IMG/VR virus record: IMGVR_UViG_3300046542_000623
Location: 1-32,331 of that record
Reading direction: 5' to 3' (one strand)
From: a virus
Length of the DNA: 32,331 nt
Shown: piece by piece, positions 1-32,331 of the stretch
How positions within the stretch are numbered: the stretch's first letter is position 1
How the letters are laid out: every line of letters starts with the position of its first letter
Notes under the pieces: generated by a model
Told to the model about the DNA's origin: nothing
Database searches by the model: none
The model's input: the letters and a program-made list of their open reading frames with translations, nothing else
Made by a program: the position numbers and the translations under genes

Positions 1-1050
1 ATGGCAAGCATCATCAAGGTCGGCGAGAAGTGGCGAGCACTCATTCGCCGCAAGGGTCATCCATCATATTGCAAGACGTTTCCTACCAAGGTCCAGGCCG
101 CGGCCTGGGCACGCAAAATCGAGTCAGGCATAGACCAGGATGGCGCACCGGCTGCGGCCGCTGTGCTTGGGAAGATGGTGCTGGTTTCCGATCTGGTGGA
201 TACATATCTGAAGATGCGTGAGCAGGCGCAGAGACCTGTCCTTGATACAGCGAACGAAAACTACGAACTCAAGCGCCTGAGGCGAGAGCTTGGCCATCTT
301 GATGCTGCAAGGCTGACGCCCCAGGATCTGGTGGGCTACTGTTCGGCGCGAGCAGAGGATGGGGTGGGACCATACACAATCAACATGGAGGTTTCCAAGT
401 TAGGCACGGTCATGCGCTATGCGGCGCTCGGCCTCAAGATCCGATTGCCAGACGTGGTGAAGGAAGCGCGGCCGCTGCTTGCCCACTTGCAACTGGTGGG
501 CGGTGGTGGAAAGCGGGAGCGCAGGCCCAGCGAGGATGAACTGCACGGCGTGCTGCAGTGGCTGACCGAGAACCATGGCCGGGTCTATGCCGACGTTGTG
601 CGGTTCGCGGTGGGCACCGCCATGCGTCGTGGCGAAATCGTGAAGGTCACCTGGGCTGACCTGGATGCGAAGAAGAAAATGATCCTGGTGCGTGATCGCA
701 AGGACCCGCGCAAGAAAGAAGGCAACGACCAATGGGTGCCGCTATTGGGCGATATGTGGGAGCTGGTGCGGGCGCAGCCAAAGGATGATCCAGCGGGGAG
801 AATTTTCCCAATCCATCCGCAGACGCTAAGCAAGTATTTCAAGGGCGCATGTGACGCGCTGAGCATCCTGGATCTGCACTTCCACGACCTGCGCCATGAG
901 GGCACAAGTCGACTGTTCGAGCTGGGCTACCAGGTGCAGCAGGTGGCCTTAGTTACGGGGCATAAAAATTGGGTTCATCTGAAGCGCTATACAAACCTGC
1001 GGCCAGAGGATTTGCATCGAGCGCCTGCAAGTGGGTTGGAAGAGCACTAA
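1..1050 (+). CDS. int: Tyrosine-family site-specific integrase
   Basis: This 349-aa protein has the catalytic set of a phage tyrosine recombinase: the first arginine in AMRRGEI (about R209), the HDLRH box (H295, R298), GHK (H321) and the nucleophile tyrosine in LKRY (Y330). The N-terminal 60 residues (WRALIRRKGHPSYCKTF) resemble the small arm-binding domain of lambda-type integrases. A core-binding SAM-like region follows at about 60-160. It would catalyse integration and excision between attP and attB. The ATG is the first base of the window, so its ribosome binding site, promoter and any neighbouring att site cannot be seen. It converges with the membrane-protein gene at 1069-1707, leaving 18 bp between the stops. 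Function is secure; the exact start is limited by the window edge. Confidence 0.95.
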   Translation: MASIIKVGEKWRALIRRKGHPSYCKTFPTKVQAAAWARKIESGIDQDGAPAAAAVLGKMVLVSDLVDTYLKMREQAQRPVLDTANENYELKRLRRELGHLDAARLTPQDLVGYCSARAEDGVGPYTINMEVSKLGTVMRYAALGLKIRLPDVVKEARPLLAHLQLVGGGGKRERRPSEDELHGVLQWLTENHGRVYADVVRFAVGTAMRRGEIVKVTWADLDAKKKMILVRDRKDPRKKEGNDQWVPLLGDMWELVRAQPKDDPAGRIFPIHPQTLSKYFKGACDALSILDLHFHDLRHEGTSRLFELGYQVQQVALVTGHKNWVHLKRYTNLRPEDLHRAPASGLEEH

Positions 1051-1068
1051 GGGATGTCCACGAAGCGG

Positions 1069-1707
1069 TTATCGCAGCCTTCCTCGCTTCAACTCGGACC
1101 CTTTACAGGCAAAGTACAGTGTTTTTAGCGTGTCAGTGGAGCGGCTAAGTTGCGCAACGCCGTAATCAATAACACCCTCGTAGTAGTTCTCCGGTGTGGA
1201 TGGAAAGTGTATCGGTGGTCCATGGACTAGGGACTGGTAGACATGATCTGCCTCGGCTAAGTCATCTAGAGCGGATTCGCATTTCGCATAAAAGCGCTCA
1301 TCAAGCATCGCGATGTCAACGAGATGTTTTAAGAGCGCATCTCTATGCACGCCGCGCAACACGCTGGCACTGGAATTCTTGCCAGCGTTAATTTGTACAA
1401 CATATCCACTCGTCCGCGCCTCGGACACAGAAATGCGTGAAGCATCCTTGTCAACTCCAGCCATTTTCATATCTTCCAAGGTGTCGCTCAAACTGGTGAC
1501 TGAGTGGTAATTCAGCTCACACTCTCGAGCTAGCACCATTCGTATTGCGCGAAGCTTCCGATTGTCGGCTGCACTGCGGCGTCTCCATTCAATGCACTCT
1601 TTCGTCACAAAGACTGTGATCGCAATTACAGCAGTGGCCGGCAGTAATTGCGAGAAGTTCGGTAAGTGTTCCAAGAGATTGCTCAGCAGTGACATGGTTG
1701 GCAGCAT
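1069..1707 (-). CDS. Membrane-anchored hypothetical protein beside int
   Basis: I do not recognise a family. From the ATG at 1707 the product is 212 aa; a second in-frame ATG at 1695 is equally possible, and neither has a good Shine-Dalgarno sequence. Residues about 20-35 (LLPATAVIAITVFV) form one hydrophobic segment, suggesting an N-terminal anchor with a mostly helical cytoplasmic body. The open frame extends further upstream to 1911, but that part overlaps the 73-aa gene and reads like non-coding translation (rich in S, T, R). It is the last gene of the leftward strand and converges with int. Topology resembles the 12853-13419 product (single N-terminal anchor, helical body), although I see no clear sequence identity. 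Superinfection exclusion or another lysogeny function is a guess from position. Confidence 0.65.
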   Translation of the reverse strand: MLPTMSLLSNLLEHLPNFSQLLPATAVIAITVFVTKECIEWRRRSAADNRKLRAIRMVLARECELNYHSVTSLSDTLEDMKMAGVDKDASRISVSEARTSGYVVQINAGKNSSASVLRGVHRDALLKHLVDIAMLDERFYAKCESALDDLAEADHVYQSLVHGPPIHFPSTPENYYEGVIDYGVAQLSRSTDTLKTLYFACKGSELKRGRLR

Positions 1708-1729
1708 ATCTGCTTTTATGGAGGTAGTC

Positions 1730-1951
1730 TCAATGTGCCAACGCTCTGCAGCTGTCCAAATAGTCCGCCACGTCGCGGTAGTCGGCCCATCGCTTGCCGC
1801 TTTCCTTGTACGTTTTGATCGGGAATGAGCCTGCGCTGATCTGGTTGAGTATTCCGGCGCGCGTCTGGCCAAGCACTTGGGCCAGCTTGTCGGTGTCGAG
1901 GCGCAATCCAAACTTTTCCGCCACGATCATTTGCGTGACCAAGCTGCTCAT
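1730..1951 (-). CDS. Excisionase-like small winged-helix DNA-binding protein
   Basis: The 73-aa product begins MSSLVTQMIVAEKFGLRL and contains a helix-turn-helix-like stretch (DTDKLAQVLGQTRAGILNQ, about residues 19-37), a possible wing (AGSFPIKTYK) and a final DYRDVADYLDS helix. This is the layout of small phage Xis/AlpA/PrtN-type winged-helix proteins that act as excisionases or activators. The start ATG overlaps the stop of the upstream gene (ATGA at 1948-1951), and AAGGAG sits 7 bp upstream inside that gene, which fixes the start. As the DNA-binding protein nearest to int on the early leftward operon, excisionase is the best guess. It could instead be a transcriptional activator. Confidence 0.7.
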   Translation of the reverse strand: MSSLVTQMIVAEKFGLRLDTDKLAQVLGQTRAGILNQISAGSFPIKTYKESGKRWADYRDVADYLDSCRALAH

Positions 1952-2472
1952 GCTGGAACTCCTTCCTTTTTCTTGTAAGGCAGGGCGCAGCTCAGATCGT
2001 TTTCAACCTTAAGCACCTGGCCACCTTCTTGTTTCGTGCGCGCGATGAGGCGCTGGGTGATACGGTGAAGCTCTGCGGCACTGAGCTGCTCGAGCTGGAA
2101 CGCATGCAGGTCCAACATGCTGCTGATAGCGTCCAGCTCATGAAAGTGGCAGGCGCTGGCCTGCCAGGCGCCGGAGGCGAAGCAGCGCGCGCTGTAGGTA
2201 CTGCTGGCTGACATCGCCAGCTCAATGTGTTCGACCAGGCCACGCACGATGCCGGCGCGCTCGATCTCCTGCGCCATGGCCAGGGTTGAGTGCAGCACCT
2301 GGTGCTGTAGCTCGGTGGCCGTTGCTGTGCGAACGTGTGCAAAGCACTCGCGCACTGGGTTCATGATCGAGGCTATTTCGGTGGCAGTCAGACGACTGGC
2401 GCGCAGCTTTGCGGCCATCAGCGTATCGGTGCGCACATGGCGCGGCTTGCGGGGTTTGCGGCCGTGGGTCAT
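1948..2472 (-). CDS. Hypothetical basic helical protein of the ParB operon
   Basis: A 174-aa protein starting MTHGRKPRKPRHVRTDTL, with a strongly basic N-terminus followed by long helices (for example ATATELQHQVLHSTLAMA). I do not recognise the family. The frame is open upstream to an ATG at 2514, but the MTHGRKPRKP start at 2472 gives a more natural protein; neither has a strong Shine-Dalgarno sequence. It follows parB after 55 bp and overlaps the excisionase-like gene by the ATGA junction, so it is part of the same transcript. The basic tail would fit nucleic-acid binding, but that is inference only. Confidence 0.65.
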   Translation of the reverse strand: MTHGRKPRKPRHVRTDTLMAAKLRASRLTATEIASIMNPVRECFAHVRTATATELQHQVLHSTLAMAQEIERAGIVRGLVEHIELAMSASSTYSARCFASGAWQASACHFHELDAISSMLDLHAFQLEQLSAAELHRITQRLIARTKQEGGQVLKVENDLSCALPYKKKEGVPA

Positions 2473-2527
2473 GGCTTGCCTATCTGCGCTAAATCGCGCT
2501 GTGCGAAGCCGCATGCAGCGTTTATTT

Positions 2528-4663
2528 TCATGTGGTGCTTTCGATGGATTCGAGTTCGGTGTAATCCGCGCTCAACGCCCAGCGTTCGACCATGTCTTCG
2601 GGCTGCGCGTTGGGGTCCTTGGACAACTCGAGCATCCATGCGCGGTCCCCTTGCTGCTGGGTAAGCGTCCCGATTCGTCCCTTGGTGGGCAGCAGTTTCT
2701 TGCCAGGTCCGCGTAGGTCGACGCGGATTCGAACCTGCTGGCCCGGGGTAAAGGCCTGGGGGGAATCGGCCTCTGCAGCAGCCATGGCATCTGCAATGGC
2801 TCGCGTGGTTTCCTCGGCCGACGCCTTGGCATTTTTTTTCAGTTTGGGCTGGGCTATGTCTGCCGGCTGGCTCTTGCCGGCGCGCTCTGCAGCCTCCTTC
2901 TTCATCGCATCTTGTGTGTCCTTCTGGATGGCTGCCAGGGACACGCCCGCAAGGCCGTGCAGCTCCTCGAGGTAGTTGGCTTGCCCATTGGGCCGCGGTT
3001 CCAGATCTTGGGTGCTCGCCAATTGAAGAATGAACTGCAACTGGGTGGTCAGCTCTTGCTCCGAGGCGCATTCCATTGCCTCATCGAGATCGACCTCCGC
3101 GCGTGGATCACTCAGCGGGATCTGGAACATCAGAAAGAGCTGCTCGCGCGGCACGCTGGCAGCCAGTTGCTTCAAAACCAACAATGCAATGTTGCTGGGA
3201 ATGTGATCCAGATCCTCAGGCGGGCAGTTCGCCAGTCCGAGAATCGTGGCTTCCACCGCGCGCTTTCGCCAGCGCCTCTGGTACTCGGTCTCGAGTTCAT
3301 CCCGGGTTGGATCGATTGATTTTTGGCTATTGGCCTTCTTTTGAGACTGGCTTTCGACCTTTGCTTTAACTGCGGCGCTGGCGGCATGCGTGGGCACGGC
3401 CTCCACAAGGTTTCCGCTAGGCGCCTCTATCAGCACGACGCTGGCTGCTGAGACTTCTTGGCCCAGCACCTGGCGCACGGGGGCTTTGCTGCCCTGGCTG
3501 GGCTTGTCAAGCAGGATATAGCCGCGGGGAGAACCTGTTTCGCTCGGCATGATGTCGCGGGCAGCGCGGCCGGTGATGATCTGCTGTCCGCGCTGAGCGG
3601 CGTCAGCCTTCACGCGGTCGAAGTGGGCATCCTTCTTTTCGGCGAAGCATGCTGTGTCAGTACAGACGTCTGCATCGTTTTTGTCCCATAGTTCGGGCGT
3701 GGCGCCGGTGCGCTTGGGGCACACCGTGCAGGCGCCCGCCGTCTGGCACAGATTCACATCGTCCAGGGCGAATGGGGCCTGGTCGAGCTTGGTCATGTAG
3801 TTGCGACGGGCCAGATCCAGGGCGCTGCGGTAGCTCATGGGGCCGTCTTCTGGCCCGCCCGTGAGGACGCGATTCGTGAATTCAGCCTGCATTGCCTGGG
3901 TAGGGCGCTGCGCCACCAATAGAGCGACACTGCGCTTGAGGGTGCCGGCCTTGAGTGCCGCCATCGCTTCAGGGCAAAGCGTCAGCAGGCGCAGGGATTC
4001 GAAGACGTGGGAGCGACTCTTGCGCAGTGCCTCTGCCGCAGCCTCGGGCGTGTAGCCGTGCTCCTCGACCAAGTGCTGCACACCCTGTGCCTCCTCGAGC
4101 GCATTCAGGTCACGGCGGTGCAGGTTTTCGATCAACTGCATCAGCAGCGCTTGCTGGTTGTCAGCATCCTTCTCCAGGTGGGGCACCTCGCGCAACCCGG
4201 CGATCTGTGCAGCGCGATAGCGGCGCTCGCCGGCGATGATTTCGTGCGTGGCCTGACGTGTGGCCGCAGTCTCGAAGGTGTCCTGCAGGCGATCGCCCGG
4301 TAGACGGCGTGTCAGCAAGGGCTGAAGCACGCCATATATCTTCATGGTGGCGGCCATCTCGTAGAGGTCGTCATCCTCTACAACGGGGCGGTTGGTGCGA
4401 CTTGGGGCAAGACGCACCAGCAAGATCGTGGGCTGCTTGATCACTGCGTGCTGAGGGCCAGCATGCTGCTCCACGACTTCGAAGGCATCCAGTGGCAGGT
4501 TGGTCAGTATGTCGCCGACACGGATCTGATACTGCCGGCCGCCGGGCGTCTTGGCAATTACGGTGCCACGCTGGCCCGCCTGCGGATGCTGTTTGCCGCC
4601 TTTGGCTGTCGCATCCGCACTGATAATTACTTCGCGGTAAATGAGTGGATCAGACCGTGCCAT
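2528..4663 (-). CDS. parB: Large ParB/Spo0J-family nuclease-fold DNA-binding protein
   Basis: The 711-aa product has the ParB core: GVLQPLLTRR (111-120), the C-motif IIAGERRYRAAQIAGL (142-157), ENLHRRDLNALEEAQG (179-194) and a helix-turn-helix around 203-225 (YTPEAAAEALRKSRSHV). A cysteine cluster CQTAGACTVCP...CTDTACF at about 305-340 resembles a zinc site found in large phage and plasmid ParB-like proteins. Both ends look like KOW/SH3-type beta folds: GQRGTVIAKTPGGRQYQIR near residue 30 and GRIGTLTQQQGDRAWMLEL near 660. Usual ParB is about 300 aa, so this is more than twice as long. No ParA is in the window, so classical partition is doubtful; transcription control or nucleoid-type binding is an alternative. 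Its ATG overlaps the preceding stop (TAATG at 4661-4665), implying translational coupling. Confidence 0.9.
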   Translation of the reverse strand: MARSDPLIYREVIISADATAKGGKQHPQAGQRGTVIAKTPGGRQYQIRVGDILTNLPLDAFEVVEQHAGPQHAVIKQPTILLVRLAPSRTNRPVVEDDDLYEMAATMKIYGVLQPLLTRRLPGDRLQDTFETAATRQATHEIIAGERRYRAAQIAGLREVPHLEKDADNQQALLMQLIENLHRRDLNALEEAQGVQHLVEEHGYTPEAAAEALRKSRSHVFESLRLLTLCPEAMAALKAGTLKRSVALLVAQRPTQAMQAEFTNRVLTGGPEDGPMSYRSALDLARRNYMTKLDQAPFALDDVNLCQTAGACTVCPKRTGATPELWDKNDADVCTDTACFAEKKDAHFDRVKADAAQRGQQIITGRAARDIMPSETGSPRGYILLDKPSQGSKAPVRQVLGQEVSAASVVLIEAPSGNLVEAVPTHAASAAVKAKVESQSQKKANSQKSIDPTRDELETEYQRRWRKRAVEATILGLANCPPEDLDHIPSNIALLVLKQLAASVPREQLFLMFQIPLSDPRAEVDLDEAMECASEQELTTQLQFILQLASTQDLEPRPNGQANYLEELHGLAGVSLAAIQKDTQDAMKKEAAERAGKSQPADIAQPKLKKNAKASAEETTRAIADAMAAAEADSPQAFTPGQQVRIRVDLRGPGKKLLPTKGRIGTLTQQQGDRAWMLELSKDPNAQPEDMVERWALSADYTELESIESTT

Positions 4664-4950
4664 TACCGCGCCCGCCCGTAGGTGCGTTTGCCCATGGTGA
4701 TGCTGGGCAGGCTGAAGGCGTCCATGGCGCCAGGACGGGCGGAGGCTTTGAGTTCAGGGAACTTGTATTCCGTGCTGGTCGACGTGCTGTTGCGAATAGG
4801 CACGGATTTTTCGGGAAGGGGGACGCGCTCGCGCAGACGTCGTTGGTGCAACGCACTAGCCATCGGCGCGGGTTGCTGCATGCCCGTACCAAGGTTGCGG
4901 CGTTCTCCGAATGTGTTGCCGTGATCGATAGGTGTGAGGGCTGCTTTCAT
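4663..4950 (-). CDS. Small hypothetical protein coupled to parB
   Basis: This 95-aa product is basic and rich in proline, serine and threonine, with no obvious domain (it ends SITMGKRTYGRAR). I do not recognise it. Its start overlaps the upstream stop (ATGA at 4947-4950) and its stop overlaps the parB start (TAATG), so it is embedded in a chain of coupled reading frames. That is the main evidence that it is real. An 80-aa frame on the same strand at 4650-4892 overlaps it but lacks these junctions. The conserved-looking C-terminal GKRTYGR could be a short binding motif; this is speculation. Confidence 0.6.
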   Translation of the reverse strand: MKAALTPIDHGNTFGERRNLGTGMQQPAPMASALHQRRLRERVPLPEKSVPIRNSTSTSTEYKFPELKASARPGAMDAFSLPSITMGKRTYGRAR

Positions 4951-5252
4951 TGAAGATCCTTGCGAGGGCTTTGTGCCGACGTGGCATGAACATGCTGGAC
5001 ATCACAGTCCATTCGTTGCCATGTGAAGCGGGGATTGGTGACGTAAAGCTCGGCTTGCTGACCCTTGAGCTGGCGGGCCAGGGTCATGGCGGCGTGGCTG
5101 CTGGTAGCTGAATCATCGGGATAGGTGTGCCTGGCATGAACTGCTTGCCCGCTCAGGGCGTGCAGTTCGATCTCCAGTAGAGGGCGACCATCAGGGGTGC
5201 TGCGACAAATGCAGCGTGTGACTTGCCCTTGGATGCGCAGTTGCAGGTTCAT
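4947..5252 (-). CDS. Small hypothetical protein, possible OB-fold
   Basis: The 101-aa product starts MNLQLRIQGQVTRCICRS and has alternating beta-type segments (LLEIELHALSG, QQAELYVTNPRFTWQR). The pattern is compatible with a small OB-fold such as a single-strand-binding or PriB-like protein, but I see no diagnostic motif. It is joined to the upstream 51-aa gene by ATGA (5249-5252) and to the downstream 95-aa gene by ATGA (4947-4950). Association with ParB in one operon makes a DNA-metabolism role reasonable. Family assignment remains open. Confidence 0.6.
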   Translation of the reverse strand: MNLQLRIQGQVTRCICRSTPDGRPLLEIELHALSGQAVHARHTYPDDSATSSHAAMTLARQLKGQQAELYVTNPRFTWQRMDCDVQHVHATSAQSPRKDLQ

Positions 5253-5404
5253 GTGAACCTCCCGGCCAACTGCCAGATCGCCAACGCGATGTATGGGCTG
5301 AAGACCAGTGCAAGTGCCATACCCCCCAACGCGACGAGCTGCAGGCGCGCGCGACGCATGGGGATGCCGTGCGCGCAGCTGAGGTTGGATCGAGAGCTAC
5401 TCAT
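5249..5404 (-). CDS. Tiny single-pass membrane peptide (51 aa)
   Basis: Starting at MSSSRSNLSC the product is 51 aa with one clear hydrophobic helix (LVALGGMALALVFSPYIALA) preceded by arginines (PMRRARLQ), which predicts a cytoplasmic N-terminus. A longer in-frame start exists at 5449, but the ATG at 5404 overlaps the stop of the 45-aa gene (ATGA at 5401-5404), so the shorter form is preferred. Its own stop overlaps the next start (ATGA at 5249-5252). No family is recognised. Tiny membrane peptides in phage early operons include lysis inhibitors and exclusion proteins; nothing here tells which. Confidence 0.55.
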   Translation of the reverse strand: MSSSRSNLSCAHGIPMRRARLQLVALGGMALALVFSPYIALAIWQLAGRFT

Positions 5405-5538
5405 AGCGATACCCGAATCGCTGAGACTGTGGGGACTCGGTAGAAGCATTGAGCCAGCAGCACGGCCAACCCACCGCTTAGATAGGCGCCGACAAAGGAC
5501 CTGCCGGCGACCTTGATGCGGAAATTCTTCAATTCCAT
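5401..5538 (-). CDS. Tiny membrane peptide (45 aa)
   Basis: A short frame starts MELKNFRIKVAGRSF and continues into a hydrophobic stretch (VGAYLSGGLAVLLAQCFY), giving a 45-aa product with one probable membrane segment. Its start lies 10 bp inside the end of the 287-aa gene and its stop overlaps the next start (ATGA). It therefore bridges two genes that would otherwise be separated by about 125 bp. The unbroken chain of coupled starts on both sides is the evidence that it is translated. No family is recognised. It may act together with the adjacent 51-aa membrane peptide, since both have one helix and are translated in tandem. Confidence 0.5.
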   Translation of the reverse strand: MELKNFRIKVAGRSFVGAYLSGGLAVLLAQCFYRVPTVSAIRVSL

Positions 5539-6392
5539 GGTGGCACCTCGGTCAGGTTTCCGAAGCTGTCGGGCACCATGAAAAACTTGTCAGACTGGAA
5601 GTGAAGGCCGTCCTGCTGGCGTGTGGTTTGGCCGCAGTAGTAATGAGCGCTGTTACCTTGGTACTGGCGAAACACCTGCAGCCGATCGTCGACCCAGACC
5701 CAGAAAGGATTGCCGGATGACGCTACAGTCGCCGCGTAGCCGTTATGACCTATGTCTAGGTCAAGCGTGATCTTTGCAGCGCCTCCTCCGGGCAGAACTG
5801 CACGGGACTCAAGAATGAGGGGCAGTTCGTAGGGAGGCTCCAGGTCTTCGCTGGAATTTGCATAGACAAGTAGCTCGGTTAGCGCCTCACTGGCAGGCAA
5901 AAACACAGGCGGTATTTCAAATAGGTTGACTTTGTTCGATTCGAAATACTCCAGCGGCGTGCTGATAGCTTCCAACTCTGCCAGGCTTAGGGTCGAAAGG
6001 GCGACACTGCCGTCAAGGAAGGATTTGCCATCCCAGGGTGTGAGATCGCCATAGACCAAGTCGACCGCGTCGCGGTAGGCCTGGCTGCCGATGAGGGCGA
6101 TTTCAGCCTCCGTGCCGTAAATGACCGTTGAGCGCAATTCACCCTGTCCTTCCCAAGGCTCTTGGAGGATGGGATTGCCACCTGCCGCAGCCACATAGTC
6201 GTCGGTGACGTAGGCGGTGACTGCGTGAGTTTCCGACATCAACACGGCTCTCGCGTGACCGGGTTGATTGATGGCATGCGATATGGCCGCCAGGATCAGC
6301 GAGGCCTGACGCGGGTTGTCAACGGGGATGTCGTCGGGCCGCTGGCAGTGGTGGCCGCAGCTCCATTCGGTAAATCGAAGGGTGAGGCTCAT
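5529..6392 (-). CDS. Hypothetical 287-aa early-operon protein
   Basis: I do not recognise a family. The N-terminus holds a Cys/His-rich segment (TEWSCGHHCQRPDD, about residues 8-21) that could bind metal. The middle and C-terminal parts are acidic and mixed alpha/beta, with a beta-rich tail (GNPFWVWVDDRLQVFRQY near 226-243; YYCGQTTRQQDGLHF near 251). It has no signal peptide or membrane segment. It is the second gene of the leftward operon. The start overlaps the stop of the 76-aa gene (ATGA at 6389-6392) and its end overlaps the 45-aa gene by 10 bp. Its position right after the leftward promoter suggests early expression, possibly host takeover or anti-host functions; this is positional inference. 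Confidence 0.7.
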   Translation of the reverse strand: MSLTLRFTEWSCGHHCQRPDDIPVDNPRQASLILAAISHAINQPGHARAVLMSETHAVTAYVTDDYVAAAGGNPILQEPWEGQGELRSTVIYGTEAEIALIGSQAYRDAVDLVYGDLTPWDGKSFLDGSVALSTLSLAELEAISTPLEYFESNKVNLFEIPPVFLPASEALTELLVYANSSEDLEPPYELPLILESRAVLPGGGAAKITLDLDIGHNGYAATVASSGNPFWVWVDDRLQVFRQYQGNSAHYYCGQTTRQQDGLHFQSDKFFMVPDSFGNLTEVPPWN

Positions 6393-6619
6393 GCCGCACC
6401 TCGCAGTCGCGCAGTGGGCAGGGCGAGATCGGTAGTCTCGATCGAAGCATGGGCGCGAGTGACATCGAGCATCAACTGCGTGATGCCGATATGGCTCCGC
6501 AACTTCACCAGCAGTCGCTCGACTTCGGTATCTTGGTGCGGATCGTTCTCGAAGCCGGCAACGAAATGCTCGGCTTCTTCCAGCGTTTCATGCAGCGCTA
6601 GAAGGGGGGCAATGGACAT
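6389..6619 (-). CDS. First gene of the leftward early operon, small helical protein
   Basis: The 76-aa product (MSIAPLLALHETLEEAEHF at the start) is predicted to be nearly all helix and acidic in its first half. No family is recognised. The start is strongly supported: GGAGG lies 5 bp upstream of the ATG at 6619, and a near-consensus promoter lies at 6655-6682. The stop overlaps the next start by ATGA. It is therefore the promoter-proximal gene of the repressor-controlled leftward transcript, the position lambda gives to N. It is not visibly arginine-rich like N, so an antiterminator role is not supported. Confidence 0.7.
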   Translation of the reverse strand: MSIAPLLALHETLEEAEHFVAGFENDPHQDTEVERLLVKLRSHIGITQLMLDVTRAHASIETTDLALPTARLRGAA

Positions 6620-6654
6620 AAAACCTCCGTCACCCGGGACTGGGTGCAGAGGCT

Positions 6655-6682
6655 ATTATCCAAAATGGATTAAATGTGTCAA
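6655..6682 (-). promoter_or_regulatory. Leftward early promoter (PL-like)
   Basis: Read on the minus strand, a perfect -35 TTGACA (6682-6677) is followed by a 16-bp spacer and the -10 GATAAT (6660-6655; 5 of 6 matches). One operator half overlaps the -35 and the other covers the spacer and -10. Transcription would start near 6648 and enter the 76-aa gene, 29 bp before its ATG. Confidence 0.8.
6658..6670. promoter_or_regulatory. Repressor operator OL copy 1 (ATCCA-AAA-TGGAT)
   Basis: A 13-bp site with perfect inverted arms ATCCA/TGGAT around a 3-bp centre. It overlaps the -10 and spacer of the leftward promoter. The same arms recur at three other places in the immunity region and form a mirror image with copy 2. 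Confidence 0.75.
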
Positions 6683-6694
6683 TCCATTTTGGAT
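6682..6694. promoter_or_regulatory. Repressor operator OL copy 2 (ATCCA-TTT-TGGAT)
   Basis: The second 13-bp copy, 24 bp centre to centre from copy 1, touches the -35 of the leftward promoter. The two copies together make a larger inverted repeat (6658-6694). Binding of a repressor here would exclude RNA polymerase. Confidence 0.75.
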
Positions 6695-6711
6695 TTTATG
6701 TGTGCTCCGTA

Positions 6712-7179
6712 TCAATCGTCTCTTGCTTGTGCTTCGGCGCGCGCAGCGGTCCGCACAGTGGCATCGCTCAAGTCGGCCAGCATGAGACTCATTTCTTTGG
6801 CTACTTTTGAGAATACGAAAATCAGCGCTGCCAAGGCGAGGCCGCCTAACAGCGCTCCGACCCCAGCAGAGAAAGATGCCGTGATTCCGCCAATGGCGAT
6901 CAAGACAGAGGCGATCACGCCAAGCCAATAAGCAATCTTCACGACTGTCCTGAAGGTGGGGTAGATGCTTTCTTGCCGCAGCTGAGAAGCGAAAGAATGA
7001 TGGTCCCGCTTGAAGTATGGGGATGAAGTTGGCGCAGGTAGGGGGCGTGCAGGAGGTCCTTCCCTCATCGCCTGTTCCACCTTTGCATAGACTGCACCGC
7101 AGGCGGGGCAAGCCGTCGGGGCCTCGGCAATGTACTCTGCGCTATGGCCGCACTTCAAGCACTTTTTGTTCTGTGTCAT
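6712..7179 (-). CDS. Zinc-ribbon membrane protein next to the repressor
   Basis: The 155-aa product has an N-terminal four-cysteine zinc ribbon (KCLKCGHSAEYIAE...CPACGAVYAK, residues about 8-32), a linker, then two hydrophobic helices (about 82-103, IAYWLGVIASVLIAIGGI; and 108-127, VGALLGGLALAALIFVFSK). A soluble helical tail follows (ATVRTAARAEAQARDD). It lies 57 bp downstream of the repressor gene on the same strand and upstream of the operator-controlled promoter, so it is probably co-transcribed with the repressor and made in the lysogen. That location is typical of immunity-linked accessory genes such as superinfection exclusion or lysogenic conversion. The molecular role is unknown. Stop at 6712 lies just before OL. 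Confidence 0.7.
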   Translation of the reverse strand: MTQNKKCLKCGHSAEYIAEAPTACPACGAVYAKVEQAMREGPPARPLPAPTSSPYFKRDHHSFASQLRQESIYPTFRTVVKIAYWLGVIASVLIAIGGITASFSAGVGALLGGLALAALIFVFSKVAKEMSLMLADLSDATVRTAARAEAQARDD

Positions 7180-7236
7180 CGCGTCTCCCTCCCAGGAAAG
7201 TAGTAAATTTTTGCTGGCGATGCGCCCGGCGGAGCT

Positions 7237-7635
7237 CTAGTTTGTTGTGCCGTTCTTCGCCGGGGCAGCACTTTTGATGTGTTCTGTTTCGTCAGGCAGG
7301 GGGGCGACAGCATTGATCATTGCGTCGATTGCGGACCATAGGCTTTCGGGAAGGCGCCCCAATCGTTCCAGGTGGATGATTTTGCGGACTATCGCCTGAG
7401 CTGTGGTGCTAAGGCCATCGATTGAATCGTTAGGCTCAACTCCATAGGCGAGCCAAGTTCGAGTGACCTTTAGGTGGTCCGCAATCGTATTGATGTCTTC
7501 AAAAGACGGCTGGCGTGTGCCTGCAAGCCACTTCTGCATGCCTGCTGGTGTCATGCCGAATTGCTCGGCTAGACGCTCTTGAGATACGCCCAGATCTCTC
7601 ATGCGGTGCTTAGCCCGCTCTCTCCATGTATCCAT
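7237..7635 (-). CDS. CI-type HTH repressor without protease domain
   Basis: From MDTWRERAKHRM the product is 132 aa with an XRE-type helix-turn-helix at about 17-38 (SQERLAEQFGMTPAGMQKWL). This is followed by DINTIADHLKVTRTWLAYG, the usual repressor continuation. The C-terminal part is helical (RKIIHLERLGRLPESLWSAI) and probably dimerises. There is no S24/LexA autoprotease domain, so induction by RecA-stimulated self-cleavage is not expected. The frame is open up to 7719, but those codons cross the operator sites, so the ATG at 7635 is preferred, leaving a leader of roughly 60 bp. It faces the Cro-like gene across two operators. It is the likely ligand of the ATCCA-NNN-TGGAT sites. Confidence 0.8.
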   Translation of the reverse strand: MDTWRERAKHRMRDLGVSQERLAEQFGMTPAGMQKWLAGTRQPSFEDINTIADHLKVTRTWLAYGVEPNDSIDGLSTTAQAIVRKIIHLERLGRLPESLWSAIDAMINAVAPLPDETEHIKSAAPAKNGTTN

Positions 7636-7693
7636 GAAGCAAGTGTCCCAAGGCGCAACCTTATGCGGAATGCACAAAATGGAGTTCATAGCT

Positions 7694-7722
7694 TTGCAAT
7701 CCATTGTGGATTGATCCATAAT
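7694..7722 (+). promoter_or_regulatory. Rightward early promoter (PR-like)
   Basis: A -35 TTGCAA (7694-7699; 4 of 6) is separated by 17 bp from the -10 CATAAT (7717-7722; 5 of 6). Both operator copies of the OR pair overlap it. The expected transcription start, 6-7 bp after the -10, coincides with the ATG of the Cro-like gene at 7729, predicting a leaderless message. Confidence 0.6.
7699..7711. promoter_or_regulatory. Repressor operator OR copy 1 (ATCCA-TTG-TGGAT)
   Basis: Third copy of the 13-bp operator with perfect ATCCA/TGGAT arms. It occupies the spacer of the rightward promoter, in the divergent region between the repressor and the Cro-like gene. Confidence 0.75.
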
Positions 7723-7726
7723 GGAT
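7714..7726. promoter_or_regulatory. Repressor operator OR copy 2 (ATCCA-TAA-TGGAT)
   Basis: Fourth copy of the operator, 15 bp centre to centre from copy 1. It covers the -10 of the rightward promoter and ends 2 bp before the ATG of the Cro-like gene. The tighter spacing than at OL (15 against 24 bp) may give different cooperativity. Confidence 0.75.
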
Positions 7727-7728
7727 CA

Positions 7729-7953
7729 ATGCAATTAAGAACCTATCTCCAGCAGCATGGCTTCACCATGGCTTCGTTCGGTCAGCGCCTTGCTCCGCCC
7801 GTAAGTGCCGGCAAGGTCAATCACTGGTTGCGTGGAACGCGCCGGGTGAGTCTGGAAGAGGCATTGCAGATCCATGCCCTGACCCAAGGCGAAGTCAGCC
7901 TGCAAGATTTGGCAAGTCGAGAAGCGCCTCAACCGGCATTGGCTAATGCGTAG
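7729..7953 (+). CDS. Cro/YdaS-like small HTH regulator
   Basis: The 74-aa product (MQLRTYLQQHGFTMASFGQR) reads like a YdaS/Cro-type helix-turn-helix protein. Helices span residues about 3-40, including VSAGKVNHWLRGTRRVSLEEA as the recognition and following helix, then IHALTQGEVSLQDL, the usual YdaS ending. It is the first gene right of the repressor and is transcribed away from it. The ATG is only 2 bp downstream of an operator, with no room for a Shine-Dalgarno site, so the message is predicted to be leaderless. A longer frame from 7579 would overlap the repressor gene and is not credible. An internal ATG at 7768 is an alternative start. It would act as the lytic antagonist of the repressor. 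Confidence 0.75.
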   Translation: MQLRTYLQQHGFTMASFGQRLAPPVSAGKVNHWLRGTRRVSLEEALQIHALTQGEVSLQDLASREAPQPALANA

Positions 7954-8134
7954 CGCAGCAATGCAGCGCAGGGGCTTTCTGGGCATGTGCTTGTTCAACA
8001 TTCTCGGCAGGGTAGAGCCCGTGCCCGCCCGTGGGGTGGCGGAGGCTGCCAGCCCTTCGGCTGATATCGCGGTGTTGGTGGAGCGTTGGAGCGCTTGGCG
8101 CGTTACACGCCTGCTCCATGTACAGCAGCGCCAT
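7943..8134 (-). CDS. Doubtful small ORF downstream of the 78-aa gene
   Basis: A 63-aa frame (MALLYMEQACNAPSAP start) overlaps the end of the 78-aa gene by 32 bp and reaches 11 bp into the Cro-like gene on the other strand. Third codon positions are GC-rich, as in real genes of this genome, but no Shine-Dalgarno site or family is seen, and the product is rich in His, Ala and Pro. A 71-aa frame on the opposite strand (7946-8161) competes with it. If neither is coding, this stretch is an untranslated spacer. Confidence 0.25.
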   Translation of the reverse strand: MALLYMEQACNAPSAPTLHQHRDISRRAGSLRHPTGGHGLYPAENVEQAHAQKAPALHCCATH

Positions 8135-8339
8135 GAAGTCCCGTCAACAGGGCGGCCGTAGCCATGTCCCCTTCTTTTTCCGCCGCCGCGCCGAATGCTG
8201 CGAGCGCCTCGGCAAAGCGTCGCTGTTCGGTGGCCGGTATGTATTGCACTGCAAGCATCGTGAGTGCTCCCAAGGCTTCTTCGATGGCGTTGAGCCGCTG
8301 CATAGCGTGTTCGAGGCTTGGGGTGGTTGTAGCCGGCAT
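8103..8339 (-). CDS. Small helical hypothetical protein between cro and cII positions
   Basis: From MPATTTPSLEHAMQRL the product is 78 aa with two clean amphipathic helices (NAIEEALGALTMLAVQ and EQRRFAEALAAFGAAAEKEG). AGGAG lies 7 bp before the ATG at 8339, which favours this start over the in-frame ATG at 8390. No family is recognised. It is transcribed leftward, opposite to the Cro-like gene and to the CII-like gene that flank it. Rightward transcription from PR would run antisense through it, up to the terminators at 8394-8478. A small regulator or an anti-repressor would fit this position, but the sequence does not show it. Confidence 0.55.
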   Translation of the reverse strand: MPATTTPSLEHAMQRLNAIEEALGALTMLAVQYIPATEQRRFAEALAAFGAAAEKEGDMATAALLTGLHGAAVHGAGV

Positions 8340-8393
8340 GGCGGTCTCCTGTTTCGTGGTTGCCAGGGGTTTGGTCGACTCCCTGCGCATTTT

Positions 8394-8431
8394 CCGCCAC
8401 CTGTCCTTTGCGGACGGTGGCGGCTTTTTCT
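8394..8431 (+). terminator. Rho-independent terminator, rightward, first of two
   Basis: Arms CCGCCACC (8394-8401) and GGTGGCGG (8416-8423) enclose an inner GTCC/GGAC stem with one bulged base and a TTTGC loop. CTTTTTCTT follows. It would stop the transcript of the Cro-like gene before the CII-like gene, as tR1 does in lambda. Confidence 0.75.
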
Positions 8432-8439
8432 TGCGAGGG

Positions 8440-8478
8440 TTCGATACATGGGTTCATGTATCGAAGTCTCTTTTTTTT
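8440..8478 (+). terminator. Second rightward hairpin with T-tract
   Basis: An 11-bp perfect inverted repeat, TTCGATACATG and CATGTATCGAA (8440-8465) with a GGTT loop, is followed 5 bp later by eight T residues (8471-8478). It can act as a second terminator in tandem. The symmetric duplex could also be a protein-binding site. Confidence 0.55.
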
Positions 8479-8492
8479 GCCTGCGTGAGTCA

Positions 8493-8529
8493 TTCCGAAC
8501 GGTTCCGAATGATTCGGAACCGTTCGGAA
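8493..8529. repeat. 37-bp perfect palindrome of four TTCCGAA heptamers
   Basis: Two 18-bp arms are exact reverse complements around a single G at 8511. Each arm is itself a direct repeat: TTCCGAA-CGG-TTCCGAA on the left and TTCGGAA-CCG-TTCGGAA on the right. It sits 31 bp upstream of the CII-like gene, after the terminators, with no T-tract of its own. An operator for a dimeric or tetrameric regulator of the replication genes is the simplest reading. Confidence 0.8.
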
Positions 8530-8560
8530 CGTGGGCTAGATCACAGTGAAGAGGTGACCC

Positions 8561-8944
8561 GTGAGCGATGAAATTTTGATGTACGACGATGAGTTGGAGG
8601 CCGCAAAGGCCGCTGTTCAGCGGCTGGGCGGGGCGAAGAAGGTGGGCGAAATGCTGTACCCAGATAAGCAGCCTGAGGCCGCTGCGCGCTATTTGCTTGA
8701 TGCATTGAACCCGTCCCGTGCCGAGCGATTGAGCCCCTCGCAATTGCTGCTCCTGATGCGCAAGGCGCGGGAAGTCGGCTTCCATGGCCTGGCAGCTTAC
8801 TTCATGCGTGAAGCCGGATACACCCCACCTGTGCCCCTGGACCCGGTGACCGAAGTCACACGCATCACACAAAGCTTGGAGCGTGTGATGGGCGTGGCAC
8901 AGCAGCTGGTGGCGCAGCTGGAACGCACGAAGGGCCAAGGTTAA
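8561..8944 (+). CDS. CII-like phage regulatory protein
   Basis: The 127-aa product (MSDEILMYDDELEAAKAA) contains LGGAKKVGEMLYPDKQPEA and YLLDALNPSRAERLSPSQLL (about 22-62). This layout matches the Phage_CP76/CII-type regulators found between cro and replication genes: a helix-turn-helix, then an asparagine-proline turn, then SPSQLL. The C-terminal third is helical (RITQSLERVMGVAQQLVAQL) and likely multimerises. The start is GTG, supported by AGAGGTG 5-7 bp upstream; the nearby ATG is in another frame. Its stop overlaps the primase start (TAATG at 8942-8946). The 37-bp palindrome just upstream is a candidate binding site for it or for a partner. Confidence 0.6.
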   Translation: MSDEILMYDDELEAAKAAVQRLGGAKKVGEMLYPDKQPEAAARYLLDALNPSRAERLSPSQLLLLMRKAREVGFHGLAAYFMREAGYTPPVPLDPVTEVTRITQSLERVMGVAQQLVAQLERTKGQG

Positions 8945-10014
8945 TGGACAACTACCACAAGGTGCTCGAGCAGATGGAGGCATTCGGAATTGAACTGCGC
9001 CCTCGTGACTTGCGAGAGATACCGAACCGCATAGACAAGGGCAGCAAGCTGACCATTGGCAAGGGCGGAAAGGATTGGTGCAAGCTGTTTCTGTACCAGC
9101 CTGACGCCGGTGGCTCATACGTGACTGGATCATTCGGGACCTACCGCTGCGGTGGCGCCTGGCAGAAAGTGGAGGTCGATTGGGCCCCTTTGTCGGAGGC
9201 CGAAAGAAGCCGGCAAACTGCCCAGCGCAAGGCGGTCGCTGAGGCTGCCGCGATTGAGCGCGCTGCTGAGGTCGCCAACGCGGCGGCTGAAGCGATAGAC
9301 ATCTGGCGTAAGGGGGTGAAGGCAGTCACCGCACCATATCTTCAGAAAAAGCAGGTGGACGGCGAGGCGTTCCGCGTCCTGAGCCGCCAGTTGGTTCTGC
9401 GCTGGCCAGCGAAGAAGCGTGGAGAAGAGGATACGGTGCTGCGCATGCCCGAGGGCACGATTCTGTTGCCGCTGGTGCGGCCGGATCTGCCGCGAGCCGA
9501 TGCGTTGCGCGGTCTTCAATTCATAAAACCCGATGGCGCGAAGATCTATCTGCGGGCCTTCGATAAGCCGGGCTGCTGCGTGCGTCTTGGCGACATCGAT
9601 GTCGACAAGACTGCATTACTTCTGGTTGTCGAGGGTTACGCGACCGGATGCACGGCGCGCATGGCGACCGAGTGTCGTTTCCCGGTTTTCGTTGCGTTGG
9701 ATGCTGGCAACTTGGCTCATGTGGTGCCACTGCTGCGCTCGCAGTATCCATTCACGCGAATCTTAGTCTTGGCCGATGACGATTATTTGACGCGTGACAA
9801 GCGAACGGGCGAACTCATCAATCCTGGCCGCACCGCCGCTCGAAATGTGGCCCGTAAAACAGGCGGTTGTGATCATGTGTGGCCCATTTTCAAGGGAGCC
9901 ACGCGCGGACCGAAGGACTCGGACTTCAACGACCTGCACGTTCTTGAGGGTCTGGCTGTAGTGCAGCGGCAACTGACTGGTGTGGTCGACATGATGGCGA
10001 GACGCTATGGCTGA
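8944..10014 (+). CDS. Toprim-domain DNA primase
   Basis: The 356-aa product carries a Toprim domain: the glutamate motif LLLVVEGYATG (226-235), the acidic motif VLADDD (275-280) and DFNDLH (327-332). Upstream sequence has the primase-type stretch TILLPLVRP...LRGLQFIKPDGAK (172-200). The N-terminal 60 residues are a separate basic region, not a clear CHC2 zinc finger; only isolated cysteines (C46, C69) are present. Together with the next gene it resembles the split primase/helicase pair of many betaproteobacterial phages, where one protein primes and the other unwinds. Start overlaps the preceding stop by one base; the end overlaps the helicase start by 8 bp, so production is coupled. Confidence 0.85.
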   Translation: MDNYHKVLEQMEAFGIELRPRDLREIPNRIDKGSKLTIGKGGKDWCKLFLYQPDAGGSYVTGSFGTYRCGGAWQKVEVDWAPLSEAERSRQTAQRKAVAEAAAIERAAEVANAAAEAIDIWRKGVKAVTAPYLQKKQVDGEAFRVLSRQLVLRWPAKKRGEEDTVLRMPEGTILLPLVRPDLPRADALRGLQFIKPDGAKIYLRAFDKPGCCVRLGDIDVDKTALLLVVEGYATGCTARMATECRFPVFVALDAGNLAHVVPLLRSQYPFTRILVLADDDYLTRDKRTGELINPGRTAARNVARKTGGCDHVWPIFKGATRGPKDSDFNDLHVLEGLAVVQRQLTGVVDMMARRYG

Positions 10015-11674
10015 GGGCACTGACAACGTCGACGCGGCATCGTTGTCGTCAGCGGCGCCACCGCATGCGGCCGAAGAGCCGCATGCTTCGAAAGCTCTCG
10101 GCGCGACAGCGCCGCTGGATCGGGCTGTCGTGCATGTGGACTTTCAGGCAGGCGTGCGCGTCGGCGAGGACGCAGCCCGGGCCGAACTTTCGCTGCTTCC
10201 CCCTCCCCCCAAATTAAGCGCAGCTGCGCGCGACTCTGGGGATGGGGGTGGTGAGGCTGCCGCCGATAAATCAGATCCTCCGGTGCAAGGCCGCAAGAAA
10301 GATAAGACCGTTGACTGGGGAAAGTTCAATCATCTCGCGGAACATTTCGTGCTGATCTATGGGACCGACACGGTCTGGGATGGAGCCGAGCGGCTGATTA
10401 TGAAGATTGCGAATATGGGCCACGCGCATGGTGCCGACATGGTCCGCATGTGGAAGGCTAGCGAGCGCCGGCGCACGGTGCGACTGGAGGACGTGGTGTT
10501 CGATCCGACCCTGACCAGCGATCCAGAAACTACCGTGAACCTATACGACGGCATGGCAATGGAGCCGAAAGAAGGCGATGTGGAGCCAATGATGGAACTG
10601 ATCCAGTTCCTGACCAGCCGTGCCACTTCAGATGAAGGCGACACCGGCGATGTTCAGCACTGGCTGCTTTGCTGGCTGGCATATCCGCTGCAGAACCCTG
10701 GTGCGAAGCTGCGTTCCGCTGTGGTCATGCATGGCGATGAAGGCGCCGGCAAGAATTTCCTTTTCGACATGATGGTCGCCATATATGGAAAGTATGGGGC
10801 GCTGGTGGGCCAGGATGAACTTGAGGACAAGTTCAACGATTGGCGCAGTTGCAAGCTGTTCGTAGTGGGCGACGAAGTGTCCAGCCGGGCCGAGCTGGTG
10901 CACAACAAGAACCGGCTCAAAGCCCTGATCACATCACCCACAGTGCAGATCAATCCGAAGAACTTGACGCGCCGGGAAGAGAAGAACCACATGAACATTG
11001 TGTTCCTCTCGAATGAACTGCAGCCGCTGGCCCTGGACAACTCGGATCGGCGCTATCTGGTGGTGTACACGCCGCGAGCAAAGGGCTTTGAGTACTACAA
11101 GAAGTTGGGTGAGTGGCGCGATGGCGGCGGCATTCAGGCTTTTTATCACTACCTGCTGAACTATCCGCTGGGCGACTTCCATCCGTATGCCCCGGCCCCC
11201 ATGACGGACGCCAAGTCGGCGCTGATCGAGATCAATCGCAAGAGCCCCGAACTCTTCTGGGCGGAGTGGCAGGGTGGGGAGCTGGATCTGCCGTACATGG
11301 CCTGTGCGCTTTCTCAAGCCTACGCCGCCTACCTGAAATGGTGTCAGCGGACCGGAGACCGATATCCATTCAAGCAGTCGCAGTTCACGCCAACAGTAGT
11401 GCGCTTTGCTGAGGGCCAGGGCAAAGCTGCACGCGTGAAGGCAATGAACGTCACCCGGCCAGGCCACGCGAAGAAGACTGAGCGCATGTTCCTTGTCGCT
11501 GACCCGGTGTTGCGTGCGGCGGATGCAGACCCTGACGCGCCGGGAATGACTGAGGGGGAGTGGGCTTCCGAGGCTGTGAAGAGCTTTGGCGACGCGCTGC
11601 GCCGGTATGCAGGTTACGGCTCTGGCTCCCCCTCCCTCAATGATCACGATCAAGGCAATGGAGGGCAGAACTGA
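10007..11674 (+). CDS. SF3-like phage replicative helicase (DUF5906 type)
   Basis: The 555-aa product has a Walker A box GDEGAGKN (243-250), a Walker B strand KLFVVGDE (283-290), the sensor strand NIVFLSNE (330-337) and an arginine-finger type DRRY (347-350). This is the order expected in D5/SF3-type primase-helicases. The first 100 residues are low-complexity (Ala, Pro, Gly rich) and probably disordered. The C-terminal 120 residues are basic and may hold a DNA-binding winged helix. It should unwind phage DNA at the origin, and the repeat cluster directly downstream is the best origin candidate. The start overlaps the primase end by 8 bp. Confidence 0.85.
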   Translation: MAEGTDNVDAASLSSAAPPHAAEEPHASKALGATAPLDRAVVHVDFQAGVRVGEDAARAELSLLPPPPKLSAAARDSGDGGGEAAADKSDPPVQGRKKDKTVDWGKFNHLAEHFVLIYGTDTVWDGAERLIMKIANMGHAHGADMVRMWKASERRRTVRLEDVVFDPTLTSDPETTVNLYDGMAMEPKEGDVEPMMELIQFLTSRATSDEGDTGDVQHWLLCWLAYPLQNPGAKLRSAVVMHGDEGAGKNFLFDMMVAIYGKYGALVGQDELEDKFNDWRSCKLFVVGDEVSSRAELVHNKNRLKALITSPTVQINPKNLTRREEKNHMNIVFLSNELQPLALDNSDRRYLVVYTPRAKGFEYYKKLGEWRDGGGIQAFYHYLLNYPLGDFHPYAPAPMTDAKSALIEINRKSPELFWAEWQGGELDLPYMACALSQAYAAYLKWCQRTGDRYPFKQSQFTPTVVRFAEGQGKAARVKAMNVTRPGHAKKTERMFLVADPVLRAADADPDAPGMTEGEWASEAVKSFGDALRRYAGYGSGSPSLNDHDQGNGGQN

Positions 11675-11844
11675 TGCAGCAACGTTACGTAGTTACGCCT
11701 TCGCATAACGCTGAAAGCCAGAACCGGCGCGGGTTGTTACGCGATTACGCGGTTACTCAGGGCTCACAGGCGCATGTGTGCACACAGGAGTGCGCATGGG
11801 TGTGCGTGCAGGCATGTGTGTGCGAGGTGCACGTAAATGCGTAA
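11674..11844 (+). CDS. Doubtful 56-aa ORF through the repeat region
   Basis: An ATG overlapping the helicase stop (TGATG at 11672-11676) opens a 56-aa frame (MQQRYVVTPSHNAESQNR start, cysteine and valine rich end). The coupling junction favours translation. However, the frame lies inside a cluster of GTTACG repeats and a TG-rich stretch, whose composition alone explains the odd Cys/Val-rich C-terminus. No family is recognised. It is more likely a by-product of the repeat DNA than a functional protein, but a short coupled peptide cannot be excluded. Confidence 0.3.
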   Translation: MQQRYVVTPSHNAESQNRRGLLRDYAVTQGSQAHVCTQECAWVCVQACVCEVHVNA

Positions 11845-11905
11845 CCGTGTAACTCACTAGGCGTGGTGCGGGTTGCGTGGTTACGCGTGCGCGTAATCGC
11901 ATAAC
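11684..11905. repeat. Iteron-like cluster of GTTACG hexamers with 8-bp phasing
   Basis: Hexamers close to GTTACG recur with exactly 8-bp spacing: 11684 and 11692; then 11736, 11744 and 11752. In the opposite orientation CGTAAC-type copies lie at 11840 and 11848, then 11892 and 11900, with a lone forward copy at 11880 and a reverse variant at 11704. The two blocks flank a TG/CA-rich alternating tract (about 11766-11835). An A/T-rich stretch (11906-11937) follows. This looks like initiator-binding repeats with an unwinding element, directly after the helicase gene. Confidence 0.65.
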
Positions 11906-11936
11906 TCCATTTCTATTTATTGAAAAGGAAAAGCAA

Positions 11937-12122
11937 ATGAAATCGGTCGATCAGTTGGTCAGCGAAGGCGGCTCCCGATGCGTGTTGTGTGCGTGCAACG
12001 GCACCCCCCCTATGGGTCCTCCCGGCGCCGGAATTCACCGGGGTAATTCGGCCCCCGCACACGCGCCAGTCGCTGCCTTGCATCAAAGTGAACGATCAGG
12101 TGAACGCAGGGGCTGCAAGTGA
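11937..12122 (+). CDS. Small hypothetical ORF before TerS
   Basis: The frame begins MKSVDQLVSEGGSRCVLC and gives 61 aa. The start has a good Shine-Dalgarno sequence (AAAGGAAA, 11929 region), and the stop overlaps the GTG start of the small terminase (GTGA at 12119-12122), both signs of a real coupled gene. The second half is rich in Pro, Gly and Ala and has no fold signal. A CxxC pair (CVLCAC) near residue 15 might bind metal. No family is recognised. It could serve mainly as a translated leader for the terminase gene. Confidence 0.45.
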   Translation: MKSVDQLVSEGGSRCVLCACNGTPPMGPPGAGIHRGNSAPAHAPVAALHQSERSGERRGCK

Positions 12123-12688
12123 ACGGCCGCGTACAGCTGATCAGCCAGTCGGAGTACGCCCGGCGCCGTGGCGTGGCGAAGTCGGCGGTGGCCAAGGCAG
12201 TGGCCGAGGGCCGGATTACGCTGATCAACGGCAAGGTGGACCCGGCCGTGGCCGATATCCAGTGGGAACAAAACACCCGCGCCCGCGCCGACAGCAAGCG
12301 CACAGGCGCGTCGTCTGGGATAGGTGCAGGGGAGGGCCTGCCTACAACTCAAGCCCCTGCCAACGCCCCGGATTCGGTCCCTGCTGCGCCCGGCTATAAC
12401 GACTACCGCGCCATCCGAGAAAAAGCAGATGCCGAAATGGCGCAACGCGCCAACCTCAAGGACGCGGGCCTGCTGGTTGATCGCGTGCGCGTTGAGCGTG
12501 GCGTTTTTGACGTGGTCCGCGTCTACCGCGATGCGGTCATGGCCATCGGCCAGCGCGCCGCACCCAAATGCATAGGCCTAGCCGACGCCCGCGACGTCGA
12601 ACATGTCATCACCGATGAAACTCGCAAAGCGCTTGAGGGCTTCGAGGCCCGACTGCTGGCGTTGCTGCCTCCGAAGGAAACCACCTGA
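12119..12688 (+). CDS. terS: Terminase small subunit (Nu1-like)
   Basis: The 189-aa product starts with a helix-turn-helix (ISQSEYARRRGVAKSAVAKA, about residues 8-27) for recognition of the packaging site. A Pro/Ala-rich linker (70-95) follows, then a helical region (YRAIREKADAEMAQRANLKD) that in the Nu1 family dimerises and contacts the large subunit. It begins with GTG overlapping the preceding stop. Its own stop overlaps an ATG (TGATG at 12686-12690), the junction that in relatives would lead into TerL. Here TerL is displaced by 790 bp carrying an antisense gene. Role: binds cos/pac DNA and loads the packaging motor. Confidence 0.75.
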   Translation: MNGRVQLISQSEYARRRGVAKSAVAKAVAEGRITLINGKVDPAVADIQWEQNTRARADSKRTGASSGIGAGEGLPTTQAPANAPDSVPAAPGYNDYRAIREKADAEMAQRANLKDAGLLVDRVRVERGVFDVVRVYRDAVMAIGQRAAPKCIGLADARDVEHVITDETRKALEGFEARLLALLPPKETT

Positions 12689-12852
12689 TGCGCAACCATC
12701 AATTTATTCAGTCCAGAGAAAGCGCACCGATCGCTGACGAGTTTGCCTTCCGCGGCTCTCTGGCAGGGGGGGGTAACGGAGAACTGGAGAGGCTAGATTC
12801 GGACGCTGAGCAGTGCATGAAATCACTTGCAGATAGTGCACATGGACTATTT

Positions 12853-13419
12853 CTAATCCACAAAACCTTGCTCTTCGGGCGTCAATGGTTTTACGTGCGG
12901 CAGCGATCCCTTTTCAAAGTCCAAGAGCGCCGCGCGCAGTGTTACATGGGCGTAATAAATCACATCCTTTATACGCGTGAGGTGTGTCATCCTTTCATTT
13001 CTATTCATTTGATGCCAGCCGACTTTTGCGTTCTCGAATTCCCGCAACTCACGGCCTATGGCTTTGAGACAGCCGATGGCCACTGCCGCGCGATATGCGG
13101 CATTGTTTGGCAAAGGCTCAAGAAGCGAAAGAGCTTCTGCATCCAACACACTGATTGCGGATTCCCACCTTTCAGGCAACAGGGTCGGAAAATTATCGCA
13201 AATGGCGATATCGATTTTTTGAATCTTAAGACTAACGTTTATACGACCGACTATGTCGACGATGTCTGTCAGTTGAGGGTGGTAAGTGGCCGCGTGAAGT
13301 CCAGCCATCTTTCTAGCAACTTTTCGCGCTTTGTATTCGGTGCGGCTTGCGATGCCGAGTGCCGCAATAGTTGCCGCTACGGTTGCGACAGCAGAAATAG
13401 CGTTCCAGTTCCAGTCCAT
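12853..13419 (-). CDS. Antisense membrane-anchored protein inserted between TerS and TerL
   Basis: The 188-aa product begins MDWNWNAISAVATVAATIAA, an N-terminal hydrophobic segment to about residue 22. A basic stop-transfer region (SRTEYKARKVARK) and a helical cytoplasmic body follow. I do not recognise a family. It is encoded against all neighbours, inside the terminase operon, and its base composition is lower in GC than the flanking genes. These are features of a moron, a cargo gene expressed from its own promoter in the lysogen. I could not identify a convincing promoter or terminator around it. The opposite strand frame (12688-13482) is open too but gives an unnatural protein. Exclusion or defence are candidate roles by position and topology only. 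Confidence 0.7.
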   Translation of the reverse strand: MDWNWNAISAVATVAATIAALGIASRTEYKARKVARKMAGLHAATYHPQLTDIVDIVGRINVSLKIQKIDIAICDNFPTLLPERWESAISVLDAEALSLLEPLPNNAAYRAAVAIGCLKAIGRELREFENAKVGWHQMNRNERMTHLTRIKDVIYYAHVTLRAALLDFEKGSLPHVKPLTPEEQGFVD

Positions 13420-13478
13420 CTGAGTGTTTCCATCTGCGAATACGAGAAGTTCACATCGTTACATACAGGTGAAGGCGC

Positions 13479-15572
13479 ATGAATCTTGCTGACGGCTACG
13501 AGCTAGTCCTGCGCACAGCAATCGAGGCCGCACGCCCAGATCCTGAACTGCGCATTGATGAGTGGGCAGAAGAATTTATGGAGCTGCCAAAGAGTGCACC
13601 GCATCCTGGAAAGTTTCGCTTTGAGCGCACGCCGTACGCGCGCCGCATTGCGCAAGTCTTGTCTCCAGGTCACCCTTGCAAACGTGTTGTGGCCAAGGTG
13701 GCGTCACAAATGTTCAAAACACAGACGGCCATCAATGCCATCGGCGCCTGGATACACCGCGCGCCGGCTAATATTCTGGCGCTTCAGCCCACAGATGGCC
13801 TGGCCAAGCGCTTCAGTGCGCGCGTGTCTCAGGCCATTCGCCTTGTGCCGGTTTTGCGCGAATGCGTTAGCGAACAAAAGAGCCGCGACAAGCGCAACAC
13901 CACACAGGCAAAGGACTTTCGCGGCGATGCCACGCTGTATATCAACACCGCGGGCTCGGCGTCCAACCTGGCCGAGATCACGGCGCGTTACCTGTTTATC
14001 GACGAGGTTGATCGTCTGCCGCCGCTTGACGAAGGCGATTCGGTCGAGATCGCTGAGGCACGGGCCACCCAGCATGAGCGCGACTGCAAATTCTATGAAG
14101 TCAGTAGTCCGACCATTGAAGGTTTCAGTAAGATCGATGAGCTGTTCAAGATGGGTACGCAAGAGGTCTACCGCGTGCCGTGCCCGCACTGTGACCACCA
14201 CCACGAGCTGCTGCTTGAGAATTTCCATTACCGCCGGGATGAAGACACCGGCTTCATGGACCGCGCCTGGTTCGTCTGCCCCGAATGCGGCAGCGAGATC
14301 GAGGAGCGTGCAAAAGCGACGATCTTCCTCGATGCCCAAGCGGGCGGTACCGCGCATTGGCATGCCACAGCCACGGGCGATGGTGAGACCATCAGCGTCA
14401 CCATGTCGGCGTTCTACATGCCGATTGGCGCCATCAGCTGGCTCAGCCTTGCGCGCCAGTACGACCGCGCACGGCAGGCATTGCAGCGCGGCGACCACAC
14501 GCTCATGCAGGCGTTCTACAACACGCGCCTGGGCCTGAGCTACCGTAACAGCGAGTCGACTACCACCGCCAAGCAGCTGCGTGACCGTGCCGAGGAATAC
14601 GCGCCGCGTGTGCTGCCAGAGCAGGCGCTTGTGATTACCATGGCGGTGGACACCCAGCCCAACCGACTGGAAGCCCAGATCGAGGCCTGGGGCCCCGGCA
14701 TGGAGCACTGGGTACTCGACTACATCACCCTTATTGGCTCGCCCGCCGAGCCGCCCGATACGCCGGGCAGCGTATGGGCGCGCTTGGACGAGATCCGACG
14801 CACTCCGCTGTTGCATGCCAGCGGACGCCCCATCATGATGAGCGCCTACGGCATCGACGCCGGCGGTGCGAACACGCAGGACGTCTACAACTACGGTTCT
14901 GCGCGCAAAACCCTCAACTGCACGGTGCTGCACGGCGCAACGCGGCCCAATCGCCCCATCATGGGCAGTGCGCCGTCGCGGGTGGATATTGAGTGGGGAG
15001 GCACCAAGACGCCCGGCGGCGTGGAGTTGTGGCAGGTAGGCACCGACGTGGCCAAGGATTGGCTTAGCTCGCGCATGCAGCTCGCTGACGGTGCCGGGGC
15101 CATGCACTTTCACGACAAGCTGCCACATGAATGGGCCGAGCAGATGGTGGTTGAGCAGCCGCGCACGCGTTGGGCCAAGGGGCGCGCAATTCGCGAGTGG
15201 GTCAAGCCCAACGGCGCGCGAAACGAAGCGCTGGACGTGTCGGTCTACAACCTCGCCATTGCCTACCAACTGGGCTTGCACAAGTGGTCGGCCCTCGACT
15301 GGAAGCGCCTGCGTGACAAGTTGGTGCCCGAGGGCGTGACACGGGACTTGTTCGCTCCAGCTCCGGCTGTTGAAGCTGCCATCCCGCCGGACGCTTTGCC
15401 TGTCCCTGTCCCAGTGATCACATCTGCCAATGATGTGCCGGAAGGACCACCGACTACGGTCCAGACGTCTGTACCTGCATCCCATGTAGCCCCACCACAA
15501 CCCGCACAGGCTTACGTCCACCCTGCACCCGCCCCAATGGGGCGCCGCATTTTGTCCCGAGGAATCCGCTGA
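13479..15572 (+). CDS. terL: Terminase large subunit (lambda gpA family)
   Basis: The 697-aa product fits the gpA family in length and motifs. It has an atypical Walker A, AKVASQMFKTQ (72-82); Walker B, YLFIDEVD (171-178); a two-CxxC zinc module, CPHC (235-238) and CPEC (267-270); and the RNase H-like nuclease acids D391 (MAVDTQ), D460 (YGIDAGG) and the D in EALDVSVYN near 575. It cuts concatemers and translocates DNA into the prohead through the portal. The C-terminal 80 residues are Pro/Val rich and probably disordered. The start ATG lies in an ATGA junction with an upstream open frame. The stop overlaps the next start (TGATG at 15570-15574). Confidence 0.95.
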   Translation: MNLADGYELVLRTAIEAARPDPELRIDEWAEEFMELPKSAPHPGKFRFERTPYARRIAQVLSPGHPCKRVVAKVASQMFKTQTAINAIGAWIHRAPANILALQPTDGLAKRFSARVSQAIRLVPVLRECVSEQKSRDKRNTTQAKDFRGDATLYINTAGSASNLAEITARYLFIDEVDRLPPLDEGDSVEIAEARATQHERDCKFYEVSSPTIEGFSKIDELFKMGTQEVYRVPCPHCDHHHELLLENFHYRRDEDTGFMDRAWFVCPECGSEIEERAKATIFLDAQAGGTAHWHATATGDGETISVTMSAFYMPIGAISWLSLARQYDRARQALQRGDHTLMQAFYNTRLGLSYRNSESTTTAKQLRDRAEEYAPRVLPEQALVITMAVDTQPNRLEAQIEAWGPGMEHWVLDYITLIGSPAEPPDTPGSVWARLDEIRRTPLLHASGRPIMMSAYGIDAGGANTQDVYNYGSARKTLNCTVLHGATRPNRPIMGSAPSRVDIEWGGTKTPGGVELWQVGTDVAKDWLSSRMQLADGAGAMHFHDKLPHEWAEQMVVEQPRTRWAKGRAIREWVKPNGARNEALDVSVYNLAIAYQLGLHKWSALDWKRLRDKLVPEGVTRDLFAPAPAVEAAIPPDALPVPVPVITSANDVPEGPPTTVQTSVPASHVAPPQPAQAYVHPAPAPMGRRILSRGIR

Positions 15573-16093
15573 TGATCAATAAAAGCCAATACGATACCGA
15601 CGCTCTGCGCCTGGCTGCTCCAGGCCCCACCGGTCACGAAGATGACGGTGGCCCTGCGTTGAATGAAGAACAGCGGGATCTTGATGAATTGTGCGAACGC
15701 TGGGTCGCCTGGACGCGATCAAGGCGGTTGTATGGACCGCCACCAGCCATGGGATCGGTGCTGGGCCAGCTCAGCGGCACCAGCTCACGACCGCTCAAGG
15801 CCGGGGGGCCTGATGCCATCAGCAGCGCTGAGCTGGCGGCGTTCCACCTGGCGTATACCTGCCAGCCGGATGCGCTCGACAAGCGGGTGTTTGCGATGTA
15901 CTACGTGCACCGAGTCAAACCGATTAAGGCCGCGGCGGCGGCCTTAGAAATAAGCCGAACGCACTTTTATCTTGTGCTCTCGGAGTTCCGTAAACGCCTG
16001 CACAGCGCATCGCAGGCGCTTTTGGAGCAAGAGCTTGAAAAGCGCAGTGAAATGCAGCATTCGCGGGCAGCGCGGGGCGAGCTTGGTCGATGA
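15572..16093 (+). CDS. Q-like antiterminator or sigma-region-4-like regulator
   Basis: The 173-aa product has LDELCERWVAWTRSRRLYG (about 34-52) and a C-terminal helix-turn-helix IKAAAAALEISRTHFYLVLS followed by EFRKRLHSAS (about 115-144). This resembles Q-type antitermination proteins (DUF1133-like), whose DNA-binding end looks like sigma region 4. The HTH tail is the clearest part; the Q assignment is inference. Immediately downstream are a promoter and a strong terminator before the head genes, which is the layout expected of a Q-dependent late control site. It is coupled to terL by TGATG, so it would be made with the terminase. An alternative is a simple transcription factor of RinA/ArpU type. 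Confidence 0.5.
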   Translation: MINKSQYDTDALRLAAPGPTGHEDDGGPALNEEQRDLDELCERWVAWTRSRRLYGPPPAMGSVLGQLSGTSSRPLKAGGPDAISSAELAAFHLAYTCQPDALDKRVFAMYYVHRVKPIKAAAAALEISRTHFYLVLSEFRKRLHSASQALLEQELEKRSEMQHSRAARGELGR

Positions 16094-16166
16094 TGTCAAG
16101 CGCTTAATTGTCTTGCCTAGATAGGACACTTTAGCGCTCGACTCCATAAGACACTTTGCCCCAAAA

Positions 16167-16195
16167 TTGACCCCAATTCAGGTAGGTCTCAAAAT
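16167..16195 (+). promoter_or_regulatory. Candidate late promoter
   Basis: TTGACC (16167-16172; 5 of 6) and CAAAAT (16190-16195; 4 of 6) are 17 bp apart. Transcription would start near 16202, about 30 bp before a strong terminator. Two GACACTTT direct repeats (16125 and 16150 regions) lie upstream and might be regulator sites. Confidence 0.5.
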
Positions 16196-16230
16196 TCCGC
16201 AAGCCTGAAAGAACAGCCAGTTTCTACACC

Positions 16231-16267
16231 GCCCCGGCCTCCTGAAAAGGAGCCGGGGCTTTCTTTT
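16231..16267 (+). terminator. Strong rho-independent terminator ahead of the structural genes
   Basis: GCCCCGGC(C)TCCT pairs with AGGAGCCGGGGC around a GAAA loop, with one bulged C, and TTTCTTTT follows. It lies 12 bp before the first head-tail gene, so transcription of the structural operon from upstream requires read-through. Confidence 0.85.
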
Positions 16268-16279
16268 GGGGCTTCCAAC

Positions 16280-17017
16280 ATGCTCAACATCAGCCACAGC
16301 GGCGACTCCATCGCCGATGTGATCGCATCCGTGCGTGATGTGCCAAGGCGCATCGTGCCGTACGCAGCATCAACGGCGCTGACGCGTACGGCGCAGCAAG
16401 CAGCCAAGATTGAGCTGCCGGCTGAAATGCGCAAGGTGTTCAGCAGCCCCGTCGCCTATACGCTCAAATCGCTGCGCATTGAACCGGCGACCAAGGACGC
16501 ATTGATCGCCCGGGTAATGGTCAAAACAAGCGCAGCGGGTGTGGCTCCAGAAAACTTCCTTTTTCCCGAAGTCGAAGGCGGTCGGCGCAAGCACAAAGGT
16601 CTGGAATCGGGTCTGCGCTACGCTGGCGTGCTGCGTGCCAGCCAATTTGCAGTGCCCGGCGCTGGTACGACGCTCGATGCCAATGGAAATGTGAAGGGCG
16701 CCGATGTGCGGACCGTTCTTTCCGCGCTGGGCGCAATTCGCGGTGGCGTTGGTGCCAAGGGCCAGCGTGAAGGCAGAGGTAAGAAACTCGCCAACGCGTT
16801 GTTCACCGGCAAGCCCATTGGCGGCAGCCGTCCTGACGGCATCTGGCGGCGTGAAGGGAAGCGCCTCCGGGCACTGTTCGTTTTCACTGATCAGGCTCCT
16901 GTGTACAGCAAGCGTCTGGACTTTAATGGCGTGGTTCAACGCGTGGCGCTTGATCGATTCCGTCCAGAGTTTGAAAGAGCTCTGCAGTCCATGATGGCGC
17001 GGGGTGTACGAGCATGA
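16280..17017 (+). CDS. Minor tail protein Z-like (tail completion)
   Basis: The 245-aa product begins MLNISHSGDSIADVIASV. It has a helical N-terminal part (RIVPYAASTALTRTAQQAAK, 24-43) like the start of the lambda gpZ family, and a C-terminal helix FRPEFERALQSMMARG (about 226-241) in the matching position. A basic loop region (GAKGQREGRGKKLANALF) is present. In lambda Z finishes the tail before joining to the head. Here the gene precedes the W-like gene instead of following FII, so the location differs from lambda. Assignment is moderate; a head-tail connector is an alternative. It starts 12 bp after the terminator and its stop overlaps the next start by ATGA. Confidence 0.5.
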   Translation: MLNISHSGDSIADVIASVRDVPRRIVPYAASTALTRTAQQAAKIELPAEMRKVFSSPVAYTLKSLRIEPATKDALIARVMVKTSAAGVAPENFLFPEVEGGRRKHKGLESGLRYAGVLRASQFAVPGAGTTLDANGNVKGADVRTVLSALGAIRGGVGAKGQREGRGKKLANALFTGKPIGGSRPDGIWRREGKRLRALFVFTDQAPVYSKRLDFNGVVQRVALDRFRPEFERALQSMMARGVRA

Positions 17018-17259
17018 CTGACCTTGTTCTCTCGCCACTTGAGCAGGCCGAGCAACGGCTGCAGGCATATCTGATTGCCGAGCGGCGCATTCTTGACTCG
17101 CAGGAATACATGATCGGCAATGGCGGCACCGCCCGCCGCAATCGCCGCGCCGACCTTGAGCAGGTGCAAAACGGTATCCGCGAAGTGCGAGCGGAGATTG
17201 CCCAGCTCCAAACGACAGCTCAGCGGGGGCGCCGCGTCTCCTACCTGCGGCCGTTCTGA
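17014..17259 (+). CDS. Small head-tail joining protein, gpW/DUF6148-like
   Basis: The 81-aa product (MTDLVLSPLEQAEQRLQAY start) is helical, with an RRNRRADLEQVQNGIREVRAE segment and the end TAQRGRRVSYLRPF. Position (just before portal), size and the basic GRRVSYLRPF tail match the gpW/DUF6148 group of connector proteins that plug the portal vertex. Sequence identity to lambda W itself is low, so the call rests on context. It overlaps the Z-like gene by ATGA and is followed 2 bp later by the portal gene. Confidence 0.6.
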   Translation: MTDLVLSPLEQAEQRLQAYLIAERRILDSQEYMIGNGGTARRNRRADLEQVQNGIREVRAEIAQLQTTAQRGRRVSYLRPF

Positions 17260-17261
17260 CC

Positions 17262-18875
17262 ATGAGCATGAACACTCTCGACCGCGCCATTGCAGCGGTG
17301 GCGCCAGCCTGGGCGGCGCAACGGCAGCTCTCGCGCTCACGCATCGACGCGCTTCAGACCCTCGACCGCCTTATGCCAAAGGCCAGTACATCAGCTGTGT
17401 CAGACGGCGATGGCCGGCAGCCCAGTGGTTCAGGTGGCCGCTGGTGGAGGCCCATGGCGCGCGATGCCAAAGCCGACACGTTGAGTTTCCTGCCCGGTCA
17501 GCGCGGTGCCTCACGCGAGCTGGCCCGCACATCTCCCATTGCCGTGGGGGCCATCAATACCAATGTTGACCGCGTAGTCGGTACCGGCATGGCACTCAGC
17601 GCGCAGCCCAACCGTGCCGTTCTCGGCTGGTCGGTTGAGCAGGCACTGGCTTGGAAGGGGATGGTTCAGCGCGAATTCAGCTTGTGGGCTGACAGCACCG
17701 AAAGCGATATCGCTGAGACTCTGAATTTTTACCAGCAGCAAGGACTTGTGCTGCGTAGTGCTCTGGAGAGCGGCGATTGTTTCACGCTGCTGCCCGATGG
17801 CGCACGCACATCTACCCAGCCATATGCCTTGCGTATCCAAGTGCTGGAAGCTGACCGCGTAGGCAACCCCAAAGGTCAGATTGACACAGCAAGTATTGCG
17901 GGCGGTGTTCTCACCAACGATCGAGGCGCACCGGAAGCCTATCACCTATACCGCCAGCACCCTGGGGGCTGGCGGCCAGGGCAAGGCTCTTCACTTTACG
18001 CGGGCGATTGGGTCCAGCGCCTCGGCCGCAGTGGGCGCCGCCGAATGCTTCACCATTACCGCAAGCTTCGTCCTGACATGCCACGTGGCTTGCCATACCT
18101 GGCGCCCATCATCGACTGCATCAAGCAGATCGCGCGCTACACCGAGGCCGAGATCATGGCCGCCGTCATCACCTCATACCTCACGGTGTTCATTGAAACG
18201 CCAACAGGCAACACCTCCCAGGTGTTTGGTGCAAAGCCCGACGAAGGTGGCCCGGGCCAAGAGATTGGTTTGGGCATGGGGGCTGTGGTGGGCCTAGCGC
18301 CAGGGGAGAAGGCCTCGACGGTCAATCCTGTGCGTCCAAATCCGAACTTCGAGCCCTTCATTCTTGCCGTAATCAAGCAGATGGGCATGGCTCTGGGCAT
18401 TCCCTACGAGTTGCTGGTAAAGCAGTTCAACGCCAGCTATTCAGCCAGCAAGGCTGCGTTGCTGGATGCCTGGGTCTACTTCCGCAGTGTACGCACATGG
18501 CTGTCGCTCAGTTTTTGCCAGCCGATATACGAAACCTGGTTGGCCGAAGCCGTGGCCATCGGCCGGGTCTCTGCGCCTGGATTCTTTGCCGATCCACTGA
18601 TTCGTTGGGCTTACACACGCGCGGCATGGCCGGGCGACAGTATGGGTTCCATCAGCCCCAAGGACGAGGTCGCCGCCTACCTCGCAGCCGTTGACGGACG
18701 CCTGATGACTCGCGAGCGCGCGGAATGGGAGCTCTGGGGAAGCGACTTCAACGAAACGTTCGACCAAAAAGAGGGCGAGCAAACACGCCTCAGGGAGGCC
18801 GATCTGCTGCCTGTTCCAAAGGCAGGTGCGCCCGCTCCTATCCCTAGCAATTCCAACACGACTGAGAAGCCATGA
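17262..18875 (+). CDS. Portal protein (lambda gpB family)
   Basis: The 537-aa product is a typical lambda-family portal. It has the N-terminal SPIAVGAINTNVDRVVGTGM region (about 90-109), the ALESGDCFTLLP and LRIQVLEADRVGNP motifs (about 168-205), and the stem/clip stretch GIPYELLVKQFNASYSASKA (about 380-400). It forms the dodecameric ring through which TerL pumps DNA and to which the tail attaches. A second ATG two codons in is an equal start. The stop overlaps the protease start by ATGA (18872-18875). The C-terminal 25 residues are Pro/Ser/Asn rich and probably disordered. Confidence 0.92.
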   Translation: MSMNTLDRAIAAVAPAWAAQRQLSRSRIDALQTLDRLMPKASTSAVSDGDGRQPSGSGGRWWRPMARDAKADTLSFLPGQRGASRELARTSPIAVGAINTNVDRVVGTGMALSAQPNRAVLGWSVEQALAWKGMVQREFSLWADSTESDIAETLNFYQQQGLVLRSALESGDCFTLLPDGARTSTQPYALRIQVLEADRVGNPKGQIDTASIAGGVLTNDRGAPEAYHLYRQHPGGWRPGQGSSLYAGDWVQRLGRSGRRRMLHHYRKLRPDMPRGLPYLAPIIDCIKQIARYTEAEIMAAVITSYLTVFIETPTGNTSQVFGAKPDEGGPGQEIGLGMGAVVGLAPGEKASTVNPVRPNPNFEPFILAVIKQMGMALGIPYELLVKQFNASYSASKAALLDAWVYFRSVRTWLSLSFCQPIYETWLAEAVAIGRVSAPGFFADPLIRWAYTRAAWPGDSMGSISPKDEVAAYLAAVDGRLMTRERAEWELWGSDFNETFDQKEGEQTRLREADLLPVPKAGAPAPIPSNSNTTEKP

Positions 18876-20236
18876 CTCTGCTCGACCTCATCACTGGAGC
18901 TTGGGCCATCGAGCCTGACAAGTTGCGCGAGATTCAGACCATCTATGCCATGCATTTACGTGGTGAAAAAATCGACGTTGCTGCGATTGAGGCCCGGCTG
19001 GGACGCCCTCTCGCGAATGAGCACCAGGCATACACCGTCGAGCCCGGCGGCATTGCCGTGTTGCGCATGTCAGGCGTGATCGCACCGAAAGCGAATCTGT
19101 TCATGCAGGTCAGCGGCGGGCTCAGCACGCAAATGGCCACGAAGCAGCTGGAAAGCGCCGCTGCTGATCCACGTGTCGCTGCGACTGTGTTGTCGATCGA
19201 CAGCCCTGGCGGGAACGTGATCGGAACACCGGAGATGGCTTCGGCCGTATTCGCATTGTCAAAGGAGAAGCCGATCGTTGTGCATAGCGACGGGGCGATT
19301 GCCAGCGCCGCGTACTGGATCGGCTCTGCGGCAAATGCAATCTATATCAGCGGCAGCACAGTCCAAGCCGGCAGCATCGGTGTCGTGGTGGATCGCAGCT
19401 TCAACCCCAGCAGCGCGGTGCGCGAAGAAAGCATTGTTGCGGGGCGCTACAAGCGCCTCGTCAAGTCCAACGAGCCACTGAGCGACGAAGCACGTGCTGT
19501 CGTGCAGGCGGACGTGGATTACGTGTACTCCCTTTTCGTGGATGACGTAGCGACATATCGCGGCGTGTCCTCCGAACAGGTTCTGGACCGCATGGCCGAA
19601 GGCCGTGTGTTTCGAGGTCAGCAAGCCATTGATGCGGGGCTGGTGGACGGTGTTTCCACTCTCGACGCATTGCTGGAAAGCCTGGCCACCAACCCCGCTG
19701 CATATGCAAAACGTCGCAAGGCGGTTTTTGCGGTAGCGACTCTTCCGTCCCCAAGCGCCGGTGCTGCGCCTAAAGACAAAACCCCAACCCGTGAAAAGGA
19801 AAACGTCATGGCAGATCCTGACAACAAGCCCATCACGCGTGCGTCTTTCGAGCAGGACCACGCGCCACTTTTTGCGCAGATCAGCGCTGAATATCTCACT
19901 CTCGGTGCCAGCCAGGAACGCGCCCGCATCCAGGCCGTGCTGGCAGTTGGCGAAGGTCTCCCGGGCCATGAGGCCGTGCTGAGCGCGCTGGCCTACGACG
20001 GCAAGACCACTGCTGCAGAGGCCTCCATGGCTGTTCTGGCGGCAGAGAAGAACGCGCGCGCTGCAGCCATTAAGGCTCACACCGACGATGCCCCTACAGC
20101 GGCAAAAGCCAGCGCGGCACCAGCTGATACGGGCGCGAAGACCAAAGCTCAGCAAGTGAGCGAAGCCCAGGCGTATGCCAAGGAAAAGGGCGTGGCCTTC
20201 GTGTCGGCACTCAAGGAACTGGGCTACGCGTCCTGA
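18872..20236 (+). CDS. S49-family prohead protease fused to scaffold (gpC-like)
   Basis: The 454-aa product has an SppA/S49 serine protease domain. It shows the oxyanion loop IDSPGGN (109-115), the nucleophile serine in GAIASAAYWIG (S145), and a lysine in AGRYKRL (K194 likely, K198 possible) as general base. After about residue 240 there is a linker, then a helical Ala/Glu-rich scaffold domain from residue 313. In lambda, gpC matures the prohead and shares its C-terminus with the scaffold Nu3. The same architecture is seen here, with a separate internal start (19808). It lies between portal and cement protein as in lambda. Confidence 0.92.
   Translation: MTLLDLITGAWAIEPDKLREIQTIYAMHLRGEKIDVAAIEARLGRPLANEHQAYTVEPGGIAVLRMSGVIAPKANLFMQVSGGLSTQMATKQLESAAADPRVAATVLSIDSPGGNVIGTPEMASAVFALSKEKPIVVHSDGAIASAAYWIGSAANAIYISGSTVQAGSIGVVVDRSFNPSSAVREESIVAGRYKRLVKSNEPLSDEARAVVQADVDYVYSLFVDDVATYRGVSSEQVLDRMAEGRVFRGQQAIDAGLVDGVSTLDALLESLATNPAAYAKRRKAVFAVATLPSPSAGAAPKDKTPTREKENVMADPDNKPITRASFEQDHAPLFAQISAEYLTLGASQERARIQAVLAVGEGLPGHEAVLSALAYDGKTTAAEASMAVLAAEKNARAAAIKAHTDDAPTAAKASAAPADTGAKTKAQQVSEAQAYAKEKGVAFVSALKELGYAS
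19808..20236 (+). CDS. Nested in-frame scaffold protein (Nu3-like)
   Basis: An internal ATG at 19808, codon 313 of the protease gene, is preceded by AAAAGGAAAACGTC, a strong Shine-Dalgarno sequence inside the coding frame. The product is 142 aa (MADPDNKPITRASFEQDH), helical and alanine-rich, as expected of a capsid scaffold. Lambda makes Nu3 from the same kind of internal start. The scaffold would template capsid assembly and be removed by the protease. Evidence for the start is the ribosome binding site plus the domain boundary; expression is not shown by sequence alone. Confidence 0.75.
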   Translation: MADPDNKPITRASFEQDHAPLFAQISAEYLTLGASQERARIQAVLAVGEGLPGHEAVLSALAYDGKTTAAEASMAVLAAEKNARAAAIKAHTDDAPTAAKASAAPADTGAKTKAQQVSEAQAYAKEKGVAFVSALKELGYAS

Positions 20237-20274
20237 GCATCGCCGAACACAACCCTTAATTTATGGAGAACGCA

Positions 20275-20646
20275 ATGTCGTCTGGAAATGTTTCCCTCCT
20301 CACGCTGACCGTGGCCGCGGCTGGCGCGCTTGCAGGCAGCCGCTTCGTGACTCAGGCTGGTGGCTACCCTGCCGCCGGTGGCACAGCCGTCGGCGTCAGC
20401 CGAACCAGCGCCGTTGCTGCCGGCGATCTGGTGCCAGTGGATGTGCTGGGCACGGCCATCGTTGAAACCGGCGCGGCCATCACTCTCGATGCAGCTCTGC
20501 AGGTCGATGCTACCGGCCGCGTCGTGCCGCTCACAGTGGGCAGCAAGACGCCAGTTGCCCGCGCGATGGGCGCGGCCAGTGGAGCGGGTGCCTTCATCGA
20601 AGTGCTGCTGGTGCCAAGCGCTGGCTTGGTCTCGGCGGCCTCCTGA
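20275..20646 (+). CDS. Capsid cement/decoration protein (DUF2190 type)
   Basis: The 123-aa product has the small-residue-rich beta pattern of DUF2190 cement proteins: GSRFVTQAGGYPAAGG, SRTSAVAAGDLVPVDVLG, TLDAALQVDATGRVVPL. These proteins bind the expanded capsid surface and stabilise it. The ATG at 20275 is chosen because GGAG sits 7 bp upstream; the ATG at 20263 lies at that site itself. It follows the scaffold and precedes the capsid gene, the lambda D position. Confidence 0.8.
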   Translation: MSSGNVSLLTLTVAAAGALAGSRFVTQAGGYPAAGGTAVGVSRTSAVAAGDLVPVDVLGTAIVETGAAITLDAALQVDATGRVVPLTVGSKTPVARAMGAASGAGAFIEVLLVPSAGLVSAAS

Positions 20647-20695
20647 TCGCTTCACAGCAAACGCCCTTCAAGCTTCTTAACTCTCGGAGTAATTC

Positions 20696-21634
20696 ATGCC
20701 CCAAGAAAATCTCTCTCAGGTTCGTGTCGTCGACCCGATCCTGACCGAAGTCGCACGCGGCTACGGCTCGCCCAACGCCAAAATCGCAAGTATTCTGTTC
20801 CCCATCGTGCCCGTGGGGGCCCGCGCTGGCACCATCCTGTCGTTCGGGGTCGAGAGCTTTCGCCTCGTGAACACGGCCCGCGCGCCAGGCGCGAACACCA
20901 AGCGCATTCAACTGGGATTCGCCTCTGGCAAGTACTCCCTCGTCGACCACCGCCTGGAGGGCGAGGTGCCCATCGAGCATGAGGAAGAGGCCGCCGCTGT
21001 GCCGGGCATCGATATGGGCGCGATGGCAGTCAACACCGTCCAAGACGTCATGGGCAATGAGCGTGAAAAGCTTGCTGCTGACTTGGCGCTCAACCCCGCA
21101 AACTACCCCGCGGGCAACAAGGAGACGCTTTCGGGCACCAGCAAATGGAGCGATCCGGCGAGCGATCCCTTCACTGACATCAACGATGCACGCGAAGCCA
21201 TCCGCAGCAAGATTGGCAAGAAGCCAAACGTTTTGACGCTCGGCCCCAAGGTGCTGCTGGCCTTGCGCAATCATCCGAAAATTCTCGATCGCATCAGCAT
21301 CACCAACGATCGTGTTCCCGCAACTCTGGAGCAACTGCAGCGCCTGCTGGAGATTGCGCAGATCGTTGAAGGTGAGGCCACCTATCACGACGGCAGCGCT
21401 TTCCAAGACATGTGGGGCAAGGACGCATTGCTGGCCTACACCACCCCTGCCAGCATGCAGCAACGTGGCTCGCCGAACTACGGCTACACCTACCAGCTCA
21501 AAGACCGCCCGATCGTCGAAGAGCCATATTTCGAGAAGAACCCGCAAACCTGGTATTACCCAGTCTCGGACGCCTACCAGCCTGTGCTGGTGGGCGCCAC
21601 GGCGGGTTTCCTGTTTACCGGTGCTGCGGCCTGA
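20696..21634 (+). CDS. Major capsid protein
   Basis: The 312-aa product (MPQENLSQVRVVDPILTE) has a capsid-like layout: an N-terminal arm, a beta strip (SFGVESFRLVNTARAPG), a long helix region (NTVQDVMGNEREKLAADLAL, about 112-131) and the P-domain segments NVLTLGPKVLLALRNHP and TPASMQQRGSPNYGYTYQL. Its position after cement and before head-tail joining genes is that of lambda E. It should adopt the HK97 fold; this is inferred from context and length. A clear CGGAG site 6 bp before the ATG supports the start. Confidence 0.88.
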   Translation: MPQENLSQVRVVDPILTEVARGYGSPNAKIASILFPIVPVGARAGTILSFGVESFRLVNTARAPGANTKRIQLGFASGKYSLVDHRLEGEVPIEHEEEAAAVPGIDMGAMAVNTVQDVMGNEREKLAADLALNPANYPAGNKETLSGTSKWSDPASDPFTDINDAREAIRSKIGKKPNVLTLGPKVLLALRNHPKILDRISITNDRVPATLEQLQRLLEIAQIVEGEATYHDGSAFQDMWGKDALLAYTTPASMQQRGSPNYGYTYQLKDRPIVEEPYFEKNPQTWYYPVSDAYQPVLVGATAGFLFTGAAA

Positions 21635-21639
21635 ATATC

Positions 21640-22113
21640 ATGGCCAAGTTCATCACCATCGAGCCCGTCAAGCACAACGGTCGCCGGTATGAGCCCGACA
21701 GTCCCATCGAGTTGACACAGGCGGCGGCCGAGCCCCTTTTGACCCAAGGGGCTGTCGACTTCGAGCGCAAGCTGCCGGGAAAAACTTCGGCAGAGAAGGC
21801 CGCAGAGAAGGCCGCGGCCGAGGCCAAGGCAGCAGCTGAAGCCCAGGCAGCAGCCGAGGCCCAGGCAGCAGCTGAAGCCCAGGCAGCAGCCGAGGCCCAG
21901 GCAGCAGCCGAAGCCCAGGCAGCAGCTGAAGCCCAGGCAGCAGCCGAGGCCCAGGCAGCAGCCGAGGCCCAGGCAGCAGCTGAAGCCCAGGCAGCAGCCG
22001 AGGCCCAGGCAGCAGCCGAGGCCCAGGCAGCAGCTGAAGCCCAGGCAGCAGCCGAAGCCCAGGCAGCAGCCGATGCCCTGGCAGCGGGTCAAGCCGCAGG
22101 TAAAAAGGGCTGA
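21640..22113 (+). CDS. FI-position head protein with (AAAEAQ)n helix
   Basis: The 157-aa product begins MAKFITIEPVKHNGRRYEPD and has a 40-residue N-terminal beta motif (DSPIELTQAAAEPLLTQGAV) like the C-terminal domain of lambda gpFI and DUF7210 proteins. Residues about 64-147 are then thirteen perfect AAAEAQ hexapeptides plus one variant, ending in a short basic tail (AGQAAGKKG). The repeats predict a single long alpha-helix. FI helps terminase choose proheads in lambda, so a rod-like extension might serve as a spacer or adaptor. That is inference. The repeat count is probably variable between related phages. Confidence 0.7.
   Translation: MAKFITIEPVKHNGRRYEPDSPIELTQAAAEPLLTQGAVDFERKLPGKTSAEKAAEKAAAEAKAAAEAQAAAEAQAAAEAQAAAEAQAAAEAQAAAEAQAAAEAQAAAEAQAAAEAQAAAEAQAAAEAQAAAEAQAAAEAQAAADALAAGQAAGKKG
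21829..22080 (+). repeat. Tandem 18-bp repeat, 13 full copies plus one degenerate
   Basis: The unit is GCAGCAGCYGARGCCCAG, copied without gaps from 21829 to 22062, then a changed copy (22063-22080). All differences between units are two silent third positions (C/T and A/G). Two consecutive three-unit blocks (21919-21972 and 21973-22026) share the same order of silent variants, which points to expansion by slippage or unequal recombination. Confidence 0.95.
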
Positions 22114-22117
22114 CGCC

Positions 22118-22453
22118 ATGCTGGATCTTGAAGCTGACATGGATACGGTGTTCTTCGGCCCTGACTTCGCCACGACTTTCACCAGGCATCGACCACCAGC
22201 TGCAGACTTGAACGTAGTGGCGATTCTCGGCGTGGCGGACGAGGAAGCGCTCGGTGGCCATGTTGTCACCGCAGCGCGGACGCTGCGCATGCCGGCCACG
22301 GTCGACGTGCGCGCGGACGATGTCTTGCTGGTGACCCAGGTGATGCCAGGGATGGGCGTCTCGGTCGGTGATCGGTTCACGGTCATCGACGAACCTCGCC
22401 GTGTGACAGATGGAATGGAGATGGAGGCGCTGCTGGGCAGCGTGCGCCCATGA
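22118..22453 (+). CDS. FII-like head-tail joining protein
   Basis: The 111-aa product (MLDLEADMDTVFFGPDFA) matches the small beta-barrel joiner pattern: MPATVDVRADDVLLVTQVMP, VGDRFTVIDEPRRVTDGMEM. Position after the FI-like gene and before the tail terminator agrees with lambda FII, which caps the head vertex. The ATG at 22118 comes 5 bp after the stop of the repeat gene; the in-frame ATG at 22073 would lie inside the repeat gene and is rejected. The stop overlaps the next start by ATGA (22450-22453). Confidence 0.7.
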   Translation: MLDLEADMDTVFFGPDFATTFTRHRPPAADLNVVAILGVADEEALGGHVVTAARTLRMPATVDVRADDVLLVTQVMPGMGVSVGDRFTVIDEPRRVTDGMEMEALLGSVRP

Positions 22454-22899
22454 GTGCGGTCGACTCGTTGCCGCAAGGTGCTCCCTATGCCATCGGTCAG
22501 GCATTGGTGCAGGCATTGGTACAGGCGTTCGAAGGCCAAGACGTAAAGGTGCTGGATAACCCAGTCCGCGCGAGCCTGCTGAATGAAGGCAGCAAGCTTG
22601 TGATCTTCGAGGATCAGGCCGACAAGTTCGATCGGCAGCCGGGGCAGCAGCAATACCGCACCTATGCGTTTTCTGTCGCTGTTATTTGCCGGACTCAGGC
22701 CGCACGCCAGGATGCCCACAGCACGTACCGCGCAGTAAAGCGCGTGGTGCGCTCCAGCTTGCCAGGTATCAATGTGATCGTCTCCCTGGCCAGCCGCGGG
22801 CTCCTCGAGGGCGACGTCACTTACCGCCTGGAAAACATCGATGTTGGGGGCGGCCTTGTGTTGGGCGCTTTCACCGTCGACTACCGCGACCCGGGCTGA
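22450..22899 (+). CDS. Tail terminator protein (gpU-like)
   Basis: The 149-aa product has a helical N-terminus (IGQALVQALVQAFEGQDVKV) and the alternating strands YRTYAFSVAVICRTQAARQD, GINVIVSLASRGLLEGDVTY and LVLGAFTVDYRDPG, typical of gpU-like tail terminators. They cap the tail tube and set the end of polymerisation. It precedes the tail tube gene as in lambda and is followed by a rho-independent terminator. Confidence 0.75.
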   Translation: MSAVDSLPQGAPYAIGQALVQALVQAFEGQDVKVLDNPVRASLLNEGSKLVIFEDQADKFDRQPGQQQYRTYAFSVAVICRTQAARQDAHSTYRAVKRVVRSSLPGINVIVSLASRGLLEGDVTYRLENIDVGGGLVLGAFTVDYRDPG

Positions 22900-22928
22900 T
22901 ACCCAGGCTCGTTTTTATCTATCCGCCC

Positions 22929-22955
22929 ATGCCCGCCATCGTGCGGGCATTTTTG
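22929..22955 (+). terminator. Rho-independent terminator between tail terminator and tube genes
   Basis: ATGCCCGC (22929-22936) pairs perfectly with GCGGGCAT (22943-22950) around a 6-base loop, followed by TTTTT. It may tune tube and tape-measure levels or mark the end of the head operon; late antitermination would read through it. Confidence 0.8.
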
Positions 22956-22974
22956 TGTCTGAAAGGAAATAGCT

Positions 22975-23754
22975 ATGACCACCACCGCACGCGCTGTCTT
23001 GGCAGGGGGCCTCGTCTCTCTCAATATGTGGAACACCGTGACCCAAGCCTACAACGGCTTTGGCGATCCGCTCGATGCCGACAAGTTCGAAATCAAGCCC
23101 AATTTTGAGGAGAAAGTCAGCGAGTCACGTTCGCATCTTGACTACGGCCAGGCGCGCGCGTCGGTCGTACTGCCCAAGCCTACGGAAATCTCTATCGAGC
23201 TGGCCGCGGCGACCGCAGAAGCTTTGGCAATGCAGTTTCAGGGCCAGGTGCAGGCGCTTTCTCAGGGTAGCGGCACCTTCGATGATGTCAACTTTACCTT
23301 GACCGCTCTTGATCAATGGCTGCCGCTCGGCAAGCGCAACATCAGCGATCAAGGACTCGCATTCACCAGCAGCGCTGGAGGGGACCCGTATGTGTTCGGC
23401 ACTCACTACGAAGTGAATTGGACGCGCGGCCTGGTGCGATTCAAGTCCGGGGTGCAAGGCGCGCCGACGGCCGCTGCTGTCCTGAAGCTCTCTGGCGCTT
23501 ACGCAGCTGTCGACGGCAAGACCATTCTCGGCGGACGCGTCACCCAAGTGCGATGCCAAGCGCGGCTTGATGGCAAGAACATGGTGGATGGTTCTCCCAT
23601 TGAAGTTGACGTGTGGGAATGCGTGCTTGGTTCAAACAACGGTTTTGACTTCTTGGGCTCCGACTTCTCGGCGATCGCGTTGACCGGAAAGATCGTCACG
23701 CCGCCGGGCAAGGCGCAAGGCTACGAAGTCCACCTTCCCTCCTCTTCGAGCTGA
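22975..23754 (+). CDS. Major tail tube protein (gpV-like)
   Basis: The 259-aa product begins MTTTARAVLAGGLVSLNMWN and is beta-rich (RASVVLPKPTEISIELAAAT, YEVNWTRGLVRFKSGVQG, RVTQVRCQARLDGKNMVDG). Size, composition and the position between the tail terminator and the tape measure identify the tail tube protein of a long-tailed siphophage. A good AAAGGA site precedes the ATG. The stop is 23752-23754, where it meets the convergent antisense gene with no gap. Confidence 0.85.
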   Translation: MTTTARAVLAGGLVSLNMWNTVTQAYNGFGDPLDADKFEIKPNFEEKVSESRSHLDYGQARASVVLPKPTEISIELAAATAEALAMQFQGQVQALSQGSGTFDDVNFTLTALDQWLPLGKRNISDQGLAFTSSAGGDPYVFGTHYEVNWTRGLVRFKSGVQGAPTAAAVLKLSGAYAAVDGKTILGGRVTQVRCQARLDGKNMVDGSPIEVDVWECVLGSNNGFDFLGSDFSAIALTGKIVTPPGKAQGYEVHLPSSSS

Positions 23755-23937
23755 TCAGTTGCGCCGTGTCCGCGCTGGCACGGCGCCCATCAGCAGCAAT
23801 ACAGGCCATCCCACCACAGTGGTGGCGATGGCTCCTCCGCCAAGCGCCATCAGGCGATCGGAACCCAGCCATAGCCCAAGCAGGGCCAATGGCAGGCCGG
23901 TAAGTACCAGTGCAACGCACCAAACGATTCCCTTCAT
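23755..23937 (-). CDS. Antisense hydrophobic peptide in the tail-chaperone position
   Basis: From MKGIVWCVALVLTGLP the product is 60 aa, with two hydrophobic helices (WCVALVLTGLPLALLGLWLG and GGGAIATTVVGWPVLLLMG) and a basic tail (PARTRRN). AAGGGG before the ATG at 23937 supports this start over the ATG at 23955. It is encoded opposite to the whole tail operon, filling the 206 bp between tail tube and tape measure. No family is recognised. It looks like an inserted cargo gene or a lysogen-expressed membrane peptide. The rightward frames in the same gap give no credible protein. Confidence 0.55.
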   Translation of the reverse strand: MKGIVWCVALVLTGLPLALLGLWLGSDRLMALGGGAIATTVVGWPVLLLMGAVPARTRRN

Positions 23938-23960
23938 CTTTCGCCCCTTGAACATCCAAA

Positions 23961-26900
23961 ATGGCTGACCCCAAGATCAAATACGACATCGAAGCCGCCG
24001 TCAAGGGCGAAGCCGATGCCGAGCAATTGGCGAAAACGCTGCGGAATGTCGGGGATGTGCTCGAAGGCGACTTGCAAAAGAGCGCTCAGGATGCTGCCCA
24101 GGCGCTGGAGGCCCTTGGCGCCAAGCAGCGTGCGCTGAACAGCTTTGGCACGCTGAAGCTGGAAACACAGTCGTTGTCGCAGGAATTTAACAAGGCTGTC
24201 ACCACTGTCGATCGCCTGGGTAATGAGTTGCAGGACACAGCATCCAAGACCCAAACCCTTTCCGTCGCGGAGAAAGCGGCAACGGCATCAACGCAGCAAG
24301 CTCAAGCCGATCTGCAGCGCAAGCGCGATGCCCTCAGGGCAGTGCGCGACGAGACTACTACGACGGCAAGACGGACAGACGAATATCGCGCCACCGTGAG
24401 TGGGCTCAAGGATGGCATAAAGGCCGCGACCGCTGAGCTGAAAGCCCAGCAATCCAGCCAGCGGACTGCAGCCCAGACTGCGGTGGCCGCTCAGAATGCC
24501 GAAGCTGCGCTGCGCAAAGAGTATGACCTGGCAATTGGATCGGCCGCGAGGCTGTCCACCGAGCTGCGTTCAAAGAACACTGCACTTGCCTCTACTCGGG
24601 ACAGCATGCAAGCAGTGGGGTTGAGCACTGCCAACTTGGCACAGCAAGAGCGAAGCCTGCAGGACGCCGTGCAACAGGTGCGCCAGGCCGTCGTGGCCAT
24701 GGCTCCAGCCTACCAGCAAGCGGCGGCTGCCTCCACGCAGTCGACTCAGGTGCAGGCGAAGAATCAGCGCACGCTGCGCGACGGCATGACGTCGATCAGC
24801 ACCCAGCTGCAGAACATCCAGCAGGTCGCGACTGTGGCGATCGGCGGCGGCTATTTTGGTTCTTTGATCAAAGATGTCGCGTCGACCGCAGACGAATTTC
24901 GCAACCTCGAGGCTCGCATCAAACTGGCCACTGGCGAAGGGCCGTTGTTTGCGCAGTCCTTTGCGGGCGTGGCACGCGTTGCGCTGGCGACCAATAGCGC
25001 TCTCGACGAGACTGGGAACCTATTCACGCGGCTGACAAAAGCTTCTCAAGAGGGTGGCATGGCGGCAGCGCAGGCCCAAGAGCGTGCCCTCCGCCTCACG
25101 ACAACGATCAACCAGGCAACGCAGTTGTCTGGTGGTGCCGCTGAATCTGCTCGGGCGGCACTCGTTCAATTGATCCAGGGCCTGCAATCTGGCGTGCTGC
25201 GCGGCGAAGAATTCAACAGCGTCATGGAGCAGGCGCCGCGCCTGGCTGAAGCCCTGGCCAATGGCTTGAAGGTCACCACGGGCGAGTTGCGCGAAATGGC
25301 CGGCCAGGGTGCATTGACGGCGGAAACGGTGATGAAGGCATTGGAGGGACAAGCCGATGTACTCGCTACCGAGTTTGGCAAGCTGCCTTCTACCGTTGGA
25401 CGCGCGCTTCAGAACCTTTCTACGCAGTGGACCCTGTACGTTGGAGCTGCAGACAAGGGTTTGATCAGCAGCGCGAATGCTGCAAAAGTCATCGAAGCAC
25501 TTGCTGGCAACTTGGACACATTGGTCGATACGCTCACTGTGGCCGGTAAGGTGTGGGGCGCGATGCAGATCGCGAAAATGGCGGAGTACTTCGGTAGTTG
25601 GGCCCTCAAAACTCTGACTGCTACCAAGGCTGTGGAGGCCAACAGCACTGCAACGATTGCAAACACCGCGGCCCACAGCGCCAATGCCATTGCGGTTGCA
25701 GCTAGCGCCGCAGCCCAGACCGCCAACGCGACAGCTGCGGCGGCAAGCACTGCAGCGCAGGCAGCCAATGCAAAGTCATGGGCTAGTTTGGGAGATGCGC
25801 TCAGAGGCGTGTCGGTGTCTCAAGGGGAGCTACAGCGGCAAACGGCGCAAACTTCCGCGGTGCTGGATGCCTCAGCGGCTGCAAAGGGGCGCTTTGCCGC
25901 TGCAGCCACGACGGCAACCAATTCGGTCGGAATACTGGGCCGCGGCCTGGGTGCCTTGATGGGTCTTTTGGGCGGGCCAGCGGGGATGGCTGTTGCCATA
26001 GCATTTTTACTGCCTGAAATTCAGCGGCTTGGCGTATGGCTTGGCGAATCAGCTGCCAAGGCCATGGGTTATGGCAAGGCCATGGAAGCCGCGGAGCAAA
26101 AGACCCGTTTAGCCGAAGAGGCGTCAAAACAGCATGCCGAAGCCCTGCGCCGGCAAGCTGCCGCGCTCGAGGAATTGCGCAACCGCAGTTTCGATCTCAA
26201 CAAGGTGACCGACGGCCTGATTGGCCAGTTCGACAAGCTCCGCAAGGATGGGGACTCTGCAGCGGAGGCCATCGCCAAGATCGGCAAGGACTTCGATCTG
26301 AGTGCGGCGCCAGGGATTCGCAATGCGTCTGCTGTGCTGAATAAGCTTGTCGTTGACGGCAAGCTGAGTGCAAGCGAGTTCCAAGCGGCTTGGGCCAAGG
26401 CTTTAGAGGGGCAGGATCTGCGCAAGTTCGAGGTTCTTGCCCGCCAAGCCTTCTCAACTGCGGGGGCTGAGGCCGCTAAGCTTGGCAAGCAGATTGAGGC
26501 GGCGATCAAGTCTGGTGCATCTGAAGAAGTTGTGAATGCGCTTCGCCTGCGCCTTGAAAAAGCGATGGCTTCTGCGACCCGTGAAGGGGAGCGCGTTGCG
26601 CAGATGATGGACAACGTCTTGCGCGCGGCAGTGCAGCGAACAGGTCTGGAGTTCACCACGCTTGAGGGGCGGATCAACGCTGCGTCGCGCAGCGCCCTCA
26701 ACGACCTTGATGTTCTGATCGGCGGTCTGACTCGACTCAAGGAACAAGGTGTGGACACCGGGCGTGTGCTTGAGGCGAGCCTCGTCAAGGCGATAGACAC
26801 TGCAAATAGTCAGAAAGCCATCAACGAGGTCCGTGCGCGCGTTGAGCAGCTGCGCACAACCCTTGGTCAAAAGGTGGCCGACGGGTTGCTTGATCAGGCC

Positions 26901-27890
26901 AGGGAGAAAGCCCAGGCGCTTTCCGACGCTCTTGACAAGGCCAAGCCAGGCGTCAACAGCGTGAGGGAGGCGATGGCCCTGCTAGGCGTCACTTCCGATG
27001 AGACCTTCAAGAACGTGGCTAGCAAATCGCGTGAGGCGTTCGATCTGATGGCCACCTCCGGCAAGGCCAGCGCTCGAGAGCTTAGCGACGGCTTCAAAAA
27101 AGCGGCGGAGGATGCGATCGCCGCAAACAAGGGCCTTGTGCCTGCGTGGGTCGAGGCGCAGGCTGCCATCCGAGGCTTCAACATTGAGGTCGACGCCGCC
27201 GGAAAGGCGAGTATCAAGTCCATGAACGACGCAGCTGTGTCGACGAAGGGCGTTGGCACGGCAGCTCGTGAAGCCGCTGGAGAGTTTGACTATCTCGGCG
27301 AGCGTATCGCTTATACCTCGGAGAAGGCGCGTCTTCTGCACCAGCAGGGTCAGGCCTTGGCGGCAAGCCTTGAGGAGCGTAACCAGCGAGTTGCAGACAA
27401 CTCGATCATGAAGCGGAACAACACCATCGGCTCTGTTGATGCGGTTCCAACATTCGGCAGCCGGGAAGAGGGGGACGCCTGGCTAGAGGAACGGAAAAAG
27501 CTGTACGCACGTGACAACCCATATTCCAACAAAAACAGTTCCAGCTTAGGTAACTTCGGCTACGAAACCATGGTGGCTGAATGGCGTGCCGAAATGGATG
27601 CGCTGAATGTCCGTCTGGCCATGGAAGCGGCCAAGAAAAAGGCCGAAGCCAAGGCGGAAGGCGGCACAGGCGGGGCTGGCAATGGGAGCGGTGGCGGTGG
27701 TTCGGGCTCTGGCGCCGGCAATGGCTCTGGATCGGGCGCACAAGCGCTTACGCGCATCGTCAATGTCTATATCGGCAATAGCCGTGCCTACCCCATCGCC
27801 ACAAACGCCGCCGGCGAGCAGAGCATTCAAGACCTTGCACGTGAAGTGATTCGCGTGATCGAACAGGAAAAGGCCGCGGCAGGCCTTTAA
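23961..27890 (+). CDS. Tail tape measure protein
   Basis: The 1309-aa product begins MADPKIKYDIEAAVKGEADA. Residues 1-250 are coiled-coil. The tape-measure N-terminal domain lies at about 308-500 (DEFRNLEARIKLATGEG; VLRGEEFNSVMEQAPRLAEAL). An Ala/Asn-rich helix occupies about 559-606, a hydrophobic segment about 657-685 (GLGALMGLLGGPAGMAVAIAF), further coiled-coil about 700-1180, and a Gly/Ser linker about 1234-1261. The C-terminal beta motif IVNVYIGNSRAYPI closes it. At about 0.15 nm per residue the tail would be near 190-200 nm. The hydrophobic part may enter the host inner membrane during ejection. It directly follows the antisense peptide gene. Confidence 0.95.
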   Translation: MADPKIKYDIEAAVKGEADAEQLAKTLRNVGDVLEGDLQKSAQDAAQALEALGAKQRALNSFGTLKLETQSLSQEFNKAVTTVDRLGNELQDTASKTQTLSVAEKAATASTQQAQADLQRKRDALRAVRDETTTTARRTDEYRATVSGLKDGIKAATAELKAQQSSQRTAAQTAVAAQNAEAALRKEYDLAIGSAARLSTELRSKNTALASTRDSMQAVGLSTANLAQQERSLQDAVQQVRQAVVAMAPAYQQAAAASTQSTQVQAKNQRTLRDGMTSISTQLQNIQQVATVAIGGGYFGSLIKDVASTADEFRNLEARIKLATGEGPLFAQSFAGVARVALATNSALDETGNLFTRLTKASQEGGMAAAQAQERALRLTTTINQATQLSGGAAESARAALVQLIQGLQSGVLRGEEFNSVMEQAPRLAEALANGLKVTTGELREMAGQGALTAETVMKALEGQADVLATEFGKLPSTVGRALQNLSTQWTLYVGAADKGLISSANAAKVIEALAGNLDTLVDTLTVAGKVWGAMQIAKMAEYFGSWALKTLTATKAVEANSTATIANTAAHSANAIAVAASAAAQTANATAAAASTAAQAANAKSWASLGDALRGVSVSQGELQRQTAQTSAVLDASAAAKGRFAAAATTATNSVGILGRGLGALMGLLGGPAGMAVAIAFLLPEIQRLGVWLGESAAKAMGYGKAMEAAEQKTRLAEEASKQHAEALRRQAAALEELRNRSFDLNKVTDGLIGQFDKLRKDGDSAAEAIAKIGKDFDLSAAPGIRNASAVLNKLVVDGKLSASEFQAAWAKALEGQDLRKFEVLARQAFSTAGAEAAKLGKQIEAAIKSGASEEVVNALRLRLEKAMASATREGERVAQMMDNVLRAAVQRTGLEFTTLEGRINAASRSALNDLDVLIGGLTRLKEQGVDTGRVLEASLVKAIDTANSQKAINEVRARVEQLRTTLGQKVADGLLDQAREKAQALSDALDKAKPGVNSVREAMALLGVTSDETFKNVASKSREAFDLMATSGKASARELSDGFKKAAEDAIAANKGLVPAWVEAQAAIRGFNIEVDAAGKASIKSMNDAAVSTKGVGTAAREAAGEFDYLGERIAYTSEKARLLHQQGQALAASLEERNQRVADNSIMKRNNTIGSVDAVPTFGSREEGDAWLEERKKLYARDNPYSNKNSSSLGNFGYETMVAEWRAEMDALNVRLAMEAAKKKAEAKAEGGTGGAGNGSGGGGSGSGAGNGSGSGAQALTRIVNVYIGNSRAYPIATNAAGEQSIQDLAREVIRVIEQEKAAAGL

Positions 27891-27895
27891 ACCCC

Positions 27896-28312
27896 ATGAA
27901 CATCACTCTCTCCAATGGAAGCACGGCACTTGACTTGCCCGCCGACCTTATTTGGTCCGACGAACTGACTTGGTCGGCTGTTGCCCAAGCAAAAGAGCGC
28001 GGAATTTTTGGCACGCTCATCGTCGACGCGATGGCCCGCAATGGCGGGCGTCCTATCACGCTAACAGGCGATGGGAACAGCGCCTGGATCTTGCGGCATA
28101 CGTTGCGCACGCTCAACGCATGGGCAGGAGTGCCGGGCCAGCGTTTCACGCTTGACCTCCGCGGTGAGACGTTTGTCGTCATCTTTGACCACGGCGACGA
28201 GGAAGAGACGCGCGCCATGGCCATGTCATCGGTCATCGATTACAGCGATATGCGTGACGGCGATTACTACTGCAGCTTGACGCTGCGTTTTCTTGAAGCA
28301 AGCGAGATCTGA
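27896..28312 (+). CDS. Distal tail protein, unidentified minor tail component
   Basis: The 138-aa product starts MNITLSNGSTALDLPADLIW and is beta-rich (GRPITLTGDGNSAWILRH; FTLDLRGETFVVIFDHGDE). It follows the tape measure by 5 bp, as do the lambda M and distal-tail genes. I do not recognise a specific family. It is probably a tail-tip hub or baseplate ring protein linking tube to fibre. The next gene starts 3 bp after the stop. Confidence 0.6.
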   Translation: MNITLSNGSTALDLPADLIWSDELTWSAVAQAKERGIFGTLIVDAMARNGGRPITLTGDGNSAWILRHTLRTLNAWAGVPGQRFTLDLRGETFVVIFDHGDEEETRAMAMSSVIDYSDMRDGDYYCSLTLRFLEASEI

Positions 28313-28315
28313 CCC

Positions 28316-30241
28316 ATGTCCACCTCAGCCCCCATCCTCGCCGGCGACATCAAGCTCCTCGCCTCCAAAGTCATGGACGACGTGCCCAACGGCGGCGGAG
28401 GCCCGACTGGCAATGTCATTCCAGACGGTGCCAGCAATGCCATCTTTGGTGACGTGACCGAGCGCCAGCGCACTGGCGGCGGCGTCAGCATTCGGCAGTT
28501 GCACCTGGCCGTGCAGACGGGTAACACCGCCGCTTACATGGACCCGAGCATCATCGTCTCGCAGCCGCCCAACGATGCGAACGTGTCGATCACGCTCGCC
28601 AAGTGCAGCATATTTGCGAAGCGCACCGAGATCGCCAACGCAATTGAAAACTACCTGATCCAGGGCCCGGAGTGGAGCGGCTACCTGCTCGAAAACCACG
28701 TCGCCGGTCAGCGCAACATCCATCTTTTCCAGCGCCCTGGCACGCCCACGCCGCCTATCGGGCGCACCCTGGTGCTGGTGTCAGGCGAGGGGCAGCCTGG
28801 TGAGGTACGCCAGTACGTTCGCGTGACGCGCGTCGAGGTCGAACAGCGCACGTTCACCTACCAGTCGAGCGGTGCCTATGTCGACTATGTGGCCGACGTA
28901 GTGATCTGCGACCTGACCGACGCGCTGCGCAGCAACTTCGCCGGCAGCCCACCAGACCGCGGCTATACGCGCCTGGCGACTCGGACTGTGGTGCGTGACA
29001 CCACGGTGGCCAACGCGTCAACCTTCTACGGTGCATCGGCCCTCACTGCGGTGGCCGCCCTGGGCGACAGCACCCTGCGTGTGGCCAGCATATTCACGCA
29101 GCTTGTGCCCAGCGCCCGAACAGAGGTCGTCGCGCTCGACCAGCGTCCAGCGTCCCAGCGCTTGCTCACCCTGGCCACCGCTCCGCGCGAAATCAAGGTA
29201 GGCGCCGCGCCGCACGCCACCCGAATCAAGGTGGGGCAAGAGAACCGGGGATTTTCCTGGGTGAACATTCTCAAGCCGTTCCCTGCACCCAATACCGTGG
29301 TGGTGTCGTACATGGCCCAGGGCGTCTGGTACACGCTGACCGATGACGGCGCGGGCCAACTCACGGGCGCCGGCGTGGGCACGGTCAATTATTCCAACGG
29401 GTCCATATCCGTCACCACCCAGGCGCTGCCGGATGTGGGCAGCGCCATCATCTATGGCTGGGGCGAGAAAAGCGCTTTCGTCAATCGCTCGGGCCAGGCA
29501 GGCTTCAGGGCGCCTGAGTACGCCCTCAAGCTTGACCATGCCGGCATCAAGAAAGGCACCTTGGTTATCAAGTGGACCAGCGGCGGAGTGCTGCGAACTG
29601 CCACCGACAGCGGCGGCGCAGGACGACTGGCCGGCGACGCGGCGGGGGAGATGAACTACGCATCCGGCGACCTGTTTCTGCGCCCCAAATACATGCCCGA
29701 CGCCGGCGCGCAGTTCGCTTTCGAGTACCAATGGGCCACGCTCACCACCAAGAGCGTCACCGTCAGCCCCGATGCCGGCGGCTTTGAGAACATTGTGCTC
29801 GACACCGTTCCTGCGGCCGGCAGCGTCAAGGTGCAGTGGACCACGGTCCGCGAGGTCTCTAGCAGCTCGGGCGCTACCGCCAGCGGCTCAGCCGCCGGAA
29901 AGAACACCAGTTCCACCACCACCTACATCTGGGAAAAAGACCCCAACTACCAGCCCCCTGTGTCGCTCACACGTATCCCTGTTGCCGGTGATGCGGTCTC
30001 GCAAAAGCATATGGCGCCAGGCGGGATTCGGGTCGCCACCGGTGAGACGGTCTACATCGAAGTGGAGGCCGAATTTGCGCCTACTGGCTACTACTACCCC
30101 GTGCCCGATGTCACTGGCGTCAGCTGGTCGGAAAACGAATTCCATCAGACCCGGCAAAAGTCCATCGGCGGCCGCATTTACAACGTCTGGGGTGTCGTAC
30201 TGCGCGGAACCAACGGCGTCTATTACAGCGCAGGAGCCTAA
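28316..30241 (+). CDS. Large beta-rich tail-tip protein with internal repeat motif
   Basis: The 641-aa product has no named domain I can recognise. It contains two copies of a recurring unit: DDGAGQLTGAGVGTVNY (about 343-359) and DSGGAGRLAGDAAGEMNY (about 431-448). Each lies between beta strands and is followed by a strand-rich end such as SGDLFLRPKYMPDAGAQFAF. The sequence is nearly all beta, Gly/Thr/Ser rich and lacks coiled-coil, consistent with a virion surface or baseplate protein. The end has YYYPVPDVTGVSWSENEF. Together with the next gene it forms a paired set with shared repeats. It follows the distal tail gene and precedes its partner by 3 bp. Confidence 0.65.
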   Translation: MSTSAPILAGDIKLLASKVMDDVPNGGGGPTGNVIPDGASNAIFGDVTERQRTGGGVSIRQLHLAVQTGNTAAYMDPSIIVSQPPNDANVSITLAKCSIFAKRTEIANAIENYLIQGPEWSGYLLENHVAGQRNIHLFQRPGTPTPPIGRTLVLVSGEGQPGEVRQYVRVTRVEVEQRTFTYQSSGAYVDYVADVVICDLTDALRSNFAGSPPDRGYTRLATRTVVRDTTVANASTFYGASALTAVAALGDSTLRVASIFTQLVPSARTEVVALDQRPASQRLLTLATAPREIKVGAAPHATRIKVGQENRGFSWVNILKPFPAPNTVVVSYMAQGVWYTLTDDGAGQLTGAGVGTVNYSNGSISVTTQALPDVGSAIIYGWGEKSAFVNRSGQAGFRAPEYALKLDHAGIKKGTLVIKWTSGGVLRTATDSGGAGRLAGDAAGEMNYASGDLFLRPKYMPDAGAQFAFEYQWATLTTKSVTVSPDAGGFENIVLDTVPAAGSVKVQWTTVREVSSSSGATASGSAAGKNTSSTTTYIWEKDPNYQPPVSLTRIPVAGDAVSQKHMAPGGIRVATGETVYIEVEAEFAPTGYYYPVPDVTGVSWSENEFHQTRQKSIGGRIYNVWGVVLRGTNGVYYSAGA

Positions 30242-30244
30242 AAA

Positions 30245-32164
30245 ATGAGTGCACAACCGGGCATGATCGCGACCAGCGTCATCCAGTCTTCCACCAGCTC
30301 GAGCACGTCGAGTTCACACAACCGCGTCAGCTACAACACCAGCAAGACGCAAGACACGGTGCGCCACACGCTCACCGATGACGGTGCAGGCAGTTTTGGT
30401 CCAGACGGCACCATCAACTATGCCGGCAAGACGCTCAATGTGCGCTTTGTCGACAAGAGCAGCACGACTGAGGGCTACACATCCGACTTCGAAGATGCGA
30501 AAGCCTTCGAGACCACGTCGATGAGTGGCAGCGGCGGTGACCCCAGCAATACGACAGACAGCAAGAAGGGCGGGGACTACCGCAATGCCGCGGTCGGCGA
30601 ACAGGTACTGGCCGCCAGCACCGTCACCGTGACCTATGCCGAGAGCTTTTCCGCTGCGCAGGCGCATTCCATGTCATGGACGCCGCCGCCCGTCACCATC
30701 GACCTTTGCCCCTACACCGCCGATTACATCGTCCCGAACAGCGTGCGCTTCACCTGGATGGGCCACGTTTACGAGGACTTCGACGGCGTGCTGGTGCGCG
30801 ACTACACCAGCGCCGCGCCAGGCATCATCGCTGGCCAGGTCGACTACTCCACTGGCGTGGCGCGCGTGTTCGACTATGTGGTCGGGGCGGGCTCCACGGC
30901 CACCGATTTCGCGCTGCAAAGCCTCTGGACCGTGCGCCAGAACTGGACCACCGCCAGCATCTTCATGCGCACCCAGGCCGCGCCGCTTAAGCCCAGCGGG
31001 GTGGTGCTGAATCTCTCCGACGCCCAAGGCAATGCCATCACGGCAATCGGCGACATCAACGGCACCATCACAGGCACGCATCTGCGTGGCAAGATCGATT
31101 ACCAATATGGTCTGCTGGAGTTGCAGTTTGGCGACTTTGTCGAAGACATCGCCCTGACGCCAGAGCAAAAAGCCGAGTGGTGGTACAGCGTAGACGACGT
31201 GGGCGCCGTGCAGGCAGGCAAGATCTGGCGCCCCTGGCCAGTCGACCCGACCACGCTGCGCTACAACAGCGTGAGCTATTTCTATCTCCCTATCGACGCC
31301 GAGATCCTGGGCCTTGATCCCGTGCGCCTGCCGCAGGACGGTCGTGTGCCGATCTTCCTCGTCGGCAGCTATGTCGTGATTGGCCACACCGCCAGCACGC
31401 CGCCTGCCACGGTCAGCAACGGCCAGGCCATCAACTGCGCCCGCACGCGGCTGTCTCGCGTGCGCCTGGTCGGCGCAGATGGCAAGACCATCAACACCGG
31501 CTACACCGTCGACCTTGATGCGGGAATCCTTACCCCCGTCGACGTGTCCGGCTGGCTGCAGCCAGTGCACGTCGAGCACCGGATCGAGCAGCTTGAGCGC
31601 TTGCGCGACGTGCAGATCAATGGCGACATCGCAACCGTCGGCCAGTTGGCACACGATTTCCCTGCAGGCAGCACCGTCAGCAGCGCCATCACTGCGACGA
31701 CGCTGCGCGCACGGGTGTCGCAGTTCTGGGACCAGCACACCTGGGACGGCATCACCTGGGCCGACAGCATCATCGGCAACCCTGCGGCCGCGACCTATAA
31801 CGACACGCTTGCGCCGGTTGAGCTGACCAACGCCGGCGCGCTCACTGAGCGCTTTGCGCTGCGCTTCACCAACAGCACCACCTTCGAGTGCATTGGCGAG
31901 CATGTCGGCTTCATTGGCAGTGGAAACATCAATACCGACTTCGCCCCTGTCAATCCGGTGGGAAGCGCGCCGTACTTCACGCTGCGCGCACTCGGCTGGG
32001 GCAGCGGCTGGGCTGCAGGCAATGTGCAATTCATCCACATCGTCGGCGCCATCGCCCCGTTCGCCTGCATCCGCACCGTGCAGATGGGGCCGCCTGCCGG
32101 CATTGACTACACCTTCGAACTTCTCGGCCGCGGCGACGTGGACCGGCCGCCTAGCACCCCTTGA
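30245..32164 (+). CDS. Second large beta-rich tail-tip protein
   Basis: The 639-aa product has a Ser/Thr-rich N-terminal segment (SSTSSSTSSSHNRVSYN), then the repeat DDGAGSFGPDGTINY (about 45-59). Weaker copies lie around 193 (GIIAGQVDYSTGVARV) and 269-286 (GDINGTITGTHLRGKIDY). The remainder is beta-rich. The final 160 residues include FWDQHTWDGITWADSIIGN and a long strand region (YFTLRALGWGSGWAAGNVQF). No signature of a receptor-binding fold is recognised. Near-identical length to the upstream gene and the shared unit suggest common ancestry. It ends before a good ribosome binding site for the next tail gene. Confidence 0.65.
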   Translation: MSAQPGMIATSVIQSSTSSSTSSSHNRVSYNTSKTQDTVRHTLTDDGAGSFGPDGTINYAGKTLNVRFVDKSSTTEGYTSDFEDAKAFETTSMSGSGGDPSNTTDSKKGGDYRNAAVGEQVLAASTVTVTYAESFSAAQAHSMSWTPPPVTIDLCPYTADYIVPNSVRFTWMGHVYEDFDGVLVRDYTSAAPGIIAGQVDYSTGVARVFDYVVGAGSTATDFALQSLWTVRQNWTTASIFMRTQAAPLKPSGVVLNLSDAQGNAITAIGDINGTITGTHLRGKIDYQYGLLELQFGDFVEDIALTPEQKAEWWYSVDDVGAVQAGKIWRPWPVDPTTLRYNSVSYFYLPIDAEILGLDPVRLPQDGRVPIFLVGSYVVIGHTASTPPATVSNGQAINCARTRLSRVRLVGADGKTINTGYTVDLDAGILTPVDVSGWLQPVHVEHRIEQLERLRDVQINGDIATVGQLAHDFPAGSTVSSAITATTLRARVSQFWDQHTWDGITWADSIIGNPAAATYNDTLAPVELTNAGALTERFALRFTNSTTFECIGEHVGFIGSGNINTDFAPVNPVGSAPYFTLRALGWGSGWAAGNVQFIHIVGAIAPFACIRTVQMGPPAGIDYTFELLGRGDVDRPPSTP

Positions 32165-32190
32165 TTTATTGAGAAAAAGGAAACCGCACC

Positions 32191-32331
32191 ATGGCATCGC
32201 CTGTTAACACATCCGTCAAATTCTTTCGCGAAGATTTCCCTGGCGCTCCAGTGCTCAACGGCACGGCGGGCGCGCTCATCGGCTTGCTTGACGCCTGCCT
32301 GTGCACGGGCTTCGGCCTGCGCGCGGCCACG
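32191..32331 (+). CDS. Partial small tail protein, cut by the window edge
   Basis: An open frame starts MASPVNTSVKFFREDFPGAP at 32191, preceded by AAAAAGGAAA, a good ribosome binding site. Only 47 residues are visible (APVLNGTAGALIGLLDACLC). Similar short proteins follow the large tail-tip genes in several siphophages, but the function is not known to me. The frame continues beyond the window, so length and fold are open. Confidence 0.7.
   Translation, partial: MASPVNTSVKFFREDFPGAPVLNGTAGALIGLLDACLCTGFGLRAAT

Follow-up and report, generated by a model that had tools for sequence, protein, structure and literature searches.

A lambda-type immunity region with a new 13-bp putative operator at two divergent promoters of a temperate phage

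The logic of lambda-type immunity is established. In phage lambda, the repressor gene lies between two divergent promoters, each overlapped by a repeated palindrome; there are three operators on each side, the repressor carries a cleavable domain, rexAB occupy an accessory position and the cII gene follows cro. The immB regions of the telomere phages N15, phiKO2 and PY54, whose prophages are linear plasmids, keep a lambda-like repressor-OR-cro arrangement with operators of 16-18 bp (PMC4488713). Operator number varies within the lambda-type class: two OL and three OR sites are present in N15 and phiKO2, and a single OR site in PY54 (PMC4488713). In CP-933P (PaaR2/YdaS/YdaT), a peptidase-less CI-like repressor is paired with a divergent YdaS-type Cro and a CII-type third gene, paaA2-parE2 cargo is located between the repressor and PL, and related repeats occur at both PL and PR (PMC8630535).

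Here, we analyzed a 32,331-nucleotide viral record (IMGVR_UViG_3300046542_000623; the whole record is referred to as the window) and found a new representative of lambda-type immunity regions, with regulators closest to those of CP-933P and a new putative 13-bp operator. The record is that of a temperate phage with lambda gene order: an integrase is encoded at 1-1050, and the rightward order is cro, a CII-like gene and primase/helicase genes, then terminase, portal and head genes. As in lambda, the repressor gene is flanked by two divergent promoters overlapped by palindromes, a cargo gene sits in the rexAB position and the CII-like gene lies downstream of cro. However, there are two clear sites per side instead of three, operator sequence and spacing differ, the repressor lacks the cleavable domain and PRM is not recognizable. 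Two OL sites are shared with N15 and phiKO2, which differ in having three OR sites, and the operators of all three telomere phages are of other sequence. CP-933P has 18-bp palindromes, four of them intergenic, rather than 13-bp sites with two per side; furthermore, its third gene, as in the Rac type, is the POU-type YdaT, whereas the third gene here matches the PHROG CII-like family and not YdaT. The general picture of temperate-phage control is unchanged by this locus.

A scan of the whole record identified four exact ATCCA-N3-TGGAT palindromes and no fifth copy: two on the left, at 6658-6670 (ATCCAAAATGGAT) and 6682-6694 (ATCCATTTTGGAT), and two on the right, at 7699-7711 (ATCCATTGTGGAT) and 7714-7726 (ATCCATAATGGAT). 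A first-pass annotation had described these four sites with perfect arms, spaced 24 bp (left pair) and 15 bp (right pair) from centre to centre, and had read them as OL and OR pairs each overlapping a sigma70-like promoter. Positions, arms and both spacings proved correct, and the OL/OR reading survived the scan, which uncovered no scattered copies. Base composition predicts 0.016 exact copies. The reversed control pattern was absent from the whole record, none of the other 5-3-5 palindrome arms exceeded two occurrences in the window, and 100 Markov-1 sequences yielded no family of four. We also considered that the four sites merely cluster by chance, in keeping with the chance-level count of copies with two mismatches; the only copy with one mismatch, at 23954, is likewise at chance level. 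This explanation is refuted by the four exact copies against 0.016 expected and by the retention of every one of these positions across the five relatives (see below).

The promoter scan bore out the overlap of each pair with a promoter. PL (6655-6682, minus strand; 11/12) combines TTGACA at 6682-6677 and GATAAT at 6660-6655 across a 16-bp spacer and is conserved in the relatives; PR (7694-7722, plus strand; 9/12) combines TTGCAA at 7694-7699 and CATAAT at 7717-7722 across 17 bp, a geometry kept in the five relatives. Both are sigma70-like and they diverge, each pointing away from the repressor gene. The left sites lie over the PL -10 (6658) and abut its -35 (6682); the right sites lie at the PR -35/spacer (7699) and over the PR -10 (7714). 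In both pairs, the first site shares just one base with the -35 hexamer. The PR -35 is weak, with TTGTGA or TTGCGA in relatives, so that only TTG is invariant.

The predicted PR +1, six bases past CATAAT, falls at 7729 in the window and at the equivalent base in L005-L009, and this is the A of the cro ATG. Because the two coincide, cro mRNA should be leaderless, a prediction that holds in the window and all five close relatives. In contrast, the first gene of the PL transcript (6389-6619, minus strand; a 76-aa product with no assigned function, from the ORF list) is preceded by a conserved GGAGG ribosome site, with AAACCTCC and the start region conserved. Leaderless mRNAs have been documented for PY54 cI and cro, the cro mRNA likewise beginning at AUG (PMC4488713), and for CP-933P paaR2 (PMC8630535); in CP-933P the leaderless message is therefore that of the repressor, whereas here it is predicted to be that of cro.

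The CI-like and Cro-like regulators both have a helix-turn-helix (HTH) and are divergently transcribed, the arrangement by which a lambda-type immunity region is recognized. The repressor (7237-7635, minus strand; 132 aa) has a Cro/C1-type HTH (Pfam HTH_3, 2.6e-8; PHROG transcriptional repressors). Over residues 4-55 it is 46% identical to the C2 repressors of phage L and the P22 group, but the likeness ends at the HTH, and several of those proteins are annotated as LexA family. As in PaaR2 of CP-933P, an S24 peptidase domain is lacking: none was matched in the repressors of the five members scanned, all 129-132 aa long, and lambda-type SOS induction or cleavage thus cannot be assumed. A low-confidence AlphaFold model (pLDDT 63), too weak for a fold search, has a helical C-terminal part, and a PDB search with the repressor returned generic HTH proteins only (434 repressor, 0.0037). 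A longer repressor starting from an ATG at 7719, inside an operator, has an open frame in all five phages; we rejected it because that segment has no codon-position bias, the third-position bias beginning where the 132-aa frame starts.

The Cro-like regulator (7729-7953, plus strand; 74 aa) is YdaS-related (PF15943, 9.9e-6). The window protein scores 25.7 bits against a curated cut-off of 30, and all five members match the family, the best at 2.9e-8. A PDB search with Cro found nothing, and neither a protein search with Cro nor a nucleotide search gave a match among named phages. The CII-like regulator (8561-8944, plus strand; 127 aa) matches PHROG 101 at 6.4e-5, and its counterpart in the more divergent relative L026 is a clear Phage_CP76 CII (6.6e-37).

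We then compared the locus with five IMG/VR contigs (L005-L009; records of 41-74 kb) whose repressors are 54-77% and whose Cro proteins are 61-78% identical to those of the window; L005 and L006 do not differ over the compared stretch and count as one independent case. In all five, the four sites have perfect arms, occupy the same places and are spaced, as in the window, by 24 and 15 bp; none of these phages has a further exact copy anywhere in its record. In a column alignment of the window and four relatives, invariant columns made up 39 of the 40 in the arms but 48 of the 129 in the flanking non-coding sequence (P about 7e-13); the fortieth arm column is an alignment-gap effect, the sites themselves being exact. 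Centres drift while the arms stay constant. The centre of the 7699 site is TTG, TCT or CTT in the alignment. At the 7714 site the centre is TAA; it belongs to the CATAAT -10 and never varies in the five. Phages with a related repressor thus keep arms, positions and spacings, and together with the site positions in L026 and the lambda-like gene order, this supports OL and OR as the probable identity of the two pairs.

L026 is a sixth, divergent relative (repressor 44%, Cro 57% identical) with no copy of ATCCA-N3-TGGAT even at one mismatch. Sites with altered arms occupy the same four places: ATCCATATTAGAA at 4297 and ATCCAAAACAGAT at 4312, 15 bp apart, before cro, and GTACAAAACAGAT at 1438 and ATCCAAAACAGAT at 1463, 25 bp apart, on PL. 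The L026 PL is TTGACA-17-TACTAT, in comparison with a 16-bp spacer in the window, and this one extra base accounts for the left spacing of 25 rather than 24 bp; the sites follow the promoter hexamers, from which we infer that the hexamers may set where operators are placed. The recognition helix of the L026 repressor reads TPGGVQKW instead of TPAGMQKW (A31G and M33V, in helix 3). Its Cro helix, VSQGKVNHW, is that of L008, and L008 has standard arms. This one case hints, weakly, that arm sequence is dictated by the repressor. The group offers a new and well-delimited operator specificity that varies in nature: a single operator is common to five phages, and the sixth combines an altered repressor helix with altered arms.

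The same comparison bears on whether Cro alone binds the four palindromes while the 132-aa HTH protein has some other regulatory target. CI-type and Cro-type proteins share operators in lambdoid phages, and both proteins here have a similar HTH; however, the gene order and the tracking of the L026 arm changes with the repressor helix, not the Cro helix, make this account very improbable.

A third conserved non-coding block, GGAATGCACAAAATGG at 7667-7682, lies in the repressor leader. Thirteen of its 16 columns are invariant, whereas the leader as a whole has 21 invariant columns out of 63 (scan p = 0.0002), and its substitution pattern is not that of coding sequence. It is a candidate for the repressor promoter (PRM), a third operator or a Cro site. 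We did not find a good sigma70 match for the repressor's own promoter; a hexamer at 7669-7674 (TGCATT/TATATT), which would place the right operator near -43, was not assignable as PRM because two bases are inserted in L009 and the hexamer itself is poor. The first-pass count of two sites per side is right for exact copies but may be incomplete, since the block sits where a third site or the repressor promoter is expected.

The block also raises a variant of the operator reading, in which the repressor alone would occupy the four palindromes and Cro would silence the repressor gene mainly by acting at 7667-7682. Conservation of this non-coding block beyond its surroundings is consistent with such a split, as are the L026 arms, which change with helix 3 of the repressor beside an L008-type Cro helix, and PY54 Cro, which binds a single site upstream of/next to cI (PMC4488713). 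On the other hand, there is only one divergent relative, the block may be no more than the repressor promoter, and PaaR2 and YdaS of CP-933P each give footprints on overlapping sites at the two promoters (PMC8630535). We regard this variant as possible but clearly the less probable form of the operator reading.

Overall, we put the probability that the four sites are operators of a lambda-type lysogeny switch at roughly 0.9. Half-sites are 10 bp apart in 434 and lambda; the 8 bp seen here is short and counts against an operator reading, as do the poor sigma70 match of the repressor's own promoter and the occurrence of the motif in unrelated contexts (see below). In the switch we propose, a dimer of the 132-aa repressor would bind each ATCCA-N3-TGGAT palindrome, and the YdaS-like Cro would probably bind the same palindromes too. 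In the prophage, PL would be blocked by the 6658/6682 pair and PR by the 7699/7714 pair, in both cases by hexamer occlusion; with the -35 and -10 elements covered, the early leftward genes and the cro, CII-like and replication genes would be silent. A promoter within the repressor leader would drive leftward transcription of the repressor and the cargo gene. The sites, promoters, gene order and conservation are read from the sequence, and from these we infer the identity of the binding protein, the order of occupancy and repressor autoregulation; Cro would act on the repressor promoter via either the four sites or the block at 7667-7682.

A more specific form of this switch is tentative: two operators per side, positioned by the hexamers, would each occlude the promoter independently, with no need for cooperative tetramers like those of lambda, the repressor would not be SOS-cleavable and Cro would use a separate leader element. 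The occurrence of 15-, 24- and 25-bp spacings fits hexamer positioning and no fixed dimer-dimer geometry. The locus offers a compact switch in which to test whether occlusion works without cooperativity of the lambda type, whether cro is leaderless and whether the repressor is non-cleavable.

The repeats could instead be nucleic-acid structures (hairpins or attenuators) or host-factor sites rather than phage operators, given that they are palindromic and close to transcript starts. We consider this highly unlikely: all four sites are upstream of the predicted +1 positions and so lie outside the PL and PR transcripts, a hairpin with a 5-bp stem and a 3-base loop is weak, and the sites are confined to two promoters in a single group of phages, with none beside a repressor or cro gene in the species-level bacterial genomes scanned. 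A GTDB profile search with the repressor found no relative. The tandem operator pattern was found in nine GTDB bacterial genome records, in three of which the palindromes directly precede PadR-like genes, in Chloroflexota and Acidobacteriota (L030, 1002-1029; L034, 1437-1464; L035, 1611-1638); these PadR-adjacent copies are an unrelated use of the motif. A search with the 24-bp OL pattern detected one unrelated group of high-GC phages with the motif between structural genes, as a CCCCCCCTATCCAAAATGGATAG direct repeat with a 24-bp step, flanked by a small HTH gene and a head-gene region (L036, 1815-1851; L037, 5191-5227). Since the motif occurs in unrelated contexts, it is the context and not the motif alone that identifies the system.

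The first-pass annotation had also noted that the sites flank the repressor gene and a zinc-ribbon gene. The positions hold, but the latter is cargo rather than part of the switch. This gene (6712-7179, minus strand; a 155-aa zinc-ribbon/DUF4282-like membrane protein, from sub-threshold Pfam matches) lies between the repressor and PL in a rex-like position, which is also that of paaA2-parE2 in CP-933P; it is kept in L005 and L009, whereas L008 and L026 have unrelated genes in its place, which makes it exchangeable cargo outside the switch. The same slot encodes other small proteins in L008 (4727-5451) and a DUF3037 protein with a 324-aa protein in L026 (1540-3875), and the slot genes are candidates for superinfection-exclusion or defence cargo. 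Further along the PL-side operon, 2528-4663 encodes a 711-aa ParB-like protein (ParB_N, HTH_ParB) with a counterpart in L005.

To the right of cro, an intrinsic terminator-like hairpin with a T-run (8440-8475) occupies the position of lambda tR1, with similar elements in L005 and L008. Between this strong hairpin and the CII-like gene, a 37-bp near-perfect palindrome at 8493-8529 contains four TTCCGAA/TTCGGAA units at 10-bp steps, which form TTCC-N6-TTCC direct repeats on each strand. The lambda CII site is TTGC-N6-TTGC, and by analogy the palindrome may be a site of the CII-like protein. It is kept in L005 (6795-6831) and L008 (7158-7194), and partly in L007.

Follow-up and report, generated by a model that had tools for sequence, protein, structure and literature searches.

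A minus-strand open reading frame in a variable cargo slot between the terminase genes of a lambda-type prophage lineage

The junction between the terminase genes terS and terL is a variable cargo slot in a lambda-type prophage lineage with relatives in the Comamonadaceae. In the phage described here, the slot has lost a DNA methyltransferase gene, and a low-G+C stretch with a minus-strand open reading frame (ORF) now stands in its place; "the window" denotes the complete IMG/VR record of this virus (32,331 bases). The likeliest reading, given slightly less than an even chance, is that this antisense ORF is a moron and that its membrane-anchored product serves the lysogen by excluding or blocking other phages.

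The phage is temperate and, according to profile matches, encodes an integrase, a ParB-like protein, an HTH repressor and both terminase subunits. It also encodes lambda-family portal, S49 peptidase, cement, capsid E and tape measure proteins. The prophage early region also contains a 711-amino-acid protein with ParB_N and HTH_ParB domains (window 2528-4663, minus strand), which is far longer than the usual ParB. Both terminase genes are intact (Table 1). TerS shows 57-75% identity to the 12 relatives with which it was aligned, and TerL matches GpA_ATPase (PF05876, 2.6e-61) and GpA_nuclease (PF20454, 1.1e-78). The nearest relatives of TerS are found in L083 (79.8%), L052 (74%) and L017 (68%), the last being a phage of the methyltransferase type. 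The nearest relative of TerL is that of L002 (87%), where the slot is empty, followed by those of L090, L047 and L003. The nearest relative therefore switches between TerS and TerL, and the switch coincides with the gap between the two genes, which would provide a simple route for the exchange of cargo by recombination.

Relatives were gathered by TerL from IMG/VR and bacterial genomes, and by TerS from IMG/VR; after removal of duplicates, 38 distinct loci that contain both genes and a TerL at least 60% identical were used for counting. Named hosts include Acidovorax, Comamonas, Xylophilus, Hydrogenophaga and Pseudacidovorax. The junction is empty in 20 of the 38 loci, where the TerS stop and the TerL start nearly always share ATGA (a four-base overlap), and the other 18 carry cargo of 171-3630 bp. 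Most of the identifiable cargo consists of sense-strand DNA modification genes, mostly of the methyltransferase or PAPS-reductase-like kind. The only cargo of L004 (3751-5004, plus strand) is a gene for a 417-amino-acid PAPS-reductase-family protein (DndC, 6.9e-34), the start of which overlaps terS and the stop terL. In L056 (2373-6004), an 841-amino-acid protein that combines an N6/N4 methylase domain with a weakly helicase-like part is followed by a PAPS-reductase/SspD-like protein, and the pair resembles a modification pair inside the packaging operon.

Table 1. Features of the terS-terL region in the window and in related loci (positions without a locus name refer to the window).
Feature	Location	Strand	Remarks
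terS, terminase small subunit, intact	12119..12688	+	left wall of the cargo slot; phrog_57, E 1.8e-25
Scar, opening 27 codons of a C5-cytosine DNA methyltransferase gene now lost	12688..12768	+	start overlaps the TerS stop (TGATG)
Plus-strand open frame across the slot, 264 aa	12688..13482	+	starts with the scar; the rest mirrors the antisense ORF exactly
Antisense cargo ORF, 188 aa, orphan	12853..13419	-	ATG start; predicted single N-terminal anchor and helical body
Region upstream of the antisense ORF	13420..13478	-	47.5% G+C; weak GGAA motif resembling a ribosome-binding site
terL, gpA-type terminase large subunit, intact	13479..15572	+	right wall of the cargo slot
C5-cytosine methyltransferase in slot	L017, L018, L020, L021, L042, L051, L114	+	PF00145 in L017
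C5 methyltransferase of another type in slot	L006	+	
D12 adenine methyltransferase in slot	L028, L047	+	
PAPS-reductase/DndC-like proteins in slot	L004, L006, L056	+	
N6/N4 methylase protein in slot	L056	+	
Short ORF alone in slot, about 70-90 aa	L023, L025, L054, L090		
Small predicted ORF just before terL, 105 aa	L114 7420-7737	-	after an intact methyltransferase gene
Small predicted ORF just before terL, 72 aa	L051 5756-5974	-	after an intact methyltransferase gene
Small predicted ORF just before terL, 91 aa	L006 4720-4995 (L006/L048)	-	

The preliminary description had proposed that cargo was inserted between two coupled genes. Since relatives that share the terminases and lack the insert exist, the antisense gene is inserted cargo, and that part of the proposal stands. 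The splitting of a coupled pair does not, as the slot already existed and a methyltransferase was lost from it. Similarly, the TGATG at the end of terS and the ATGA at the start of terL had been taken as the preserved halves of a former TerS-TerL junction, but each has another origin. TGATG is the junction between TerS and the methyltransferase in L017, L018, L020, L021 and L042, while ATGA is inherent in the Met-Asn start of TerL and is found in most close relatives.

Evidence for the earlier cargo comes from position-anchored DNA identity. The first 81 bases after terS match the beginning of the slot methyltransferase from its start codon and without gaps (MRNHQFIQSRESAPIADEFAFRG vs MQNPQFILGLDDELLVDEFACGG). 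Identity to the seven slot methyltransferases amounts to 41-47 of the 81 bases, and these genes take ranks 1-7 among the 2,066 ORF starts of all fetched loci (mean 24 matches); the starts of ten further genes (other cargo or TerL) give 19-28 matches. For the methyltransferase of L017, no other of the 64,502 positions on the two strands of the window matches as well as the scar (45/81). The identity fades beyond about 75-80 bases, and a search for a 3' scar of the methyltransferase found none. The methyltransferase profile missed the scar because it is too short. Judged by these identities, the slot earlier held a C5-cytosine methyltransferase gene of which only the first 27 codons or so remain, so that the antisense ORF stands where earlier cargo was lost. 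The slot of L016 (4821-5000, plus strand) holds only the first ~60 codons of an L006-type C5 methyltransferase and seems to be another such scar.

The gap between terS and terL measures 790 bases. A minus-strand gene of different composition had been described there, and both points were confirmed: the ORF lies between two profile-matched terminase genes and has a G+C content of 50.1%, compared with 65.4% for terS, 62.1% for terL and 60.2% for the window. The prediction of a single N-terminal anchor was likewise upheld. Residues 7-25 of the encoded protein have a mean Kyte-Doolittle hydropathy of 1.93 and precede an Arg/Lys-rich stretch, and this hydrophobic segment with its basic flank fits one anchor at about residues 6-25. 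In a single-sequence model of low confidence (mean pLDDT 60, <50 in the anchor region) the body of the protein is helical; a fold search with this model gave no match. Inside the ORF, the plus strand has two hairpins that resemble terminators and end in T-rich tails (window 13194-13210 and 13084-13102), and three such hairpins were found in 12400-13700 against 1.4 expected. If real, those inside the ORF would fall in the terS-terL interval of the late transcript.

No homologue of the antisense protein was found in phages and plasmids (tblastn), in IMG/VR (pattern searches) or in 13 + 401 + 398 genomes, and no relative in the family and PDB sequence libraries. No profile for a known defence or exclusion family in PADLOC, PHROGs, Pfam or NCBIfam matched significantly, the sole NCBIfam match (0.054) being far under the family cut-off and at chance level. 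Weak genome matches were rejected as short fragments within longer frames. Two loci were also discarded: in L071 the match falls inside another ORF, CoA-binding-like by reading of its translation, and in L070 the pattern matched at N-terminal residues only, opposite another gene. Because the collections searched contained no relative of the protein, no function can be transferred to it, and because the same holds for its plus-strand mirror, conservation cannot decide which strand codes.

Cargo between terS and terL is of an already known kind, to which the phage group, the scar and the antisense protein add new instances. In lactococcal 936-type phages the same slot contains orphan methyltransferases, a homing endonuclease and unknown ORFs, present or absent depending on the phage, and 65.55% of ninety genomes have ORFs at this position (PMC4190342, PMC4759559). 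The 936-phage slot methyltransferases are described there as protecting against restriction (PMC4190342). However, these phages belong to another lineage and host than the window phage, and the available text of these reports does not mention minus-strand cargo. A Burkholderia phage carries 15 ORFs between terS and terL (PMC10269572). As in morons (PMC4378225), the antisense ORF forms one predicted coding region between two genes that lie next to each other in relatives, and its composition differs from that of the neighbouring genes. Unlike in the definition of morons (PMC4378225), an own promoter and terminator were not found by consensus scan: the search for sigma-70-type promoters returned 0 sites versus 0.8 in shuffles, although promoters of the host may deviate from it, and no minus-strand terminator was recognised. 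Furthermore, a typical moron occupies an empty junction, while the antisense ORF stands in place of lost cargo.

A minus-strand gene at the same position has been characterised in Pseudomonas phage JBD26 (JN811560). There, tab lies between the terminase genes under its own promoter; its product blocks tail assembly and so provides constitutive defence, and the anti-Tab gene, directly after terS, neutralises Tab in lytic growth (PMC10884400). The antisense ORF shares with tab the minus strand between terS and terL and the tail-to-tail arrangement with a plus frame sharing one base with the TerS stop codon. Like the antisense ORF, tab is G+C-poor compared with its terL (54% against 64%) and absent from close relatives. 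The two differ in that Tab has 83 amino acids and is soluble, while the window protein has 188 and a predicted anchor, and in that the promoter of tab has been mapped and the tape measure protein proven as the target of Tab. The antisense protein was rejected as a member of the Tab family (best blastp alignment to Tab, E 62). With E values up to 100 allowed, the plus frame shows no similarity to anti-Tab; it begins with the methyltransferase scar, and the terminases and tape measure protein of JBD26 are not similar to those of the window.

If the antisense ORF is a moron, it would possess its own promoter and be transcribed in the repressed prophage, as its orientation away from the late operon suggests. 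The hydrophobic segment and basic flank point to a small inner-membrane protein with its N terminus outside and its helical body in the cytoplasm. Its benefit to the lysogen would most likely be the exclusion or blocking of competing phages. In where it lies, which strand it occupies and when it is presumably active, the gene would resemble tab of JBD26, but the mechanism would presumably be a different, membrane-based one. In the lytic cycle, late transcripts crossing the slot would be antisense to the gene and would tend to silence it. The functional step, a benefit to the lysogen through exclusion or blocking of other phages, is placed somewhat under one half, and it is proposed because the only characterised minus-strand gene at this position, that of another phage, is anti-phage and because the other slot cargo looks protective. 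By analogy only, the same two points argue against a lysogen-expressed cargo gene whose product is unrelated to phage exclusion and serves instead in membrane physiology, in lysis/lysogeny control or as an addiction factor. Such a gene is rather unlikely, although all the evidence for a moron applies equally to it, the functions of morons are varied and nothing in the sequence or fold of the antisense protein indicates defence.

It is quite unlikely that the slot contains no functional gene at all and is a decayed or recombined remnant in which both mirrored frames are accidental. This would agree with the orphan status of the antisense protein in every collection searched, with the decayed methyltransferase start that precedes the ORF, with the truncated methyltransferase start that alone occupies the slot of L016, and with the lack of a recognised promoter. 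The codon score of the ORF is near zero (0.007, compared with 0.22-0.39 for the training genes), which is expected for foreign DNA and equally for non-coding DNA. However, an ORF of 188 amino acids was reached in only 13 of 2000 dinucleotide shuffles of the gap, and the N-terminal hydrophobic segment, basic flank and ordinary amino-acid composition look protein-like. Similar minus-strand ORFs also recur in three relatives (L114, L051 and L006/L048). These predicted ORFs are mutually different and all G+C-poorer than their own terL; they matched no known family, and no relatives of them were found except the same prophage in its host genome.

The preliminary description did not mention the plus-strand frame, which reaches from the stop codon of TerS to the start codon of TerL and is in exact mirror register to the antisense ORF. 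That this frame is the real gene, co-transcribed with the terminases and casting the antisense ORF as its shadow, is very unlikely: it does sit just where sense cargo is coupled to the terminases, its start overlapping the TerS stop and its stop the TerL start, and JBD26 has a plus-strand partner gene directly after TerS, but its first 27 codons are methyltransferase-derived, its composition is shadow-like (5.3% Cys, 7.2% Phe), its codon score (-0.173) is below that of the minus frame, though such scores separate mirrored frames weakly, and its protein has no match in phages. An ORF this long arose in 0 of 2000 shuffles, which is not independent evidence, because a stop-free mirror frame is easier to obtain once the minus frame codes. 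Taken from the sequence, the minus frame is clearly more likely to be coding than the plus frame, and the latter, downstream of the scar, is probably a shadow of the antisense ORF.

With the Comamonadaceae-type prophages and their gpA terminases, another unrelated phage group joins the known users of the terS-terL cargo slot, and the methyltransferase scar shows the turnover of cargo directly. A broader, unlikely reading is that the site upstream of terL serves unrelated lineages as a convergent docking place, with lysogen-expressed anti-phage genes on the minus strand and late protective modification genes on the sense strand. If this were true, the window protein would be a new membrane-based exclusion factor, and the minus strand of the slot would reveal anti-phage genes without homology. 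Should the slot's minus-strand genes function as tab does, position would predict anti-phage genes that are invisible to homology searches.
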